Shown here: piece after piece, positions 1 through 64,000 of the stretch
Layout: each line of letters starts with the position of its first letter
Position numbering within the stretch: position 1 is the stretch's first letter
Assembly: GCF_022827545.1 (NCBI RefSeq)
Contig: NZ_CP094669.1
Span: 4,581,001 to 4,645,000, forward strand
Origin: Hymenobacter tibetensis
GTDB taxonomy: Bacteria; Bacteroidota; Bacteroidia; Cytophagales; Hymenobacteraceae
DNA length: 64,000 nucleotides
Reading direction: 5' to 3'
Made by a program: the position numbers and the translations under genes
Notes under the pieces: model-generated
Told to the model about the DNA's origin: nothing
The model's database searches: none
Seen by the model: only the letters and a program-made list of their open reading frames with translations

Positions 1-49
1 ACCCACATCTTTTTACCCTTTCCACTACCCAAACAACCTTATTACCCTT

Positions 50-247
50 ATGAAAACCGGTAAAGTAAAGTTCTACAATGAAGCCAAAGGATTTGGTTTT
101 ATTATTCAGGACGAAAATAGCCAAGATATCTTTGTGCATCAGACGGGGCTAATCCATGAAATCCGTGAAAACGACCGGGTTTCGTTTGAGGTTATCGAGG
201 GCAAAAAAGGCCTGAATGCCGTGAAGGTGGAGCGCATTGCGGTGTAA
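50..247 (+). CDS. cspA: Cold-shock domain protein (CspA family)
   Basis: A 65-residue single cold-shock domain, the usual length for CspA-type single-stranded nucleic acid chaperones that melt RNA structure in the cytoplasm. The RNP1 motif reads KGFGFI (residues 13-18) and RNP2 reads DIFVH (26-30), so the aromatic nucleic-acid-binding face is present. The ATG start is the only one that gives the canonical beta-1 strand (GKVKFYN). It is transcribed alone on the plus strand and ends at a strong hairpin at 265-306. The upstream region is cut by the window edge, so its promoter or cold-responsive 5' leader cannot be judged. Which cold-shock paralogue it is cannot be told from the sequence. Confidence 0.95.
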   Translation: MKTGKVKFYNEAKGFGFIIQDENSQDIFVHQTGLIHEIRENDRVSFEVIEGKKGLNAVKVERIAV

Positions 248-264
248 GCACTTTTGCTTTGCGC

Positions 265-306
265 AAAAAGCAACGCCCTGGCTGATCAGCCAGGGCGTTG
301 CTTTTT
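265..306. terminator. Bidirectional terminator between cspA and gldH
   Basis: A perfect 42-bp palindrome (21-nt arms, no spacer) with A/T-runs at both ends, lying between the convergent genes cspA and gldH. It can terminate transcription from both sides. Confidence 0.85.
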
Positions 307-373
307 GTATCATATACTGTATCCTAGGCTTGAAGCCTCCTGTCAAAGGCTCCGGCACCCATAACAGAACATC

Positions 374-868
374 TTACGGCTGAGGGGCCGCCGCTTTGGC
401 CACCCGCACGCCCACTGCCATCAGGCCCGGCAGCTGGTCTTGGCGCATGTACTGTTCCAGCACGATTTTGTAGGTTCCGGCCCGCTGAAACTTTTGGTTG
501 GGCAGCGCCAGAAACTGGTGGTCGTAGATGTCGCCGGTGCCTTTGCCGCGGGGCTCACCCGTCTGCGCATCCATGAGTAGCATCTGATGCAGCAACTGCG
601 ACACCTGCTTGTTGGCCGGGTCGGTGAGCGTGTGCTTCACATACAGGTTGTAGTACCCGTAGTCGGAGGCATTGCGGATGTTGAAATACACATCGTATCG
701 TTGCGTGGTATCCGCAATGTCGAAGGTGAAAGCAGGCTTCTGCCGCACCGACCAGGTGTATTTATCGAAGTCGATATTCTTCTCATACACTTGGTTTTGG
801 TCGCAGGCAGTTAACAGCAGAGTGAAGGCCAGCCCGAAGGCCGGCAACAGACGAAACAGCTTAAGCAT
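374..868 (-). CDS. gldH: Gliding motility lipoprotein GldH
   Basis: Predicted 164-aa lipoprotein. The signal peptide (residues 1-18) ends in a lipobox LLTAC, so it should be lipidated and membrane-anchored; the following NQVYEKNIDF, TFDI and YNIRNASDYGYYNLYVK-like segments match my recollection of the GldH family, needed for gliding motility and for T9SS-linked functions in Flavobacterium. The reading frame is open far upstream (to 1177), but that part lies inside the preceding gene in another frame; the ATG at 866-868 directly precedes the signal peptide and is therefore preferred. It follows the ricT-like gene by 13 bp, so the two are probably one transcript, a common Bacteroidota neighbourhood. 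It ends at the shared terminator 265-306. Confidence 0.85.
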   Translation of the reverse strand: MLKLFRLLPAFGLAFTLLLTACDQNQVYEKNIDFDKYTWSVRQKPAFTFDIADTTQRYDVYFNIRNASDYGYYNLYVKHTLTDPANKQVSQLLHQMLLMDAQTGEPRGKGTGDIYDHQFLALPNQKFQRAGTYKIVLEQYMRQDQLPGLMAVGVRVAKAAAPQP

Positions 869-881
869 GGGCGTCAACGAA

Positions 882-2510
882 TCAGGAAGCAGCGGGAGAT
901 GGAGAAGACGGACCAGCAGCCCCACCCTCCGACCGACGACCACCACGACGGCCCGAGCGTCCACCTTCCCGGGGCGGCCGGTTGGCACTGTTGTCGGCTC
1001 CATCAGGACGGTTTGGAGCAGCATCTCCGGACGCCGAAGCGCCCCGGCCACCGCGCCGCTCATTGCCTTGCCGGGGTTGCCGGGGCTCGGTAGGGCCACC
1101 CGCTGGCTTGCCAGGTTCGGCCGCATTGCGCCGGCCCTCAGCGTTGCGAGGCGAGCCTTCCGCGCGCGAACCATCACCAGCGTTGCCGGAACGGTTGCGG
1201 TTGTTGCGCCGGTTTAGAGGCCGGGCAGCAGCACCGCGTGGGCGGCGGGTTTCTTCGCCAGCAGGAGTTGTGCCAGCGTCTTCAGTTGTTGCCGGACGAG
1301 CGGTAGCGGCAGGGCGAGCAACGGGGGCAACCTGCGGAGCGGCGCTGTCGCGCGGAGCTAGCCCGACGGTTTCTTCGGACTTGTTTTTCTTTTTGCCGCG
1401 CTTGCTGCGTTTGCTGGCTTTGATTTTGTCGTCGAGGCGCTCCAACGAGCCTTCCACAATGGCCGTTACTTCAGGTGCCTTTTCTTCTTCTCGCACGGGC
1501 ACTAATAGCGTTTCCACTTTCTCGCCACGCTTGTTCATTTCCAGCACTTCGCGCACCCGCTCGGTTGGCAGCACCACCCAGTTGTTGTCGCCGCGCACTG
1601 CAAACCACATCTTCTTTTTAAAGATGTCGGTCTTTTGCAGCACGTAGTCGCCTTTCTCGGTTTGGAGCGGACGCTGCACCTGCGGAATGTCTTTCAGCGC
1701 GTCGAGGTAGGTGTCCAGCTCGTAGTTGAGGCAGCATTTCAGACGGCCGCACTGCCCCGAAAGCTTCGCTGGATTCAGGCTTAGGTTCTGGTAGCGGGCC
1801 GCTGTCGTGCTCACGCTTTTAAAGTCGGTTAGCCATGTGGAGCAGCATAGCTCACGGCCACACACGCCGATACCACCGAGGCGGCCAGCTTCGTGGCGCA
1901 ACGAAATCTGGCGCATTTCCACTCGCACTCGAAACTCGTCGGCGAGGCGTTTGATCAAGTCCCGAAAATCCACCCGGTCTTCGGCCGAGTAGAAGAACGT
2001 CGCGCGGGTGCGGTCGGCTTGGTATTCCACGTCGGAGAGCTTCATGCGCAGGCGCAGCTCGTCTACTACGGTCCGTGCGCGGAACATAGTGCCTGTTTCC
2101 AGGTCACGCACGGCGTTCCAGCGCTCCACGTCCTGCTCGGTAGCTACCCGCAGAATGTTGTGGATGTCCTTGGAATCGAGGGGCACCTTCTTCTTTTTCA
2201 TTTGCAGACGCACCAACTCGCCTTTCAGCGAAACGTGCCCTAGATGCCAGCCATTGCCACCCGCTTCTACCACTACGGCGTCGCCGGTGACTAGGGGCAG
2301 GTGGTGCGTATTACGGTAAAAGTCTTTACGGCCGCCCTTAAAGCGGATTTCGACGATATCAAAGCCTTTGAAGTCGCTGGGGGTATCCAGATCCTGGAGC
2401 CAGTCGAACACATTAAGGCGGGTACAGCCGCTGCTACAGCTTCCTTTCGAGCCACAGCCCGAGGTAGTAGTAGAGCAGCCGCCGCCAGAAGAGCAGGAAG
2501 TACAAGCCAC
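882..2510 (-). CDS. RicT-like PSP1-domain protein with Cys-rich N-terminus
   Basis: A 542-aa protein with a PSP1 C-terminal domain (YaaT/RicT family), which in Bacillus is a subunit of an Fe-S complex acting with RNase Y on mRNA processing. The PSP1 core spans roughly residues 40-330 and keeps the cysteine motif GVCGRELCC (about 215-223) and GQCGRLKCCLNYEL (about 250-265). Two additions stand out: a Cys/Gly/Ser-rich N-terminus with seven cysteines in the first 29 residues, and a long disordered basic tail (about 370-542) rich in R, G, N and P, resembling RNA-binding tails. The start is GTG: an in-frame TAG lies 15 nt upstream and no other start codon precedes the conserved domain. GldH is encoded immediately downstream. 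Function in this lineage is inferred from the family only. Confidence 0.85.
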   Translation of the reverse strand: MACTSCSSGGGCSTTTSGCGSKGSCSSGCTRLNVFDWLQDLDTPSDFKGFDIVEIRFKGGRKDFYRNTHHLPLVTGDAVVVEAGGNGWHLGHVSLKGELVRLQMKKKKVPLDSKDIHNILRVATEQDVERWNAVRDLETGTMFRARTVVDELRLRMKLSDVEYQADRTRATFFYSAEDRVDFRDLIKRLADEFRVRVEMRQISLRHEAGRLGGIGVCGRELCCSTWLTDFKSVSTTAARYQNLSLNPAKLSGQCGRLKCCLNYELDTYLDALKDIPQVQRPLQTEKGDYVLQKTDIFKKKMWFAVRGDNNWVVLPTERVREVLEMNKRGEKVETLLVPVREEEKAPEVTAIVEGSLERLDDKIKASKRSKRGKKKNKSEETVGLAPRDSAAPQVAPVARPAATARPATTEDAGTTPAGEETRRPRGAAARPLNRRNNRNRSGNAGDGSRAEGSPRNAEGRRNAAEPGKPAGGPTEPRQPRQGNERRGGRGASASGDAAPNRPDGADNSANRPPREGGRSGRRGGRRSEGGAAGPSSPSPAAS

Positions 2511-2897
2511 TGATGTAAGTATCTATATAGTGAAGCAGCGCTGGGCGCCGCGAAAAACCGGTTTCTACAAAGATACAGAATTCAGAAGCGGGGCGCGCTT
2601 GCCGAAAATCCGACAACTATTTGCTGCCATGACAAGCACCTCTACTGTATTATTCAAGTAATACTATGTTTAATTCCGCGCTCTACAGATTATACTTTTT
2701 TCATTCTTCATCCGGGCTTCATAATGGCTCCTATTCATTGGAAACGCACAATTATTATAATGAATTGGCATATTCCTAAATCAGCGGACGTGTATAATTA
2801 TGTCAATATATCTAGTTATATTTTGAAGTATCGATAACAAATACCTACTTTTTCAACATCAATTGCTCTTTTTCTCCACAACCAAACCAACCAAACC
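2511..2897. other. 387-bp AT-rich divergent intergenic region
   Basis: No coding region that I can support. It separates the divergent ricT-like and M57 protease genes and must hold both promoters. The half next to the protease is markedly AT-rich; a near-match to the TAnnTTTG -7 element occurs around 2817-2826 but is one base off in spacing, so I do not annotate it as a promoter. Confidence 0.5.
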
Positions 2898-3707
2898 ATG
2901 AAAAAAAATCAATTACTCGCCCCCTTAGCGCTCCTGATGGGCGCTACTATGGCTCTGTCATCCTGCGAAAAGAAGCAGGAGGTGGTAGCCAAAAATGAAA
3001 TTTCAGAAGAAAATCTAACGCAGATTCAGTCTCTCGGATTTAGCACTCAGGAAGCACAGAAAGTGGAAGGCGGCATCTTGGTGGAAGGTGACATTCTGCT
3101 GACTGACGAGATGCTTAGCAGCACGCCAGAGTATTCTATGCTGCGTGTAGGCCAAGACGAGCAGTACCGCACCAACAACTTGGTTAGCACTTCAGGTGGC
3201 ACTCGCACCATAACCATCCGGGTTTCTACCAGCCTGCCATCGGCGTATATCACGGCCACCGACGAGCTGATCCGGCGCTACAATGCCGAGAACCTACGTC
3301 TGCGCTTTGCGCGCGTCACCTCCGGTGGCAGCATCGTCCTGACGGCTGCTCCTGCTGGCTCGGGTTATTTGGCTTCAGCAGGCTTCCCTTCCGGTGGCAA
3401 CCCGTACGGCCAAGTGCAGGTTAACTCTGGCGCCATTGGCACGGCCAATGCCTCCACGTACATTGCTACTATTCTAGCGCACGAAGTGGGCCACTGCATC
3501 GGCTTCCGCCACACCGACTACGCTGACCGCTCGTATAGCTGCGGCGGACAATACACCAACGAGGGCGCTAGCACTGTGGGCGCGGTACTGGTACCAGGCA
3601 CCCCTTCCGGCCCTGATCCAAGCTCTTGGATGCTGGCCTGCATTGGCTCAGGCGCCAACCGGCCTTTCAATTCCAACGACCGTACGGCTCTCAACTATCT
3701 GTATTAA
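2898..3707 (+). CDS. Secreted M57-type zinc metalloprotease lipoprotein
   Basis: A 269-aa predicted lipoprotein protease. The N-terminus has a basic start, a hydrophobic stretch and a lipobox LSSC (Cys about residue 22), indicating export and lipid anchoring. The zinc site is HEVGHCIGFRH (H195, E196, H199, H205), the HExxHxxGxxH metzincin signature, followed by TDY, as in the M57 (HEIGH) peptidases described mainly in Bacteroidota and myxobacteria. Residues 25-80 resemble a short pro-segment before the catalytic domain (about 95-269). The strand has its own transcript: a 387-bp upstream gap and a hairpin terminator directly downstream. Substrate unknown; digestion of environmental proteins is the usual suggestion. 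Confidence 0.85.
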   Translation: MKKNQLLAPLALLMGATMALSSCEKKQEVVAKNEISEENLTQIQSLGFSTQEAQKVEGGILVEGDILLTDEMLSSTPEYSMLRVGQDEQYRTNNLVSTSGGTRTITIRVSTSLPSAYITATDELIRRYNAENLRLRFARVTSGGSIVLTAAPAGSGYLASAGFPSGGNPYGQVQVNSGAIGTANASTYIATILAHEVGHCIGFRHTDYADRSYSCGGQYTNEGASTVGAVLVPGTPSGPDPSSWMLACIGSGANRPFNSNDRTALNYLY

Positions 3708-3746
3708 TAGTTTTCGGAGCTTCCTGAACTAACTTAAGCTACTAGG

Positions 3747-3785
3747 AGCCCTTCTCAGCCTACACCGGTTGGGGAGGGCTTTTTG
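3747..3785 (+). terminator. Rho-independent terminator of the M57 protease gene
   Basis: A 10-bp stem (agccct... / ...agggct, with T-G wobbles) followed by a TTTTT run, 40 nt after the stop codon. Confidence 0.7.
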
Positions 3786-3953
3786 TTGCTTGCAACTGCA
3801 TCCGATTCTTGTTGCCTTTGCCTGTCTGAGTTGAACATTCGGCTCACGCACCGGCCACTACCTACACCGTGATACGGTGCTTGCTGAAGTGTAAATACGA
3901 CTACGAGCAGCCACCGCTATACTGCCAGTGTGTGTCAACACAAACACCTAGTG

Positions 3954-6617
3954 CTAGAGGACTATGATGCGGCGCGTTATGGTGGCGCCCGTTGCGGTAC
4001 GGGCGCGCAGCAGGTACACCCCAGCACGCAAGCCGGCCGTGTCGAACGTATTGATGGTGCCTTGCACTGTGGCTTCGCGTAGGGCGCGGCCGAGGCCGTC
4101 GTAGAGCTCTAGATGCAAGGATACCCCGGGCTCCCCTATTATGCGCAGAGGCTCGCCGGCTGTTACGGGCACCGGAAACACCAGCAGGTCGTTGCGGCGC
4201 ACCACGTACACCGACTCATTCTGGCTGTAGAAGGCGCGGCCACGCGTATCCTGAAAAAGCACACGGTACTCATTGAAGCCCGTAGCGGCGTCTAGGTCGG
4301 TGAGTTGGGAGGACAGAGCAATGGGCTGACTCAAAGTTTGAATCGTACGGAACTCGCCCTGCTCTCGGCGCTGCAAACTCACTGCCTGCAAGCGGAAAGT
4401 GCTACCCAGCTCCAGTAGCAACTGCGCCGTGTCGGCAACGGTCTGCCGCGGCACAAAGGAACGGAGGTAGCAGTTGAGGCCCGTGTTGGCCACATCAACA
4501 GTGGTACCTCGCCCACTACTTGATGCTCTAAATACGGGCTCAACGGCGTAGTAGGTGAAAATATTCTGCTGCGCCTTGGGCAGCACAAAAGCCGTATCGG
4601 TAGCAAGCAGAAACGGTTCCAGCTGCTTGGCCCCGAGGCGAGATACCCGGTAGCCAGTGGCACCAGGCACTTGATTCCAGTATAGCAATGTCTCATCGGC
4701 GCAGGCATATCCCACTTGCAAAGCCAGCGGCCTAGCAATGGCAAACGTATCCGACAGGTAGGCAGTACCGCCGGTGGTCGTGAGGCGAAGTTGGGCCAGT
4801 GTGGTGCTAGTGGGCACCGCCCACGCGTAGCTACGCTGCGCTAGGTCGAGGCTACTGCTAATAGTTTGCCAGGCAGAAGCCCCTATGGGCCGGAAGTCGA
4901 GGCGCGCCGTGGTGGCGGGGCCGCTCCATTGCCAGCGCACTTGCTCGATAGTGCCGGGCTGGAAGCTACGGGTTTGAAGCGGCAGAGTCCACTCCAAGCC
5001 TCCTTCGAATTCGTAAGCCACACTAAAGGCCTGCGGACCCACTGCCACGTTGAAGCCGCGCACCAACACCACATATCTACTAGTTTGTGCGGCGGGCAAG
5101 GTTATCTGCTCTACGTTATTAAGATGATCAGGCCGGCGGCGGGCGGGCAAGGCCAATGAATCGAGATGTGGAAAAGAGCTTAGCGCCCAAGGAAACCAGC
5201 GCTTTTCGTCCCGGTCTGTGAGTTCAACCAACTCGATATCTAAATCATTGATTAGGGCTTGCTGAGCATTGGGAGCGGCTTCGGGGTCGGTCCAGGTGAG
5301 GGTCAGCTTTAGGTGATGCGCACCAGGTGGCGCCACCAAAACGAACTGCTCTACCTCGCCCTGTTCTACTGCACCCGTTTTATAACGTCCGTCGAGCAGC
5401 GTGCGCACGGTACCCAGGGCATCAGCTTGCCCAAAGCCGGCTACAAAATCCACTTCCGGCCGCCCCAGGTCGTCGGCGCTATTAAGCAACGCGGCCTTCA
5501 CCAATGATGCCGGAGGAAGTGCTCCGTTGTGCTGGTCGCGGTACGCTTGCTGAGCCAGCAAGCTGATACCCGATATAAGCGCCGCTGCATCGGAAGAACC
5601 ATCATCGCCGAAGGCTACCAGTTCCGGCTTGATGCGTCCATCGTAGGCAGGGCCACGTGAGCTGAGCGGAGCCACTTGCCCTAACGCGTCGGTAGCACCT
5701 ACGCTCAGCGTGTTCTTCGACATCTTGAATTGCCCAGTCAGGTTGGCCACATTATTTAAGCCCTGATAAGAACCCATGGTACCGGTTTGGTTGCCCGAGT
5801 TGCCAGACGAGAAAACATGCAGCAACGTTGGGTTCCGCCGGCTTTGCGCATCATACGCCTGCGACTCAAGACCATAATAATTCTCGATGGCCGTACCATA
5901 CGAATGGTTTTGCACGCTCACCCCTTGCCGGGCTAGCAGGGCATCCTCTTCGGGAAGCAGGTTGGCATAATCGGCCGACGCAATGCGGGCTTGCCAAGCA
6001 GCCCCTTTGCCGCTCGGTGCCGAGTTGCCGCCGCCCGCAATAAGCGTAGCCATGATGGTAGCGTGCTCCGACCGGGTAGCATTGGCATTTACTTCCACTA
6101 CTCGGCCCTTGAAATCAATATCCGTTGGGTCGAACATGTTCTCTTTTACTGACACCGTAAGGCCCTCACCCGTAATTCGAGGATAACGCCGGTGCACCGC
6201 TGCTATGCTGTTTACAGTTGGGTTGGCGCGGTTTAATTGCCGCTCGTCGTGGGCTGGCCGGTTGGGCACATCCACAAACGTAACCAACGGTGAGGCTAAC
6301 ACCACTTGCAGTTGCGCGTGGGTTAAGCCCGAAATCAACACCAACGCCGGTTGCGTAGGCTCGGCCTGCACGTGCGCGCCCGGCAATTCCTGCTGCGCCC
6401 ACTGAATAAACGCCGGTCGGTTGGTTACGCTTACCCGCACATTTTGCCGGGCTCCTGCTGCTTGGCGCTCCGCCAGCAACCGTAGCGTAGGTGCCAGCTT
6501 ATCAGGCAACGCCGTCGGCATGCTCTGAGCCAACATGAAGGCTGGCCTGGCCAGCAGTAGCATTACGCCAATCAGGAAACTGCCCCGAAGCCAGCCCCGG
6601 ATAGCGTAATAAGCCAT
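3954..6617 (-). CDS. Secreted S8 (subtilisin-like) peptidase with T9SS C-terminal domain
   Basis: An 887-aa exported serine protease. A signal peptide ends near AQS (residue 32). The S8 domain covers about 130-370: His in SEHATIMATLIAG (H185), the oxyanion Asn in FSSGNSGN (N273) and the nucleophile in GSSDAAALISG (about S342) are visible. The usual catalytic Asp motif (D-S/T-G) is not obvious; the aligned position reads VSVKENMFD, so the acid may be Glu or a shifted Asp. Beta-rich modules follow, and the last ~75 residues (FPVPV...LYDGLGR...GVYLLRARTATG) form a type A T9SS sorting domain, so the protein should be secreted or surface-attached by the type IX system. The ATG at 6615-6617 is chosen because it starts a good signal peptide; an ORF start 48 nt upstream is possible. 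Confidence 0.85.
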   Translation of the reverse strand: MAYYAIRGWLRGSFLIGVMLLLARPAFMLAQSMPTALPDKLAPTLRLLAERQAAGARQNVRVSVTNRPAFIQWAQQELPGAHVQAEPTQPALVLISGLTHAQLQVVLASPLVTFVDVPNRPAHDERQLNRANPTVNSIAAVHRRYPRITGEGLTVSVKENMFDPTDIDFKGRVVEVNANATRSEHATIMATLIAGGGNSAPSGKGAAWQARIASADYANLLPEEDALLARQGVSVQNHSYGTAIENYYGLESQAYDAQSRRNPTLLHVFSSGNSGNQTGTMGSYQGLNNVANLTGQFKMSKNTLSVGATDALGQVAPLSSRGPAYDGRIKPELVAFGDDGSSDAAALISGISLLAQQAYRDQHNGALPPASLVKAALLNSADDLGRPEVDFVAGFGQADALGTVRTLLDGRYKTGAVEQGEVEQFVLVAPPGAHHLKLTLTWTDPEAAPNAQQALINDLDIELVELTDRDEKRWFPWALSSFPHLDSLALPARRRPDHLNNVEQITLPAAQTSRYVVLVRGFNVAVGPQAFSVAYEFEGGLEWTLPLQTRSFQPGTIEQVRWQWSGPATTARLDFRPIGASAWQTISSSLDLAQRSYAWAVPTSTTLAQLRLTTTGGTAYLSDTFAIARPLALQVGYACADETLLYWNQVPGATGYRVSRLGAKQLEPFLLATDTAFVLPKAQQNIFTYYAVEPVFRASSSGRGTTVDVANTGLNCYLRSFVPRQTVADTAQLLLELGSTFRLQAVSLQRREQGEFRTIQTLSQPIALSSQLTDLDAATGFNEYRVLFQDTRGRAFYSQNESVYVVRRNDLLVFPVPVTAGEPLRIIGEPGVSLHLELYDGLGRALREATVQGTINTFDTAGLRAGVYLLRARTATGATITRRIIVL

Positions 6618-6675
6618 ATATGAGTAGTTGTCTTGTGCCAATAGCCGACTAATTGAGTACCTCAACAGGCTTTTC

Positions 6676-6683
6676 CAAAGTTA
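6676..6683 (-). promoter_or_regulatory. Candidate -7 element for the S8 protease gene
   Basis: On the minus strand this reads TAACTTTG, a match to the Bacteroidota TAnnTTTG element, about 60 nt before the chosen start. No clear -33 TTTG is seen at the right distance, so the call is weak. Confidence 0.3.
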
Positions 6684-6901
6684 AGAGAAATGTCCTATCA
6701 GCATTCTTGCCTTACCCCCGCCAGCCCTACAAGATTGTGGCTTCAACCAACCTGGCAACAAGGGATTCAAACAGCAGTGACTTACGACAGCGCATGTCAA
6801 CTGCTCACTATGCCAAGCTGGGCAGACAGGTTATATTGAACTCGCGACTGTTCTCCAATCAATGACTCATTGCCTAGTAGTACCACGTTTCTCTTTCATC
6901 A

Positions 6902-6938
6902 ACCAAAAAGAGCCTGCTTGAAGCAGGCTCTTTTTGGT
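6902..6938 (-). terminator. Terminator downstream of the alcohol dehydrogenase gene
   Basis: Two 18-nt arms around a single base (accaaaaagagcctgctt / aagcaggctctttttggt), ending in a T-run on the minus strand, 22 nt past the dehydrogenase stop codon. Confidence 0.8.
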
Positions 6939-6959
6939 GTTTATAACGCGAAGACAAGC

Positions 6960-8123
6960 TTAGGGCGTCAAGACCACCTTTAAGCAGTTGTCCTTCTTGT
7001 TGCGGAAGATATCATAGCCATGTGCAGCTTCAGCCAGCGGCAAGCGGTGCGAGATGATGTCATCGAGTACCACTTTGCCTTCAATCACATACTGCAGAAG
7101 CTTATCGATGTGCTTTTGCGCGGGCGCTTGACCACCTCGGATAGTAATGCCCTTATCGAAGAACTGGTGAATCGGGAAGTTATCAAAGGGCGAGCTATAC
7201 ACACCCAGCACCGTCACAACACCACCGCGGCGTACTGCGCTCATGCACGCTTCTAGCACCTTGGGGGAGCCTTTTTCCAGGTTAAGAACAGCCTTGGCCC
7301 GGTCCAGCAAATCCCGGTCGGGCTCGAAGCCAACGCACTCCACGCAAACGTCGGCACCCCGGCCTTCGCTCATGGCCCGGATCTGTTCTATTACATTTTT
7401 GGCGTTATCCCACAGAATGATTTCCGAATTGGTAGCTGCCTTGGCTTTGTCGAGACGATACTGCTGGGTATCGATGATAACTACGCGCGCCGCGCCACGC
7501 AGCCATGCCGATTTGGCCGCCATGATGCCCACCGGCCCCGACCCGAAAATGGCAATAAACTCGCCCCCTTTCACATCGGCCCAGTCGATACCAGAGTAGC
7601 CGGTAGGAAAAATATCCGTCAAAAACAGCGCCTGCTCGTCAGTCAATGAATCGGGAATGACACGTGGGCCGAAGTCAGCATACGGTACGCGCACAAATTC
7701 AGCCTGGCCACCATTGTAGCCGCCATAGATGTCGGTGTAGCCGAACAGGGCGCCGCCTTTTTCGGTGAGCAAGCCGCCTTCGGGGCCGTAGTGGTCGGGG
7801 TTGGAGTTTTCGCAGTGGCCCGGCAGCTCGTGGTTGCAGAAGTAGCAGGTACCGCAGGCTATTGGAAAAGGTACTACCACTCGGTCGCCGACCTTGAGCT
7901 TCCCTCCCACCCCTTTGCCTACTTCCTCCACAATCCCCATAAACTCGTGCCCTAACACCATAGGGCGGGGCTGTGGGATACTGCCGTTGTAGATATGCAA
8001 GTCGGAACCGCAGATGGCCGTGCTCGTGACCCGGATAATAGCGTCGCGGGCGTCTTCAATTTTGGGATCTTCTACGGTGTCGACGCGAACGTCTCTCATC
8101 CCGTGGTACACGAGTGCTTTCAT
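6960..8123 (-). CDS. Zinc-dependent alcohol dehydrogenase (MDR, formaldehyde dehydrogenase-like)
   Basis: A 387-aa medium-chain dehydrogenase. Catalytic zinc ligands are in AICGSDLHIYNG (Cys about 38) and GHEFMGIVEEVG (His/Glu about 60-61); the structural zinc loop is CGTCYFCNHELPGHC (about 92-106); the Rossmann glycines are in FGSGPVGIMAA (about 190). The extra insert HYGPEGGLL...YGGYNGGQAEFVRVP resembles the glutathione-independent formaldehyde dehydrogenase-like subgroup. It should oxidise an alcohol or aldehyde with NAD(P). The frame is open a further 165 nt upstream, but conservation begins at MKALVYHG, so the ATG at 8121-8123 is used. Monocistronic, ending at the hairpin 6902-6938. Exact substrate not deducible. 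Confidence 0.9.
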   Translation of the reverse strand: MKALVYHGMRDVRVDTVEDPKIEDARDAIIRVTSTAICGSDLHIYNGSIPQPRPMVLGHEFMGIVEEVGKGVGGKLKVGDRVVVPFPIACGTCYFCNHELPGHCENSNPDHYGPEGGLLTEKGGALFGYTDIYGGYNGGQAEFVRVPYADFGPRVIPDSLTDEQALFLTDIFPTGYSGIDWADVKGGEFIAIFGSGPVGIMAAKSAWLRGAARVVIIDTQQYRLDKAKAATNSEIILWDNAKNVIEQIRAMSEGRGADVCVECVGFEPDRDLLDRAKAVLNLEKGSPKVLEACMSAVRRGGVVTVLGVYSSPFDNFPIHQFFDKGITIRGGQAPAQKHIDKLLQYVIEGKVVLDDIISHRLPLAEAAHGYDIFRNKKDNCLKVVLTP

Positions 8124-8415
8124 AACGAGGTCAGGTTTTGGATGTGGAAGAGCGGCGTGGCCGAAGCCAGATGGAAAGCTAACGGACGGGCTTAAGCCCA
8201 GGTTATTGTTCAGCTTAGCCCCATACCTCTCCCAACCTAAATTCAGGCGCACACCACTGCCTCCTGAGAGCCGCACCCAGAATTGCACCTACCCTTACAT
8301 ATACGCTGTAGCAAGCCTTTTGCGCAGCAAAATAAAGAACCGTATGCCTTTGTTTTTGCGGCTACACCATACGATTCTGATATCTGGAGACGTAAAATCC
8401 TCTGTGGCTTTCTGC

Positions 8416-9321
8416 CTATAACTTATACACTTGGATGCCAGCCGACGTGAAAATATAGGCGTAGCCCTCCCCAAGCAACACCTGCTTGACTTCGGTAGCT
8501 GGCAAGGGTAGTGCCAACGTACGCTGCGTGAGGTTATAGAGGTGGAAGAGTTGCACCGCGCCATCCGCTAAAAAATACAGCTCGTCGCCTCGGAAGCCAA
8601 TGGTGGTCAGGCCGGCGAAGGGCAGCTTTTTGCGGTAATTACCCAGGTTATCAAACACGTAAATACCATTCACCCGATCAACCAAGTATAGGTTGTTCTG
8701 ATACTCGCGCAGAAACCGAAAATCGGGCTGGGAGCGGCCGATGAGCAGATCCAGAGGCGTATTGCGGGTGTTACGGGGCTGCGTCGGATCAAACTGCCGC
8801 AACGTCAGGTCCGACTCGTTGAGCAGCCAGATCCGGTCGTTAGGCGACAGAGTAGTGGCGCGGGCAGTGCCTTCCAGCAAGTCAAGCAAATTCAGTTGGC
8901 TGATAGGAGCGGCAAACCGGTCGAGCAAGAGCAACTCCTGGCGGTCGTCGTAGAAAACCAACACCTTGGTGGTGTTCCACGCCTCAATTTGCGCCACATG
9001 ACCTGGCAACGGAGGCGAGTAGGTGTTCAACTGCTGGCCATCGGGTCCGTACTGGCGCACGTTGTTTTGCGCATCGGCCACATAAAGCGTCCCGCGCCGG
9101 TCCAACGACGCAACCCCTGGTTTGGGCAGCGCAATAGAGCTCACTAGCTTCCAAGCTGCCGCTGGCTCTTTGGTAGGGGCCGCTTGCACAGGTGCGGCTG
9201 ATTGCCCAGCTGGGGCCACCGATGCCGGTGTGGGCACCGTGGTTTGGGCCTGACACCACAATGGCGCCTGCAAAGCAAGAAGCAATACACAAAGCAATGC
9301 TTTCTGAATCGGCCTACTCAC
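8416..9321 (-). CDS. Predicted secreted beta-propeller protein
   Basis: A 301-aa exported protein I cannot place in a named family. A signal peptide (ALLCVLLLALQAPLWCQAQ) is followed by a P/A/T-rich linker (about 30-60) and then repeated four-stranded units with patterns such as GTLYVADAQNNVRQYGPDGQ, NDRIWLLNESDLTLRQFDP, NNLYLVDRVNGIYVFDNLGNYRKKL, typical of NHL-like propeller blades. The start is taken as GTG at 9319-9321 because it opens exactly at the signal peptide; the longer open frame (to 9465) would run into lpxH. It is 43 bp downstream of lpxH on the same strand, probably the last gene of the LUD-lpxH operon. Role unknown; propellers usually bind ligands or partners. Confidence 0.7.
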   Translation of the reverse strand: MSRPIQKALLCVLLLALQAPLWCQAQTTVPTPASVAPAGQSAAPVQAAPTKEPAAAWKLVSSIALPKPGVASLDRRGTLYVADAQNNVRQYGPDGQQLNTYSPPLPGHVAQIEAWNTTKVLVFYDDRQELLLLDRFAAPISQLNLLDLLEGTARATTLSPNDRIWLLNESDLTLRQFDPTQPRNTRNTPLDLLIGRSQPDFRFLREYQNNLYLVDRVNGIYVFDNLGNYRKKLPFAGLTTIGFRGDELYFLADGAVQLFHLYNLTQRTLALPLPATEVKQVLLGEGYAYIFTSAGIQVYKL

Positions 9322-9364
9322 ATTTGGCCTTGCATGACGGTTCTCCGTCTTGAGCGTCCCGTGC

Positions 9365-10177
9365 TCAGCTCTTAGCTTTCGGAGTGAGAACTTTCTTCTC
9401 GAAGTGCTGCAAAACCAAATCGGTGCCATCATACACGCCATAGGAGCAATAATTAACCCATTCACCTAGGTTCAGATATCTGCTTCCCGGCGCTACCACC
9501 ACATCAAGGGGTAAGTGCCGATGGCCAAACACGTAATAGTCGTGGTGAAAGAAGTTTTCCAACTCCCGGCAATACACCAACAGCCATTCCTCTTCCCCAA
9601 AATATTTTTCGTCTTTCTGCGTGTTCTGCACGCGGCTCCGTCGACTCCACCCATTGGCCAGCCCAATGCCAAAGTTAGGATGCAGCCGAGCAAATAACCA
9701 CTGCGCTACCGGCGAGGCAAAAACGCGCTTAAGCACTTTGTACGTGTAATCTTTCGGTCCTAGCCCATCCCCATGCCCGATGTGAAACTCTCGTCCACCA
9801 ATGAGTTGGCTAACTGGGTGGCGCAAAATAGGAATGCCCAGCTCTTTGGTGAAATAGTCAAACATCCACATATCGTGGTTGCCGGTGAAAAAGGTAATCG
9901 GCACGCCAGCATCCGTTAGTTCGGCCAATTTGCCTTGCAGGCGGATAAAGCCACGCGGAATAGCGTGCCGGTATTCAAACCAGAAATCGAAGATGTCGCC
10001 GAGTAGATAAATGGCGGCGGCATCGGGCGCAACACTGTCCAGCCAACGCACAATGCGCCGTTCCCGTTCTAGTGAACTGGCAGCATCGGGAACCCCGAGA
10101 TGAAAATCAGAAGCAAAATAAACGCGCCGACCAGGAGGCAGCAGCAACTCAGGCAGGCGTGGCGGCGGTTTCGTCAT
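9365..10177 (-). CDS. lpxH: UDP-2,3-diacylglucosamine diphosphatase (LpxH-like metallophosphoesterase)
   Basis: A 270-aa calcineurin-type phosphoesterase with all metal-site motifs in order: DFHLG (about 24), GDIFDFW (about 57), GNHDMW (about 96), HGDG (about 131) and GHRH (about 219). The DFW and N-terminal layout fit LpxH, which hydrolyses UDP-2,3-diacylglucosamine to lipid X in lipid A synthesis at the inner membrane; a DFHLG rather than SDLHL motif is usual in Bacteroidota versions. The frame opens 60 nt further upstream, but MTKPPPRLPELLL at 10175-10177 is the best start and gives a 29-bp overlap with the upstream LUD gene, so translational coupling is likely. Its operon mates are the LUD protein and a secreted propeller. 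Confidence 0.85.
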   Translation of the reverse strand: MTKPPPRLPELLLPPGRRVYFASDFHLGVPDAASSLERERRIVRWLDSVAPDAAAIYLLGDIFDFWFEYRHAIPRGFIRLQGKLAELTDAGVPITFFTGNHDMWMFDYFTKELGIPILRHPVSQLIGGREFHIGHGDGLGPKDYTYKVLKRVFASPVAQWLFARLHPNFGIGLANGWSRRSRVQNTQKDEKYFGEEEWLLVYCRELENFFHHDYYVFGHRHLPLDVVVAPGSRYLNLGEWVNYCSYGVYDGTDLVLQHFEKKVLTPKAKS

Positions 10178-10808
10178 CCAATAAAAACAGAGCAAGGCTG
10201 CGCGGGCCATGAGCACCGAGCACAAGAGTCTTTTCAATGTCAGCCGTTCGGCTAGGGCCCGTTGTGAGCGAAATCATGGACGGCAGATGCTCAGGCCCAT
10301 ACTTCAGCTGCAAGTTGCGTAGGGCATCCCCAATGTCGGCTACCACCTGCGAAGTGCGTGCCAGCACGAGATGTTGATCGGGGTAGATACTAAGCCGGCG
10401 TCCACTGCTCGTAGCGGCCGAAACCAGGACGCTACCCGTACGGGCTATCAACGCCTCACATGAAGTCAGGCCAGCATCAGCTTGGGCCACGAAGTCGCTT
10501 TCGTCTTTATGAAAGACAAGCCCCCCTGTGTGTAGTAGCTTTTTTATTTCTGGCTCCCATACATAGAGGTTTTCTAGTTGCTTCTCCTTCTTGTATGTGA
10601 AGAGCTGATCGTAGAAATGCTCTTCCGACTCACAGAAGTATAGCTGCCCCCCTACTCGCACAAAGCTTTCGGCAAAAGCAACGGCAAGGTCGCCGCTACC
10701 AGGCGGGTGCAAGGGTGCAGTGAAATCGGGCGCGGGCTTAGGCGGAGTAGGCTGCTGGAGCGATTCGCGGATGCGGCGCAAAATGATGTCGCGGGACGAT
10801 TCGGGCAT
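10149..10808 (-). CDS. LUD-domain protein (LutC/YkgG-like)
   Basis: A 219-aa protein with a C-terminal LUD domain (about 60-219; GLTSCEALIARTGSVLVSA and STGPSRTADIEKTLVLGAHGP-type motifs), related to LutC of lactate utilisation. In Bacteroidota a stand-alone copy commonly lies next to ftsH and rsfS, as it nearly does here, without lutA/lutB, so lactate oxidation is not implied. ATG start at 10806-10808; a TAccTTTG -7 element ends only 4 nt before it, suggesting a very short or absent leader. First gene of an operon with lpxH (29-bp overlap). Biochemical role unknown. Confidence 0.8.
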   Translation of the reverse strand: MPESSRDIILRRIRESLQQPTPPKPAPDFTAPLHPPGSGDLAVAFAESFVRVGGQLYFCESEEHFYDQLFTYKKEKQLENLYVWEPEIKKLLHTGGLVFHKDESDFVAQADAGLTSCEALIARTGSVLVSAATSSGRRLSIYPDQHLVLARTSQVVADIGDALRNLQLKYGPEHLPSMISLTTGPSRTADIEKTLVLGAHGPRSLALFLLDDETAATPA

Positions 10809-10812
10809 ACTT

Positions 10813-10820
10813 CAAAGGTA
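10813..10820 (-). promoter_or_regulatory. -7 element abutting the LUD gene start
   Basis: Minus-strand TAccTTTG followed by aagt and the ATG start. Perfect match to the Bacteroidota -7 consensus; no convincing -33 TTTG. If used, the transcript would be almost leaderless. Confidence 0.4.
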
Positions 10821-11083
10821 ATAAGACCAATCATAGTAGTTGTCACGTCTGCTGCTATAACTGCAAAAGCGACAAGCAATGCTTGGATTATATATGCTGT
10901 ACGCCCTTGCGTTCCTGTGCATCAAGCGCTACTCCCTCCTCTTTTTTAGATGTGCTACCTACAAAGCAACACACATAGACCTATCAAAATAGTCTTAAAG
11001 CATCAATTTGTTTGACGCATGCTTACCTTATTATAATACAGCAATCTTTGTTTTTATCATAATGATTTATGTCCTATATTTCC

Positions 11084-11122
11084 TTAACGATTAAAGCACA
11101 TACATTTGGTTTTAATCGTTAA
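11084..11122 (+). promoter_or_regulatory. Promoter element inside a 12-bp inverted repeat (operator-like)
   Basis: Perfect 12-nt arms separated by 15 nt, with the -7 element TAcaTTTG (11101-11108) in the spacer and the expected transcription start in or just after the right arm, about 30 nt before the TPR gene start. The layout fits a dimeric repressor site over a promoter; no -33 TTTG is evident. Confidence 0.45.
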
Positions 11123-11146
11123 ATTTACGCTCCAAAGAAACAGGTC

Positions 11147-12562
11147 ATGGAGAAAAAATACAAAATTATAGAAGCAATATCTACGATTGAGGATTTTCGC
11201 CATATTGCTATAAAAGGCTTTGCTTTACTAGCTTTCATTATACTAAGTATTAGTTCTTATGCTCAATCCATAGATACTACGCTAGTGAATGGCATGCGCA
11301 ACATTTCACTGGAAAATGTGGATGTGGCCCCATCAGTCGTTGATACTAAAAGTTGGTTATTGCTCAATCCTGACATTCAAATGGAATTGGATGGCGCTGT
11401 ACACAACTTATACAACTCCAAGCACGACCAGGCGGAAAAGCAGTTCCGTTCGTTACGCCGCCGCTATCCGCAACACCCCATGCCTTATTTCCTGATGGGA
11501 CTAAGCGCGTGGTGGAAGATTATGCCAAGCAACGTTACCAACACCATTTACGACAAGAGCTTTTTTGCCTACATGGACACTGCCATCACCAAAGGTGAGC
11601 GGCTCTATGACCTCGACAACAAAAACTACGAAGCCTGTTTTTTTCTTGCGGCGGCTTACGGTTTCGACGCCCGTCTGCACGCTGAGCGCCACGACCTGCG
11701 CAAAGCAACTATCAGCAGCAAACGTGCCCTCGATTACTTAGACAAAAGCAAAGAAGCGAATGGTTTGAGCCCAGAGTTTCTACTCGGACAAGGGCTATTT
11801 AATTATTACGCTGCCTGGATTTCGGAAGAACATCCGTGGTTACGCCCCATCCTGCTACTGTTTCCAAAGGGTAACCGGCAGCTTGGGATGCAGCAGATCA
11901 AGAATGTGGCCGACAACGGCATGTATGCGGGTCCTGAAGCTAAGTTCTTCTTGATGAAGATTCTGGGGAGCGAGCGGGAAAACAAGTCTGCTGATGCATT
12001 GGTGGTAGCCCGGCAGTTGGCCACTACCTACCCCGACAATGGCTATTTTCAGCGCTACTACGCCATGATGTGCTTCAACAACGGGGAGCACCGCCGCTGT
12101 GAGCAAGTAAGCCTCGATATTCTGGACAAGTTGAACCGGGGAATGCCTGGCTATGAAGGTTTCAGTGGCCGCTATGCCACCTATTATTTGGGCTGGCTAA
12201 ATCAGAACAAGTACAAGAATTCCACCAAAGCCAAAGACTACTTCCAACGTTGTGTGGTGTTTTCAGAAGCTACCGGCCAGACTGGGGTTGGCTATTACGT
12301 GCACGCCAACTACAACCTCGCCAAAATAGCTGATGAAGAGAATAACGTTGGAGCAGCGCGGCGCTACTATCAAGTAGTGGTAGAAAAGGCAGAGCGCAAG
12401 TCTGATATCTATCTGGAAGCCAAAGATTATCTTAGGACCCGCAAAGTGATGAAAGCCGATATACGGCAGCAACAGGGGCCTTCCTACACTTCTGAATACA
12501 AGCCTTCTAAGAAGACATCCGCAAAAAGCCGGCTGTCTTCTCTGGACGTAAAAGCAAACTAA
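11147..12562 (+). CDS. Exported tetratricopeptide-repeat protein, function unknown
   Basis: A 471-aa protein. After ~20 polar residues comes a hydrophobic segment GFALLAFIILSISSYAQ (about 24-40) that looks like a signal peptide ending in YAQ, then a mainly helical body with TPR-like units: an N-terminal pair around YNSKHDQAEKQFRSLRRRYPQHPMPYFLMGL (about 90-120) and C-terminal ones around YLGWLNQNKYKNSTKAKDYFQRC and YNLAKIADEENNVGAARRYYQVVVEKA (about 350-425). The C-terminus is basic and low-complexity. It sits alone between the LUD gene and ftsH, two genes that are usually close neighbours in this phylum, and its upstream DNA is AT-rich, so it may be an insertion into the cluster. No catalytic motif; a scaffold or receptor-like role is all that can be guessed. 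Confidence 0.7.
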   Translation: MEKKYKIIEAISTIEDFRHIAIKGFALLAFIILSISSYAQSIDTTLVNGMRNISLENVDVAPSVVDTKSWLLLNPDIQMELDGAVHNLYNSKHDQAEKQFRSLRRRYPQHPMPYFLMGLSAWWKIMPSNVTNTIYDKSFFAYMDTAITKGERLYDLDNKNYEACFFLAAAYGFDARLHAERHDLRKATISSKRALDYLDKSKEANGLSPEFLLGQGLFNYYAAWISEEHPWLRPILLLFPKGNRQLGMQQIKNVADNGMYAGPEAKFFLMKILGSERENKSADALVVARQLATTYPDNGYFQRYYAMMCFNNGEHRRCEQVSLDILDKLNRGMPGYEGFSGRYATYYLGWLNQNKYKNSTKAKDYFQRCVVFSEATGQTGVGYYVHANYNLAKIADEENNVGAARRYYQVVVEKAERKSDIYLEAKDYLRTRKVMKADIRQQQGPSYTSEYKPSKKTSAKSRLSSLDVKAN

Positions 12563-12766
12563 TACTCAACTAACTTCTTTTTAGCGCGGGTATTTGAGCT
12601 GTTGGAACAGTTTCGGTGTCCACGTTTTGCGTTCACTGTCTTTAAGTGGAAAACTCAACCCAATACTTCAAGACAGTGTGGCTTTCATTTTACACAAGCA
12701 TAGTAACTGGATTGTAGGTAGCCAAACAGCGTAATTGACAACGAGAGTAAGTTAGATCAAGGCAAT

Positions 12767-12808
12767 AAACTAAAAAAGCCAGCCTATACGGGCTGGCTTT
12801 TTTAGTTT
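12767..12808. terminator. Bidirectional terminator between TPR gene and ftsH
   Basis: Perfect 18-bp stem (aaactaaaaaagccagcc / ggctggcttttttagttt) with a 6-nt loop, T-runs on both strands, between convergent genes. Confidence 0.85.
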
Positions 12809-12823
12809 ACTGTTTATCGAATA

Positions 12824-14947
12824 TTATATCGGGGTTACTACGCTACCGCCAGAACCAGCAGAAGAACCGCTATTATTAGGCAAGTCAGCATCGATACCAG
12901 GCAAATTCAAGTCAGGCAAGTCGTCGCTAAGGGGCACCCCATTAGAATGCTCCTGCTTCCGCTCACTTAATGTCTCGCTACGGTCGGTACCGGCCATGTG
13001 GGCTTGGTAGTTGGTTTGCACGCCATGTGGCCGCTTGCCTACCAAACGCTCTAAATCATCCTGAAGCAGCACTTCCTTGTCAAGCAACTCTTTGGCTACT
13101 ACTTCCAGTTCGTGCCGACGTTCAGTCAACAACTCTTTGGTGCGGATGTATGCATTTTCAATGATGTTGCGCACTTCCTCGTCTATCATCTGCGAGGTAG
13201 ACTCGGAGTAAGGCTTCGAGAACCCGTACTCGTTTTGTCCCTTCGAGTCATAATAAGAGACGTTCCCCAGCTTGGAGTTCATCCCATACATCGTCACGAT
13301 AGAGTACGCCATTTTGGTGATGCGCTCTAAGTCAGACAACGCACCGGTTGAGATTTTGCCGAACACAATATCCTCGGCGGCACGTCCACCCAAGGTCATG
13401 CACATCTCGTCAGTGAGCTGCTCGGTGTTGTATAGGAACTGCTCACGAGGCAAGTACTGAGCATACCCCAGCGCAGCTACCCCACGAGGTACAATGCTCA
13501 CTTTCACCAACGGATCAGCATGCTCCAGGAACCAACCCGCAATAGCGTGGCCAGCTTCGTGGTAGGCTACGATGCGCTTCTCATCGGGGCTGATAATCTT
13601 ATTCTTCTTCTCCAGACCTCCAATAACGCGGTCAACAGCGTCGGTGAAGTCCTGCATGGTAATCATCTTCTTGTCGCGACGGGCAGCAATAAGGGCAGCT
13701 TCGTTGCAGACGTTGGCAATTTCAGCCCCAGCAAAGCCAGGAGTCTGGGCTGCCAAACGACGGGCCTCTACGTCGGGGCCTAGCGTTAGGGGCTTCAAGT
13801 GCACCTGGAAAATCTCGGTGCGGCCATTGATGTCTGGCTTATCAATGCTGATCTGGCGGTCAAAACGGCCGGGGCGCAGCAGCGCTGAGTCGAGCGTATC
13901 GGGGCGGTTAGTAGCAGCAAGGATGATGACACCAGAGTCAGTACCGAAACCGTCCATTTCGACCAGCAGCGAATTGAGCGTGTTTTCGCGCTCATCGTTG
14001 CCGCCGGGCATGTTGCCACGCGAACGGCTACGGCCTACGGCGTCAATTTCGTCGATAAAGATAATGCAGGGAGCTTTCGACTTGGCTTGCTTAAACAAGT
14101 CACGTACCCGAGCAGCACCGACACCCACGAACATCTCAACGAAGTCGGAACCCGAAAGCGAGAAGAATGGCACGTCTGCTTCGCCAGCTACAGCTTTAGC
14201 CAACAGGGTTTTACCGGTACCAGGAGGGCCAACCAGCAAGGCACCTTTCGGGATTTTACCGCCCAAAATGGTGAACTTCGAAGGGTTCTTGAGAAACTCT
14301 ACAATTTCTTGTACTTCCTCTTTGGCCTCTTCCAAACCGGCCACATCCTTGAACGTGATTTTCACCTTGTCGCCACCTTCAAATAGTGCGGCACGGCTTT
14401 TCCCGATGTTGAATATCTGACCACCGGCCCCAGCGCCACCGCTCATGCGGCGCATCAAGAACCAAAAGCCTACGAATAACAGGATAGTGAAACCCCACGT
14501 AGTTACCAGGTCGCCATAGCCAGTACGCGTATCGAACGTGATGCCGATGCGCTGCTCTAATGGAACGTTAGCTTGCAGCTTCTCGAAGTCTTCCTTAAAA
14601 GTTTTTCCGTCAACTACTCGGAAGCTGAACTGCGGGCTTGCCTCGAAGGTAAGAGGCCCACGACGGCTCAGAAGAGCCTTGTATTTGTCGGTTCGGACGG
14701 CCTCGTTCTTCAACGACACCTCCACTACCGACCGATCGGTGAGCAAGCGTACATCCCGCACGTCGCCGGCGGTATACATTTGCTCGAATTTCTGCTGATT
14801 TATCTCTACTGTGTTGCCGCTCTGGTTGAAGAACAGCCAGGCGCACAGAAATAAAACCAGCCCGGCGAGCAGCCAGAGTTGCATGCCAGGTTTTGGGGCC
14901 GGGCTAGGCAACATAGGCTTCTTTTTTTTGGGCGTGTTATCTGACAT
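12824..14947 (-). CDS. ftsH: ATP-dependent zinc metalloprotease FtsH
   Basis: A 707-aa membrane-anchored AAA+ protease that extracts and degrades membrane and regulatory proteins at the inner membrane. Two membrane segments flank the periplasmic domain (about 23-40 and 150-166). The AAA module has Walker A GPPGTGKT (240-247), Walker B IIFIDE (295-300) and the second region of homology [20 protein letters not shown] (345-364). The protease zinc site is HEAGH (463-467). The C-terminal ~55 residues are Gly/Ser/Asn-rich and probably disordered. It follows rsfS by 88 bp on the same strand, the usual Bacteroidota order, and ends at the hairpin 12767-12808. ATG start at 14945-14947. Confidence 0.97.
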
Positions 14948-15035
14948 GAAACTAAGATTGGCTAAGGCAAAAGATCAAAGGCGGAACACCCCGCCAGTGT
15001 GTTTGTTCCCGCTAACAGACGGAAACCAGCACACT

Positions 15036-15431
15036 TTACTTTAATGAACTGAAAACAGTCTCTTCTTCGATGTGCTGAATTTCGGCATCACCCCATAGCT
15101 CTTCCAGTGCGTAGAACTGCCGCCGGTCGCGCAGGAATACGTGGACTACTACATCCACATAGTCGAGCAGTACCCACTCGCGGTTCATACGACCTTCGGT
15201 TTGCCAAGGGCTCTGACCAGTAAGTTTCTCTACTTCTTCCTCCACCGAACGCGCAATGGCATCGATTTGGGTATCTGATGAAGCCGAGCAGATAATAAAA
15301 TAATCCGATACGGCATTTTTAAGCTCCTTGAGGTTCATCACAACGATATCCAGGCCTTTTTTCTCCTGCATACCGCGTACTACTACATCTGCCAACTTGT
15401 CCGAATCCTGTTGAACCAGGGTACTTTTCAT
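15036..15431 (-). CDS. rsfS: Ribosome silencing factor RsfS (YbeB/Iojap)
   Basis: A 131-aa RsfS-family protein, which binds ribosomal protein uL14 and blocks subunit joining in slow growth. Family marks include DIVVMNLKELKNAVSDYFIICSASSDTQIDAIARSVE-type core (about 28-66) and WVLLDYVDVVVHVF (about 90-104), followed by the C-terminal FYALEELWGDAE. Full length compared with the family. The ATG at 15429-15431 is 42 bp from the presumed start of birA on the other strand; ftsH follows downstream. Confidence 0.95.
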   Translation of the reverse strand: MKSTLVQQDSDKLADVVVRGMQEKKGLDIVVMNLKELKNAVSDYFIICSASSDTQIDAIARSVEEEVEKLTGQSPWQTEGRMNREWVLLDYVDVVVHVFLRDRRQFYALEELWGDAEIQHIEEETVFSSLK

Positions 15432-15473
15432 GGGGTATTGTTAGGTTTGATCATCACAAAGTACGAAAAACAC

Positions 15474-16238
15474 GTGGAGGCTATTATCCCCCAAACGCTA
15501 TTCACGGGCCGCCAAGTGGTTTCGTTGCCCGAATGCGCTTCAACCAACAGTGAAGCGCAAGCTCTTATTCACAGAAACCGCGCCACCGACGGCTGCGTGG
15601 TAATAACCGACAAACAGACCGCCGGACGCGGCCAGCGTGGCAACCGTTGGGAGGCTGCGCCCGGCGAAAACCTGACAATGTCGGTGGTTTGGCGCCCCAC
15701 CTTCTTGCCAGCGCCCGACCAGTTTCAACTCAGCCAAGCAGTAGCATTAGCAGTGCACGACTGGGCGACGACGCTTCTTGGCCCCGACCCCGCGCTTCGG
15801 GTGAAGTGGCCAAACGATATTTTTTTCGGGAACCGCAAGCTAGGTGGTATCCTGATTGAAAACACGCTTAGTGGCACAATGATTCAGCATAGCGTGGTAG
15901 GAATTGGAATGAATATTAATCAACGTGAATTTCAGGTGCCTACCGCCACGTCTTTAGCGGCTCTAACCGGACGGGCCTACGACCTGCCAATTCTAGCAAG
16001 CCGCCTGCTCGAACACCTAGAACGGCGCTATTTGCAGCTACGTGCTGGGGGGCTGGGAGTTCTCCGACAGAACTACCGGCAAGTGCTTTACCGCTACCGA
16101 GAGCCTCATCTGTATGAGGTAGATAACCATCAGGTAACAGGTGAGATTGTGGATGTGGATGAGGCCGGGCGCCTCGCTTTATCGATCAGCGGGCAGTTGC
16201 GTCATTTTGATTTGAAAGAAATTAAGTACATCATTTAG
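15474..16238 (+). CDS. birA: Biotin-[acetyl-CoA-carboxylase] ligase (monofunctional BirA)
   Basis: About 254 aa. Transfers biotin from biotinyl-AMP to the biotin carrier protein of carboxylases. Motifs: CASTNSEAQ (about 21), the biotin-binding loop GRGQRGNRW (about 53-61), KWPNDIFFGNRKLGGILIE (about 118-136) and VGIGMNINQ (about 150). There is no N-terminal winged helix, so it cannot be a biotin-operon repressor as in E. coli. The frame has no ATG before the conserved domain; I chose the GTG at 15474-15476, because the earlier TTG at 15411 would overlap the divergent rsfS start. Start is uncertain. Confidence 0.88.
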   Translation: MEAIIPQTLFTGRQVVSLPECASTNSEAQALIHRNRATDGCVVITDKQTAGRGQRGNRWEAAPGENLTMSVVWRPTFLPAPDQFQLSQAVALAVHDWATTLLGPDPALRVKWPNDIFFGNRKLGGILIENTLSGTMIQHSVVGIGMNINQREFQVPTATSLAALTGRAYDLPILASRLLEHLERRYLQLRAGGLGVLRQNYRQVLYRYREPHLYEVDNHQVTGEIVDVDEAGRLALSISGQLRHFDLKEIKYII

Positions 16239-16541
16239 TATCACTGTTTGGTCGATGTATAAAAGCTATACGCAGATATTTTTATAGCTAGAACAAGCAA
16301 AAGGCAACCTTTAGCTGTTGGATAACGAGTAGACAGCTAGAGGTACGAGGCCAGCGCACTCACGCGCAACGCAACCTTTTCGCTCTGAGTGTCATCTATG
16401 TTTCGGGTTAGTTAGGCACGGTGCTTGTCTTACTTCATCCACAAACGCGAGTTGCTCTTAAGAACTCTTGCGCTAAATACCAGAAAAAGCCTATATTTGA
16501 TAGCTTGCCACTAGGCAGCTTTTTTGCAACGCTTCTTTCAT
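16239..16541. other. 303-bp intergenic region with a promoter
   Basis: No gene seen between birA and the cupredoxin gene. The last 75 bases contain a good promoter candidate (16468-16499); I see no terminator hairpin for birA. Confidence 0.5.
16468..16499 (+). promoter_or_regulatory. Bacteroidota-type promoter of the cupredoxin gene
   Basis: TTG at 16468-16470, a 21-nt spacer, and TATATTTG (TAnnTTTG) at 16492-16499. The start codon lies 43 nt downstream. Confidence 0.6.
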
Positions 16542-17177
16542 ATGAAAATTTCTACCCGCTTAGTTGGGATGTTGGCCTTACTACTGGCGCAACTGTCAGC
16601 GCTTGCTGCTACCGTTACGGTGGAAGTTGGTGATAACTTCTATCGCCCGCAGAACGTGGTTATCCGTCCGGGCGATATAATACGGTGGACTAATGTTGGC
16701 AACCAAAGCCATCCTACCGTTTCGGATTCTTCGCCGGCGTTGTGGTCAACTTTCACAATCAGCCCAGCCAACACCTCTTACACGTCACAGCCGTTTATCA
16801 CACTCGGCTCCTTCAATTATTACTGCTCAGCGCATTCTGGTGGGACTCCACGCGCAGGCATGATTGGCAACATCATGGTAAGCAACACTCCGCAAGCAAC
16901 TCTTGATGCTAAGGCCGCTGGTGCAGCATTAAGTGTATACCCTAATCCGAGCAGAGGACTGGTGGTGGTAACCCTAAACCAGAAGGTAGGTCCCGAGTAC
17001 AAGTTGCGCTTGACCAACATTTTGGGTCGGGAAATCCGCTCTTTTTCGTTACGGACTGAAGCGTCCAACACTGGGATGCCACTTAATCTGTCTGATTTGC
17101 CAGCTGGCATGTATTTTTATAGCCTGGTGCTAAACGAGAGAGTGTTATCTACGAAAAGATTCGTATTACAGAACTAG
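16542..17177 (+). CDS. Secreted plastocyanin-like cupredoxin with T9SS sorting domain
   Basis: A 211-aa exported protein. Signal peptide about 1-22 (LLLAQLSALAA). Residues 24-115 form a cupredoxin fold with the type 1 copper ligands in order: His in NQSHP (about 59), Cys and His in YYCSAHSGG (about 98 and 101) and Met in RAGMIGN (about 109). The last 75 residues (YPNPSRG...LTNILGREI...GMYFYSLVLN) are a type A T9SS sorting domain. This suggests an extracellular or surface-bound electron carrier or copper-binding protein. The ATG at 16542 is preferred over an ORF start 18 nt earlier because it opens the signal peptide. Monocistronic, with a promoter at 16468-16499 and terminator at 17208-17237. 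Confidence 0.88.
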   Translation: MKISTRLVGMLALLLAQLSALAATVTVEVGDNFYRPQNVVIRPGDIIRWTNVGNQSHPTVSDSSPALWSTFTISPANTSYTSQPFITLGSFNYYCSAHSGGTPRAGMIGNIMVSNTPQATLDAKAAGAALSVYPNPSRGLVVVTLNQKVGPEYKLRLTNILGREIRSFSLRTEASNTGMPLNLSDLPAGMYFYSLVLNERVLSTKRFVLQN

Positions 17178-17207
17178 TTTAGCTATTCGTACTTCTTCTT
17201 TTAGGAG

Positions 17208-17237
17208 AGCGGCCACCTTCTGTGGCCGCTTTTTTTA
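17208..17237 (+). terminator. Rho-independent terminator of the cupredoxin gene
   Basis: Perfect 9-bp stem agcggccac/gtggccgct with a 5-nt loop, followed by seven Ts. Confidence 0.85.
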
Positions 17238-17303
17238 TGTACCAGCTCAAGCAATAGCCTTCTAAGGAGTGGAATAGGGCACTGTGCGGCCGGATTTATT
17301 GTC

Positions 17304-17311
17304 TACTTTTG
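17304..17311 (+). promoter_or_regulatory. Candidate -7 element for the GT117 gene
   Basis: TActTTTG, a perfect -7 consensus 83 nt before the start codon; no clear -33 element. Confidence 0.35.
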
Positions 17312-17393
17312 ACGTTCTGCATCTTTCATTTCTCGACCATAAGCCCGCGTCAGGCGACGACGACTGGGGCCTGCCCCTCTACTTAATTCTCGT

Positions 17394-20393
17394 ATGCGCT
17401 CATACAAAAGCCTGAATAATCTAGTTGGTTGGCTGGTGTTTGCCATTGCCACCATTGTGTACCTAATCACGCTGGAGCCTACCGCTTCGTTCTGGGACTG
17501 CGGCGAGTTTATTGCCTGTTCCTACAAGCTGCTGGTACCGCACCCCCCTGGAGCCCCGCTTTTCCTGCTGCTTGGTCGCTTGTTTTCGCTGTTCTCTTTC
17601 GGTGATGTTACCAAGGTTTCGGTGCTAGTCAATGCCTTGTCGGCGCTGAGCAGTTCGTTCACTGTGCTATTCCTATTCTGGACTATCACCATTCTGGCCA
17701 AGAAGCTGGTTCTGCACCACTCGGGTGCTGTGGGCCACTCGGTACCAGGCGCTCCTGAACCCACATTTGGGCAGAGTCTGTTGATACTGGGCGCTGGTGT
17801 CGTCGGTGCCTTATCGTTTGCCTTTTCTGATTCGTTCTGGTTTAATGCCGTGGAAGGCGAGGTGTACGCCATGTCGTCCTTGTTTACAGCGGCCGTGGTT
17901 TGGATCATGCTAAAGTGGGAAAACCGCGCCCACGAAGCCGATTCCGATAAATGGCTGATTCTGATTGCCTATGTAGTAGGCCTCTCCATTGGGGTGCACT
18001 TACTGAACTTGCTGGCCCTGCCAGCCTTGGCCTTCATCTACTATTACCGTCGCACCGCTAACCCCACACCTTTGGGCGGCATCATCACACTGGTGCTTAG
18101 TCTGGTGCTGGTCGGCCTGATTCTGGTGGGCATTATACCAGGCTTGCCATCGTTGGCGGGCGGATTCGAAGTGTTCTTTGTGAACAGCGTCGGGCTACCC
18201 TTCAGCTCGGGCATTGTCATCTTCTTGGTGCTTTTCGTGGCCCTGCTAGTGCTTGGCTTCCGCTACTCGTTGAAGCAGCGCAACCGCCTGCTCAACACGG
18301 CCATGCTTAGCTTGGTGTTCATCTTGATTGGCTACTCTAGCTACCTCATTATTCCTATCCGGAGCAGCTACCACCCTACCATCAACGAAAACAACCCCGA
18401 GGATGTGCTCAGCTTTGTGAGCTACCTTAAGCGGGAGCAGTACGGCGACCGTCCTTTGCTTTACGGTCCACAATTCAATGCTCGCCCTGTTCGCTACGAT
18501 GAAGGTGCCCCACGCTATGTACGGGAAGGCAACAAGTACGTAGTAGCAGAAAAGCGTCAAGTGGTGGTCTACGACGATGCCGACAAGATGCTGTTGCCGC
18601 GCATTTACAGCCCACAGCCCGAGCATATCTACAACTACCAAAAGTGGGTGGATATTCAAGAAGGAGTGAAACCCACCATGGGTCAAAATCTATCCTTTTT
18701 GTTTCGCTACCAGATGGGCCACCAGTTCTGGCGTTACTTCCTTTGGAACTACGTAGGCCGCGAAAGCGACGTTCAACAGTCGGGAGGCTTGTGGCCTTGG
18801 CAGGGCGGCAAAGCAGGTGTACCGGAGCGCATGGCCGACAGCAAAGCACGCAACAACTTCTTCGCCATCCCGCTTATTTTGGGTTTGATTGGCTTGTTCT
18901 TCCATGCTCGCCGCGATTCACGCAACGCCTTTATTGTCGGCTTACTGTTCGTATTCACGGGCTTAGCTATTGTGGTGTATCTCAACCAGCCGCCCATCGA
19001 GCCGCGCGAACGAGACTACACGTTTACGGGTGCTACCTATGCTTTTGCCATCTGGATTGGGTTGAGCGTGCTCGGACTGGCTGAGCTCCTACGCTCGGTG
19101 CTGAAAGCCGATACCGGCCGCGCCATGACGGCAACGGTACTTGGCCTTGTGGCGCCTGTGCTATTGCTGGCTCAAGGCTGGGACGACCACGACCGTTCGG
19201 GGCGCTACAACTCTGTGGATTCGGCCAAGAACCTGCTCAACTCGTTGCAGCCTAATGCTATCCTTTTCACCAACGGTGATAATGACACTTTCCCGCTTTG
19301 GTATGCGCAGGAAGTGGAAGGAGTACGCACCGATGTGCGGGTAGCAGTACTTAGTTACTTGAACACGGACTGGTATATCCAGCAGATGAAGAACCGCTCG
19401 TACAAGTCACAGCCGCTGCCTATTTCCATGCCGGCCGACCGCTACAAGCAAGGCACCAACGACTACCTCCCCTTCGCTGAGAATCCCGCCGTCAAGCAAA
19501 TCAACTTAAAGGAATTCGTTCAGCTAGTCACGCAGAACAGTGACCTGTTGAAGGTATCGTACGACGAGAGCGGCCCTGCTATGATGTCGTTCCCGAGTCC
19601 GAATTTTTACCTTGATGTGGACACAACCGCCGTTGAAAAGTTGGGCATTGTACCAGCCGAACGGCGCAAACAGCTGGTATCCCGCATGGAGTGGAATATG
19701 GGCAAAGGCGCCATTGAAAAGAAAAACTTAGTGATTCTGGACATGCTGGCGACCAATAACTGGCAGCGGCCGATCTACTTCTCTAGCACTGTGGCTGGCG
19801 GCGACTTCATGAACCTTCAGCCTTACTTCCAGTTGGAGGGCATGGCTTACCGAGTGTTGCCACTGAAAGACCCCAACTATCAGCCTCGCGGCGACGAGGG
19901 CTACGTAGCCAAGGACTTGATGTATGACAACCTCATGAAGAAGTTCGCCTTCCGTAACCTCAACGACCCAGGCGTTTTCTACGACGAAAACCACCTACGT
20001 TTCCCGGCCAACTACCGCGACAAGTTTGCTCGCTTAGCCAACACCTATCTAGCCGAAGGCAACAAAGCCAAAGCCAAGGAAGTACTTGACAAGTGCTTCG
20101 CAGTGATGCCTGACGCCTCGATTCCCTACGACTACTACTCTCCGCAGTTTGTCCCAGCATTGGTAGCAGTAGGCGAAAAAGACCGTGCCAACGACATCAT
20201 GGACAAGATGCTCAGCCGGGCTCAAGTGGCATTGCCTTATTTCCAGACGCACAACCCGGCACTGTTTGATATGGAAAATCAGACGTATCTGCTAAGCGTG
20301 CAGAGTGTGTACCGGGCGGCCGAGCAAATCGGTGACCAGGGCCGCGCCAGCAAGGCGCTGGAAATAATGAATCAATATTATCCGCGGCAGTAA
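17394..20393 (+). CDS. DUF2723 / GT117-family membrane protein (protein O-mannosyltransferase-like)
   Basis: A 999-aa multi-pass membrane protein. The N-terminal half (about 1-580) holds 12 or more hydrophobic helices; the first loop TLEPTASFWDCGEFIACSYKLLVPHPPGAPLF (about 27-58) is the hallmark of DUF2723, with the WDCGEF acid motif proposed as the lipid-linked glycosyl transfer site in the GT-C fold. The C-terminal half is soluble and ends in TPR-like helices (about 880-995, YLAEGNKAKAKEVLDKCF). In Bacteroidota these proteins are thought to glycosylate exported proteins; substrate and sugar are not known here. The ATG at 17394 directly starts the first membrane helix. The GWxTD gene follows after 124 bp. 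Confidence 0.88.
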   Translation: MRSYKSLNNLVGWLVFAIATIVYLITLEPTASFWDCGEFIACSYKLLVPHPPGAPLFLLLGRLFSLFSFGDVTKVSVLVNALSALSSSFTVLFLFWTITILAKKLVLHHSGAVGHSVPGAPEPTFGQSLLILGAGVVGALSFAFSDSFWFNAVEGEVYAMSSLFTAAVVWIMLKWENRAHEADSDKWLILIAYVVGLSIGVHLLNLLALPALAFIYYYRRTANPTPLGGIITLVLSLVLVGLILVGIIPGLPSLAGGFEVFFVNSVGLPFSSGIVIFLVLFVALLVLGFRYSLKQRNRLLNTAMLSLVFILIGYSSYLIIPIRSSYHPTINENNPEDVLSFVSYLKREQYGDRPLLYGPQFNARPVRYDEGAPRYVREGNKYVVAEKRQVVVYDDADKMLLPRIYSPQPEHIYNYQKWVDIQEGVKPTMGQNLSFLFRYQMGHQFWRYFLWNYVGRESDVQQSGGLWPWQGGKAGVPERMADSKARNNFFAIPLILGLIGLFFHARRDSRNAFIVGLLFVFTGLAIVVYLNQPPIEPRERDYTFTGATYAFAIWIGLSVLGLAELLRSVLKADTGRAMTATVLGLVAPVLLLAQGWDDHDRSGRYNSVDSAKNLLNSLQPNAILFTNGDNDTFPLWYAQEVEGVRTDVRVAVLSYLNTDWYIQQMKNRSYKSQPLPISMPADRYKQGTNDYLPFAENPAVKQINLKEFVQLVTQNSDLLKVSYDESGPAMMSFPSPNFYLDVDTTAVEKLGIVPAERRKQLVSRMEWNMGKGAIEKKNLVILDMLATNNWQRPIYFSSTVAGGDFMNLQPYFQLEGMAYRVLPLKDPNYQPRGDEGYVAKDLMYDNLMKKFAFRNLNDPGVFYDENHLRFPANYRDKFARLANTYLAEGNKAKAKEVLDKCFAVMPDASIPYDYYSPQFVPALVAVGEKDRANDIMDKMLSRAQVALPYFQTHNPALFDMENQTYLLSVQSVYRAAEQIGDQGRASKALEIMNQYYPRQ

Positions 20394-20417
20394 GTAAGAT
20401 ACTGAGCTACTAGAATG

Positions 20418-20491
20418 CGAAGTTCCACTTCGTGAGCGTTGAACGAACCTGCTCTTAGGTTGCCGTTCTTTCGTTCGCGAAGTGGAACTTC
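20418..20491. repeat. Imperfect inverted repeat of two small palindromes
   Basis: The 14-nt arms gaagttccacttcg (20419-20432) and cgaagtggaacttc (20478-20491) are perfect reverse complements, and each is itself a mini-hairpin (cgaagt-tcc-acttcg). Together they can form one long imperfect stem between the GT117 and GWxTD genes; no T-run follows, so a terminator role is doubtful. Confidence 0.6.
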
Positions 20492-20517
20492 TCGTTACAG
20501 CCTGTATGCCATTTCCC

Positions 20518-21726
20518 ATGAAAGGTTATTTGTTGCTAGTACTTCTGGCTGTGAGTTTGGTGCACGCCACTGCGCAAAAGCGGGAGTTTTCCGATCAGTA
20601 CCGCCCTGACCGACGTTTGTTGCTTGATACACGCCGGGAAGCGGACAGCTTGCGTGTATATCTGCGCTTTCCCAATGCCAGTGTGCTGCGGCAAGGCCAG
20701 CCCCTCCGCATTAGTGCATGGCCTAGTTTTGACGCTCGCCGCCCCCTCTGGACGGATACCGTAAAGCAGTTGGCCCGTCGTATCCGCCCCGACGGCCAAG
20801 GTGCACTGGTGGAATTCTGCCTACCTATTGCCAAGCTAACCAGCGGTACTATGCTCAGCCTGGCCTGCGCGCCGGCCGCCGAAGCCGCTACCGGCGACGC
20901 CGCTTGGCTATCTGTTACCACTGCTCGGCTGGCTCGGCCCTACATCCTAACTGATAGTTTGGGCACCCCATTGTTGCGCCGCTACGTCCGGTCTAGTGAG
21001 CCTTTTCTTGTGGACCGCTATGGGCAGGATATAGCAGTGTTGGTGCGTCGCTATGCGGCTCCGTTTGTGGCCGCGCTACCTCCCCATGCTGATCCAGCCC
21101 GCCAATCCAGCGCTTCTCCTACCCTTCCGGTCAGTGACTCCTTGGCTTTTCGGGCCGGCATGTCCGTGGTGCTACCGGAAGCAGGACTTTACACCCTGCG
21201 CTTGGCCGGCGAAAAGCCCTTGCTGGGGGTGCTGGTCACGGATGAAGACTATCCAGAGCTAACGACAGCCGACGAACTGATTCAACCGCTGGTATACCTA
21301 ACTACTTCAGCAGAGCGAAAAAAGCTGTACGACGCACCCAATCCCAAGCGTGCCGTGGACCAGTTCTGGCTCAGTGCTGCTGCCGGCCAGCAAACCATAG
21401 CCCGGCAAGCCATTCGGACATACTATGGGCGCGCCCAAGCAGCCAACGAGCTATTTGTGGCTCACAAAGCCGGGTGGATGACTGACCGGGGTATGCTATA
21501 TATAGCCCTGGGTCCGCCCGACGCCGTGTACCGGACTGCTCAGGACGAGCGGTGGGTGTATCATGGTACTAACAATGGTGCATCGGCGACTTATACGTTC
21601 CGACCTAAACCCAGTACCTTTGCTCCCGAACACTATGAATTGGTGCGCCGTCCCGAGTACGAACGTCTCTGGTATGCCGCCGTGGAGCAATGGAGAAAAG
21701 CAACGACGACCGCCCTCGGCCGCTAA
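20518..21726 (+). CDS. GWxTD domain-containing secreted protein
   Basis: A 402-aa exported protein with a short signal peptide (MKGYLLLVLLAVSLVHATAQ). The C-terminal third carries the GWxTD domain: DQFWLSAAAGQQTIARQAIRTYY (about 278-300) and AHKAGWMTDRGMLYIALGPPD (about 315-335), a pattern I know only as a conserved motif in Bacteroidota and related phyla, of unknown biochemistry. The start is the ATG at 20518; the 36 nt of open frame before it add no conserved sequence and remove the signal peptide. The 3' end overlaps rlmB by 37 bp in another frame, suggesting coupled expression. Confidence 0.85.
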   Translation: MKGYLLLVLLAVSLVHATAQKREFSDQYRPDRRLLLDTRREADSLRVYLRFPNASVLRQGQPLRISAWPSFDARRPLWTDTVKQLARRIRPDGQGALVEFCLPIAKLTSGTMLSLACAPAAEAATGDAAWLSVTTARLARPYILTDSLGTPLLRRYVRSSEPFLVDRYGQDIAVLVRRYAAPFVAALPPHADPARQSSASPTLPVSDSLAFRAGMSVVLPEAGLYTLRLAGEKPLLGVLVTDEDYPELTTADELIQPLVYLTTSAERKKLYDAPNPKRAVDQFWLSAAAGQQTIARQAIRTYYGRAQAANELFVAHKAGWMTDRGMLYIALGPPDAVYRTAQDERWVYHGTNNGASATYTFRPKPSTFAPEHYELVRRPEYERLWYAAVEQWRKATTTALGR

Positions 21727-22694
21727 AAGAGCGCCGCAGTTACTACGATTCTGAAAATCGTCCGGTGCCCCGTGCCCCGCGTCGGGAGGCAGGGCGCGCT
21801 GCCGCTAGTGGCGAAACGCCCGGCGGCTACCGGCGGCCCGAGACTCGCTCGGAGGGCAATGACAGTCGCCCTGAGGCAATACGCGGCAACGAAGGCCGCT
21901 CTTACGACAAGGAAAAACCACGCTACTCCAACCGGCCCGCCCCCGACCGTAGCATCGATATGCTGTTTGGCTTGCGGCCCATTATGGAAGCCCTAAGTGC
22001 TGGGCGGACACTGGAGAAGATTTTCCTGCTGCGTGGCACCAAGAACAGCCTCACCCAAGAAATCAACGACCTAGCCCGGCAGCAAGGCATTCCGGTTTCG
22101 TCGGTGCCAATCGAGAAGCTCGATAACCTGACCCGCAAAAATCACCAGGGCGCGGTAGCTTTCGTGTCGCCAATCGACTACATGCCGCTTGACAGCATTC
22201 TAGCTGGGCTGTATGAAGAAGGCAAAACGCCTTTTCTATTGATTCTGGACCGCGTAACCGATGTACGTAACTTCGGTGCCATTGCACGTAATGCCGAATG
22301 CATGGGGGTACACGCTATTGTGGTGCCTGCCCATGGTGCGGCCCAAATCAACGGTGATGCCGTAAAAACATCTGCAGGCGCGCTGAACATAGTACCGGTA
22401 TGCCGGGAACCCAACCTGAAGAACACTCTTATCTTCTTACGCGAATCAGGTGTACAGGTGGTGGCTTGTACGGAGAAGGCTGATGCCAGCCTGGAGACCG
22501 GCACTGTTGACCTCACGGGCCCTGTAGCAGTGCTCATGGGCTCCGAAGAAGACGGCATTTCCCCCGAGTACCTACGCCTCGCCGATCATCGTCTCCGCAT
22601 CCCCATGACTGGCCAAATCGGCTCACTCAACGTTTCTGTTGCTAGTGGCATTATGCTGTTCGAGGTACTGCGTCAGCGCCTAGTAAAGGCATAG
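21690..22694 (+). CDS. rlmB: 23S rRNA (guanosine-2'-O-)-methyltransferase RlmB
   Basis: A 334-aa SPOUT (TrmH-family) methyltransferase that 2'-O-methylates G2251 of 23S rRNA in E. coli. Residues 1-85 are a disordered, highly charged R/E/P-rich extension absent from E. coli RlmB; the substrate-binding domain (FGLRPIMEAL) starts at about 91 and the SPOUT knot contains LDRVTDVRNFGAIARNAECMG (motif 1, about 189-209), VLMGSEEDGIS (motif 2, about 280) and IPMTGQIGSLNVSVASGIMLFE (motif 3, about 303-324). The start overlaps the GWxTD gene; with the alternative of a start further in, much of the charged tail would be lost, so the N-terminus is uncertain. Ends 2 nt before a very long hairpin. Confidence 0.93.
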   Translation: MEKSNDDRPRPLKERRSYYDSENRPVPRAPRREAGRAAASGETPGGYRRPETRSEGNDSRPEAIRGNEGRSYDKEKPRYSNRPAPDRSIDMLFGLRPIMEALSAGRTLEKIFLLRGTKNSLTQEINDLARQQGIPVSSVPIEKLDNLTRKNHQGAVAFVSPIDYMPLDSILAGLYEEGKTPFLLILDRVTDVRNFGAIARNAECMGVHAIVVPAHGAAQINGDAVKTSAGALNIVPVCREPNLKNTLIFLRESGVQVVACTEKADASLETGTVDLTGPVAVLMGSEEDGISPEYLRLADHRLRIPMTGQIGSLNVSVASGIMLFEVLRQRLVKA

Positions 22695-22695
22695 C

Positions 22696-22767
22696 TACAA
22701 TGCTCTTACAGAAAAAGGCCCTTGATACTACATGGTATCAAGGGCCTTTTTCTGTAAGAGCATTGTA
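22696..22767. terminator. 33-bp perfect-stem hairpin between rlmB and manC
   Basis: Arms 22696-22728 and 22735-22767 are perfect reverse complements of 33 nt with a 6-nt loop (tacatg) and an internal A5/T5 run. It begins 1 nt after the rlmB stop codon and lies between convergent genes; far longer than a normal intrinsic terminator. Confidence 0.85.
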
Positions 22768-22813
22768 ACAACGAAGTATTCTACCCGATGCTTAAGCTCG
22801 GGAGAATGTGTCG

Positions 22814-23902
22814 TTAGTTGTAGCCCACTCCCTTTTTGGCTTTTACATCGGCCACAAATTCCTTCACGCGCTGTTCCTCGGTGCGCTTGCAGATCAGGAG
22901 CACGTTGTCGTACTCAGCAATGATGTACCCGTCTAGGCCCTGCACTACTACTAGGCGCTCAGAGGGCGTTTTGATAACGCACTCCGTGGTGTCATAAAGA
23001 ATGGCATCACCATCGATGACGTTGTTGTTTTCGTCACGACGACCCATGCGGTGCAGCGAATCCCAGGTACCTAGGTCGCTCCAACCGAAGTCAGCGGGCA
23101 GTACAAACACGTTGTCTGCCTTCTCCATGATGCCGTAGTCGATGCTGATGTTGCGGCACCGGGAATAGGCCTCCGTGATAAAAGCTTCTTCCTGTGCTGT
23201 ACCGAGTTGCGCTTGCCCGTCGTCGAACACTTCCGCAATATCACTCAGGTACTGGTGGAACGCTTGCACAATCACGTCGGCGCGCCATACAAATAGGCCA
23301 GAATTCCAAAGGAAGTCGCCGCTTTGCAAGAACATTTGCGCCAGTTCCAAATTCGGCTTCTCAGTGAAGGTTTTCACCTTTTTCAGCCCGTTTGGCAGGT
23401 CGCTGGCCTCCTCATCAATGTACTGGATGTAGCCATAGCCTGTGTCGGGACGCGACGGCTGAATGCCGAGCGTAATGAGAACTTCGTGGGTGCGCGCCAC
23501 ATCAATAGCTTGGCTGATGACGTTCCGAAACTCGTCTTCCCGTAGCACCGCATGATCGGCGGGTGATACCACAATGACAGCCTGAGGGTCGCGCTTGGCA
23601 ATGCAGTAGCTGGCGTACGCAATGCAAGGAGCAGTATTGCGCCCGATGGGCTCACCCAAAATTTGGTCGGCTGGCAGATCCGGTAGATGCTGCTGTACCA
23701 ATTCCTTGTAATCTCGGTTCGTAACTACAAACACGTTCTCAGGCGGGCAAACCCCTGCAAACCGGTCGACAGTTAGCTGAAGCATCGAGCGGCCTACGCC
23801 TAATACATCATGGAATTGCTTGGGGTGGTTGGTACGGCTGAAGGGCCAAAAGCGGCTACCAATGCCGCCCGCCATTACGACGAGATAGGTGTGTTGCATC
23901 AT
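22814..23902 (-). CDS. manC: Mannose-1-phosphate guanylyltransferase
   Basis: A 362-aa nucleotidyltransferase making GDP-mannose from mannose-1-phosphate and GTP for cell-surface polysaccharides. The pyrophosphorylase signature MAGGIGSRFWPFSRTNHPKQF occupies residues 10-30; VVSPADHAV (about 113-121), FTEKP (about 176) and WNSGLFVW (about 195-202) follow. It is the short form, without a C-terminal phosphomannose isomerase cupin. Two ATGs are adjacent (23902 and 23899); the second may be the real start. Monocistronic and convergent with rlmB. The GDP-mannose could in principle feed the upstream GT117 pathway, but that is only proximity. Confidence 0.93.
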   Translation of the reverse strand: MMQHTYLVVMAGGIGSRFWPFSRTNHPKQFHDVLGVGRSMLQLTVDRFAGVCPPENVFVVTNRDYKELVQQHLPDLPADQILGEPIGRNTAPCIAYASYCIAKRDPQAVIVVSPADHAVLREDEFRNVISQAIDVARTHEVLITLGIQPSRPDTGYGYIQYIDEEASDLPNGLKKVKTFTEKPNLELAQMFLQSGDFLWNSGLFVWRADVIVQAFHQYLSDIAEVFDDGQAQLGTAQEEAFITEAYSRCRNISIDYGIMEKADNVFVLPADFGWSDLGTWDSLHRMGRRDENNNVIDGDAILYDTTECVIKTPSERLVVVQGLDGYIIAEYDNVLLICKRTEEQRVKEFVADVKAKKGVGYN

Positions 23903-24044
23903 AAACAGGAAGTAGTGCAGCTAAGGAATTAGAGGTATGCAAATATCCGATTTTAACGCGAACCATATAGAATAGCTAGATAATGTAATGAAAGCGCGAC
24001 AACCGCTGCTCAAGGTATTGCTCCTATTATCTGTCTTTTTCAAG

Positions 24045-25022
24045 CTATACCAAGCCTTCGCGTAGCAAATCGTGGAGATGAATAAAGCCGCAAAACCGGC
24101 TCTGCTCCGTAACAATAAGCTGCGTGATGTTACGCTCTTGCATTCGGGCCAAGGCCTCCACTGCAAAATCATCGATATCAACTGTCACCGGACTGGGTGT
24201 GAGGATATCCAGTGCTCGCACGTCCTCTAGCCGGCCCTCAAACGTAGTGAGCATCCGGCGTAAGTCGCCATCCGTAATAATGCCCCGCAACTGACCGACG
24301 GTATCAAGGACGGCCGTAGCTCCCAGCCGCTTACCTGATATTTCCAAGATAATCTCTTTGAGTGGCGCCGTTTCGTGCACCTGCGGCTGCTGGTTTTGCC
24401 GGCTTAAGTCGCCCACTTTCAAATACAGTTGCTTGCCCAGGGTACCCCCAGGGTGCAGGCGGGCAAAATCTTGGCGAGTGAAATCCCGGCTTTCCAACAG
24501 ACACACGGCCAGCGCATCACCAAGCGCTAGCGCGGCGGTAGTGCTAGTGGTGGGCGCTAAGTTATGTGGGCAGGCTTCGCGCGTTACGGGAGCATGCAGA
24601 ATGTAGTCGGCCTGCTGCGCCAAGTAAGAATCGGCGTTGCTGACAAGGGCCGCCATAGGCACACCTTTGCGCTTAAGCAGCGGCACCAGCACTTTTATTT
24701 CGGGCGTATCACCGCTTTTGCTGATGGCCACCACAAAGTCGTCTGGCTGTATCATGCCCAAGTCCCCGTGGATGGCATCGGCAGCGTGCATGAACAAGGC
24801 GGGGGTGCCAGTGGAGTTGAGAGTAGCTACCATTTTACTGGCAATGTGCGCGCTCTTTCCAATTCCCGTAACCACCACCCTCCCTCGTAGTGAGAGTATT
24901 GCCCCTACACAGAGTGCAAAATCTGGCGTTTGCTCGATAGCCTCTGCTACGCCCAGAATTGCTTCCGCTTCGTGCTGCAGCACTTTTTTTGCAATGGAAT
25001 GAAGTTCGTTTTGCGGTTTCAA
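24045..25022 (-). CDS. kdsD: Arabinose-5-phosphate isomerase, KpsF/GutQ family
   Basis: A 325-aa sugar isomerase converting ribulose-5-phosphate to arabinose-5-phosphate, the first step toward KDO of the LPS core. The SIS domain covers about 20-170 (GRVVVTGIGKSAHIASKM, SKSGDTPEIK), followed by two CBS domains (about 195-325). No ATG precedes the conserved sequence. I chose TTG at 25020-25022 (start of LKPQNELHSIAKKVLQHEAEAI), which gives the family length; another TTG at 25107-25109, preceded by AGGGA, would add 29 residues. Divergent from recQ, a common neighbour in Bacteroidota. Confidence 0.88.
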   Translation of the reverse strand: MKPQNELHSIAKKVLQHEAEAILGVAEAIEQTPDFALCVGAILSLRGRVVVTGIGKSAHIASKMVATLNSTGTPALFMHAADAIHGDLGMIQPDDFVVAISKSGDTPEIKVLVPLLKRKGVPMAALVSNADSYLAQQADYILHAPVTREACPHNLAPTTSTTAALALGDALAVCLLESRDFTRQDFARLHPGGTLGKQLYLKVGDLSRQNQQPQVHETAPLKEIILEISGKRLGATAVLDTVGQLRGIITDGDLRRMLTTFEGRLEDVRALDILTPSPVTVDIDDFAVEALARMQERNITQLIVTEQSRFCGFIHLHDLLREGLV

Positions 25023-25185
25023 TCTAAATTTGATTAGGTATTGAGTATTGGAGGGCGAGATAGAGCGTATTTGTCTTACTCCTTTAATGTCTCCTACCGA
25101 ATACTTCAAAATTCCCTAGATTGAGATAAGCAACCTGTTTTGTGCAGATGAAACTTATCTGAATCTTCCAACCGAGCAAGTGAGG

Positions 25186-27387
25186 ATGTCAATGCCAGCC
25201 GTGAACAATGCAATCAGCCAAGGTGCTGATTTGAAAGGCAAGTTAAAGGAAGTTTTTGGGTACGGTCAGTTCCGCGGCACGCAGGAGGCCATCATCCAGA
25301 ACGTTATCGAGGGGCATAATACGTTCGTTATTATGCCGACAGGTGCTGGTAAAAGCCTTTGCTATCAATTACCTGCCCTCGTACTGCCTGGCACAGCCAT
25401 TGTCATCTCTCCACTTATTGCCCTGATGAAAAATCAGGTCGACCAGCTCAACGCCTTCGGGGTAAACGCACAGTTTCTGAACTCGACTCTGACCAAGGCC
25501 GAGATGAACCGGGTGAAAAAAGACGTTATCAGCGGCGAAGTGAAGCTGCTCTACGTTGCTCCCGAAAGCCTGACCAAAGACGAAACCATCGATTTCCTGC
25601 AAAAGGCAACCATTTCTTTTGTCGCTATTGATGAGGCGCACTGTATTTCAGAATGGGGCCACGACTTCCGCCCCGAGTATCGTCGGATTCGTGGCATCAT
25701 CGACAACATTGGGCAGGTACCTATCATTGCTCTGACGGCCACCGCTACGCCTAAGGTGCAGCTGGATATTCAGAAGAACCTGCAGATGGACGACGCCAGC
25801 GTTTTCAAAACGTCGTTCAACCGTACCAACCTCTACTACGAAGTTCGCCCTAAGCACAACACCAAGAAGCAACTGATTCAGTATGTGAAACAGCGCAAGG
25901 GGTTGGCAGGCATTATTTATTGCTTGAGCCGCAAGAAGGTAGAAGAAATTGCCGAGTTGCTGAAGGTGAACGATGTGCGGGCCCTACCTTACCACGCAGG
26001 CTTGGATCCGCACATACGCATGGCCAACCAAGACGCCTTTCTGAGCGAAGACTGCGACGTTATTGTGGCAACCATTGCCTTCGGCATGGGTATCGACAAG
26101 CCCGATGTACGCTTTGTTATTCACTATGACACCCCGAAAAGCATTGAGGGCTACTACCAGGAAACCGGCCGCGGCGGCCGCGACGGTCTCGACGGCGACT
26201 GCCTGATGTTCTATAGCTACGACGACATCGTAAAGCTAGAGAAGTTCAACAAAGACAAGCCCGTAACCGAGCGCGACAACAGCAAGTTGCTCCTCCAGGA
26301 AATGGCCAACTACGCCGATTCGGCGGTGTGCCGGCGCAAGCAGTTGCTGCACTACTTCGGCGAGCATTTCGAGAAAGACTGCGGCTTCTGCGACAACTGC
26401 AAACACCCGAAAGAGCGGTTTGAAGCCCAACAAGAGGTATTGCTGGCCCTCAAAGCAGTTGTTCAAACCGAGCAGCGCTTCGGTATCGACCACATCGGGA
26501 CCGTGCTTATGGGCATGAACAATGCGCACGTTGAAAGCTACGGCCACAACGGGTTACCCATCTACGGGCAAGGCAAAGACCACGATGCACAATATTGGCA
26601 TTCGTTGTTGCGCCAGTGCTTGATTTTTGGTTTCTTAGAGAAGGATATTGAAAACTTTGGCGTTGTAAAAATCTCCGACAAGGGTATGGACTTCATCGAG
26701 AATCCCCATTCAATTAAGCTCACCAAGGACCACGACTACGACGAGGAGGTCAAGGAAGAGCAGGAGCAGGAAGAGGTGCAGCAAGCCGCTGGCCACGACG
26801 AAACCCTGTTCGAGATGCTGAAGGCGCTGCGGAAGAAAATGGCCAAGGAAAAGGAACTACCTCCGTACGTTCTTTTCCAGGACCCATCGCTGAAAGAAAT
26901 GGCCACTACATTCCCCACCAAGCTCGATGAGCTAGCGCATGTGGGCGGTGTAGGCCAAGGAAAAGCCCAGAAATTTGGCTCACCCTTTTTGGCGCTTATC
27001 AAGAAGTATGTCGAGGAAAACGACATCATGACGGCCTCCGACGTGGTGGTGAAATCGGCTGTCAACAAGTCGAAAATCAAGATTTACATCATCCAGCAGA
27101 TCGACAAAAAGATGGACCTAGAGGAAATTGCTTCCTCTAAGGGCATCGACATGCGCGAGCTGATGGAAGAAATCGAGCACATCTGCTATTCCGGCACCAA
27201 GCTCAACCTCGACTACTACATCAACGGTATCTTGGACGAAGAGCGCCAAGAGGAAATCTACGATTACTTCATGACGGCCAGCACCGACAATATTGCGGTG
27301 GCCCTTAAAGAGCTAGGCACCGATGACTACACCGAAGAAGATCTGCGCCTGATGCGTATCAAGTTCCTAAGCGAAGTAGCCAACTAG
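25186..27387 (+). CDS. recQ: ATP-dependent DNA helicase RecQ
   Basis: A 733-aa 3'-5' DNA helicase for repair and recombination. Walker A TGAGKS (about 52-57), DEAH box (149-152), helicase motifs such as [10 protein letters not shown] (about 325), a zinc-binding RQC segment with cysteines in [12 protein letters not shown] and [11 protein letters not shown] (about 382-410), and a C-terminal HRDC domain (about 545-620). A further helix-turn-helix-like tail (about 640-733) is characteristic of Bacteroidota RecQ. Possible starts are GTG 25180, ATG 25186 and ATG 25192; a GTGAGG stretch lies just before the two ATGs. Ends at a terminator at 27443-27470. Confidence 0.96.
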
Positions 27388-27442
27388 AAACTTTTATTTC
27401 GGCGATTTTACAAGCGCCATTCCTACACCGGGTCTTGATTTG

Positions 27443-27473
27443 AAAGCCGCTTCCTTATGGGAGCGGCTTTTTC
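27443..27473 (+). terminator. Rho-independent terminator of recQ
   Basis: A 12-bp stem (one G-T pair), loop ttat, followed by a TTTTTC run, 55 nt after the recQ stop codon. Confidence 0.8.
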
Positions 27474-27593
27474 TATTGAGGGGTAAGCCAGAGCTATTTT
27501 GCGGCAGTTGAAGATGAATACATCATATTTTCTATATGATACATACTGTAAACTAGCTACCTTCAAAGCCTCTCTTCTCAACCTCATCCTCTG

Positions 27594-29666
27594 ATGTCCA
27601 TTCATACTTCTTTTACATCCGTACGGGCAGGCCTGACGCTGGTAGTCAGCTCTTTGACAGTACTCAGCGTGGCGGCAGCTTCCAATCCGCTAATGCCGGC
27701 CTTCAACCAGCCTATTGCCTTCGCCAAAGTCACGAAGGCGGATGTACAGCAGGCGACGGCTACTGTTATTGCAGGCACCAAAACCTCGTTGAACACTATC
27801 TACACTGTACCGGCCGGCAAGCGCACGTTTGCCAACACCATGGTGGCCTTCGATAACCTCAGCGACGACATCGACCGGGTGGCGGGTCCCATCAGCATTC
27901 TGTTCAATGCCAGCCCCGACTCCACCATCCGCAACCAGGCCCAGAAAAGTCTGGCCCAAATCAGCAAGTATGGCAACGAGCTGGCGCTAGACGAGAAGCT
28001 ATACCGAGCAGTAAAGGACTATTCGAAAACCAAAGAAGCCCAGGCCCTGACCGGTGCGCACAAGAAGTTTCTGACTGAAACGATTGAGGAATACGAGCGT
28101 AACGGCTTCGCTCTCACGCCCGAGAAGCGCAAGGAGCTGCAACAACTCAACGACAAAATTGGCGACCTAAGCATTGCATTCGGAGCCAATATTGCTAAGG
28201 ACCAAAGCTTCCTAATGGTGAGCGAAGCCGACATGAAGGGCCTGCCCGACGACTTCAAGAAAAGCCGCACTAAGGTCGGCGACGCCTACCGCATTGGGGT
28301 GGACGGCCCGACATACAGCACGTTTATGAAGTACGCCGAGTCGGAGGCGATGCGCAAACAGCTCTACACGCTGTATAATAATCGCGCCGCCGACACCAAC
28401 CTGGAGGTGCTAAAGCAAATACTAATTGAACGTCAGAAGAAGGCACAATTGCTAGGCTACAAAACTTACGCCGCCTATCAAACCAGCAGCCGCATGGCCA
28501 AAACGCCTGAAACAGTGTGGGCTTTTGAAACCAAGCTGGTGGACCGGGTGAAGCAGAAAAGCCAGCAGGATCTGGAAGAACTGTTAGTGGTGAAGCGGGC
28601 CTACTTGAAAGACCCAAGCGTGAAGACGATTGCGCCTTGGGAAAGTGGCTTTTACAGCAATCTGCTGATGAAAGACAAATACCAGCTCGATGCCGAGAAA
28701 GTAAAGGAATACTTCGAGGTAAACCACGTGGTAGATGGCCTGTTTCAGACCACGCAGCAGCTATTTGGCTTGAAGTTCAACGAGGTGAAGGAGCCGTCGG
28801 TGTGGCACAAGGACGCGCGTATGTTTGAGGTACAGCGCGACGGCAAGCTCATCGGTCGTTTCTACATCGACCTGTTTCCGCGCGAAAACAAATACACCCA
28901 TGCCGCCTGCTTTGGAATAGAATCGGGCAAGGCAACGGGCAAGGGCTACCAGTTGCCCACCGCGGCGCTGCTTTGCAATTTCAACGCGCCCACGCCCGGT
29001 AAGCCGGCCCTGATGAGCCACAGCCAAGTGGTTACGTTCTTCCACGAGTTCGGCCACGTAATGCACAACTTGGTGACCACGGCCGAGCTATCGAGCCAGT
29101 CGGGTACCAGCGTGAAGCGCGACTTTGTAGAGGCTCCTTCGCAGATTCTGGAGAACTGGGCTTGGAACTACGATGCTCTCAAGACCTTCGCCAAGCACTA
29201 CCAAACCGAAGAGGTACTGCCCAAGCCGCTGTATGATAAGATGTGGGCTGCCCGCAACGTCGGTTCTGGCATTGGGGCTTCACAGCAGATTTTGTACGGC
29301 ACCCTCGACATGACCTTGCACGACAAGTTCGACCCAAACGGCACCGAAACAACCACCGAAGTGCTGAAGAAGCTGCAAAACCAACTGACTCCCTTTGCCT
29401 ACCTCGATGGCACTAACATGCAGGCCGCGTTTGGCCACTTGACGGGCTATGCCGCGGGTTACTATGGCTACCTGTGGTCGAAAGTGTATGCCGAGGATAT
29501 GTTCTCGGTGTTCGAGAAGAATGGCGTGATGGACCAAAAAACCGGCCTTCGTTACCGCGACATGATTCTGGCTAAAGGCGGCACCGACGACGAATACACC
29601 CTGGTGAAGAACTTTCTCGGCCGCGAACCGAATCAGGAAGCATTCTTTAAATCGTTGGGACTATAA
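27594..29666 (+). CDS. M3-family zinc peptidase (Dcp / oligopeptidase-like), exported
   Basis: A 690-aa M3 peptidase, close to peptidyl-dipeptidase Dcp and thimet oligopeptidases, which cut short peptides. A signal peptide-like N-terminus (LTVLSVAAASN, about 20-30) suggests a periplasmic location, unusual for E. coli Dcp but common in Bacteroidota. The zinc site HEFGH (484-488) with Glu downstream in the DFVEAPSQILENW motif (about 511-523) is complete. The substrate-shaping C-terminal motif MQAAFGHLTGYAAGYYGYLWSKVYAEDMF (about 608-636) is also typical. ATG at 27594. Monocistronic; ends at a 31-bp-stem hairpin. Confidence 0.93.
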   Translation: MSIHTSFTSVRAGLTLVVSSLTVLSVAAASNPLMPAFNQPIAFAKVTKADVQQATATVIAGTKTSLNTIYTVPAGKRTFANTMVAFDNLSDDIDRVAGPISILFNASPDSTIRNQAQKSLAQISKYGNELALDEKLYRAVKDYSKTKEAQALTGAHKKFLTETIEEYERNGFALTPEKRKELQQLNDKIGDLSIAFGANIAKDQSFLMVSEADMKGLPDDFKKSRTKVGDAYRIGVDGPTYSTFMKYAESEAMRKQLYTLYNNRAADTNLEVLKQILIERQKKAQLLGYKTYAAYQTSSRMAKTPETVWAFETKLVDRVKQKSQQDLEELLVVKRAYLKDPSVKTIAPWESGFYSNLLMKDKYQLDAEKVKEYFEVNHVVDGLFQTTQQLFGLKFNEVKEPSVWHKDARMFEVQRDGKLIGRFYIDLFPRENKYTHAACFGIESGKATGKGYQLPTAALLCNFNAPTPGKPALMSHSQVVTFFHEFGHVMHNLVTTAELSSQSGTSVKRDFVEAPSQILENWAWNYDALKTFAKHYQTEEVLPKPLYDKMWAARNVGSGIGASQQILYGTLDMTLHDKFDPNGTETTTEVLKKLQNQLTPFAYLDGTNMQAAFGHLTGYAAGYYGYLWSKVYAEDMFSVFEKNGVMDQKTGLRYRDMILAKGGTDDEYTLVKNFLGREPNQEAFFKSLGL

Positions 29667-29695
29667 GTAGCGCTACTCGTCGGCCTTCTGAATGA

Positions 29696-29761
29696 GTGCT
29701 AGCCCCAAAGCAAAACGGCTTGTAGCAGATGCTACAAGCCGTTTTGCTTTGGGGCTAGCAC
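29696..29761. terminator. 31-bp perfect-stem hairpin between M3 peptidase and bacilliredoxin genes
   Basis: Arms 29696-29726 and 29731-29761 are exact reverse complements with a 4-nt loop (agat), containing a short A-run and T-run; it lies between convergent genes. Confidence 0.85.
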
Positions 29762-29767
29762 CGAAAA

Positions 29768-30190
29768 CTAGCAATACTCTTCGAAAGCGCCTTGCAGGTT
29801 GTTGACAATGCGCATCATGTCGTTGCCTTCGATGTGGTAACGCTCGATCATGTGCACCAGCTCGCCGTCTTTGAACAGGGCAATAGCGGGGCTGCTAGGA
29901 GGATAAGGCAGTAAATGCTCGCGGACCTTCGCTACAGCTTCGGTCTCCATGCCGGCAAATACGGTCACAAGTTTAGTGGGCTTCTTTTCAGAGCTGGCCA
30001 CAGCCATTTTCAGGGCGGGGCGGGCTTTGCCGGCAGCGCAGCCACACACCGAGTTAACGGCTACCAATACGGTACCGCTTTGCTCGTTGAGGACGGCGTC
30101 CACTTCTTCGGGGGTCATCAGTTGCTCGAAACCGGCCTCCACGAGGTCCTGACGAATCGGTGCTACCATGTATTCTGGGTACGTAGCCAT
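29768..30190 (-). CDS. BrxA/BrxB-family bacilliredoxin
   Basis: A 140-aa thioredoxin-fold protein of the YphP/YqiW family, known in Firmicutes to remove bacillithiol from oxidised proteins. The active site is CGC in NSVCGCAAGKARPAL (about 48-54), the usual bacilliredoxin form, and a third Cys closes the chain (Cys140). Bacillithiol is reported in some Bacteroidota, so a real debacillithiolating role is plausible but not shown. ATG at 30188-30190. A TAttTTTG element occurs at 30257-30264 on this strand. Confidence 0.88.
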   Translation of the reverse strand: MATYPEYMVAPIRQDLVEAGFEQLMTPEEVDAVLNEQSGTVLVAVNSVCGCAAGKARPALKMAVASSEKKPTKLVTVFAGMETEAVAKVREHLLPYPPSSPAIALFKDGELVHMIERYHIEGNDMMRIVNNLQGAFEEYC

Positions 30191-30506
30191 AGGTAAAAGC
30201 TAGGCGTTGGGGTGAGAGGTGAAAAGACAACGAGCTACAACTAGTCGTTGGTATTGCAAAAATACGCAAACATTGGCGGCTCACAGGAAGTTTGATTTTA
30301 TAGCAGCTAACTACCGAAAACACTACCAGTGCAACGGCTTTTTCGGTTTAGCGCTGCAGACCGCACAGTTTCATACCACTCTGGGTCCGTCCACCGTAGT
30401 AGCTGCAGCACAGTCGGAGTGGCGCTAGGGTAACCAAGAGCACGCTATACTTCGTAACCTCAACACACTGCCTCGTTAGAAGCACAACCACCCGTTTTTT
30501 TAAGTT
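30191..30506. other. 316-bp intergenic region
   Basis: Divergent promoter region of the bacilliredoxin and the small hypothetical gene. Apart from a TAttTTTG -7-like site on the minus strand (30257-30264) I see no feature and no coding region. Confidence 0.4.
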
Positions 30507-30800
30507 ATGACTTACGCCGAGTTTAGTGCTTCGCTTACGCAACACACCCCTCCCAGCAACCTCTCTCCGTTGCTACAGGCACTTTGGCACGCAGGCCGCA
30601 ACGAATGGGCCGATGCCCATGAAATCGCTCAAGATCATGAAGGCGAGGCACTATACGACTGGCTACATGCCCTGCTGCATCGGCAAGAAAATGATACCAC
30701 TAATGCTGGCTATTGGTACCGCCGAGCCGGACAGCCTGTCTTTCAAGGTAGTGTCCGGCATGAGTGGGAAACCTTGGTTCGGACGCAGCTTACAATCTAA
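30507..30800 (+). CDS. Small conserved hypothetical protein
   Basis: A 97-aa soluble protein, acidic and Trp/His-rich, with the composition AGRNEWADAHEIAQ (about 31-44) and AGYWYRRAGQP (about 68-78). I recall this sequence type from small uncharacterised proteins in several phyla but know no function. No signal peptide or membrane segment. ATG at 30507; alone, 122 bp upstream of the TPR gene. Confidence 0.65.
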   Translation: MTYAEFSASLTQHTPPSNLSPLLQALWHAGRNEWADAHEIAQDHEGEALYDWLHALLHRQENDTTNAGYWYRRAGQPVFQGSVRHEWETLVRTQLTI

Positions 30801-30922
30801 CCGAAGCAAGCTTCTACTTCGTCTTAAAATAATTACACGAGCCAATAATTTTTCAGCCCAATTCGTCGCGTCTACGCAATAAAAATTATATTTATCCAGT
30901 CAAAGCAAACTGACTGGATGTG

Positions 30923-31990
30923 ATGTTGAAACTACTACTTCTAACGGGTACTCTTAGCTTGACCAGCCTAGCGGCGCAAGCACAGGTCGATTCCGTGCGG
31001 GCTTCTACCCTTCCGCCTGCCCAACAAGCTGAAAAGTTTTACAACAGCGGTGTGGCCAAGTTCAACCAGAAAAGCTACCGTGCCGCGATGCAAGACTTTG
31101 ACCGGGCGCTTGCGTTGCGGCCGGACTTCGCCAAAGCTTTCTACAACCGAGCCACCACGCGCTACGAGTTGAAAGACTATAAGCCCGCGCTGCAGGACTA
31201 CGACGAGGCCTTGAAGCTGGAGCCCACCAGCGGCACCGCTTACTTTGGGCGGGCGCAAGCACATGAGGCCTTAAAGCAAGCAGCCGAAGCAGAACAGGAT
31301 TATACAAAAGCCGTTGAGGCAAATGCTGCCTATGCTCCAGCGTGGTACTACCGCGGTGCCCTGCGCTTCGAGAAGGCTGATTACGCGGCCGCTAAAGCCG
31401 ACTTTGACCAAGCCATTAAAGCTGACCCCGCCTATGCCTATGCCTGGCACGACCGGGGTAGCGCGCAGCGGCAGCTCAACAACTATCCGGCAGCCATTCA
31501 GGATTACACCAAAGCGTTGGCCCTGCAACCCGAATTATTGCCCGCTCTGCTCAATCGGGCTGGTGCCAAGCGGCGCGCTGGTGACCTAAAAGGTGCCCTG
31601 CAAGACTACGCCGATTACCTCCAGAAGAAGCAGGATAATCCTACGGCGTATACCAACCGAGGAGCCACCCGTTACGAAACCGCCGATTACAAGGGTGCCG
31701 CTGAAGATTTCGGCCGAGCAGTAGCGCTAGATGGCACTTACGCTTTTGCTTGGAACAACCGTGCGGCTGCTTATCTCAAGCTGGAAGATTATAAAAAGGC
31801 CGAAGCGGATGCAAGCCGAGCTATTGCCCTCAATCCCCAGTACGCCGAAGCGTATTTGAATCGTGGTCATGCCCGCGAAATGCTTCGCAATACAGAAGGC
31901 GCTTGCCAAGATTGGCGCAAAGCAGCGGAGTTGGGCTTGGAAGTTGGCGAAAACTACGCTGCCAATTCCGGCTGCGGGGAAAGCAAATAG
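30923..31990 (+). CDS. Secreted tetratricopeptide-repeat protein
   Basis: A 355-aa protein with a clear signal peptide (1-20, ending LAAQAQ) and about nine consecutive TPR units from residue 34 to the C-terminus, each following the pattern A..YN.G......Y..A..D...A....P....A. Examples are FYNSGVAKFNQKSYRAAMQD and AWNNRAAAYLKLEDYKKAEA. Such arrays bind partner proteins in the periplasm or at the outer membrane. The ATG at 30923 is preferred to the GTG three bases before. It precedes the PorE-like gene by 80 bp and may share its transcript, which suggests a link with the envelope. Confidence 0.8.
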   Translation: MLKLLLLTGTLSLTSLAAQAQVDSVRASTLPPAQQAEKFYNSGVAKFNQKSYRAAMQDFDRALALRPDFAKAFYNRATTRYELKDYKPALQDYDEALKLEPTSGTAYFGRAQAHEALKQAAEAEQDYTKAVEANAAYAPAWYYRGALRFEKADYAAAKADFDQAIKADPAYAYAWHDRGSAQRQLNNYPAAIQDYTKALALQPELLPALLNRAGAKRRAGDLKGALQDYADYLQKKQDNPTAYTNRGATRYETADYKGAAEDFGRAVALDGTYAFAWNNRAAAYLKLEDYKKAEADASRAIALNPQYAEAYLNRGHAREMLRNTEGACQDWRKAAELGLEVGENYAANSGCGESK

Positions 31991-32070
31991 TGCGCGAGAC
32001 AAGAATAGTATCTGCGGAAGCCATTGTGGTAGCCAATACCCCTATGCGCTTACGAAATCCTGCTAGAGAT

Positions 32071-34104
32071 ATGCATAAGTACCTATTAGCCTTTCTGCTA
32101 CTTTCTACCGCCGCTCACGCACAAAGCGTGGAGTTCAGCAAAGACCGATTTGGCAACAACAAAGACGGCCTCAAAACGGCACTGAAGGAAATCAAATCGG
32201 GAGACGAATGGTATAATTCTGACCCACCCCGGTACGAGCAGGCGTTGCCACACTACCTGGAAGCACAGAAGCTCAACCCTGAAAACGCCGAGCTAAACCT
32301 TAAAATTGGAGACTGTTATTTGCATTCTGGCTTCAAGCCACGGGCGCTAGCTTATTTACAGAAGGCGTATCAGCTCAATTCCGGGGTTGATCCACGAATT
32401 CATTATTTGCTGGGGCGTGGTTTGCACCTGAACGGTAAATGGAAGGAAGCTATGGCAGAGTATAAACAAGCTATTCCCGCCACTGGCACCAAAAACACCT
32501 CTGCTTTCACGCAGGACATCCAGAAAAAACTAAAGGAGTGTGAAAATGGCCAGAAGCTGGCTGATAAACCTACACGCGTCTTTATCGACAACGCGGGACC
32601 GGGCGTAAACTCGCCTTATCCCGATTACGGTCCGGTTATTTCGGCCGATGAATCGGTGATTCTCTTCACGTCGCGGCGGCAGGGCTCTACGGGTGGAGAG
32701 AAAGACCCCGAATCCGGTGGCTTCTTTGAAGACGTGTATCAAAGCAACCGCGAAGGAGAGTCGTGGAGTGCGGCGCGCAACTTAGGGGAAACGGTAAATT
32801 CTGCGGGACATGATGCCACCGTGGGCCTCGCGCCTGATGCGCAACGCATGCTGGTGTATGTGGAAGACAATGGTGGCGACTTGAATGAAGCCAACCTGCG
32901 TGGCGCCACCTGGGCCAAGCCGCAGCGTCTTGGCAACCGCATCAACAGCAAAGCCCACGAGTCGTCGGCAGCGTACTATCCGGATGGGAAAAGCTTGCTA
33001 TTGGTCTCCGACAAGCCTGGCGGCTTGGGTGGCCGCGACATCTACAAGGTGGAAATAGATGGCAGGGGACCGGCCGTGAACTTAGGGCCGGCCATCAACA
33101 CGCCTTACGGCGAAGAGGGCGTGTTCCTGCATCCAGATGGCAAGACGATGTACTTTTCTTCGGAAGGCCATAGTTCGATGGGTGGTTACGACATTTTCAA
33201 ATCGACTTTCGAAAACGGTAAGTGGAGCGCGCCCGAAAACTTGGGCTGGCCCATCAACACCCCCGACGACGACGTGTTTTTCGTGATTTCGGCATCGGGT
33301 CGTCATGGTTATTATTCTTCGTTCCGCGACGATGGCATGGGTTCCAAGGACATCTACCAGATTACGTTTCTGGGCCCCGAAAAACCACCTGTTCTTAGCC
33401 AAGAAGACCAACTATTAGCGTCGCGTGCGCTGCCCGTGAAGGAAACGCTGCTGGCTCCGCCAGTTCCGGTTGCCACATCACAGGTGACTATTCTGAAAGG
33501 CACCGTCACGGATGCGGCTACCAAACAGCCTGTGGAGGCCACCATTGACGTGGTAGATAATTCGCTGAACCAGACTATTGCTTCGTTTCGAGCCAATGCT
33601 CAGTCGGGGCGCTACTTGGTTTCGTTGCCGTCAGGTATAAACTACGGTATTGTGGTGCGGCAGGAAGGGTACTTGTTCCACTCCGAAAACTTCGACTTGC
33701 CAGCTGGGGCAGCTTACTCGGAGGTGGTAAAAGACATCGAGCTTAAGAAGCTGGATGTCGGGGTGAAGGTGGTGCTCAACAACATTTTCTTTGACTTTGA
33801 TAAAGCTTCGTTACGCAAAGAAAGCACTGGTGAATTAACCCGCTTACAGGCTCTGCTGACGGAGACGCCTGCCCTGCGCCTAGAAATATCCGGCCATACC
33901 GACAACGTAGGCAACGCGGCTTACAACAAAGACCTTAGCCAGCGGCGGGCCAAAGCCGTGGTGGACTACTTGGTTGGGAAAGGCGTCAGCAAAGACCGCC
34001 TTACGTTTGCTGGCTACGGCGACACGCAGCCTGTAGCGCCTAACACAACGAAAGGTAACCGCCAGAAAAACCGCCGTACCGAGTTCAAGGTAACGGGTAA
34101 GTAG
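32071..34104 (+). CDS. PorE-like envelope protein: TPR, PD40 propeller, CRD and OmpA domains
   Basis: A 677-aa protein with signal peptide (1-18, HAQ), TPR units (about 55-150), a propeller of PD40/WD40-type blades (about 165-440; SADESVILFTSRRQG, YPDGKSLLLVSDKPGG, HPDGKTMYFSSEG), a carboxypeptidase-regulatory-like domain (about 470-545, ILKGTVTDAATKQPVEATIDV) and an OmpA C-terminal peptidoglycan-binding domain (about 560-677; SGHTDNVG, NRQKNRRTEF). The same four-part order is found in T9SS protein PorE of Porphyromonas, so a peptidoglycan-tethered role in type IX secretion is plausible; many paralogues share this design, so orthology is not claimed. The start is ATG 32071; the open frame before it overlaps the TPR gene. 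Confidence 0.85.
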   Translation: MHKYLLAFLLLSTAAHAQSVEFSKDRFGNNKDGLKTALKEIKSGDEWYNSDPPRYEQALPHYLEAQKLNPENAELNLKIGDCYLHSGFKPRALAYLQKAYQLNSGVDPRIHYLLGRGLHLNGKWKEAMAEYKQAIPATGTKNTSAFTQDIQKKLKECENGQKLADKPTRVFIDNAGPGVNSPYPDYGPVISADESVILFTSRRQGSTGGEKDPESGGFFEDVYQSNREGESWSAARNLGETVNSAGHDATVGLAPDAQRMLVYVEDNGGDLNEANLRGATWAKPQRLGNRINSKAHESSAAYYPDGKSLLLVSDKPGGLGGRDIYKVEIDGRGPAVNLGPAINTPYGEEGVFLHPDGKTMYFSSEGHSSMGGYDIFKSTFENGKWSAPENLGWPINTPDDDVFFVISASGRHGYYSSFRDDGMGSKDIYQITFLGPEKPPVLSQEDQLLASRALPVKETLLAPPVPVATSQVTILKGTVTDAATKQPVEATIDVVDNSLNQTIASFRANAQSGRYLVSLPSGINYGIVVRQEGYLFHSENFDLPAGAAYSEVVKDIELKKLDVGVKVVLNNIFFDFDKASLRKESTGELTRLQALLTETPALRLEISGHTDNVGNAAYNKDLSQRRAKAVVDYLVGKGVSKDRLTFAGYGDTQPVAPNTTKGNRQKNRRTEFKVTGK

Positions 34105-34122
34105 GCACCGGCCACACAAAGA

Positions 34123-34151
34123 TGCGGCGGCGTTTGCGCCGCCGTACTTTT
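34123..34151 (+). terminator. Rho-independent terminator of the PorE-like gene
   Basis: GC-rich hairpin cggcggcg/cgccgccg (34125-34132 and 34137-34144) with wobble extensions, followed by CTTTTT. Confidence 0.8.
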
Positions 34152-34277
34152 TCCTCGTGGTGTCAAAGACATGATTCGTCGGGTAAAGGCCGTATTTCCC
34201 CGATACATCGGCGGCTCACCTATACCGGGGCTGTATCTTGCTACAGTTTGCTACCGACCATCGGGCTACTTTTCCTT

Positions 34278-37200
34278 GTGCTGCTTCGCTGTTATCGTCT
34301 ACTCTTTACGCTGTTTGTTTGCTGGGGCAGTTGCGGCCTTGGTGCACAGGCCCAACAGGCAAGCCCCCAGTATTTCCTAAAGCAGTTCGGCCCAGCCGAT
34401 GGCTTGCCACAGCCTTTCATCTACGCACTAGCCCAAGACCAAGCAGGTTACCTCTGGATTGGCACCGCTGAAGGGTTGGTCCGCTATGATGGCACTGAGT
34501 TCGTCACGTTCAGCACCAAAGATGGACTGGCCGAGGATTTTGTGACGGCGCTATACGTGCAGCCACAAACCGGCCATGTCTGGGTGAGCCACTACCAAGG
34601 CGGAGTATCATGCTGGGATGGACAACGGGTGCGGCGAGTGCCAGCAAAAGCAGTGCAGCCTAAAGGCTTTCACCCACGGCCCGGTATTGCCGCTCCTGAT
34701 ACGGTTTACAAGAATGCAACTCAGTTTGGCCTCGCCACGCAACAGGTAGCCACGCTGCACCAAGTACTTCCTGCTGGCACCGTACCCCAAGTGGTACTCA
34801 CTGACCGAGAGCATAACCTGTGGGTCGGAACGGCTGGACAGGGGTTATGGCGCTGGTCGGACCGCCATATTAGTTTCTATCCGTTGCCCAAAAACTCGGT
34901 CAGTGCGCTATTCAACCAAGGCAAAGCAGGCGGCATTTCAACTACGGGAGAGCTTGTTTCACTGAATTCGATTTCTGGCCAACCGTCACCATTCATTGTT
35001 TATCCCGGTAAGCTGTTGCCATATCCACCTAGCGCGGTCCTTTACACAGCAGACAAACCGTCGAACCTTATTTCCAGCAATGCCTACTCAAAGCTAGTAC
35101 CTGGTTCTATTTTGGCTGGTACCGCTGGGCATGGGCTCTGGCAAGGCGCTGTAATCCCGAGGCGTTCCATTCTACGCTTGGTACGGCGTCTGCCCACTAC
35201 ACTTTCGGTTACAGCCCTTGCCCAACAACGCAACGGCGACGTATGGGTGGGCACTGCGCTAGATGGCTTGTATCAGCTCCCTGCCGACTCCACCAAAGCA
35301 GTACAACACTTCACTACTGCCAATGGCCTACTGCATAATACTATTTATGCCCTCACCGCCGATTCCACCGGAGGGGTCTGGATTGGTACCCACGACACTG
35401 GACTAGCCATGTGGAGACAGGGAAGCTTTCATTACTTCCGCTTTCCTAGTGGCAGCCTCGACGTATCGGCCCTTCTAACCGATGGTGCCGGCCGGGTTTG
35501 GATTGGAACCGAGGGCAACGGCATTTTCTGCTATGAAAAGGGCCTGCTTCGCAACTATGGTCCTAGCAACGGCCTTCGCTCTCCCTACTGTTACGCGTTG
35601 CTACCAATACGTTGGCGTAACAATTCGGGCAATATTTCCCAGCACGAGCAAGTACTGGTAGTGCATCGTAATAGCCTTAGCTTCTCTGACACTACTCTTC
35701 GCCACTTTATTCCGGCGGCTCTACCCGGCAATCCGCTGGTCCGCGACTTACTACCGCAAGCCACTGTAGATAAAAGCGCGTTTTGTGTGTGGTTACGCAC
35801 TCGTAGTGGTTTACTCTGCCTACGGACCACCACCGCCACCCTCTTGCCTGGCACCCGCACGCCTACCCCTACCCTATTGAGCAGCGAAGTTGATGGCGCC
35901 ACTCGTTTGCCTACTCAGCTAAACGAACTGTCTGCCACGCAGCACCGGGTCAGCTTCATGTTCCGAGGCATCAGTTTGCTACCCAACCAAACAGATTTGC
36001 AGTATCAGTACCGCCTTGCGGGATATCAGGAACAGTGGAGTCATCCTACTGTGGTGGGCGAAGCACAGTTTCCGCGTTTGGATGCCGGCCATTACTCCTT
36101 TGAAGTACGCTGCCGGCGAGGGGCACAGGGACGCTGGTCGGCATCAACGGTAACCGCGTTTTCCATTGCCACCCCTTTCTGGCAAACGTGGTGGTTTGCG
36201 CTAACAAGCCTGGTGCTGTTGGGGGCAGGAGTTTTTGCACTGATACGCGTGAGAGAAGCTACACTCCGGCGGCAGAAGGTGCAGTTGGAAACCACTGTCC
36301 GTGCCAGGACCCACGAGCTACGTGAGCAGAAAGCCCACATCGAGGACATGAACGCCGAGTTAGTTGTAGCCCGCGACGTGGCCGAGGCTTCACGCAAGGC
36401 CAAAGCCCAGTTTCTGGCCAACATGAGCCACGAAATTCGAACCCCTATGAACGCGGTTATTGGCCTGACCCACCTGCTGCGTCAAACGCCCGTTAACTCC
36501 GAGCAGAACGAATACCTGGAAGCGGTACAGTCGTCGTCGCAAAACCTGCTGGTCATCATCAACGATATTCTCGATAGTTCCAAAATAGAAGCCGGCAAGC
36601 TCAGCTTAGAGCACACCGCATTTCGCTTGCCGGAGTTGCTGCGGCGCGTCGCGAGTATGTTCCGTTTCGCCACCGAGGCCAAGCATCTGTACTTCAACCT
36701 TGAGATAGATTCCACCGTGCCCACGGCCGTACTCGGCGACTCGGTACGCCTAAACCAAGTTCTCGTGAACTTGGTGGGCAACGCGGTGAAATTCACAACG
36801 ACTGGGGGCGTAACAGTACGGGTGACGTCTTCTTCCACTGAACCTAGCGGCCTCCAGTTGGTGCGCTTCGTGGTGCGAGACACAGGTATTGGTATCCCGG
36901 CCAATAAGCTGGATGCCATTTTCGAAGACTTTTCGCAGGCTAATACCAGCACTACCCGTCAGTTTGGGGGTACCGGCCTAGGCCTTAGCATCGCCCGCAA
37001 CCTAGTGGAGTTGCATGGCGGGCGCTTGTGGGTGGAGAGTGAGGACGGACAAGGCTCCGCATTTTCCTTCGAAATCCCGTATACCGTCGCCGACCCCACC
37101 GAGGTGGCCCCAGAAGCCACCTTAGCCGTCGGGCGCTTCGAGCCAGAACTACGTGTGTTGGTAGCCGAAGACAACGACTTAAATCAGCTAGTTGCCCGTA

Positions 37201-37907
37201 AAACTCTGGAAGCTTGGAATGTACAGGTGACCATTGCCGCCAACGGCCGACTGGCAGTAGAGGCCGCTGAGCAGCACACATTTGATGCTGTGCTGATGGA
37301 CGTGCAGATGCCGGAGATGGATGGCTACGAAGCGGCCCGTCAGCTGCGGGCACGCTTCCCTGATTCCGCCGTTCTACCCATCATCGGCCTCACTGCCTCT
37401 GCCCTCCCCGAAGACCGGGCCCTAGCCCTTGAAGCAGGCATGAACGATACCCTGGCAAAACCCTTTGACCCGGCCGTATTATACGCCCGCCTTGCTCACT
37501 ACACCGGGCGCGGACACCTCGCTGCGCAAACCCCATCGTTCCCAGGAGCCGAACCCACAGAACTAACTGCTTCCCTTCCCACCCTCGACTGGACGCTTTT
37601 GGAAGAGCTAGCAGGTGGCAACGAAGCCTTTGTTCAACAGATTATCAACACTTTTATCAACCAAGCGCCGCCGCTACAAAAGCAATTAGAGACGGAACTG
37701 GCGTCGGTCGATCCGGCGGCCATGGCACGCACCGCCCATAAGCTCAAAGGGCAGGTAGCTTATTTTGGCGTTGAAGAATTGTATTCCACACTAGAAACAC
37801 TAGAGCAGCAAGCCAAACAAAACGCAACGCCGGATACACTTTCAGCATTGGTTGAGCAAAGTGGCGAATACCTGCGCAGGCTGTATCCACAGCTGCGAGA
37901 AAGATAA
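34278..37907 (+). CDS. Hybrid two-component sensor kinase (Reg_prop, Y_Y_Y, HisKA, HATPase, REC, Hpt)
   Basis: A 1209-aa hybrid sensor of the periplasmic-propeller type common in Bacteroidota. Order: signal peptide, about 10 Reg_prop blades in the periplasm (e.g. DQAGYLWIGTAEGLVRYDG, DGAGRVWIGTEGNGIF), a Y_Y_Y domain (about 580-650), one membrane helix (about 655-675), HisKA with the phospho-His in MSHEIRTPMN (His718), an HATPase domain (N-, G1- and G2-like motifs, about 785-920), a receiver with Asp1008 in VLMDVQMPEMDG, and an Hpt domain with His1154 in ARTAHKLKGQ. All phosphorelay residues are present. Start is uncertain: no ATG opens the signal peptide, and I take GTG at 34278-34280 (MLLRCYRLLFTLFVC), with TTG 34248 as an alternative; the upstream ATG at 34122 lies inside the previous terminator. 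The LytTR regulator follows after 72 bp. Confidence 0.88.
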   Translation: MLLRCYRLLFTLFVCWGSCGLGAQAQQASPQYFLKQFGPADGLPQPFIYALAQDQAGYLWIGTAEGLVRYDGTEFVTFSTKDGLAEDFVTALYVQPQTGHVWVSHYQGGVSCWDGQRVRRVPAKAVQPKGFHPRPGIAAPDTVYKNATQFGLATQQVATLHQVLPAGTVPQVVLTDREHNLWVGTAGQGLWRWSDRHISFYPLPKNSVSALFNQGKAGGISTTGELVSLNSISGQPSPFIVYPGKLLPYPPSAVLYTADKPSNLISSNAYSKLVPGSILAGTAGHGLWQGAVIPRRSILRLVRRLPTTLSVTALAQQRNGDVWVGTALDGLYQLPADSTKAVQHFTTANGLLHNTIYALTADSTGGVWIGTHDTGLAMWRQGSFHYFRFPSGSLDVSALLTDGAGRVWIGTEGNGIFCYEKGLLRNYGPSNGLRSPYCYALLPIRWRNNSGNISQHEQVLVVHRNSLSFSDTTLRHFIPAALPGNPLVRDLLPQATVDKSAFCVWLRTRSGLLCLRTTTATLLPGTRTPTPTLLSSEVDGATRLPTQLNELSATQHRVSFMFRGISLLPNQTDLQYQYRLAGYQEQWSHPTVVGEAQFPRLDAGHYSFEVRCRRGAQGRWSASTVTAFSIATPFWQTWWFALTSLVLLGAGVFALIRVREATLRRQKVQLETTVRARTHELREQKAHIEDMNAELVVARDVAEASRKAKAQFLANMSHEIRTPMNAVIGLTHLLRQTPVNSEQNEYLEAVQSSSQNLLVIINDILDSSKIEAGKLSLEHTAFRLPELLRRVASMFRFATEAKHLYFNLEIDSTVPTAVLGDSVRLNQVLVNLVGNAVKFTTTGGVTVRVTSSSTEPSGLQLVRFVVRDTGIGIPANKLDAIFEDFSQANTSTTRQFGGTGLGLSIARNLVELHGGRLWVESEDGQGSAFSFEIPYTVADPTEVAPEATLAVGRFEPELRVLVAEDNDLNQLVARKTLEAWNVQVTIAANGRLAVEAAEQHTFDAVLMDVQMPEMDGYEAARQLRARFPDSAVLPIIGLTASALPEDRALALEAGMNDTLAKPFDPAVLYARLAHYTGRGHLAAQTPSFPGAEPTELTASLPTLDWTLLEELAGGNEAFVQQIINTFINQAPPLQKQLETELASVDPAAMARTAHKLKGQVAYFGVEELYSTLETLEQQAKQNATPDTLSALVEQSGEYLRRLYPQLRER

Positions 37908-37966
37908 ACTACCTAGCTTATGTCTTATTAAAATCTGTAACGCTGCGGTTTTTTCCAGGGATAGTA

Positions 37967-37974
37967 TACCTTTG
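37967..37974 (+). promoter_or_regulatory. -7 element abutting the LytTR gene start
   Basis: TAccTTTG followed by aaaat and the ATG. A perfect match to the -7 consensus placed only 5 nt before the start codon; no clear -33 TTTG. Transcription from it would be nearly leaderless. Confidence 0.35.
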
Positions 37975-37979
37975 AAAAT

Positions 37980-38699
37980 ATGCCTGCTTCTCTATCCCCT
38001 CTGCGTTGTCTGGTAGTAGACGATGATCCACTTTCTGTACAAGTAGTTGAAAACTGCATTGCCAGCACCCCGTTCCTAAAGGCGGTGGGCAGTTGCGAGA
38101 GTGCCGTTGCTGCTGCCGAAGTATTACGCAACCAAGAGGTGGACCTGCTATTTCTTGACGTCGAAATGCCACTTATGTCGGGTATCGACTTGCTCAGCAC
38201 ACTCCACAATCCGCCGTTGGTGGTGCTTATCACTAGCAGCAAGCAGTATGCGGTGGAGGCGTTCGAGTACGACGTAGTTGATTATCTGGTGAAACCCGTG
38301 AGTTATGCTCGCTTTCTGAAAGCCGCTCAACGCGCTTTGGAGCTTGCCCACCCCCAGGCAGTTACGGAGCCTACTCCTCCCGCTGATGCGGACTTCACCT
38401 TCATGAAGGTAGATACCAAGCTGGTGAAAGTGCTTTTCGATGAGGTACGCTACGTAGAAGCCCTCGGCGACTACGTCCACATCGTCACGGGCCAGAGCAA
38501 GCTCATTGTGTATAGCACCATGAAAGCGGTAGAGGAAAAGTTTCCTGACACCTTATTCGTGCGCGTGCACCGATCCTTTATTGTCAATCTGAAACGGGTG
38601 CAAGCCATCGAAGACAACACGATTGTCATCGATAACAAGCACATTCCTATTGGGCAAACGTACACCCGGGAAGTGTTCCAACGGCTTAATAAGTTCTAA
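37980..38699 (+). CDS. LytTR-family response regulator
   Basis: A 239-aa response regulator with a receiver domain (about 9-125; acidic pocket LVVDDDP and phospho-Asp D60 in FLDVEMP) and a C-terminal LytTR DNA-binding domain (about 138-235; VDTKLVKVLFDEVRYVEALGDYVHI, VRVHRSFIVNLKRV). Placed 72 bp after the hybrid kinase, it is its likely partner: the kinase's final Hpt domain can pass the phosphate to D60. DNA targets unknown; the PKD-domain gene 40 bp downstream is a possible target or a co-transcribed gene. ATG at 37980. Confidence 0.92.
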   Translation: MPASLSPLRCLVVDDDPLSVQVVENCIASTPFLKAVGSCESAVAAAEVLRNQEVDLLFLDVEMPLMSGIDLLSTLHNPPLVVLITSSKQYAVEAFEYDVVDYLVKPVSYARFLKAAQRALELAHPQAVTEPTPPADADFTFMKVDTKLVKVLFDEVRYVEALGDYVHIVTGQSKLIVYSTMKAVEEKFPDTLFVRVHRSFIVNLKRVQAIEDNTIVIDNKHIPIGQTYTREVFQRLNKF

Positions 38700-38739
38700 T
38701 AATTGCTTTGCTGTTCTGACTGATTCAGCCGGTACAACC

Positions 38740-39372
38740 GTGAAATTTCTATTCCACTTTTCAAGGCTAATTTTTGGACTCATTGCTGGGCTGGTGCTCG
38801 TTCACCAACCTGCACGGGCCCAGCAGGCCGGTGATACGGTGAGTGTATCATGCCCACTACCGCGAGTAGTAGAGCTTTGCGTTGAACTTGATGCCAGCGC
38901 CTCAGTCGATCAGGCAGCCGGTCCTCTCACCTTTCGTTGGCAAATGGGCGACGGCACAACGCTCACGGGCCCAATGGTAGCTCATTGCTACGCTATCCGC
39001 CGCCGCTACACCGTCCAACTCGACGTAGTAGACGACAAAACAGGAGAGGTGCGAGAAGCCGAGAAAATCATCCCGGTAGACTTCACCCAAGAAACTGTTC
39101 TCAACTTCACGGCTACCCCCGACACGGTCCGCGTTGGCCAGTCGGTTGCCTTCGATGCCGTGGACTCGCAGTTACCTTTGTGCGAAAATGTAGTTGTGCT
39201 GTGGGATTTTCGAGATGGGGTGGTAAGTAATGGACGGCGAGTACAACACGTTTTTCGCCGTCCAGGCCAGTATGCTGTTCGAATGGCGCTACGCGGCAAC
39301 GGTCCGGATAGCTGCCCTAGCAGCCATTGTGTAGGCCGGGTTATCACAGTTATACCGGCGGCTGCGCCCTAA
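38740..39372 (+). CDS. Secreted PKD-domain protein
   Basis: A 210-aa exported protein with a signal peptide (about 1-30, VLVHQPARAQQ) and two PKD/immunoglobulin-like beta domains (about 45-115, FRWQMGDGT...GPMVAHCYAIRRRYTVQL; about 120-200, VLWDFRDGV...VQHVFRRPGQYAVRMAL). Four cysteines near the end of domains could form disulphides. The start is GTG at 38740-38742: it opens the signal peptide, whereas the longer frame lies inside the LytTR gene. Such proteins act in surface binding or structure; it could be the output of the adjacent LytTR system. Confidence 0.7.
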   Translation: MKFLFHFSRLIFGLIAGLVLVHQPARAQQAGDTVSVSCPLPRVVELCVELDASASVDQAAGPLTFRWQMGDGTTLTGPMVAHCYAIRRRYTVQLDVVDDKTGEVREAEKIIPVDFTQETVLNFTATPDTVRVGQSVAFDAVDSQLPLCENVVVLWDFRDGVVSNGRRVQHVFRRPGQYAVRMALRGNGPDSCPSSHCVGRVITVIPAAAP

Positions 39373-39430
39373 AAACACCTATCGGCTTAAAGCACGGCAG
39401 CAGGACCAGCACTATACTTAGTATCGCTTT

Positions 39431-40963
39431 CTAAACCAATTGCCGGTCTTCTTCTGCCACCTGCACTGCCGTTACTTTCAGGATATCTATCGTGAGGCCC
39501 CATAGATTTTCGTAGGGTACTATCTCAATTTCCGAGTACGCTTCTCCGGGAGGTGGAGCTGCTTGCATTCTTTTCAAGAGAGGCGCTGCCTGCTGCTGAC
39601 TTAAGGTTGGGTCGAAGTCAGACTTCACTGTAATAGCCAGGAGGCGAAAAAACAATTGGCTGCGTAATGTTCCTACGTCCCGCAGGTGGCGCTGCTGGTA
39701 CTTGCGCAAGCTTTCCAGCCGCAGCAGCAAACCGTCTAAGTCGCGCTGACGCAAATAGTGCAGAAACTGCAGAATTAATACGGCTACGTTGTAGCCCTGC
39801 TTATCACGGCTGTGCGTCGGGACAGTTTGAATGAAGGTGTTGAAGCTACGAATTCGCAAGGGGGAAGACTCTGGCCGAATGAACTGCAGATACACTTCAT
39901 ACAAATCCCAGCGTTCTTGAGCGGCATAGCGTTGCTTGTTGAAATACACGCTTTTACGCGCTGTTTGCAGTAGCTCTTGCGCCTGCCCATATTGCCCTGC
40001 GTGTAGGGCTAGCAGCATGTATATTTCTAAGAAGTACAGCCAGTTGTTGGATGCATAGTGAAAGTCCTTGGCGTATTCTTCAGCTAGTTTAAGCCCCTGT
40101 TCAGCCTGCCTGCTGCGCAAATGCGCATACACACTCATGTAGTTGTTGTAGCGCTTATCGAAACGGGTGCGGTTAATTTTACCCTGCTCCCACTTCTTGG
40201 CGGTTTCCGTTGTGAGCCTTATAATCTCTTGATAGTTGCCTACCAATTCTTCCCTAGTAAGTTGCGTTCGGTAGAGATAGAAGAAGGTGGTAAACGTTCT
40301 GGCATCTTTATGCAGCGTTTCCAGTTGCTTGAGATAGGCCTCAATCTTTCCAAGCATACCCTGCCGGGCCCGCACGGTGTAAGCCATCATTGCTTTCACC
40401 TCCCAGAATAGTTTTGCGGCTTCCTCTTCTAACCCCCAAAGCCGTTGGTTTTCTGCTAGTTTCTTGTTGTTGTTGCGGAACTTGCCAGGCTGTTGCATAT
40501 CAGCATAGATACTACGCAGCAACTGCCCGCACATTACGCTGTAATGGGTGAATTCCATTGTTTCAGCCAAGCGCAACGCTTTACGAGCCAAGCGTTCTGC
40601 ATTGAAATACTCGCCTTCCCCAAACAGAGTACTTACCTGATAATACAAGCTCAGGCATTGCTGTTCGTAGCGCCGCGATACTACGTGCCGTGGATCTGAT
40701 TCGTCGAGAAAAAAAAGATGGTTCAACATTTTCTGCTGAACCCGGGATTTTAGCTTCCGAAAAGCAGTTTTGCTGACAGCGTCCGTTTTGCCATACAATG
40801 ATTTGACTACTTGCTGCTGCGACTTTTCTTGATCCTCAAGCAGCAAATGGATCAACGCCATTTCCTTATTGGCCCCTTGCTTGACTGTAAAATCCAGTAA
40901 TGGCAACACTTTTTGCCGGCGGTCTGTCACAATTCTTGCCAGATTATTCAATCCATCCATCAT
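39431..40963 (-). CDS. Helical hypothetical protein, 510 aa
   Basis: I do not recognise this protein. It lacks a signal peptide and membrane segments. It is mainly alpha-helical with TPR-like spacing (e.g. YYQVSTLFGEGEYFNAERLARKALRLAETM, about 108-137; GLKLAEEYAKDF; AGQYGQAQELLQTARKS), and has many Arg/Lys/Gln residues. The first ~90 residues (ARIVTDRRQKVLPLLDFT...AVSKTAFRKLKSRVQQKMLNHLFFLDE) might form a small N-terminal domain with basic helices. A cytoplasmic scaffold or regulator is conceivable. It is transcribed away from the DHGNGGWSG repeat gene, with a shared 364-bp promoter region, so co-regulation is possible. Confidence 0.65.
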   Translation of the reverse strand: MMDGLNNLARIVTDRRQKVLPLLDFTVKQGANKEMALIHLLLEDQEKSQQQVVKSLYGKTDAVSKTAFRKLKSRVQQKMLNHLFFLDESDPRHVVSRRYEQQCLSLYYQVSTLFGEGEYFNAERLARKALRLAETMEFTHYSVMCGQLLRSIYADMQQPGKFRNNNKKLAENQRLWGLEEEAAKLFWEVKAMMAYTVRARQGMLGKIEAYLKQLETLHKDARTFTTFFYLYRTQLTREELVGNYQEIIRLTTETAKKWEQGKINRTRFDKRYNNYMSVYAHLRSRQAEQGLKLAEEYAKDFHYASNNWLYFLEIYMLLALHAGQYGQAQELLQTARKSVYFNKQRYAAQERWDLYEVYLQFIRPESSPLRIRSFNTFIQTVPTHSRDKQGYNVAVLILQFLHYLRQRDLDGLLLRLESLRKYQQRHLRDVGTLRSQLFFRLLAITVKSDFDPTLSQQQAAPLLKRMQAAPPPGEAYSEIEIVPYENLWGLTIDILKVTAVQVAEEDRQLV

Positions 40964-41327
40964 GCATTTTCCCTTTACAGTCTCACAAGGGCTATTTTAT
41001 AAACAGACCCTACCCAAAATTACTGTCACAAATCGACCTTTTTTTTCCTTTACAAATATCATCTCCCTATTTGATCTTTGTAGAGGAAAAGTGTGTGTTT
41101 TTGAAAGATGAGATGTCACATTTTAAGGTATTATCTACAATACAAGCGGTAATACCAAATGTGACTTAGCCTTGAGTAGCTGAAGGATGATTTGTTTAAT
41201 AGAAAAAGTTTAAAATTATATAACTAACATACAAATCACTTTTAGACTATACGTTTCCTTTACGAGCGTGCGGATGTATTTCACCTTTGTGTCAATCAAT
41301 GACTTGGCACAACATAAACTTACTACC
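40964..41327. other. 364-bp AT-rich divergent intergenic region
   Basis: No gene seen. It must hold the divergent promoters of the 510-aa protein and the repeat protein. On the minus strand TAatTTTG occurs at 41015-41022; on the plus strand TAcgTTTC at 41250-41257 misses the last base. A/T runs are frequent. Confidence 0.5.
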
Positions 41328-42125
41328 ATGCTCAATATAATCACTTTCGCTCTGTTGCAATTCGCCACTTCTTCCATCAATGCTACCTCTCAGGTTAGCT
41401 CGGTTGAAGCAAATCCAGCAACAGTATACACTGTAGTCGCAGACCACGGTAACGGCGGCTGGTCAGGTACTGCAGCTGTAGATCACGGCAGTGGTGGTTG
41501 GTCCGGGGTTGCAGCCATAGATCATGGCAATGGTGGCTGGTCGGGTTTCGTGTCGGCAGACCACGGTAACGGCGGCTGGTCGGGCTTCGCAGCCGTAGAT
41601 CATGGCAACGGCGGTTGGTCCGGGGTAGTCGCCGCAGCTGACCACGGTAATGGTGGCTGGTCCGGTATTACAGCAGCTGACCACGGCAATGGTGGCTGGT
41701 CGGGTGTTGTAGCTTCAGCCGATCATGGAAACGGTGGTTGGTCGGGTGTTGCAGCCGCCGACCACGGTAATGGTGGCTGGTCCGGAGTTGCCTCAGCCGA
41801 TCACGGCAATGGTGGTTGGTCCGGAATAATAGCTGTAGCCGCAGACCACGGCAATGGTGGTTGGTCAGGTACTGCAGCTGTGGATCACGGTAACGGCGGC
41901 TGGTCGGGCTTCGCAGCCGCCGATCATGGCAACGGCGGTTGGTCCGGGGTAGTCGCCGCAGCTGACCACGGTAATGGTGGCTGGTCCGGTATTACAGCAG
42001 CTGACCACGGCAATGGTGGCTGGTCGGGTGTTGTAGCTTCAGCCGATCATGGAAACGGTGGTTGGTCGGGTGTTGCAGCCGCCGACCACGGTAATGGTGG
42101 CTGGTCCGGAGTGACGGCCGTTTAA
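41328..42125 (+). CDS. Tandem-repeat protein with 17 DHGNGGWSG units
   Basis: A 265-aa protein I cannot assign to a known family. After ~38 residues (a hydrophobic start, MLNIITFALLQFATSSINA, without a basic n-region, then a polar stretch) the rest is 17 copies of the nonapeptide DHGNGGWSG; one copy reads DHGSGGWSG. They are separated by 4-6 small or hydrophobic residues such as TAAV, VAAA, VVASA, ITAA. Codons for the unit vary between copies (aac/aat, ggt/ggc, cac/cat), so the peptide itself appears constrained. Units 4-8 and 12-16 are a recent block duplication. The pattern suits a stacked beta structure (surface fibre, adhesin or metal binder) or a multi-core peptide precursor; none is proven. 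The start is ATG 41328; GTG 41268 and ATG 41274 are possible. Confidence 0.75.
   Translation: MLNIITFALLQFATSSINATSQVSSVEANPATVYTVVADHGNGGWSGTAAVDHGSGGWSGVAAIDHGNGGWSGFVSADHGNGGWSGFAAVDHGNGGWSGVVAAADHGNGGWSGITAADHGNGGWSGVVASADHGNGGWSGVAAADHGNGGWSGVASADHGNGGWSGIIAVAADHGNGGWSGTAAVDHGNGGWSGFAAADHGNGGWSGVVAAADHGNGGWSGITAADHGNGGWSGVVASADHGNGGWSGVAAADHGNGGWSGVTAV
41430..42113 (+). repeat. 17 tandem 39-45-bp coding repeats
   Basis: Period 13-15 codons, each unit beginning near gaccacggt/gatcatggc and ending ggctggtcgggt. All units stay in frame. Confidence 0.9.
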
Positions 42126-42259
42126 GTAACACTAAGCCGTCAACGGATTGTAAGCCACTCAATAATTAAGTGAATATCCGGCTCTCGTAGCCAGTCTTGG
42201 AGTTCGCGCTAGGATTCTTGGTTATCTTGCGACTGCACATGCCGGGCGCTAGCTAGCTA

Positions 42260-43981
42260 ATGACGCGACACCTTCAGAAAATCCTTTTTTTTCTTCTGCT
42301 CAGCGCTTGCGGATTAACGGCCTGTGCTCCCTCTTCCAGACCAGAGGCAGTGCGTATTCGTTGGACCTCTGACCCGCAAACATTGGACCCTCTAACGGCA
42401 GCTTCTCCACAGGCGATAGAGGTGCTCAATCTGATGCACTGCAGCTTACTTATCAGCGACGCCACCACGCTAAAGTTTGCGCCTTGGCTGGCCAAGCAGA
42501 TGCCCACCATTAGCCGAAGAGGTACTTCGACGCTATTCAGCTATCAACTCCGGCCAGAAGCCACTTGGGATAACGGCCAGCCTGTATTGGCTCGTGATGT
42601 AGCGTTTACGCTAAAAGTGCTGAACTGTCCTGGCCTGCCTACCGAGTACGCGCGAACTCAGTACGGATTCGTTACGGATGTGGAACTAGATGACCGTGAT
42701 CCGCGCCACTTTACTTTGGTGTGTGAGACTTCCTCGCCCGACATTCTATTCTCTACCGGGGATTACGCTATCCTACCAGAATATGTACTGGACCCGAAAG
42801 GGGAATTACGGGCGGTACCCTATTCCTTGCTGCGTACCGATACAGTTGCTGCAGTGCGCCGCTATCCTGCTATACGGGAGTTTGCGCGGCGCTACAAGCA
42901 AGCACGGCTAGACAAGCATCCCGAGCATCTGCCTGGCTGTGGGCCGTATACGCTAACTAAATGGGCCGATAAACGCTACCTACGTCTTCAGCGCAAAGAA
43001 AAGTGGTGGGCTAGCGCCCTCCCCACTCCCCCAACATGGCTGCAAGCCCATGCGCGACGCCTGGAATACCAAATCATTCCGGACAACACAACGGCCCAAC
43101 TGGCTCTTCGCCGCGGCGACTTGGATTTGTATCCCATGCCGCCCGCTCGGGACTTCGACCGGTTACGAAAATCAGCTGATACAGCCCAGCTAACCTTCCA
43201 CACCTCCGGGTCCTATGAAATAACGATGGTAGGTTTCAACAACCAACATCCGTTGCTTCAGGATGCGCTTACTCGCCAAGCGCTAAGCTTGCTCTTTAAT
43301 GTACCAGGATTGATGCAGGCCACCCAGCCAGGATTGGCGTACCGGAGCGTAGGCCTGATTAACCCCAGTGACAAGGAGGTTTATAATGACAGCATCCCGC
43401 TCCTGCCATTTAGCACAAGCAAAGCAGTGGACTTGCTTCGCCAAGCGGGTTGGCAACGCCAGGCTGGTGGAAAGTGGACGCGTAAGAGCGAAACACTGTC
43501 GTTGAGAATCAGCTACCGTGCTGGCGAGTCAGCTCATGAAACAATAGCGTTGCAGTTTCAGGGAACAGCCTCTAGCCTAGGTATCCCTGTCTTGTTGCGG
43601 CCCACGGAAGTAGGCTTGTTTAAGCAACAGTTAGTGTCTGGTGAGACTGAACTTCACGTGAGCACCATCCATGGCAGTCCTGGCTACAATTTCATACCGT
43701 ATTTGCACTCGCGTAGTATTGGAATAAGCAACCTCACCCGCTATAATTCGTCAGTAGCCGACCAGTTGATGGAAGCCATTGTCAACGAGCCCACCGGACC
43801 ATTGCGTACGAAGTTGATTCGAAAATTTCAGCAGCAGTTTCGTACCGACTCACCCTTAGTCGTGCTATTTTTCCTTCGCAACCGGTTTATTGCCAGCAAA
43901 CAATTGCAAGGAGTACGCGCTATACCTATTAAGCCCGGCTACGACGTCTTAAGTATAGCACCAGTTTTTTCTCGACAATAG
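42260..43981 (+). CDS. Peptide-type ABC transporter substrate-binding lipoprotein
   Basis: A 573-aa solute-binding protein of the family 5 class (OppA/DppA). The signal peptide ends at the lipobox LTAC (Cys22), so it is anchored in a membrane. Typical motifs: RIRWTSDPQTLDPLTAA (about 31-47), the FSYQLRPEATWDNGQPVLARDVAFTLKVL segment (about 93-122) and the C-terminal SIAPV end. The binding partner could be a di/oligopeptide or nickel; not resolvable. It is the first gene of a three-gene operon with two permeases (4-bp gap). No ATPase gene is in the neighbourhood. Confidence 0.88.
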   Translation: MTRHLQKILFFLLLSACGLTACAPSSRPEAVRIRWTSDPQTLDPLTAASPQAIEVLNLMHCSLLISDATTLKFAPWLAKQMPTISRRGTSTLFSYQLRPEATWDNGQPVLARDVAFTLKVLNCPGLPTEYARTQYGFVTDVELDDRDPRHFTLVCETSSPDILFSTGDYAILPEYVLDPKGELRAVPYSLLRTDTVAAVRRYPAIREFARRYKQARLDKHPEHLPGCGPYTLTKWADKRYLRLQRKEKWWASALPTPPTWLQAHARRLEYQIIPDNTTAQLALRRGDLDLYPMPPARDFDRLRKSADTAQLTFHTSGSYEITMVGFNNQHPLLQDALTRQALSLLFNVPGLMQATQPGLAYRSVGLINPSDKEVYNDSIPLLPFSTSKAVDLLRQAGWQRQAGGKWTRKSETLSLRISYRAGESAHETIALQFQGTASSLGIPVLLRPTEVGLFKQQLVSGETELHVSTIHGSPGYNFIPYLHSRSIGISNLTRYNSSVADQLMEAIVNEPTGPLRTKLIRKFQQQFRTDSPLVVLFFLRNRFIASKQLQGVRAIPIKPGYDVLSIAPVFSRQ

Positions 43982-43985
43982 CAGT

Positions 43986-45041
43986 ATGGTACGTGGGGTG
44001 ATGCAACTCTTGCAGTGGATTTTCACCGTTTGGGTACTCATCACGATACTCTTCCTCTTGACGAAGGCATTGCCGAATGAGCAGCAACTGCTGCTCCGTT
44101 TTGCGGACACAGCGGGGAGCAGGCAGGGCTTTTCAACTCAACAAGTTGCAGCAGCACAGCAAGCGGCTCGTCAGCGCTTGGGACTCACCGAGCCAGCATT
44201 TTATATCTCACCAGCACCACATTCTGGCGCATCAGAGTGGCGCTGGCACTGGAATGGTTCACGCAACCAATATCACCGCTGGCTTCGTGCTTTGCTACAC
44301 GGCAACCTAGGCCAATCGTATTATACTCAGGAATCCGTAACAGCTTTGCTTGTAAATGCATTGGGTGTAACTGCACCTCTTGCTAGCTTGGCTGCCCTAC
44401 TGGTGGTTGGTCTTTCGATACCAGTGGGTTTGTGGCTGGCTGCTCGCTCCGGCTCTCATTGGATGCTCACCGTGCTGCTTGCCCTCGATGCTTTGCCACT
44501 TTTTGTAATAGCATTGCTACTCATGATGCTGCTAGCTAGCCCTGATTATCTTTCCTTGTTCCCAGCATTCGGGCTCAGTGCGGAAGAAGAGGATGCCGGC
44601 ATCAGCTCTATTCTCAAGCAACCAGCATTTTTAATACTGCCACTGGCTAGCTTAGTTATTTCCACCATCACGGAACCCGCCGTACAACTTGCTCACGCAC
44701 TCCGCCACGAGGCTCAACTTGACTACATTGTGACGGCTCGGGCCAAAGGGTTAGCAAAAATGCAAGTACTACAGCGGCACGCACTACGTAATGCGCTGCT
44801 GCCCACCCTTACCCTCTTCACTGAGTTATTGCCAAACCTGCTAGCGGGAACCGTTGTAGTGGAGCTAGTTTTTGCACTCCCTGGCTTAGGCCGGTTGGTA
44901 GCTGATGCTGCGGCCGCTCGCGACTATCCAGTGCTACTCGGAGGCGTGTTGGTCGTTCTTGTTGTACGCCAGCTTCTGTTGGTTTTCGCCGATTGGCTGT
45001 ACCAACTAGCGGATCCGCGGATCCGTGCTTTAAACCAATGA
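43986..45041 (+). CDS. ABC transporter permease, DppB/OppB-type
   Basis: A 351-aa inner-membrane permease with six or so hydrophobic helices (about 8-28, 125-150, 155-180, 210-235, 275-300, 315-335) and the EAA loop EAQLDYIVTARAKGLAKMQV (about 240-260), the contact for the ATPase. The extra extracytoplasmic stretch between the first two helices (about 30-115) is longer than in E. coli DppB. Starts 4 nt after the substrate-binding gene and its stop codon overlaps the next start in ATGA. Confidence 0.9.
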   Translation: MVRGVMQLLQWIFTVWVLITILFLLTKALPNEQQLLLRFADTAGSRQGFSTQQVAAAQQAARQRLGLTEPAFYISPAPHSGASEWRWHWNGSRNQYHRWLRALLHGNLGQSYYTQESVTALLVNALGVTAPLASLAALLVVGLSIPVGLWLAARSGSHWMLTVLLALDALPLFVIALLLMMLLASPDYLSLFPAFGLSAEEEDAGISSILKQPAFLILPLASLVISTITEPAVQLAHALRHEAQLDYIVTARAKGLAKMQVLQRHALRNALLPTLTLFTELLPNLLAGTVVVELVFALPGLGRLVADAAAARDYPVLLGGVLVVLVVRQLLLVFADWLYQLADPRIRALNQ

Positions 45042-46012
45042 GGAAATGGCTCCATCAGAATCCTCAACGAACTTGGACGCCTCTGCTGGCCTTGCTCTGG
45101 CTTTCCTTGCTGGTATTCGCTGCCGTGGTAGCAGGCTTGCTTCCACAGCAACTCTTGTCTCCTGATTTGCTTAACAGCAATGCACCGCCTTCTACTCCTA
45201 GCCATTGGCTAGGCACTGATCCGCAAGGGCAAGATGTCATGGCCGCGCTGTTGTATGGTGCTCGTACTGCCCTGCTAGTCAGTATACCATCTGTTGGCAT
45301 TGCCGCTGCTCTAGGCACTGGCTTTGGCTTAGCCGCTGGTTATTTTGGTGATACACGTTTGCGTTATCCGTTGGCTTATTGTGCGACGGTGGGATGTGCT
45401 TTCCTCTGTTTTGCCCTGTTCAAAATCTCATTCAGTTGGCTACTGTTGTTGCTGTTATCAGCGCTAAGCGTAGGCAAAGTACTAACACGATTCCAGTTTT
45501 GGTCGCATAGGATAGCACTTCCCCTCGACCAACTTATACAGGTATGCACCAGCCTGCTTTCGTCTGTTCCGAGGTTGTTACTTATCATCACAATAGCAGC
45601 AGCTATTGAACCTACGCTTCTTGGCTTGGTATTGCTGTTGGGATTCACTTCCTGGACCCAAACAGCCCGGCTGGTACGCGCAGAAGCAAGACGTGTGCGT
45701 CAGTTGCCTTATCTGGAAGCTGCGCATGCGGCCGGCTTACCACCTTTGCGGATCGTATGGCATCACATGTTGCCCAACGTTATGCGGCCTGTTATTACCA
45801 CAATACCTTTAAGTATTGCCGCATTTATTACACTAGAAACTACCCTGTCTTTTCTAGGAATAGGCTTGCCTCCTGAAGTTGTAAGCTGGGGAAAATTACT
45901 TGCACTCAGCCGTTTGGCTCCATCTTCGTGGTGGTTGTTGCTGTTCCCGGCGCTTTGTCTGTTGGCTACCACACTGGCTCTACGTTCCGTACTGGCTTTC
46001 AAAAAAAGGTAG
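45038..46012 (+). CDS. ABC transporter permease, DppC/OppC-type
   Basis: A 324-aa permease partner, with an N-terminal helix (about 18-38), a periplasmic loop ending in LGTDPQGQDVMAALLYGARTALLVS (about 60-85) that is characteristic of OppC-type proteins, further helices, and the EAA loop EARRVRQLPYLEAAHAAGLPPLRI (about 215-238). ATG overlaps the stop of the upstream permease (ATGA), so translation is coupled. Both permeases need ABC ATPases encoded elsewhere. Confidence 0.9.
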   Translation: MRKWLHQNPQRTWTPLLALLWLSLLVFAAVVAGLLPQQLLSPDLLNSNAPPSTPSHWLGTDPQGQDVMAALLYGARTALLVSIPSVGIAAALGTGFGLAAGYFGDTRLRYPLAYCATVGCAFLCFALFKISFSWLLLLLLSALSVGKVLTRFQFWSHRIALPLDQLIQVCTSLLSSVPRLLLIITIAAAIEPTLLGLVLLLGFTSWTQTARLVRAEARRVRQLPYLEAAHAAGLPPLRIVWHHMLPNVMRPVITTIPLSIAAFITLETTLSFLGIGLPPEVVSWGKLLALSRLAPSSWWLLLFPALCLLATTLALRSVLAFKKR

Positions 46013-46222
46013 TCTGCATCTCCTATTGATGTCACAAAATGTGTGCATTCCACCCTGTTTATATGACAGGTTGGGACTTCTATAGGTAGCTTAAATGGCT
46101 TGAAAACTGGTTGAAACAGCGTGTAGCAACTATCAACCTCTACGATATGTACTAGTACTGAACACAAAATCGCTAGTCACAATTAACACCGTTTCTTCCT
46201 TTACTTACCTTGAGCCTAGCCC

Positions 46223-46230
46223 TAGTTTTG
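46223..46230 (+). promoter_or_regulatory. Candidate -7 element for the 72-aa gene
   Basis: TAgtTTTG, perfect -7 consensus 62 nt before the ATG; -33 not obvious. Confidence 0.3.
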
Positions 46231-46292
46231 TAATGTACTAAAGGATAAAGCACACAAACTTCTTCTCTTCTCGCTGTTCGCCTCGGCTAATA

Positions 46293-46511
46293 ATGGCGTC
46301 ACTACTTCTCAAGCGTCGGCAGGGACACGCTTTGCGTTACTTGCTTCTGGAAATGGCAACTAAACAAAACGTTGCAACAACTAGGTCTGGTTTCCAGACA
46401 ATTGACGGAGAAATAGTGCCCTTTATCGCTGGTGAACTAGCACTCCGCTCAGGAGCGGCAGTGATGATTGGAGGTCTCTTGGTAGGAACTGTTTTATTGG
46501 AATCCACATAA
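46293..46511 (+). CDS. Small hydrophobic protein, function unknown
   Basis: A 72-aa product with a basic N-terminus (LLLKRRQGH) and a C-terminal Gly/Ala-rich hydrophobic segment LALRSGAAVMIGGLLVGTVLL (about 48-69) that could span a membrane. The small size, a -7-like element upstream and a terminator 74 nt downstream support a real gene, but I see no homologue. It might be a membrane peptide or a toxin-like peptide; no such role is shown. Confidence 0.4.
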   Translation: MASLLLKRRQGHALRYLLLEMATKQNVATTRSGFQTIDGEIVPFIAGELALRSGAAVMIGGLLVGTVLLEST

Positions 46512-46584
46512 AGGTGTTAATTATTACGGCTTTCTCTGCTAAGGGAGCAAGAAAGTCAGTGAACAATGTTGCAATAGGTGTGTG

Positions 46585-46616
46585 AAAACCCCGCTGGTTC
46601 TGCCTGCGGGGTTTTT
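46585..46616 (+). terminator. Rho-independent terminator after the 72-aa gene
   Basis: Perfect 10-bp stem aaaaccccgc/gcggggtttt followed by T. Confidence 0.8.
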
Positions 46617-46722
46617 GCGTTTGCCAGCCCCTGCATTTTATCCTGTGCATTATCATTACCCACACCCTCAGACATCTTTGAACTGCCTCCGTCTTCTGCA
46701 GCAGGAACTACCGCTTATATGG

Positions 46723-47628
46723 TCATGATTCCTGCGTCTGTTGGGCTAGTAGGGCAATGCCACTCTGGAAGTCATGAGGCTGATAGCCTAGCTCCGTTTG
46801 TGCTTTGCTGATGATGAAGCCTGTGCGCGGGGGGCGTTTAGCTGGCTGAGAAAACGTACTACTGTCCACTCTAGTAATAAGCGACGAGTCGAGCTTGAAA
46901 TAAGTAGCTACCTGCAACGCCATTTGGTAAGGGGTCAGCAACTCGCTGCTGCTGATATGATAGACACCCGTGGCGTTATGCCTAGCGGCAAGCCAGCAAC
47001 CCTTCGCCAGATCTTCAGCCAATGTGGGTGTGCGAAACTGATCGTCAACTACTTTGATCTGTTTGCCAGCACGAAGAGAATCGCGGACCCACAGTACGAT
47101 GTTGGTACGGCCGTAGTCGTGCGCGGTGCCATAGACGAGCACAGTGCGTATAATCACCCACGGGCCGAGGCTGGACTGCACAACTTGCTCGGCAGCAAGT
47201 TTGCTTTGGCCGTAGAAATTAATGGGTGCCGGCACCGCGTCTTCGGCAAGAGGGCCTTTTTCACCGCTAAAAATAAAATCGGTGCTAACGTGAGTCAGAT
47301 GTACGTTATGAGCGGCGCAAGCTGCTGCTAGGTGCTCTACAGCCGTTACGTTTTGCAGCCAACAAGCCTCTTGGTTTAATTCGCACTCGTCGACGTTGGT
47401 CATTGCCGCCGTGTGAATGAGGTGGGTAGGCTGCTCCTGCCCTATCACGGCCGCCACTTGCACCTGATTGGTTACATCAAGTGCAACGAAACGCACCTCT
47501 GGGTAAAGGCCAGCAAGCTTGTTGGAGCCACGCGAAGTAGCCATTAGTTCCACGTCAGGCTGTTGTCGAAGCAGTGACACAAGCTTTTGGCCAAGCAAGC
47601 CATTTGAACCAGTGATTAATACTCGCAT
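46723..47628 (-). CDS. dTDP-4-dehydrorhamnose reductase-like SDR (RmlD family)
   Basis: A 301-aa extended short-chain dehydrogenase with NAD(P)-binding TGSNGLLGQKL (residues 6-16), THVSTDFIFSG (about 111-121) and the active-site YGQSK (about 139-143). RmlD makes dTDP-L-rhamnose for surface polysaccharides. No other rml genes are next to it, so the annotation rests on the family; a different nucleotide-sugar reductase is possible. ATG at 47626-47628. Alone on its strand with the cyclophilin gene 81 bp upstream. Confidence 0.82.
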   Translation of the reverse strand: MRVLITGSNGLLGQKLVSLLRQQPDVELMATSRGSNKLAGLYPEVRFVALDVTNQVQVAAVIGQEQPTHLIHTAAMTNVDECELNQEACWLQNVTAVEHLAAACAAHNVHLTHVSTDFIFSGEKGPLAEDAVPAPINFYGQSKLAAEQVVQSSLGPWVIIRTVLVYGTAHDYGRTNIVLWVRDSLRAGKQIKVVDDQFRTPTLAEDLAKGCWLAARHNATGVYHISSSELLTPYQMALQVATYFKLDSSLITRVDSSTFSQPAKRPPRTGFIISKAQTELGYQPHDFQSGIALLAQQTQES

Positions 47629-47709
47629 GCAATAACAGTCACGTAGTGAGTTTACTTCAAGGCAGACAACTGCCTCCTTATCCTGTTAGCTGGCTGCTTC
47701 GGTACCGCA

Positions 47710-48354
47710 CTAGTATTGGTACCCGTACAGTTCGGTGATTTTCTTCTTCTTGACCTTCTCTGCTTTCACTGTCATTTTGATGTCAGTAAGCGGACGGTCA
47801 CGGTCGTTTTTGGGTTGAGCAGCTATTTTATCGAGCACATCGAGGCCACTGATTACTTGACCGTACACAGTGTACTGACCATTGAGGTGCGGTGTACCCT
47901 GATGGTTTTGAACGAGGTAGAACTGCGAAGAGCTACTAGCTCGTTCCGGATTCACAAAATCGCCCTGACGAGCGGCAGCAACGGCGCCAAATTTATGCTT
48001 GAACTCCGGCCGAATTTCGGCTGGAATGGTGGGAGCATCAGGCTGTCCCATCCCGTCATTGTCTGGGTCAGCGTCTTTGGAATTGATGTCGCCTCCCTGA
48101 ACCATGAAGTTAGGAATCACGCGGTGGAAGGTAGTGCCATTGTAGAAGCCGCTATCCACTAACTTAAGGAAGTTGGCCTTATGCTTTGGCGTGGCATCAA
48201 AGAGCACGAGTTTGATTTCACCAAGCGAGGTACTAATAGTCACCAACTGATCTTTCTTGCTGCGCTTTGGGCCTTTGGCAGCATGCAGCACGGGCCCCAT
48301 TAAGAGTAACAGCACCGTGCACAGCAATGCTGAAAAACGAAAATTCACTTTCAT
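47710..48354 (-). CDS. Exported peptidyl-prolyl cis-trans isomerase (cyclophilin)
   Basis: A 214-aa cyclophilin with a signal peptide (1-26, PVLHAAKG), so it folds exported proteins in the periplasm. The cyclophilin core (about 34-200) shows SLGEIKLVLFDATPKHKANFLKLV, GTTFHRVIPNFMVQGGDINSKD, SSSQFYLVQ and QVISGLDVLDKI; the catalytic Arg in FHRV and the Gln in MVQGGD are present. ATG at 48352-48354. Confidence 0.93.
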   Translation of the reverse strand: MKVNFRFSALLCTVLLLLMGPVLHAAKGPKRSKKDQLVTISTSLGEIKLVLFDATPKHKANFLKLVDSGFYNGTTFHRVIPNFMVQGGDINSKDADPDNDGMGQPDAPTIPAEIRPEFKHKFGAVAAARQGDFVNPERASSSSQFYLVQNHQGTPHLNGQYTVYGQVISGLDVLDKIAAQPKNDRDRPLTDIKMTVKAEKVKKKKITELYGYQY

Positions 48355-48388
48355 AAGATAATAGACACGAAAAAGTTACGCGGCGAAA

Positions 48389-48952
48389 TTAAGCTGTTTC
48401 GGCGGCTAGTGCCCTATCGTCTGATTGGAGCAGCCCGTACAGGATGGTGTCATGGAGTGCTCCGTCACCTCCCCGAAACGCATGACGCATCAATCCTTCA
48501 CGCCGAAAGCCTAAGCGTTCTGCCAGCATTCCACTACGAAGATTGCCAGGACGGGCATTGCAGTACACACGCTCTAGGTCAAGACGCTCGAAAGCCCATG
48601 CCAAGCTCGCGCGCGCCGCTTCTAGCATTAGTCCTTGGCCTTCAGCAGTGGCTGCCAACAGATACGCTAATTCGGCCTTCGGCACGCTCCAATCTATGTT
48701 CTTGAAGCTCACAAACCCAATGCATTGGTTGTTGGCTTTTTGCCAAACCCCTAATTGATAGCCTGCGCGAGTATGCCACTCCCTAATTTTCTCCTCAATA
48801 AAATTCGCAGCGGTAGCTGCGTCTTGTACGGCTGCTAGCGTTTTAGGAAAATCAAGAGTCAGGCGAGAACGGTCAGTATCTAGCAAAGCAAGTAGAGAAT
48901 GTCGGTCGTGGGCCTGCCAAGGCCGCAAAAGCAAACGTTCCGTTTCAATCAT
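48389..48952 (-). CDS. GNAT-family N-acetyltransferase (RimJ/RimL-like)
   Basis: A 187-aa GNAT protein. The N-terminal IETERLLLRPW motif (residues 2-12), FVSFKNID and the acetyl-CoA loop EGQGLMLEAARASLAWAFERL (about 105-125), with RVYCNARPGNLRSGMLAERLGFRREG at the end, are of the RimJ/RimL/YdaF type. It acetylates an amine, often of a ribosomal protein or small molecule; substrate unknown. The ATG at 48950-48952 is used; the 42 nt before it add no conserved sequence. Confidence 0.9.
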   Translation of the reverse strand: MIETERLLLRPWQAHDRHSLLALLDTDRSRLTLDFPKTLAAVQDAATAANFIEEKIREWHTRAGYQLGVWQKANNQCIGFVSFKNIDWSVPKAELAYLLAATAEGQGLMLEAARASLAWAFERLDLERVYCNARPGNLRSGMLAERLGFRREGLMRHAFRGGDGALHDTILYGLLQSDDRALAAETA

Positions 48953-49079
48953 ACAGGCCAATTGTGCGGGGCACTTGCATCCCCGCTCGCTCACAGTTGT
49001 ATCAGAAATTTATCTACCTCTACTCCCTGCCGTGCCGTTTTTCACACACCTGCCAATTGTTGACCAACTAACGAAAGGG

Positions 49080-50075
49080 CTAGACGGGTGTGCGTGCTTC
49101 GCGGATGCTTTCCAGGATTTGCTGCCCTCCACTAGCCAGAATCTTTTCAGCTACTTGAACGCCAAGCGCATCAGCCGCCGTAGTAACAGCCGACTGTATT
49201 TCCTCTAAAAGCTGCTCGCCATCGAGGCTGATAAGGCCACCGTGCAGTTGAACAGTACCAGCAGTGGTGAGAGTGGCTAGCGCAAAGGAAGGGATGCTGC
49301 ACCCACCTTCCATGGTGCGCAAGAAAGCCCGCTCTGCCGCCAAACAAATATGGGTGGGCCCATGGTCGAGAATGCGCTGGAGTTCCGCCTTCAGGTCTGA
49401 TTCCAAACTGCGGGCACATTCAATGGCCACGCTGCCTTGGCCAGTGGCTGGCACAAACTGCGTTTCGGGGAGGGTATGCCGAATAAGGGCGTCGTATTCC
49501 ATGCGGTGCACACCGGCGTAGGCTAGTACCAGGGCGTCATACTGGCCCTCTTCCAACTTGCGCAGACGGGTTTGTAGGTTGCCGCGGGCTTCGGCCGTGG
49601 TAGAGTTCGGTAGGAAGCGCTTTAGCATAGCCTTGCGGCGGGTGCTGCTGGTGCCCAATACCAAACCTGGCTTGTGCAGATCAAGGTCGGTTTGAAAACT
49701 CACAACTACATCGTTCACTTGCTCGCGCTCCATAAACGCCAACAGTTCTAGATCAGCAGGAATACTGCTTTGCACATCCTTGGCGCTATGCACTGCAATA
49801 TCTATGTGGCCGGTACGCAAGCCTACTTCCAATTCCTCAGTGAATACGCCTTTCGCTCCTATCTTATCGAGCGAACGGTCGAGCACCACGTCACCGGTAG
49901 TGGTGATGATGACAATTTCAGTCATGATGCCAGCTTGCTCTAGGCAAGAGGCTACGTGGTTAGCTTGCCATAGCGCCAAGCGGCTACCTCGGGTGCCAAT
50001 ACGAACGGGCTTTTTCACGAGTACGAATCCAGAGTTTAAATAAGAGCCGCCCACTACACTTGTAGCGTCAGCCAT
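49080..50075 (-). CDS. hemC: Hydroxymethylbilane synthase (porphobilinogen deaminase)
   Basis: A 331-aa HemC, which condenses four porphobilinogens into hydroxymethylbilane in haem and corrin synthesis. Motifs: IGTRGSRLALWQA (about 26-38), IGAKGVFTEELE (about 72-83), HSAKDVQ (about 96-102), LGTSSTRRKAML (about 140-151) and EGGCSIPSFA with the dipyrromethane-carrying Cys259. Residues 1-22 are an extension not needed for the fold; GTG at 50016 or 50010 (V in VLVKK) are alternatives to the ATG at 50073-50075. Confidence 0.95.
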   Translation of the reverse strand: MADATSVVGGSYLNSGFVLVKKPVRIGTRGSRLALWQANHVASCLEQAGIMTEIVIITTTGDVVLDRSLDKIGAKGVFTEELEVGLRTGHIDIAVHSAKDVQSSIPADLELLAFMEREQVNDVVVSFQTDLDLHKPGLVLGTSSTRRKAMLKRFLPNSTTAEARGNLQTRLRKLEEGQYDALVLAYAGVHRMEYDALIRHTLPETQFVPATGQGSVAIECARSLESDLKAELQRILDHGPTHICLAAERAFLRTMEGGCSIPSFALATLTTAGTVQLHGGLISLDGEQLLEEIQSAVTTAADALGVQVAEKILASGGQQILESIREARTPV

Positions 50076-50266
50076 ACGACTTGCCAATAGAGTTGAACAG
50101 CAAAACAGAAAATAAATTCTGCCCTAGGCAGGATTTGGCGAAACTGATTCAAACCCCGACTTTGTGACGAGCAAAGATAGAACTGTGCGTATTCAGACGC
50201 TGGCTATAGCAGGCTTAGCACTAGCTATAGCTTTTTAGCAATCTATATTTTCTACGTTTACAGGCT

Positions 50267-51406
50267 CTAGGCCGCGTTTTTTAGCAGTTCAGCCACCCGC
50301 AACGATACATCCACGAATACCATGCGAGGGTTAGCATTGCGTTCGATATGGTAGTGTGCTTCGTTTAATTCGCGGGCAAGCGGGTCGGCGTTCCGGGGCG
50401 TAACAAAGCGGCTGAAGCCGTTGATGAACTGCTGTTCGGCCGCCGGCAAGTGAGGCACCAGTAGTGGGTCGAGGCCGTAGAGCAGCACCTTGCGCAAAAG
50501 CCCTAAAGCAAATTGCACGAACTCCTTCTGGTTTTCTCGGCCTAGCTTCTGAAATTCGTCGCTGATGGCTAGCATCTCACCTACATTGTTGCTGTAGCAC
50601 AAGCGCATCCATTTCACAAACAGCGTGAAGTAGTCGTGGTCGGCGGTGGCGGCTTGCTGAGCAGCTAGAGCAACTCCAGGGTTACCCTCCGCTAGTTGAG
50701 CCAACTGCCTGGCTTTCACCTCCGGAATATCGTGCGCAGTGTGTAGCCAAGTGGTTAGCTCGTTTTCTGGTAATGGGCGCACCACTACCGGCTGCACACG
50801 GCTAATGATGGTAGGCAGTAACTGCTCGGGAGCATAACTCACCAATAAAAACACGGTAGCTGGCGGCGGCTCCTCCAGCAATTTTAGCACTGCATTAGCG
50901 GCGGCCGGATGCATCAGTTCTGGCAACCAGACAATCACAATTTTGAATTGGGCCTCGAAAGCTTTCAACGAAACTAGCTTCAGTAATTGCAAGCTTTCTT
51001 CTTTGGAAATACTTCCTTGCTTGTTTTCAGCACCAATGTGCTGCATCCAATCATTAAGGCCTTGGTATGGATTGTCGAGCACAAAACTGCGCCACTCCGC
51101 CATGAACTTGTTGCTAGTTGCGTCCTTGGCCACTGTTTTGGTGGTCGTCACGGGCACAATGAAGTTTAGGTCGGGATGGATGAGCTTGTCGATTTTCTGA
51201 CAGCTCGGGCATTGCCCACACGAATCCTCGGCTGCGGGGCCCCGAGACTCACAGTTCAGGAAGGTGCCATACGCCAGCGTCAGGGCTAGCGCCGGCGACC
51301 CTTCAGCTCCCCGAAACAACTGCGCGTGCGCCACATGGTTGCGCCGCACCGATTGCACCAATACTTGTTTGACCTGCTGTTGACCAGGAATATCAGAAAA
51401 ACGCAT
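50267..51406 (-). CDS. holB: DNA polymerase III subunit delta'
   Basis: A 379-aa clamp-loader subunit. N-terminal AAA-like domain with HAQLFRGAEGSPALALTLAYG (about 27-47, the usual degenerate Walker A of delta'), zinc cysteines CESRGPAAEDSCGQCPSC (about 51-68), LKLLEEPPPATVFLLVS (about 177-193) and ISRVQPVVVRPL (about 206-217). It helps load the sliding clamp at the replication fork. The ATG at 51404-51406 starts the conserved RFSDIPGQ segment; 33 nt of open frame lie before it. Close to the GlmU-like gene upstream (51 bp). Confidence 0.92.
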   Translation of the reverse strand: MRFSDIPGQQQVKQVLVQSVRRNHVAHAQLFRGAEGSPALALTLAYGTFLNCESRGPAAEDSCGQCPSCQKIDKLIHPDLNFIVPVTTTKTVAKDATSNKFMAEWRSFVLDNPYQGLNDWMQHIGAENKQGSISKEESLQLLKLVSLKAFEAQFKIVIVWLPELMHPAAANAVLKLLEEPPPATVFLLVSYAPEQLLPTIISRVQPVVVRPLPENELTTWLHTAHDIPEVKARQLAQLAEGNPGVALAAQQAATADHDYFTLFVKWMRLCYSNNVGEMLAISDEFQKLGRENQKEFVQFALGLLRKVLLYGLDPLLVPHLPAAEQQFINGFSRFVTPRNADPLARELNEAHYHIERNANPRMVFVDVSLRVAELLKNAA

Positions 51407-51457
51407 AGCTATGAACGAGCAGTGAACAGGACGCCACAAAGAACAAGGGTAGCACTA

Positions 51458-52672
51458 TTACTCTTTATGTACTGATCTTTCCCAGACCCGGTCCTTGGCG
51501 GTATCCTCATATACCTGCTGCATGATGGCCTGCTCCACAGCATCATATTCCAGTTGGCGGCGAGCCATCACACGCTCTGCTACCTCTGTTACCTTGGGCA
51601 GCTTGAACGTCTCGAAACCGGCTGCTCCACCCCAGCTGAAGCTCGGGATGAATGTACGCGGGAAGCCTGCCCCAAAAATATTGGCCGCCACTCCTACTAC
51701 CGTGCCCGTGTTGAACATCGTGTTGATGCCGCACTTGCTGTGGTCACCCATCATGAGGCCACAAAACTGCTGTCCGGTGTTCACGAAGCGGCCTGCCATA
51801 TGGCTCCAAATTTTAACAGCGGCGTAGTTGTTTTTCAGGTTGGACGTGTTGGTGTCAGCCCCAAGGTTGCACCACTCGCCAATTACCGAGTTGCCTACAT
51901 AGCCATCGTGGCCTTTGTTGCTATACCCGAAAAATATGCTGTTCGTCACCTCTCCTCCTACTTTGCAAAACGGCCCTACCGTATTATCACCGCGCATTTT
52001 GGCGCCGGGGTTGATGTGAGAACCTTCGCCTAACGCCAGCGGACCACTGATGATAGCGCCTTCGTGTATCTGCGAATCTTTACCGAGGTAAATGGGCCCC
52101 CTTTCCGCATTCAGAATAGCCGCTCGAATTTTGACACCAGGCTCAATAAAGATGTTTTCTGGCGCATACACGATGGTATGCGCATCCCCTACGGGCGCCG
52201 ATTGGCGGCCTTTGGTTAGTAGGTCAAAGTCGCGGCGGATTTCCGCTCCGTTATACAAAAACAAGTGCCACACTTCCCGAATGGTGGTAACAGGCTCTAC
52301 TACTTCGTGCGTTTTCTGGAAACCGTCTTGGATCAGCTCCGCTACCAACGAAGCATCGGCCAGATGAGCCGCCACGAGCATCTCCTTGTAATACAACGCT
52401 TCTCCCGCTTGAAGTTTTTGTACTTGCTTGGTAAGTACCTCGTCGGGGCATATGGCTCCGTTGATTACCAGGGCAGGGCCTGTGACGGAACCAGCGGGAT
52501 ACTTCGCTTGCAGGTAGCGCTCTGTGAGGTAGGCAATAGGCAGTTGCAGACGGTGCTGCCATTTTTCAGCCAGCGTCAGGATGCCGCAGCGCAAGGCTGC
52601 CACGGGCCGCGTGAAAGTGAAAGGCAGCAAGTGCGGCCGAATGGCCGGGTCGTCGAAGAGCAGAACGCGCAT
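51458..52672 (-). CDS. GlmU-like nucleotidyltransferase/hexapeptide acetyltransferase
   Basis: A 404-aa protein with an unusual N-terminal domain (RVLLFDDPAIRPHLLPFTFTRPVAALRCGILTLAEKW, about 2-38) and a C-terminal left-handed beta-helix with hexapeptide repeats (about 200-350; IFIEPGVKIRAAILNAERGPIYLGKDSQIHEG, GEGSHINPGAKM, VIGEWCNLGADTNTSN). This is the alternative GlmU form I associate with Bacteroidota, proposed to make UDP-GlcNAc for peptidoglycan and LPS; the usual GlmU N-terminal signature is absent, so substrate remains inferred. ATG at 52670-52672. Neighbours are holB and rpmE. Confidence 0.85.
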   Translation of the reverse strand: MRVLLFDDPAIRPHLLPFTFTRPVAALRCGILTLAEKWQHRLQLPIAYLTERYLQAKYPAGSVTGPALVINGAICPDEVLTKQVQKLQAGEALYYKEMLVAAHLADASLVAELIQDGFQKTHEVVEPVTTIREVWHLFLYNGAEIRRDFDLLTKGRQSAPVGDAHTIVYAPENIFIEPGVKIRAAILNAERGPIYLGKDSQIHEGAIISGPLALGEGSHINPGAKMRGDNTVGPFCKVGGEVTNSIFFGYSNKGHDGYVGNSVIGEWCNLGADTNTSNLKNNYAAVKIWSHMAGRFVNTGQQFCGLMMGDHSKCGINTMFNTGTVVGVAANIFGAGFPRTFIPSFSWGGAAGFETFKLPKVTEVAERVMARRQLEYDAVEQAIMQQVYEDTAKDRVWERSVHKE

Positions 52673-52782
52673 GGAAAGGTTTCTGATTGCTGGTACTAAT
52701 AAGTTGGGCTCGGCTATATAATTGAGGCTCGGCTTATGGCTGAGGCGGTTTCTTTGGACGCCTCCGTTAGAGCGCAAATAAA

Positions 52783-52812
52783 AACTCCTGCCGGACAAAG
52801 CCGACAGGAGTT
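52783..52812 (-). terminator. Rho-independent terminator of rpmE
   Basis: A 12-bp stem with one mismatch, followed by a T-run on the minus strand, 45 nt past the rpmE stop codon. Confidence 0.75.
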
Positions 52813-52856
52813 ATACAATACTGCCTTTTCGGAGTCAGCAACCCCGAAATAAGCAG

Positions 52857-53102
52857 TTATTTTTTCTGGTAGCGGTTGCGGAATTTCTCTACGCGGCCAG
52901 CAGTGTCAAGAAGCACGTTCTTGCCGGTGTAGAAAGGGTGCGACTCGCTGCTCACTTCCACCTTGATGACGGGGTAGCTCTTACCGTCTTCCATCGTGAC
53001 GGTCTCGTTGGAGTTCATCGTCGAGCGAGTGATGAATTTAAATCCGCTCGACGTGTCCTGAAACACGACTTCGCGATACTCGGGGTGAATGTTCTTTTTC
53101 AT
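52857..53102 (-). CDS. rpmE2: Ribosomal protein L31, type B (bL31)
   Basis: An 81-aa bL31 of the zinc-free type B: it starts [14 protein letters not shown] and lacks the CxxC zinc motifs of type [33 protein letters not shown] (about 44-75) is the usual C-terminal half. The ATG at 53100-53102 is preferred over a longer upstream frame. It has a good promoter (53155-53184) and its own terminator. Confidence 0.95.
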
Positions 53103-53154
53103 GGTCGAAATGCCGTTTGTACCTGGGTGCCTGCCGATTTTGCGGAAGGGACTG

Positions 53155-53184
53155 CAAAAGTACAAGTTACGCTCAACTTTCAAA
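53155..53184 (-). promoter_or_regulatory. Promoter of rpmE
   Basis: On the minus strand: TTTG at 53181-53184, an 18-nt spacer and TActTTTG at 53155-53162. Close to the Bacteroidota TTTG-N19-21-TAnnTTTG consensus, 53 nt before the start codon. Confidence 0.75.
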
Positions 53185-53304
53185 AGCACTACTTGTCTTT
53201 TCTGCGTTTATGCGGCTACCGAGCACGACCTATAATAAAATGTTTATTTTTGGCGTCGTTCTTAGGTTACTTTATCCTCTATTCTCTTCTCCTTATCCGC
53301 TGCC

Positions 53305-53724
53305 ATGCTCCATAAGGTTGGTTTTTCGTTGTTGTTGATGGTCTTGTTGAGCGCCTTGTTGGCTTTTGGTGCTACTGTGACGCTTTTTCAGGCTAGCTAC
53401 GACAACTCGAACGTGCGGGTGGTGTGGGAAGTAGCCAACGAAAGCGGAGTGCAGAACTATGACCTGTACCGTAAGGCCAACTCCGAGCCGACTTTCACCA
53501 AGCTAAGCACCCTGTCGCCTTCTGGGCAAGCACGCTACCAATACATGGATGCCGATGTGTACCGCGGTGCCGCAGCGGGTGCAGCCGGTACCTTGGGAGG
53601 TCCTTTCACGTATCGTCTCACCGTACGCACCACGGCTGGCGACCAAAGTTACACCAGTACCCTAGGCGACACTCCTAGCGCCGTTCAGCGCTCTTGGGGC
53701 AGCATCAAGTCGATGTTTCGGTAG
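53305..53724 (+). CDS. Small secreted fibronectin-type-III-like protein
   Basis: A 139-aa exported protein with a signal peptide (1-22, LLSALLAFGA) and a single beta-sandwich (about 24-125) of FN3 type: VRVVWEVANESGVQNYDLYRKANSEPTFTKL and FTYRLTVRTTAGDQSYTS. The remaining C-terminus is short and basic. Function unknown; such modules usually bind or space other surface proteins. Divergent from rpmE, with a hairpin terminator at 53761-53783. Confidence 0.7.
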   Translation: MLHKVGFSLLLMVLLSALLAFGATVTLFQASYDNSNVRVVWEVANESGVQNYDLYRKANSEPTFTKLSTLSPSGQARYQYMDADVYRGAAAGAAGTLGGPFTYRLTVRTTAGDQSYTSTLGDTPSAVQRSWGSIKSMFR

Positions 53725-53760
53725 CACCTACCGGCTTGCGCCTTGCGTTACTTGTTCTTT

Positions 53761-53783
53761 AACCGGCTTGTCCGGTTTTTTTT
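53761..53783 (+). terminator. Rho-independent terminator
   Basis: aaccgg/ccggtt stem with a 5-nt loop and an 8-base T-run, 36 nt after the FN3-like gene. Confidence 0.75.
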
Positions 53784-53844
53784 GTGTTGTCTTTACCAGG
53801 CAGCACCTTAAGAAGTACCTCATTCTAACGTACCACATCAGCCT

Positions 53845-54432
53845 ATGCGCCTTTGCTTTGCTTCCAATAATGCCCACAAGCTCGATGAAATCAAGCCGTT
53901 GCTCCCAGCAGGAACCGAGTTGCTGAGCTTAGCTGACATTGGCTGCCAGGAGGAGCTTCCTGAAACCCAGGATACCTTGTCCGGCAATGCCCGCCAAAAG
54001 GCCCTTTATGTGTGGGAACATTACGGGGTGTCGTGCTTCGCCGACGATACTGGCTTGGAAGTAACTGCCCTAGGCGGTGCACCTGGCGTGTACTCGGCAC
54101 GCTACGCAGGCCCACAGCGCCTAGCTGCCGACAACGTTGCGAAGTTGCTTCACGAACTACAAGGCCACCCGGATCGGTCGGCTCAGTTTCGAACCGTAAT
54201 AGCCCTGGTGCTGCCTGATGGCGCTGTGCACGAATTTGCGGGGGTGGTGAAAGGCAGTATCACGGAAACTAGCAGGGGAGGGGGTCGCTTTGGCTACGAC
54301 CCCGTTTTTCAGCCAGCAGAAGGTAATGGTCGGACCTTTGCTGAGATGAGCACCACTGAAAAAAACCAAATCAGCCACCGTGCCCGGGCTGTTGCAGGCT
54401 TAGTCAAGTTCCTGGGAGACGCAGCAGAGTAG
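53845..54432 (+). CDS. rdgB: Non-canonical purine NTP pyrophosphatase (RdgB/HAM1)
   Basis: A 195-aa housecleaning enzyme that hydrolyses ITP, dITP and XTP to monophosphates. Motifs: FASNNAHKLDEI (about 5-16), CFADDTGLEVTALGGAPGVYSARYAG (about 65-90), GGGRFGYDPVFQP (about 146-158), STTEKNQISHRARA (about 168-181). Full length for the family. ATG at 53845. udk follows after 224 bp. Confidence 0.95.
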   Translation: MRLCFASNNAHKLDEIKPLLPAGTELLSLADIGCQEELPETQDTLSGNARQKALYVWEHYGVSCFADDTGLEVTALGGAPGVYSARYAGPQRLAADNVAKLLHELQGHPDRSAQFRTVIALVLPDGAVHEFAGVVKGSITETSRGGGRFGYDPVFQPAEGNGRTFAEMSTTEKNQISHRARAVAGLVKFLGDAAE

Positions 54433-54609
54433 ACAACTGGTGCAGCCGGCAAGGCAGAGAAACCGCGCGGCTATTAGCCCGAGAACCACGCAAGCAGAGA
54501 AGCACTTACCGCCCAGACCCAGGCCAACATCGTGTCGAGCTTCAAGAGTTGAGGCTTTGGCAATAAATATTGCTGCTGCTCTGTCTGGCAATGACAACGC
54601 AATCCTTGC

Positions 54610-54617
54610 TACTTTTG
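54610..54617 (+). promoter_or_regulatory. Candidate -7 element of udk
   Basis: TActTTTG, perfect -7 consensus, 40 nt before the udk ATG; no clear -33. Confidence 0.4.
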
Positions 54618-54656
54618 CAGGGTTGGCCCTGCCGGTACGGGCCATTTATTCGCCTC

Positions 54657-55277
54657 ATGCAACATCCTTTCATCGTCGGCATCACCGGCGGCAGCGCCTC
54701 GGGCAAGACCACCTTTTTGCGCCGGCTGCTGGCCTCGTTTCCCGAAGAGGAAATCTGCCTGATTTCGCAAGACAATTACTACCACCCGCGGGAAAGCCAG
54801 CAGGTTGATGCGCAAGGCGTCACTAACTTCGACTTGCCTTCCAGCATTGACTCGGTGGCTTACGCAACTGATGTTCTACGCCTGAGCCAAGGGTTGGAAG
54901 TACGGCGGCCGGAGTACACGTTCAACAACCCTGACGCGGTGGTGAGAGAACTGGTATTTCAGCCAGCTCCTATCGTGGTAGTAGAGGGCATCTTTGTTTT
55001 CTACTTCGAGGAAGTGGCGAAGCTCCTGAACCTGAAAGTGTACATTGATGCTGAAGAGCACGTGAAGCTACAGCGCCGCATCGTGCGCGACCGGGACGAG
55101 CGGGGTTACGACCTAGAGGACGTACTCTACCGCTACACCAACCACGTAGCCCCGACCTACGAGAAGTATATCAAGCCATTCAAGCAAGACGCCGACATCG
55201 TCATCCCAAACAACCGGCATTTCGACCGGGGCTTAGAGGTGCTAGTGTCGTTTCTGAAGTCCAAGATTGTAAGGTAG
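54657..55277 (+). CDS. udk: Uridine kinase
   Basis: A 206-aa uridine/cytidine kinase for pyrimidine salvage. Walker A GGSASGKTT at residues 11-19, SQDNYYHPRE (about 38-47), FDLPSSIDS (about 57-65), the VVEGIFVFYFEE stretch (about 105-116) and RRIVRDRDERGYD (about 137-149). ATG at 54657 is preferred to the TTG at 54570. The stop codon lies at the edge of the 35-bp hairpin arm at 55276. Confidence 0.95.
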   Translation: MQHPFIVGITGGSASGKTTFLRRLLASFPEEEICLISQDNYYHPRESQQVDAQGVTNFDLPSSIDSVAYATDVLRLSQGLEVRRPEYTFNNPDAVVRELVFQPAPIVVVEGIFVFYFEEVAKLLNLKVYIDAEEHVKLQRRIVRDRDERGYDLEDVLYRYTNHVAPTYEKYIKPFKQDADIVIPNNRHFDRGLEVLVSFLKSKIVR

Positions 55278-55366
55278 CCTAGCTCTACAGTAAAATAAAA
55301 GTGGGGCCTTATCTTCCAAAAACGGAAAGACAAGGCCCCACTTTTATTTTACTGTAGAGCTAGGCT
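55276..55366. terminator. 35-bp perfect-stem hairpin after udk
   Basis: Arms 55276-55310 and 55332-55366 are exact 35-nt reverse complements and the stem continues with 6 further pairs around a bulged A, leaving an A-rich apical loop. It contains a taaaataaaa/ttttatttta part. It starts in the udk stop codon. The next gene is co-directional, so this is not a convergent-gene terminator. Confidence 0.8.
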
Positions 55367-55686
55367 GCTAAAGCAGCGGCTAGCTAGCGCACTCGCCCGA
55401 AACTCCCTTAGGTAATCAGTTTCTTATCACCGCTCGTGCATCGCACACAGTCTAAAGACTGTCGAGCAAATGTTGGAACATAAGTGAGCCGCGCAAAATC
55501 CCAAAATGTTGTTAGCAGCACCTTGACTGATAGTAGGATTTTTCTCATACCGCCAAGCACCTCTTTAGTAGCTTGACGAACTATTTCTCTGGAAAGGAAT
55601 ATTTCAGCCTGAATTTATAAGCAGTTCAATGTTTCGACTTTCCTTGGCTGACTGATTTAATTATATTTGTAGCTCTTGGGTTGTCT
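55278..55686. other. 409-bp intergenic region
   Basis: No coding region supported. It holds the long hairpin at 55276-55366, a 7-bp palindrome (acagtct-aa-agactgt) near 55447-55462 and a promoter candidate just before the next gene. A small RNA cannot be excluded. Confidence 0.45.
55644..55669 (+). promoter_or_regulatory. Promoter candidate of the 123-aa gene
   Basis: TTG at 55644-55646 and TATATTTG (TAnnTTTG) at 55662-55669, 18 nt before the ATG. The 15-nt spacing is shorter than usual. Confidence 0.45.
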
Positions 55687-56058
55687 ATGGTGCTGCGTAT
55701 TACCAACTTTTTGCCTCGCTTGCGTTTTGCGCTACTAACAGTCACTATGCTGTTCGTACTGTCGCTCAACCACCAAGCTGTTGCCACCTTCCGGGTGCCA
55801 GCGGGCAAAACTACGCGCGTTGGTCAGCCTGCTAAGGTGAACGTGGTAAAGCAGAAAGTAACGCTAGAAGCCACCGGAACACTGGATCTGCACATTGCGC
55901 CCCAAGCTGATGCTTGGTTGCCGTGGCCAACAACGCATGTGTGGTTGCCCGCCATGCGCCGAGCGTTGGCCGCTCCTCGTCCTCTCTTAGGTGTTCTCCC
56001 GGCCGCGGTATTCCGCGCCCGCATGTTAGTGGCGGCTCTCTCGCCGCAGGCCCCCTAG
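55687..56058 (+). CDS. Small exported hypothetical protein
   Basis: A 123-aa product with an N-terminal hydrophobic helix (LRFALLTVTMLFVLSLNHQAVA, about 12-33), then a basic/beta segment and a Trp/Pro/Ala-rich tail (WLPWPTTHVWLP, about 79-90). I do not recognise it. A TAnnTTTG element 18 nt before the ATG supports expression. The next gene is secDF, 146 bp downstream. The tail composition is odd and a frame change cannot be excluded. Confidence 0.45.
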   Translation: MVLRITNFLPRLRFALLTVTMLFVLSLNHQAVATFRVPAGKTTRVGQPAKVNVVKQKVTLEATGTLDLHIAPQADAWLPWPTTHVWLPAMRRALAAPRPLLGVLPAAVFRARMLVAALSPQAP

Positions 56059-56204
56059 CGCCGCTTGGTTTGAGCGGCCGGCCGTGGTTGATACCGTGGT
56101 GGCTATCTGCATGTCTTGCTGTTTCGTTGGGGCTATTCACCACCCAGCTAAGCGTTTGAGTTGCAAGACCCTCCTTTCCAAGCTTCAACTTTCACTTGTA
56201 TTCA

Positions 56205-59200
56205 ATGCGTAATAAAGGACTTATCATCGGGTTGACGATCATCGTGTCGGCCCTGTGTATCTACTTTCTGACCTTCACGTTTATTTCACGTCGGGTTCAA
56301 AACGATGCCGTGGTGTATGCCACGAAGAACGGGCAAGTAAACCAACAGCAGCGCCAGCACTATCTGGACTCGGTGTGGCGCGCCCCCGTTACCAGCCTGC
56401 TCGGTGTTGATTATACCTACCGGGATGTACGCTCTTCCGAGTTAGGCCTTGGCCTCGACTTGAAAGGTGGCATGCACGTAACACTGGAAGTTTCGCCGGT
56501 GGAGATTGTGCGCGCCATGAGCGGCAACACCAAAGATCCTAAGTTCAACCAAGCCCTCGAGCGGGCACAGGTTGCTCAAAAGGCAAATCCGTCCACGCCC
56601 TTCACGGCGCTGTTCGCACAAGCATACCGCGACGTAGCACCCGGTGAAAACCTGGCCCGCATCTTCGCAAACACCACCAACAAGAGCCGCGGCATCGACA
56701 TCAACTCCAGCAACGAGAAGGTGATTGGCGCTATCGACAAGGAAGTAGAAGAAGCCATTGACCGTTCGTTCAACATTCTGCGGACTCGGATAGACAAGTT
56801 TGGCACCAGCCAGCCGAGCATTCAGCGCGTGAAAGGCACCGGCCGTATCCAAGTGGAACTGCCCGGCGTTGACAACCCAGACCGGGTACGTAAGCTGTTG
56901 CAAGGCCAGGCCAAATTAGAGTTCTGGGAAGTGTGGCGCCAAGACGAGTTTGGTCCTTATCTCCAGCAACTCGATCAGGCGCTGATTGCCAAAGAAAAAA
57001 CCGTTACCCCTGCTACCGCTGCAGCCACTACCACCGGAACCACCGCCGACGCTGCCGCTGCTAAAGGCGACTCCAGCTCCCTGGCCAGCCAGTTGGCTAA
57101 CAAGAAAGCCGCTGCTACCGCTAAAGCTGATTCCACTAAGCCCCAGCAAAATTCGGTGTTGGCTCGTCTGTTCACGATGCCAATTCCTGGCCAATTAGGT
57201 GTAAACCTGCGCGACACAGCCCGGGTGAACGCCATCCTGCGTTCCGATGAGGCTCGCGCTATTTTGCCTCCTAACCTGACCATGTTGTGGAGCGTGAAGC
57301 CCGAGGTAATTGAAGGCCAAGAGTACTTGAAGCTGAATGCCATCCGGAAAACACCTGGCACTGAAGCGCCCCTGGGCGGTGAGGTAGTAGCGGATGCTCG
57401 GCAGGATTACGACCAGGGTGGCCGCCCCGAAGTGAGCATGGCCATGAACCCTTCGGGCGCTAAGCGGTGGCAGAAAATGACCGGCGCCAACATCGGCCGC
57501 CAGGTAGGCATCGTGCTCGACGACTATGTGTACTCTGATCCGGTGGTGCAGTCGGAAATTGCAGGTGGCAACACTAGCATCTCGGGCAACTTCTCGATTG
57601 AGGAGGCGCAAGACCTTTCCAACGTACTGAAAGCAGGTAAGCTGCCCGCTCCTACTCGCATTGTGGAAGAAGCAGTAGTGGGTCCGTCGCTCGGTCAGGA
57701 AGCCATCAACCAGGGTCTGTATTCTTCGCTGGCTGGTTTGGTTATCATCATGGCATTCATGGCGCTCTACTACGGCCGTGCTGGTATGGTAGCCGATGCC
57801 GCGTTGCTCTTCAACAGCTTCCTGATTCTGGGCGTACTGGCGCAGTTTTCCTTCGCCCTCACGCTGCCCGGCATTGCCGGTTTGATTCTGGTATTCGCTT
57901 CGTCGGTGGATGCCAACGTGTTGATCTTCGAGCGTATTCGGGAAGAATTAGACCACGGTCTGACCTTGCAGGATGCTATTGCCAAAGGGTACTCACGCGC
58001 TTTCTCGGCCATCTTCGACTCCAACGTGATGACGTTGATTATCGCCTTGATCCTGTTCATCTTCGGAACGGGTCCGGTGCAGAACTTCGCCGTAACGCTG
58101 CTGATTGGTATTTTCACCTCGTTCCTATCGGCCGTGTACATCTCGCGCCTGATTATCGAGTGGCTGGTGAAAGGCAAGACGGTAAGCAAGATGACGTTCT
58201 CGACCTTCCTTTCGCGGAAGCTGTTCACCAACATGAACTTCGACATCGTGGGCAAGCGTAAGATTGCCTACGCCTTCTCTACTATCTTCATTGTAGTAGG
58301 ATTTGTGCTGATGGCCGTGCAGGGTGGTCCAAACCTGGGTGTTGACTTCCGTGGTGGCCGGGCGTATGTAGTTGATTTCGCTAAGCCTGAAGTGGCGTCC
58401 GATGTTCGCGAAGCCGTAACCGAAGCTTTCCAAGGTGCTGGTACCGAAGTGAAAACGTTCGGCAATGCTAACCGTCTGCGCATTACTACCGGCTACCTCT
58501 CTGATGACGAAAGCGTAGCTGCTGATAAGAAAACTCGCGATGCTTTACTAGTTGGCTTGAAGAAGTATAATGTCGCAGATAAGCAAATTGTTAGCACCTC
58601 GAAAGTAGGCGCTACCATTGCCGACGACATCAAACGCACTTCGGTGTTGAGTTTGGGCCTGACGCTGCTCGGTATCTTTATTTACGTATTGTTCCGCTTC
58701 GAGAAGTGGCAGTATTCGATGGCGGCGGTAGTAGCCTTGTTCCACGATGCGCTGCTGGTTATTGCCTGCTATCCAATTGCCCGTCTATTCGGTTTGAACT
58801 ACGAAATGGACCAGATTTTCGTAGCAGCCGTCTTGACCATCATTGGTTTCTCGATGAACGACACCGTAGTTATCTACGACCGTATTCGGGAATACTTGCG
58901 GGAGAACCCCAAGCTGACGTTCGCGCAAGTAGTGAACCCGGCGTTGAACAGCACGTTCTCGCGCACCATGATTACGTTCACTACGCTGTTCTTGGTGGTG
59001 TTGGTACTCTACATCTTCGGGGGTGAAACGTTGCGCTCCTTCTCGTTCGCTATGTTAGTAGGTATCATTTTCGGTACGTATTCGTCGCTGTTTATTGCCA
59101 CGCCGATTATCCTTGATACTTACGGCCGCAAGGAAGCCCGCGAGCGGGGCACCGACCTCTCCACCAAAATCACCGACGATACCGACGCTCCTAAGCTCTC

Positions 59201-59216
59201 GACAGCATCGGTGTAA
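56205..59216 (+). CDS. secDF: Fused protein translocase subunits SecD-SecF
   Basis: A 1003-aa fusion of SecD and SecF, which use the proton-motive force to help pull pre-proteins through SecYEG. SecD part (about 1-620): LGLDLKGGMHVTLEVSP, RGIDINSSNEKVIG, GKLPAPTRIVEEAVVGPSLGQEAI and GIAGLILVFASSVDANVLIFERIREEL. SecF part (about 655-1003): NLGVDFRGGRAY, SLGLTLLGIFIYVLFRF, FSMNDTVVIYDRIREYLRENP. A periplasmic insert of about 60 residues around 250-320 is low-complexity (Ala/Thr/Lys), more extensive than in E. coli. Fused SecDF is the norm in Bacteroidota. The ATG at 56205 is preferred to the TTG at 56196. Ends at a terminator at 59239-59277. Confidence 0.95.
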   Translation: MRNKGLIIGLTIIVSALCIYFLTFTFISRRVQNDAVVYATKNGQVNQQQRQHYLDSVWRAPVTSLLGVDYTYRDVRSSELGLGLDLKGGMHVTLEVSPVEIVRAMSGNTKDPKFNQALERAQVAQKANPSTPFTALFAQAYRDVAPGENLARIFANTTNKSRGIDINSSNEKVIGAIDKEVEEAIDRSFNILRTRIDKFGTSQPSIQRVKGTGRIQVELPGVDNPDRVRKLLQGQAKLEFWEVWRQDEFGPYLQQLDQALIAKEKTVTPATAAATTTGTTADAAAAKGDSSSLASQLANKKAAATAKADSTKPQQNSVLARLFTMPIPGQLGVNLRDTARVNAILRSDEARAILPPNLTMLWSVKPEVIEGQEYLKLNAIRKTPGTEAPLGGEVVADARQDYDQGGRPEVSMAMNPSGAKRWQKMTGANIGRQVGIVLDDYVYSDPVVQSEIAGGNTSISGNFSIEEAQDLSNVLKAGKLPAPTRIVEEAVVGPSLGQEAINQGLYSSLAGLVIIMAFMALYYGRAGMVADAALLFNSFLILGVLAQFSFALTLPGIAGLILVFASSVDANVLIFERIREELDHGLTLQDAIAKGYSRAFSAIFDSNVMTLIIALILFIFGTGPVQNFAVTLLIGIFTSFLSAVYISRLIIEWLVKGKTVSKMTFSTFLSRKLFTNMNFDIVGKRKIAYAFSTIFIVVGFVLMAVQGGPNLGVDFRGGRAYVVDFAKPEVASDVREAVTEAFQGAGTEVKTFGNANRLRITTGYLSDDESVAADKKTRDALLVGLKKYNVADKQIVSTSKVGATIADDIKRTSVLSLGLTLLGIFIYVLFRFEKWQYSMAAVVALFHDALLVIACYPIARLFGLNYEMDQIFVAAVLTIIGFSMNDTVVIYDRIREYLRENPKLTFAQVVNPALNSTFSRTMITFTTLFLVVLVLYIFGGETLRSFSFAMLVGIIFGTYSSLFIATPIILDTYGRKEARERGTDLSTKITDDTDAPKLSTASV

Positions 59217-59238
59217 CCTTCGTTTTTTCAGTCTTTTG

Positions 59239-59277
59239 AAAAGAGCCCGGCCAGTTGGTCGGGCTCTTTTTTTGGTT
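59239..59277 (+). terminator. Rho-independent terminator of secDF
   Basis: A 13-15-bp stem (aaaagagcccggcca/tggtcgggctctttt) followed by a TTTTTTT run. Confidence 0.85.
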
Positions 59278-59418
59278 GCTGACCATGACACGAATCTTCT
59301 TTCAGCTGGAGCCTCTACGATTTTACTATATTATTTACTGATCCGCAGGCAACCTTTTCTTGTTGGCCGCCGAGTGGCCTATTGAATCTTCTCTCCCGCC
59401 GCTGTGGCTAGTCACGAA

Positions 59419-60003
59419 ATGGATTCTGCGCTGCTCATCGAAATCCTGGCCGGCTGCCAAAAGCTGGAACAGGCCAGTCAACGACGGCTGTATATGCTGT
59501 ATTATAGCTACAGCTTCAGCGTATGCCTGCGCTACCTCCACGACCGGGATGTGGCCCTGGAAACCGTGAATGATGGCTTCATGAAGGTTTTTCAGGAGCT
59601 ACCACGCTTTGATGTGGCACGGCATGCAGATATATCAGGCTCTTTGCGCGGCTGGATTCGCAAGATTATGGTACACACCGCCATCGACCGGTTTCGAGCT
59701 ACCTCCCGTCTCGTCTTCCAATCCGACTTAGACACTGTAGCCGGCTCCTACGTCGACAACAGCCATACTCCACTCGACGCCCTGTCTTTTGAAGAGTTGC
59801 TGCACCTGATTGGGCAGCTCACACCCGCTTATCGCGCCGTGTTCAACATGTACGTCATTGACGGCTACACGCACGAGGAAATTGCCAAGCAACTAACTAT
59901 TTCGGTCGGTGCTTCCAAGTCGAACCTTTTCAAGGCGCGGGAGCACTTAAAAACGATGCTTAAAAAAAGTAAACACCATGCCTACGCCAAATATGTCGGA
60001 TGA
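59419..60003 (+). CDS. ECF-type RNA polymerase sigma factor
   Basis: A 194-aa sigma-70 family ECF factor. Region 2 (about 22-95; YYSYSFSVCLRYLHDRDVALETVNDGFMKVFQELPRFD with LRGWIRKIMVHTAIDRFR) binds the -10 element; region 4 (about 125-185; LIGQLTPAYRAVFNMYVIDGYTHEEIAKQLTISVGASKSNLFKAREHL) the -35. GTG 59404 is possible; the ATG at 59419 opens the conserved domain. Its 3' end overlaps the next gene by 26 bp, which encodes an anti-sigma-like barrel protein; the pair is probably a signalling unit. Confidence 0.92.
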   Translation: MDSALLIEILAGCQKLEQASQRRLYMLYYSYSFSVCLRYLHDRDVALETVNDGFMKVFQELPRFDVARHADISGSLRGWIRKIMVHTAIDRFRATSRLVFQSDLDTVAGSYVDNSHTPLDALSFEELLHLIGQLTPAYRAVFNMYVIDGYTHEEIAKQLTISVGASKSNLFKAREHLKTMLKKSKHHAYAKYVG

Positions 60004-61408
60004 AGAGCTGGACGAGTTAGTCCGGCGCAGCGCCGAGGCGTACCCCGAGGAAATTCCTCTGGGCGGCTGGTTACGCATGGAAGACAAGCTGCAAGCGGCT
60101 GCAACCGACCGGCTGGTACGCCAGAAAGTGCTGCGGCTTTTTGCAGTTGAGCTAGCAGTAGTAGCCCTATTGCTTTTGCTCTGGCAGGGATACAAAGCGT
60201 CAAACCGCATCAACGAGGTGGCGCAACAACCCAATAACACGGCTGCATCCATTCATAAACAACCAGCTAGCTCTTCCAAACAGCAAGCAAGCACTCAGCG
60301 GCTTGCTGCTTCAACATCTGATATTGCCAGCGCATCACTACTTAGTAGCTCCTCGACCAAATCCAGCTTGCCGGCAGCAGATAGGCCCACACTATCCGTA
60401 GCGGAAACTTCTCATCGGCCCCTATTGATCGAAATGCCACTTGGTGCAGGCTCTCGCCGGCAAGTGGGCGCAACAGCTGTATTCCACTCTGAAGTAGCGC
60501 TTCACAAACGCCAGAAAGTTGCTTCGAATGTGGAACGCCAGCTTGGCGCTACGCCTTCTGCTTCCTTACTTGAAAAGGAAGGGACTGAAGCCACCAGCCG
60601 CCAAGAAACGACTTATGCATCATCACCCAAGTCGCTGGTGGTAGTTCCCTCCCTGGCCGTCATCCCGGAAACATTCTCCTCCCAACCTTCGGAACTCTCT
60701 CCGCAAGCCGCTACACTTCCTGCGGGCCCAACAGGCCGCCAAGATACCTTAGCTCAGCAACCACTTCCCTCCCCTTCCGATTCAGTTGCTCGCCCGCAAG
60801 CCAAACCCGCCCGTCCGACGCACCGGTTGTTGATTGGCTTGCTAGTGGCCCCTTCGTTTAGCGCGGTGCGGCGGCTTGAAACCACCGGATTCGGCAACGA
60901 CGTGGGAGTACGACTGGAATACCGGCTCACTTCCCGCTTGCGCGTACGAACCGGGCTGACCCGGAGTGTGAAACGCTATGCGGTAGCCAGCACCGATTAC
61001 ACAATTCCAGCCTCCTGGACCTGGCGGCAAGGAGAATACAATGTCAATGCCGATTGCCGCATCACGGAAATTCCTGTGGATCTGCGCTACGATGTGGTTG
61101 CCCGCCCTACGTACAGCGTTTTTGCCAGCGTGGGCCTGACTTCCCTGCTTATGCGCTACGAGTGCTACGACTATGATTTCCAGGTCAATGGTCAAACCCG
61201 AACGGCAGTTGAAAAGGTATTCAACGGGTCCAACCATACTTTCGGTCTTCTCAACCTGTCTGGGGGCGTAGAACGGGCCCTCGGAAGCCGGTGGTCGGTG
61301 CAGGCCGAACCCTTTTTGCAATTACCGCTCGGTGAAGTTGGAGCCGGAAAAGTGCGACTTAGCAGCGCTGGCGCAGCCTTTTCCTTGAAATATGGGCTGC
61401 TACGATAA
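59978..61408 (+). CDS. Anti-sigma-like membrane protein fused to an outer-membrane beta-barrel domain
   Basis: A 476-aa protein encoded with an ECF sigma factor (26-bp overlap). Residues 1-50 are acidic/helical (SDEELDELVRRSAE) and could be cytoplasmic; one membrane helix LRLFAVELAVVALLLLLW (about 52-69) follows. Residues 80-280 are Ser/Thr/Gln/Pro-rich and disordered, and 283-476 are beta-barrel-like (alternating hydrophobic strands such as GVRLEYRLTSRLRVRTGLTRSVKRY, YSVFASVGLTSLLMRY, NLSGGVERALGSRWSVQAEPFLQLPLGEV, AAFSLKYGLLR). This fits an anti-sigma factor whose C-terminus sits in the outer membrane. The sequence shows no HxxxCxxC zinc anti-sigma motif. ATG at 59978; ATG 59993 is possible. 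Confidence 0.7.
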   Translation: MPTPNMSDEELDELVRRSAEAYPEEIPLGGWLRMEDKLQAAATDRLVRQKVLRLFAVELAVVALLLLLWQGYKASNRINEVAQQPNNTAASIHKQPASSSKQQASTQRLAASTSDIASASLLSSSSTKSSLPAADRPTLSVAETSHRPLLIEMPLGAGSRRQVGATAVFHSEVALHKRQKVASNVERQLGATPSASLLEKEGTEATSRQETTYASSPKSLVVVPSLAVIPETFSSQPSELSPQAATLPAGPTGRQDTLAQQPLPSPSDSVARPQAKPARPTHRLLIGLLVAPSFSAVRRLETTGFGNDVGVRLEYRLTSRLRVRTGLTRSVKRYAVASTDYTIPASWTWRQGEYNVNADCRITEIPVDLRYDVVARPTYSVFASVGLTSLLMRYECYDYDFQVNGQTRTAVEKVFNGSNHTFGLLNLSGGVERALGSRWSVQAEPFLQLPLGEVGAGKVRLSSAGAAFSLKYGLLR

Positions 61409-61720
61409 GACAGAACTTCATTTACACCCTATCATTTACATCCTCTTTCGCTTGTTCAGGGCTGCTCCTGGTAGCGCCATTCCTCTGCAGTTGAATGCAT
61501 ATGCATCCTAACGGATGCTCAGTTGACTCCCTCTTTTCCTGGTTCTTGCCCGCTAAGCCCTATCTCCTTAGCCGGATAGCTCTTGCCTATTTCCTGGCCG
61601 GTTACGCACTACTAATCATCCAGTCAACTAACTGACTATCTGCTATATAATACCCAAGATCACAAGGTAGCAGCCAGAACCGAATGCCTTTTCGCTGATC
61701 CATCATCCATTCCTTTTTCT
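61409..61720. other. 312-bp intergenic region
   Basis: No gene, promoter of clear consensus or repeat seen between the barrel gene and the haem lipoprotein gene. Confidence 0.4.
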
Positions 61721-62095
61721 ATGTACAGCAAACTACTGCTCTTGCTAAGCGCCGGACTTGTGTTCAGCGCCTGTGCCTCCGAAAATGGGGAAGACCAGGT
61801 AGCCGACGCGCCGCCGACTCCAACCTGCAATACGGCGAACGTCACCTACACGCTCACTGTGGCGCCGTTGCTACAGAAGAGTTGTACTTCCTGCCACAAC
61901 AGCAATTTCGCGAGCGGCGGCGTGAACCTGAGCACTTACGCGCGGGTCCGAACGGTGGCACTCAATGGCCGCCTTATTGGCAGCGTCAATCATGAGGCCG
62001 GCTACTCTCCGATGCCCAAGGGCGGAACCAAACTACCCGACTGCGACATCAGCCAGTTGCGCAAGTGGGTAGAAGATGGTGCCATCGAAAACTAA
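61721..62095 (+). CDS. Small c-type haem lipoprotein
   Basis: A 124-aa lipoprotein: signal peptide with lipobox FSAC (Cys18) and one CxxCH haem-attachment motif, CTSCH (55-59). The region VAPLLQKSCTSCHNSNFASGGVNLSTYARVR and the C-terminal MPKGGTKLPDCDISQLRKWVEDGA (axial Met candidate about 99) match small planctomycete-type mono-haem cytochrome domains. A role in electron transfer near the outer membrane is likely. It is 3 bp before the YceI gene, so the two are an operon. Confidence 0.8.
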   Translation: MYSKLLLLLSAGLVFSACASENGEDQVADAPPTPTCNTANVTYTLTVAPLLQKSCTSCHNSNFASGGVNLSTYARVRTVALNGRLIGSVNHEAGYSPMPKGGTKLPDCDISQLRKWVEDGAIEN

Positions 62096-62098
62096 TCG

Positions 62099-62683
62099 AT
62101 GATGACTACAAGCCATTTTTTTCCGCCAATCCTCAGGACGTTAGCGCTGCTACTCCTGAGTGCGCTACCGGCTATACCCGGGGTGGCGCAGAGCAAGTTT
62201 CTCACGCGCACGGGCACTATCAGCTTCTTTTCTGCTACTCCCATCGAGGATATCGAAGCCCGTAGCCAGATGGTGGGGGCAGCCGTGGATGTACAGGTAG
62301 GGCAAGTAGCTTTTACGGTGCCCATGAAGTCGTTTCAATTTCCTAAGTCTCTGATGCAGGAGCACTTCAACGAGAATTACGTGGAGTCGGAAAAGTATCC
62401 GAGGGCTACCTTCTCGGGGCGGCTCGTCAATTGGACCGCTGCGGCATTGCCCGCTACGGGTCCGCAGCCCGTGCAAGTGGAAGGCGACCTAACAATTCAT
62501 GGCGTGACCAAGCATATCCGCGTACCGGGCACCTTGGAAAAGCAAGGCAACCGCCTGCTCGTTAAGTCGAAGTTTGCCGTGGCTCCCGCCGATTACAACA
62601 TTGAAATTCCGGCTCTTGTCCGCAACCAGATTGCCAAATCAGTGGACGTAACCGTGAACCTAGCCTGCAATCCAGCTCCCTGA
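62099..62683 (+). CDS. YceI-family periplasmic protein
   Basis: A 194-aa YceI-fold protein with a signal peptide (about 1-30, IPGVAQ). YceI proteins are lipocalin-like barrels that bind polyisoprenoids or other amphiphiles. Motifs: TRTGTISFFSATPIEDIEA, FSFEVPMKSFQFPKSLMQEHFNENYVES-type segment (about 75-100) and LTIHGVTKHIRVPGTL (about 131-146). Middle gene of the haem lipoprotein-YceI-DUF5777 operon. ATG at 62099 (two in a row). Confidence 0.88.
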   Translation: MMTTSHFFPPILRTLALLLLSALPAIPGVAQSKFLTRTGTISFFSATPIEDIEARSQMVGAAVDVQVGQVAFTVPMKSFQFPKSLMQEHFNENYVESEKYPRATFSGRLVNWTAAALPATGPQPVQVEGDLTIHGVTKHIRVPGTLEKQGNRLLVKSKFAVAPADYNIEIPALVRNQIAKSVDVTVNLACNPAP

Positions 62684-62694
62684 TTTTTCCTTCT

Positions 62695-63600
62695 ATGACT
62701 TCAACCTTCACTCGTTGGTATCTGGCTACCGGACTGGCCAGTGCATTACTGCTTGCCCCTGGCAGCACCCACGCGCAGGACTTGCTCAATCAACTGGAAA
62801 GCACGCCCACTGATAGCCTGCGCCGCGAATACGTAACGGCCACGTTTAAAGGCACACGCATCGTCAATGGCCATTCCATTGAGACGCCCGGCCGGGGCAG
62901 TATGCTGTTTCTGATTTCGCACCGCTTTGGTACCCTCAACAGCGGAGCTTACGAGTTCTTCGGCCTCGACCAAGCCACCATCCGCCTAGGCTTGGAGTAC
63001 GGCCTGACAGACAGGCTGGCGGTAGGCGTAGGACGCAGTTCCCTGGAAAAGACCTATGACGGATTCGTGAAGTATAAGGTCTTGCGCCAGAGCAGCGGCC
63101 CCCGTCCTCTACCTGTCTCGGTAACGCTCCTGGCTACTTCCGCCGTTAGCACGCTGAAGTTTCAACCGCAGCCGGAGCGCTCCACTACCTCGCGCTTCAC
63201 CTACACGTACCAGGCATTGCTCGCCCGCAAATTCAGCTCAAACCTGTCGGTACAACTCATGCCCACGCTCGTGCACCGCAACTACGTGGCCCTGCGCCGC
63301 GACCAGAACGATGTGTATGCCCTTGGCGCCGCAGCCCGGCAGAAACTAACCAAACGTGTAGCCCTTACGGCGGAGTACTACTATGTGCTGCCCGGCAACA
63401 CGGCCGATGACTACCGTAATTCTCTCGCTCTTGGATTTGATATTGAAACTGGCGGCCACGTGTTTCAGCTGCACTTCACCAACTCGCAGGGCATGATTGA
63501 AAAATTCTTCATCCCACAAACGACCGGAAATTTCTTTGACGGTGACATTTATTTTGGTTTCAACATTTCTCGCGCCTTCCAATTGAGTAATCGGGAATAA
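62695..63600 (+). CDS. DUF5777-family beta-barrel outer membrane protein
   Basis: A 301-aa exported protein, signal peptide about 1-28 (SALLLAPGSTHAQ), then an all-beta body with transmembrane-type strands and aromatic girdles (GSMLFLISHRFGTLNSGAYEFFGLDQATIRLGLEYGLTDRLAVGVGRSS, about 68-116; ALTAEYYYVLPGN). The DUF5777 assignment rests on the LFLISHRFGTLNSG opening and the GGHVFQLHFTNSQGMIEKFFIPQT end. It lies 11 bp after the YceI gene and likely forms its outer-membrane partner. Ends at a long hairpin. The DUF has no known function. Confidence 0.8.
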   Translation: MTSTFTRWYLATGLASALLLAPGSTHAQDLLNQLESTPTDSLRREYVTATFKGTRIVNGHSIETPGRGSMLFLISHRFGTLNSGAYEFFGLDQATIRLGLEYGLTDRLAVGVGRSSLEKTYDGFVKYKVLRQSSGPRPLPVSVTLLATSAVSTLKFQPQPERSTTSRFTYTYQALLARKFSSNLSVQLMPTLVHRNYVALRRDQNDVYALGAAARQKLTKRVALTAEYYYVLPGNTADDYRNSLALGFDIETGGHVFQLHFTNSQGMIEKFFIPQTTGNFFDGDIYFGFNISRAFQLSNRE

Positions 63601-63610
63601 ATAAAACAAC

Positions 63611-63677
63611 ATGAAGGATCCGGCGCAGTTTGCTGGCAACCGTAATAGGTGCCAGCAAACTGCGCCGGATCTTTCAT
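63611..63677. terminator. 28-bp-stem hairpin between DUF5777 and acyltransferase genes
   Basis: Arms 63611-63638 and 63650-63677 pair with a single G-T wobble; loop 11 nt. It lies between convergent genes and is far longer than a normal intrinsic terminator. Confidence 0.8.
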
Positions 63678-63696
63678 TTTCTGCGAAACAAGAATA

Positions 63697-64000
63697 TTAT
63701 TTTCGGTCTCCTATCTTTTTGGCTGGCACCCCCGCCCATATTTCATTGGGCGCTATTGATTTTGTTACCACCGCGCCTGCTGCAACAATAGCTCCGTCGC
63801 CTATCGTAACGCCCTTGAGTACTACGGCATTCACACCAATCCACACGTTGTTTCCGATAGTAATTGCAGCGTCAGTACTAGGCTGCGTTCTCATGAGTGA
63901 GGAAAGCTCAGTACCGTGGTTGTGGTCGATGAATCTACTCCCAGAGGCTATCAACGCATCATTACCGATGGTAATACCCGTATTGATATTGAACTCGCAC
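63697..64000 (-). CDS. Hexapeptide-repeat acyltransferase, N-terminus outside the window
   Basis: The last ~101 codons of a gene that enters from the right edge. Reading the minus strand from 63999 gives EFNINTGITIGNDALIASGSRFIDHNHG and then IGNNVWIGVNAVVLKGVTIGDGAIVAAGAVVTKSIAPNEIWAGVPAKKIGDRK: repeated (L/I/V)GxxxxI hexapeptides of a left-handed beta-helix, the catalytic His in DHNHG, and the classical C-terminal AGxPAK end. O- or N-acetyltransferases of this type decorate surface polysaccharides. The visible TTG near 63954 is not a start; the reading frame continues to the edge. Confidence 0.85.
   Translation of the reverse strand, partial: CEFNINTGITIGNDALIASGSRFIDHNHGTELSSLMRTQPSTDAAITIGNNVWIGVNAVVLKGVTIGDGAIVAAGAVVTKSIAPNEIWAGVPAKKIGDRK

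What the first reader, a model, noticed from the sequence alone, without database searches (positions are those of the whole stretch)
41328..42125. Unknown protein made of 17 almost invariant DHGNGGWSG units
Seen directly: 16 of 17 units are identical at the peptide level, one differs (DHGSGGWSG), spacers are 4-6 small/hydrophobic residues, and synonymous codons vary between units. That combination points to selection on the peptide unit, not only to recent copying. The roughly 13-residue period, a Gly/Asn/Asp turn, and one Trp, His and Asp per unit would suit a stacked beta-solenoid or fibre with aromatic and metal-binding ladders. A multi-core modified peptide precursor is an alternative, with ~38 residues as leader, but no modifying enzyme is encoded nearby. 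The hydrophobic N-terminus lacks positive charges, so even export is uncertain.
Basis: partly seen in the sequence, partly recalled or inferred. Interest (0 to 1): 0.78.

Follow-up and report, generated by a model that had tools for sequence, protein, structure and literature searches.

The report
Multi-copy pheromone precursor beside putative receptor
A strange protein made of 17 near-identical short units looks like a precursor carrying many copies of one small signalling peptide, encoded next to a protein shaped like the peptide-signal receptors of Gram-positive bacteria, which would mean that a Gram-negative group also talks with such peptides.

Summary
In detail: 17 units, 16 identical as peptides, diverged at synonymous sites (pS 0.73, pN 0.006). 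A fibre or solenoid is not supported. The gene's family sits at one syntenic place, or beside a moved receptor-like gene, in 112 of 112 Hymenobacter-genus genomes that keep the locus (120 searched) and in 31 of 31 loci fetched from other genera. Members have a short hydrophobic N-terminus, a linker and 1 to 20 Gly-Trp cores; 24 of 107 have one core and 46-60 residues. Within a protein the core is nearly invariant; between species it switches (60 variants in 107). The gene is divergent from a ~510-residue protein whose AlphaFold2 model (pLDDT 86) aligns best, in a second-look comparison, with Rap and NprR, peptide-pheromone receptors of Gram-positive bacteria (first 8 rows). Downstream lie an oligopeptide/nickel-type binding protein and two permeases. 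Best explanation: an RRNPPA-like peptide quorum-sensing module in Gram-negative Bacteroidota, with a tandem multi-copy precursor. Shown: anatomy, synteny, selection, fold. Inferred: export, cleavage, import, binding. Sequence homology to RRNPPA, DNA binding and export route are not shown.

The parts
41328..42125 (+). propeptide gene, 265 aa, 17 copies of the core
   Evidence: orthologues
41328..41375 (+). conserved hydrophobic N-terminal segment (16 residues; Gln at residue 11 in 106 of 107 genus members; K/R rare)
41442..42110 (+). array of 17 units (DHGNGGWSG x16, DHGSGGWSG x1) with 4-6 residue spacers
39431..40963 (-). divergent 510-aa all-helical TPR-like protein with an HTH-like N-terminus; putative peptide receptor/regulator
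   Evidence: AlphaFold2 model; structural second look; N-terminal domain; Pfam
40964..41327 (.). 364-nt intergenic region between receptor-like gene and propeptide gene; 340-399 nt in 105 of 105 genus loci measured
41236..41294 (+). conserved upstream element nearest the propeptide: TCACTTTTA ... TTTCCTTT ... CACCTTTGTGTCA, promoter-like
41024..41083 (+). second, similar element in the same orientation: TGTCACAAA ... TTTTCCTTTAC ... CTTTGTAG
   Evidence: sequence; TTCCTTT-type copies about 285 nt from the propeptide start in about half of the loci
42260..43981 (+). SBP_bac_5 substrate-binding protein (oligopeptide/nickel type)
43986..45041 (+). OppB/NikB-type permease
45041..46012 (+). OppC/NikC-type permease

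Best explanation
The protein is the precursor of a short Gly-Trp signalling peptide (in this species a peptide around DHGNGGWSG), carried in 17 tandem copies so that one translation product yields many signal molecules. The divergent TPR-like protein is its cytoplasmic receptor and probably a transcription regulator. The precursor is exported, cut in the small-residue spacers, and the peptides re-enter through an oligopeptide importer, probably using the binding protein and permeases encoded downstream; they then bind the concave face of the receptor and change expression from the intergenic promoters. This is the working principle of the RRNPPA (Rap, Rgg, NprR, PlcR, PrgX, AimR) systems of Gram-positive bacteria, here in Gram-negative Bacteroidota. 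Shown: gene anatomy, conserved receptor-peptide adjacency, selection for identical cores with species-specific switching, receptor fold (model). Inferred: export, cleavage, import, binding, regulation.
Confidence: 0.62

Rival explanations
1. The peptide is secreted and re-imported for its cargo or chemistry (for instance a metal-binding peptide or a small bacteriocin-like product), with the binding protein and permeases as its importer and the TPR-like protein as its regulator; it is not a population signal.
For: The binding protein and permeases match both nickel and oligopeptide models, all below the curated cut-offs; this species' core has His and Asp.
Against: His is absent from most cores (30 of 107 have it at -5); in the five displaced cases the peptide is beside a receptor-like gene; the modelled fold points to peptide sensing.
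Confidence: 0.13
2. The precursor is not exported but acts inside the cell as a direct tandem ligand or inhibitor of the TPR-like protein, each unit occupying one receptor.
For: No conventional Sec n-region; strict adjacency of peptide and receptor genes.
Against: A hydrophobic N-terminal segment is conserved, and copy number varies from 1 to 20, even between close relatives.
Confidence: 0.13
3. A multi-core modified peptide (RiPP) precursor whose enzymes are encoded elsewhere.
For: Leader, spacer and invariant core layout.
Against: No RiPP-type enzyme domain among 17 proteins scanned around the locus in the window; the closest neighbours are shared by the 22 regions compared; one-core forms sit beside the same receptor-like gene.
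Confidence: 0.07
4. A structural beta-solenoid or fibre protein.
For: Regular ~13-residue period with one Trp per unit.
Against: Single-core family members of 46-60 residues at the same locus, 24 of 107.
Confidence: 0.05

Closest known systems
Rap-Phr and NprR-NprX (RRNPPA family, Bacillota)
   Same: Receptor fold (first structural rows), receptor and propeptide genes adjacent, repeated identical pheromone copies in some propeptides (PMC11343458 passages).
   Different: Gram-negative Bacteroidota; no detectable sequence similarity; receptor 510 aa; up to 20 copies against a reported 8; divergent gene order; no Lys/Arg-led N-terminus.
Rgg-SHP / ComR-ComS (streptococci)
   Same: Short hydrophobic propeptide beside the receptor and import by an oligopeptide permease (recalled); non-Sec export of SHP (PMC10075063 passage).
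   Different: PMC9765709 (passage) found no duplicated pheromones in Rgg and ComR propeptides; here duplication is common.
Yeast alpha-factor type precursors and fungal KEX2-processed repeat proteins
   Same: Many peptide copies separated by short spacers in one precursor (alpha-factor recalled; KEPs seen as an abstract start in a search listing, PMC9769878).
   Different: Eukaryotic; KEX2 cleavage sites; surface receptor in yeast (recalled).

Membership tests
RRNPPA quorum-sensing system | Receptor with a C-terminal TPR or TPR-like superhelix | tested here: met
RRNPPA quorum-sensing system | N-terminal HTH (Rgg, PlcR, PrgX, NprR, AimR) or three-helix bundle (Rap, NprR) | tested here: inconclusive
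RRNPPA quorum-sensing system | Receptor gene directly adjacent to propeptide gene | tested here: met
   In the window, in the 107 genes read from the genus interval, and in 31 of 31 fetched primary loci of other genera
RRNPPA quorum-sensing system | Receptor length 250-500 aa and propeptide 10-100 aa (search criteria of PMC10075063) | tested here: not met
   Receptor 510 aa here; propeptide 265 aa here, although 46-100 aa in many relatives
RRNPPA quorum-sensing system | Detectable sequence relation to a known RRNPPA receptor | tested here: inconclusive
   Profile against PDB sequences: 0 hits at E <= 10; PMC12700828 (passage) says the six families were joined only by structural comparison
RRNPPA quorum-sensing system | Propeptide secretion by Sec or a dedicated exporter | not tested
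   No signal-peptide predictor on hand; hydrophobic N-terminus but K/R in the first 18 residues in only 5 of 107
RRNPPA quorum-sensing system | Peptide re-imported and bound by the receptor, changing its output | not testable with these tools
   Binding protein and permeases adjacent in the window; binding needs the bench
Multi-core RiPP precursor | Modifying enzyme in the neighbourhood | tested here: not met
   17 proteins around the locus scanned with Pfam, no such domain; enzymes elsewhere in the genome not sought
Beta-solenoid or fibre repeat protein | Several stacked units are needed | tested here: not met
   24 of 107 family members have one core

The most novel reading that the evidence does not exclude
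Gram-negative Bacteroidota (Hymenobacteraceae and some further families of the order) run an intracellular peptide-pheromone quorum-sensing system of the Rap/NprR type, described in the papers seen here only for Gram-positive bacteria and their phages and plasmids, with species-specific pherotypes and tandem arrays of up to 20 pheromone copies in one precursor.
Probability: 0.55. Interest if true: 0.93.

Novelty: new variant of a known kind. Interest (0 to 1): 0.86.

Why it matters
The RRNPPA papers whose passages were read speak of these systems in Gram-positive Bacillota and their mobile elements only. A receptor-propeptide module of the same logic in a Gram-negative phylum would extend such peptide quorum sensing across the outer membrane, give a set of 60 candidate peptide codes, and offer a natural series of copy numbers (1 to 20) for testing why signals are multiplied in one precursor. 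Small genes called hypothetical protein in many Hymenobacter genomes would get a function. The first test is simple: synthetic peptides of 9-13 residues and one purified receptor.

Tried and rejected
A full-length protein search of 5.8 billion proteins found nothing at E <= 0.001, probably because repeats flood the word filter; a profile of 35 short members found 103 proteins at E <= 0.01, the named ones of no assigned function and nearly all from Hymenobacter. The scan of viral contigs found nothing; the genome scan gave one relative, H. telluris. Pfam and NCBIfam give nothing for the propeptide; PADLOC gives nothing for it or the receptor-like protein. An operator regulon was sought: the element TCACNTTT..TCCTTT occurs once in the genome (this locus), while the reversed control occurs five times, so no wider regulon is shown. 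Inverted repeats in three intergenic regions were listed and not pursued; the hairpin-like TTTGTGTCA..CACAAA arm differs between species. Sigma-70-type and terminator scans gave nothing useful. Rfam matches below the gathering score to a prion pseudoknot family on the repeat units (E 0.18-0.71) were judged chance from Gly/Trp codon composition. Receptor-core coevolution: cores follow receptor identity in 50 greedy pairs, but common descent explains this too, so it is not counted as proof. At class level the receptor start could be read in 5 of 26 loci (two of them the same place) and none showed such a peptide; the other 21 are unread. No description of this module was seen in the listings of searches; the library holds open papers only. 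The last structure job went to the receptor N-terminus, not to the repeat protein, because perfect repeats can give spurious solenoids in AlphaFold2 (recalled).

Parts of wholes, and rows dropped: alignment A1 used 46 sequences of the 120 listed (322 found); A2 used 35 of 107 propeptides; A3 used the window and 47 of 50 N-termini. From other genera 31 of 84 genomes were fetched, and from other families of the order 20 of the places listed. pN/pS used 57 of 107 members; Trp is in every core by construction of that count, and two of the 57 have no differences at all. In one search, 3 of 107 receptors under 400 residues were dropped, 2 of 107 intergenic regions could not be delimited. Six of 107 propeptides missed by the script pattern were added by eye.

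Full report
What is there. The open frame 41328-42125 (+) codes for 265 residues: a hydrophobic N-terminal stretch, a linker of about 22 residues and 17 units, 16 DHGNGGWSG and one DHGSGGWSG, with spacers of 4-6 small or hydrophobic residues. The 17 cores have 12 DNA versions; over 136 pairs pS is 0.73 and pN 0.0056. A 191-bp exact repeat inside the array shows that part of it was copied recently. So the peptide is held constant while synonymous sites drift and the array turns over.

Family. Searching 120 genomes of the genus (one relative is named Hymenobacter telluris) with the whole protein gave matches at E <= 0.1 in 59. Because the flanking genes are conserved (receptor-like gene, binding protein and first permease in 22 of 22 regions compared), the stretch upstream of the binding-protein gene was fetched for every genome that has it: 112 of 120. 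From it 107 propeptide genes of 106 genomes were read (in G007 and G025 on another contig). G046, G100 and G098 have theirs beside a receptor-like gene a little way off, and in G017, G029 and G056 a contig end cuts the gene but units are visible: 112 of 112. Lengths of the 107 run from 46 to 297 residues; the number of Trp cores is 1 in 24 members, 2 in 11, 3 in 15 and 4 to 20 in 57. Single-core members carry the core at or near the C-terminus, for example ...QQGGGGWGGD. Gly at -4 of the Trp is present in 107 of 107 consensus cores; the other positions vary, giving 60 different 8-residue cores. In 57 members with at least four cores, pN is exactly 0 in 48 and the median pS is 0.449. Among the 24 closest pairs of species (receptor identity 0.90 or more) the core is identical in 21, while copy number differs in 10 and linkers average 66% identity. 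A profile of short members finds 103 database proteins without Pfam domains, the named ones called hypothetical, uncharacterized or secreted protein and nearly all from Hymenobacter.

Partner. Divergent from the peptide gene lies a protein of 510 residues (39431-40963). A homologue is found in 196 of 204 genomes of the family (E <= 1e-10); the 8 without are the same 8 genus genomes that have no binding-protein match (E <= 1e-80). In five other genera all 31 primary loci fetched (of 84 genomes) have, 270-380 bp from the receptor start, a small divergent gene with a hydrophobic N-terminus, a linker mostly rich in Ser/Thr and a Gly-rich Trp core at or near the C-terminus. A strict criterion passes 30 of 42 receptor loci (primary and paralogous), 0 of 840 shuffles and 1 of 42 reverse-complement controls; six of the twelve failures have the peptide by eye, and six, all second copies of the receptor-like gene, have none. 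In G128 three tandem peptide genes end in the same decapeptide. In the order, 108 of 390 genomes sampled have a receptor homologue, family members included; of 20 loci fetched from other families, four have a likely peptide (G207, G255, G294, G212) and one a doubtful one (G271); the strict criterion passes 3 of 20, one of them (a second G271 locus) not convincing, with 1 of 400 shuffles and 1 of 20 reverse-complement controls. In 395 genomes of the class 27 have a homologue, and no such peptide was recognised in the 5 of 26 loci that could be read. The receptor-like family is thus wider than the module.

Which neighbour belongs to the peptide? In G098 the binding protein is about 6 kb from the receptor-like gene, in G046 and G100 it sits beside another receptor copy, in the second copy of G007 it lies behind the receptor, and in G207 none was listed in the 4 kb beside the peptide; in all five the peptide is next to a receptor-like gene. 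The receptor is therefore the closer partner; the importer-type genes are frequent companions. The genome has OppD/F-type ATPase matches elsewhere (two oligo_HPY matches in one 712-aa frame).

Control region. The intergenic region is 340-399 nt long in 105 of 105 loci measured and holds conserved boxes, counted on either strand: ATGTCACA in 72 (4 in shuffles) and TGTCACAA in 71 (2 in shuffles) of 105; in the last 130 nt before the peptide start CCTTT is in 107 of 107 and TTTGTG in 77 of 107. TTCCTTT-type boxes average 1.52 per region against 0.11 in shuffles; they cluster at about 75 and, in about half of the loci, 285 nt from the peptide start, in the same direction. The layout resembles a -33/-7 Bacteroidota promoter (recalled) with upstream binding sites. 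The element is unique in this genome.

Mechanism proposed. Precursor made, exported by an unknown route, cut in the spacers, peptides taken up again, bound by the receptor, output changed. Tandem units raise the yield per precursor and explain why all cores must match one receptor while spacers and copy number drift. Only anatomy, selection, synteny and modelled fold are shown; every transport and binding step is inferred.

Comparison with known systems. The passages read describe RRNPPA systems as adjacent propeptide and TPR receptor genes of Bacillota and their mobile elements (PMC10075063; PMC9765709; PMC12700828), with propeptides of up to 8 copies (PMC11343458). This module shares layout, fold and copy multiplication, and differs in phylum, sequence, receptor size and copy number. 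I therefore claim that it works like an RRNPPA system and do not file it as a proven member.

Verdict.

Noticed in passing
L142 (G198 second copy), L137 (G046), L138 (G100): Receptor-like paralogues beside a binding-protein gene but without a recognisable peptide gene; they could listen to another system's peptide.
   Followed up: partly
genus g5 genomes, e.g. G163:C4:738061-743831: Two to four receptor-like genes, mostly neighbours on one strand, in 34 of 50 genomes of this genus; in the four fetched that have two (G159, G178, G179, G195) the peptide gene lies upstream of the first.
   Followed up: partly
L022, L023, L031, L032, L041, L080, L077, L078 (G118, G101, G030, G089, G110, G002, G056, G017): At least eight propeptides end in Cys or Cys-Ala after the last unit; role unknown.
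   Followed up: no
window 41598-41788 and 41922-42112: 191-bp exact direct repeat: a recent block duplication within the array.
   Followed up: yes
window 34122-38699: Hybrid histidine kinase with Reg_prop propeller and a LytTR response regulator encoded near the locus; homologues in 17 and 12 of the 22 regions compared.
   Followed up: no
G000:C1:5725678-5726949 (L228, L229): Two oligo_HPY matches in a single 712-aa frame: perhaps a fused OppD-OppF-type ATPase far from the permease genes.
   Followed up: no
window 41486-42023: Rfam matches below the gathering score of repeat units to a prion pseudoknot family (E 0.18-0.71), most likely a by-product of Gly/Trp codon repeats.
   Followed up: no
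genomes G001, G003, G035, G059, G080, G088, G095, G115: Eight genomes placed in the same genus have no match for receptor, binding protein or peptide; loss or a separate lineage.
   Followed up: no
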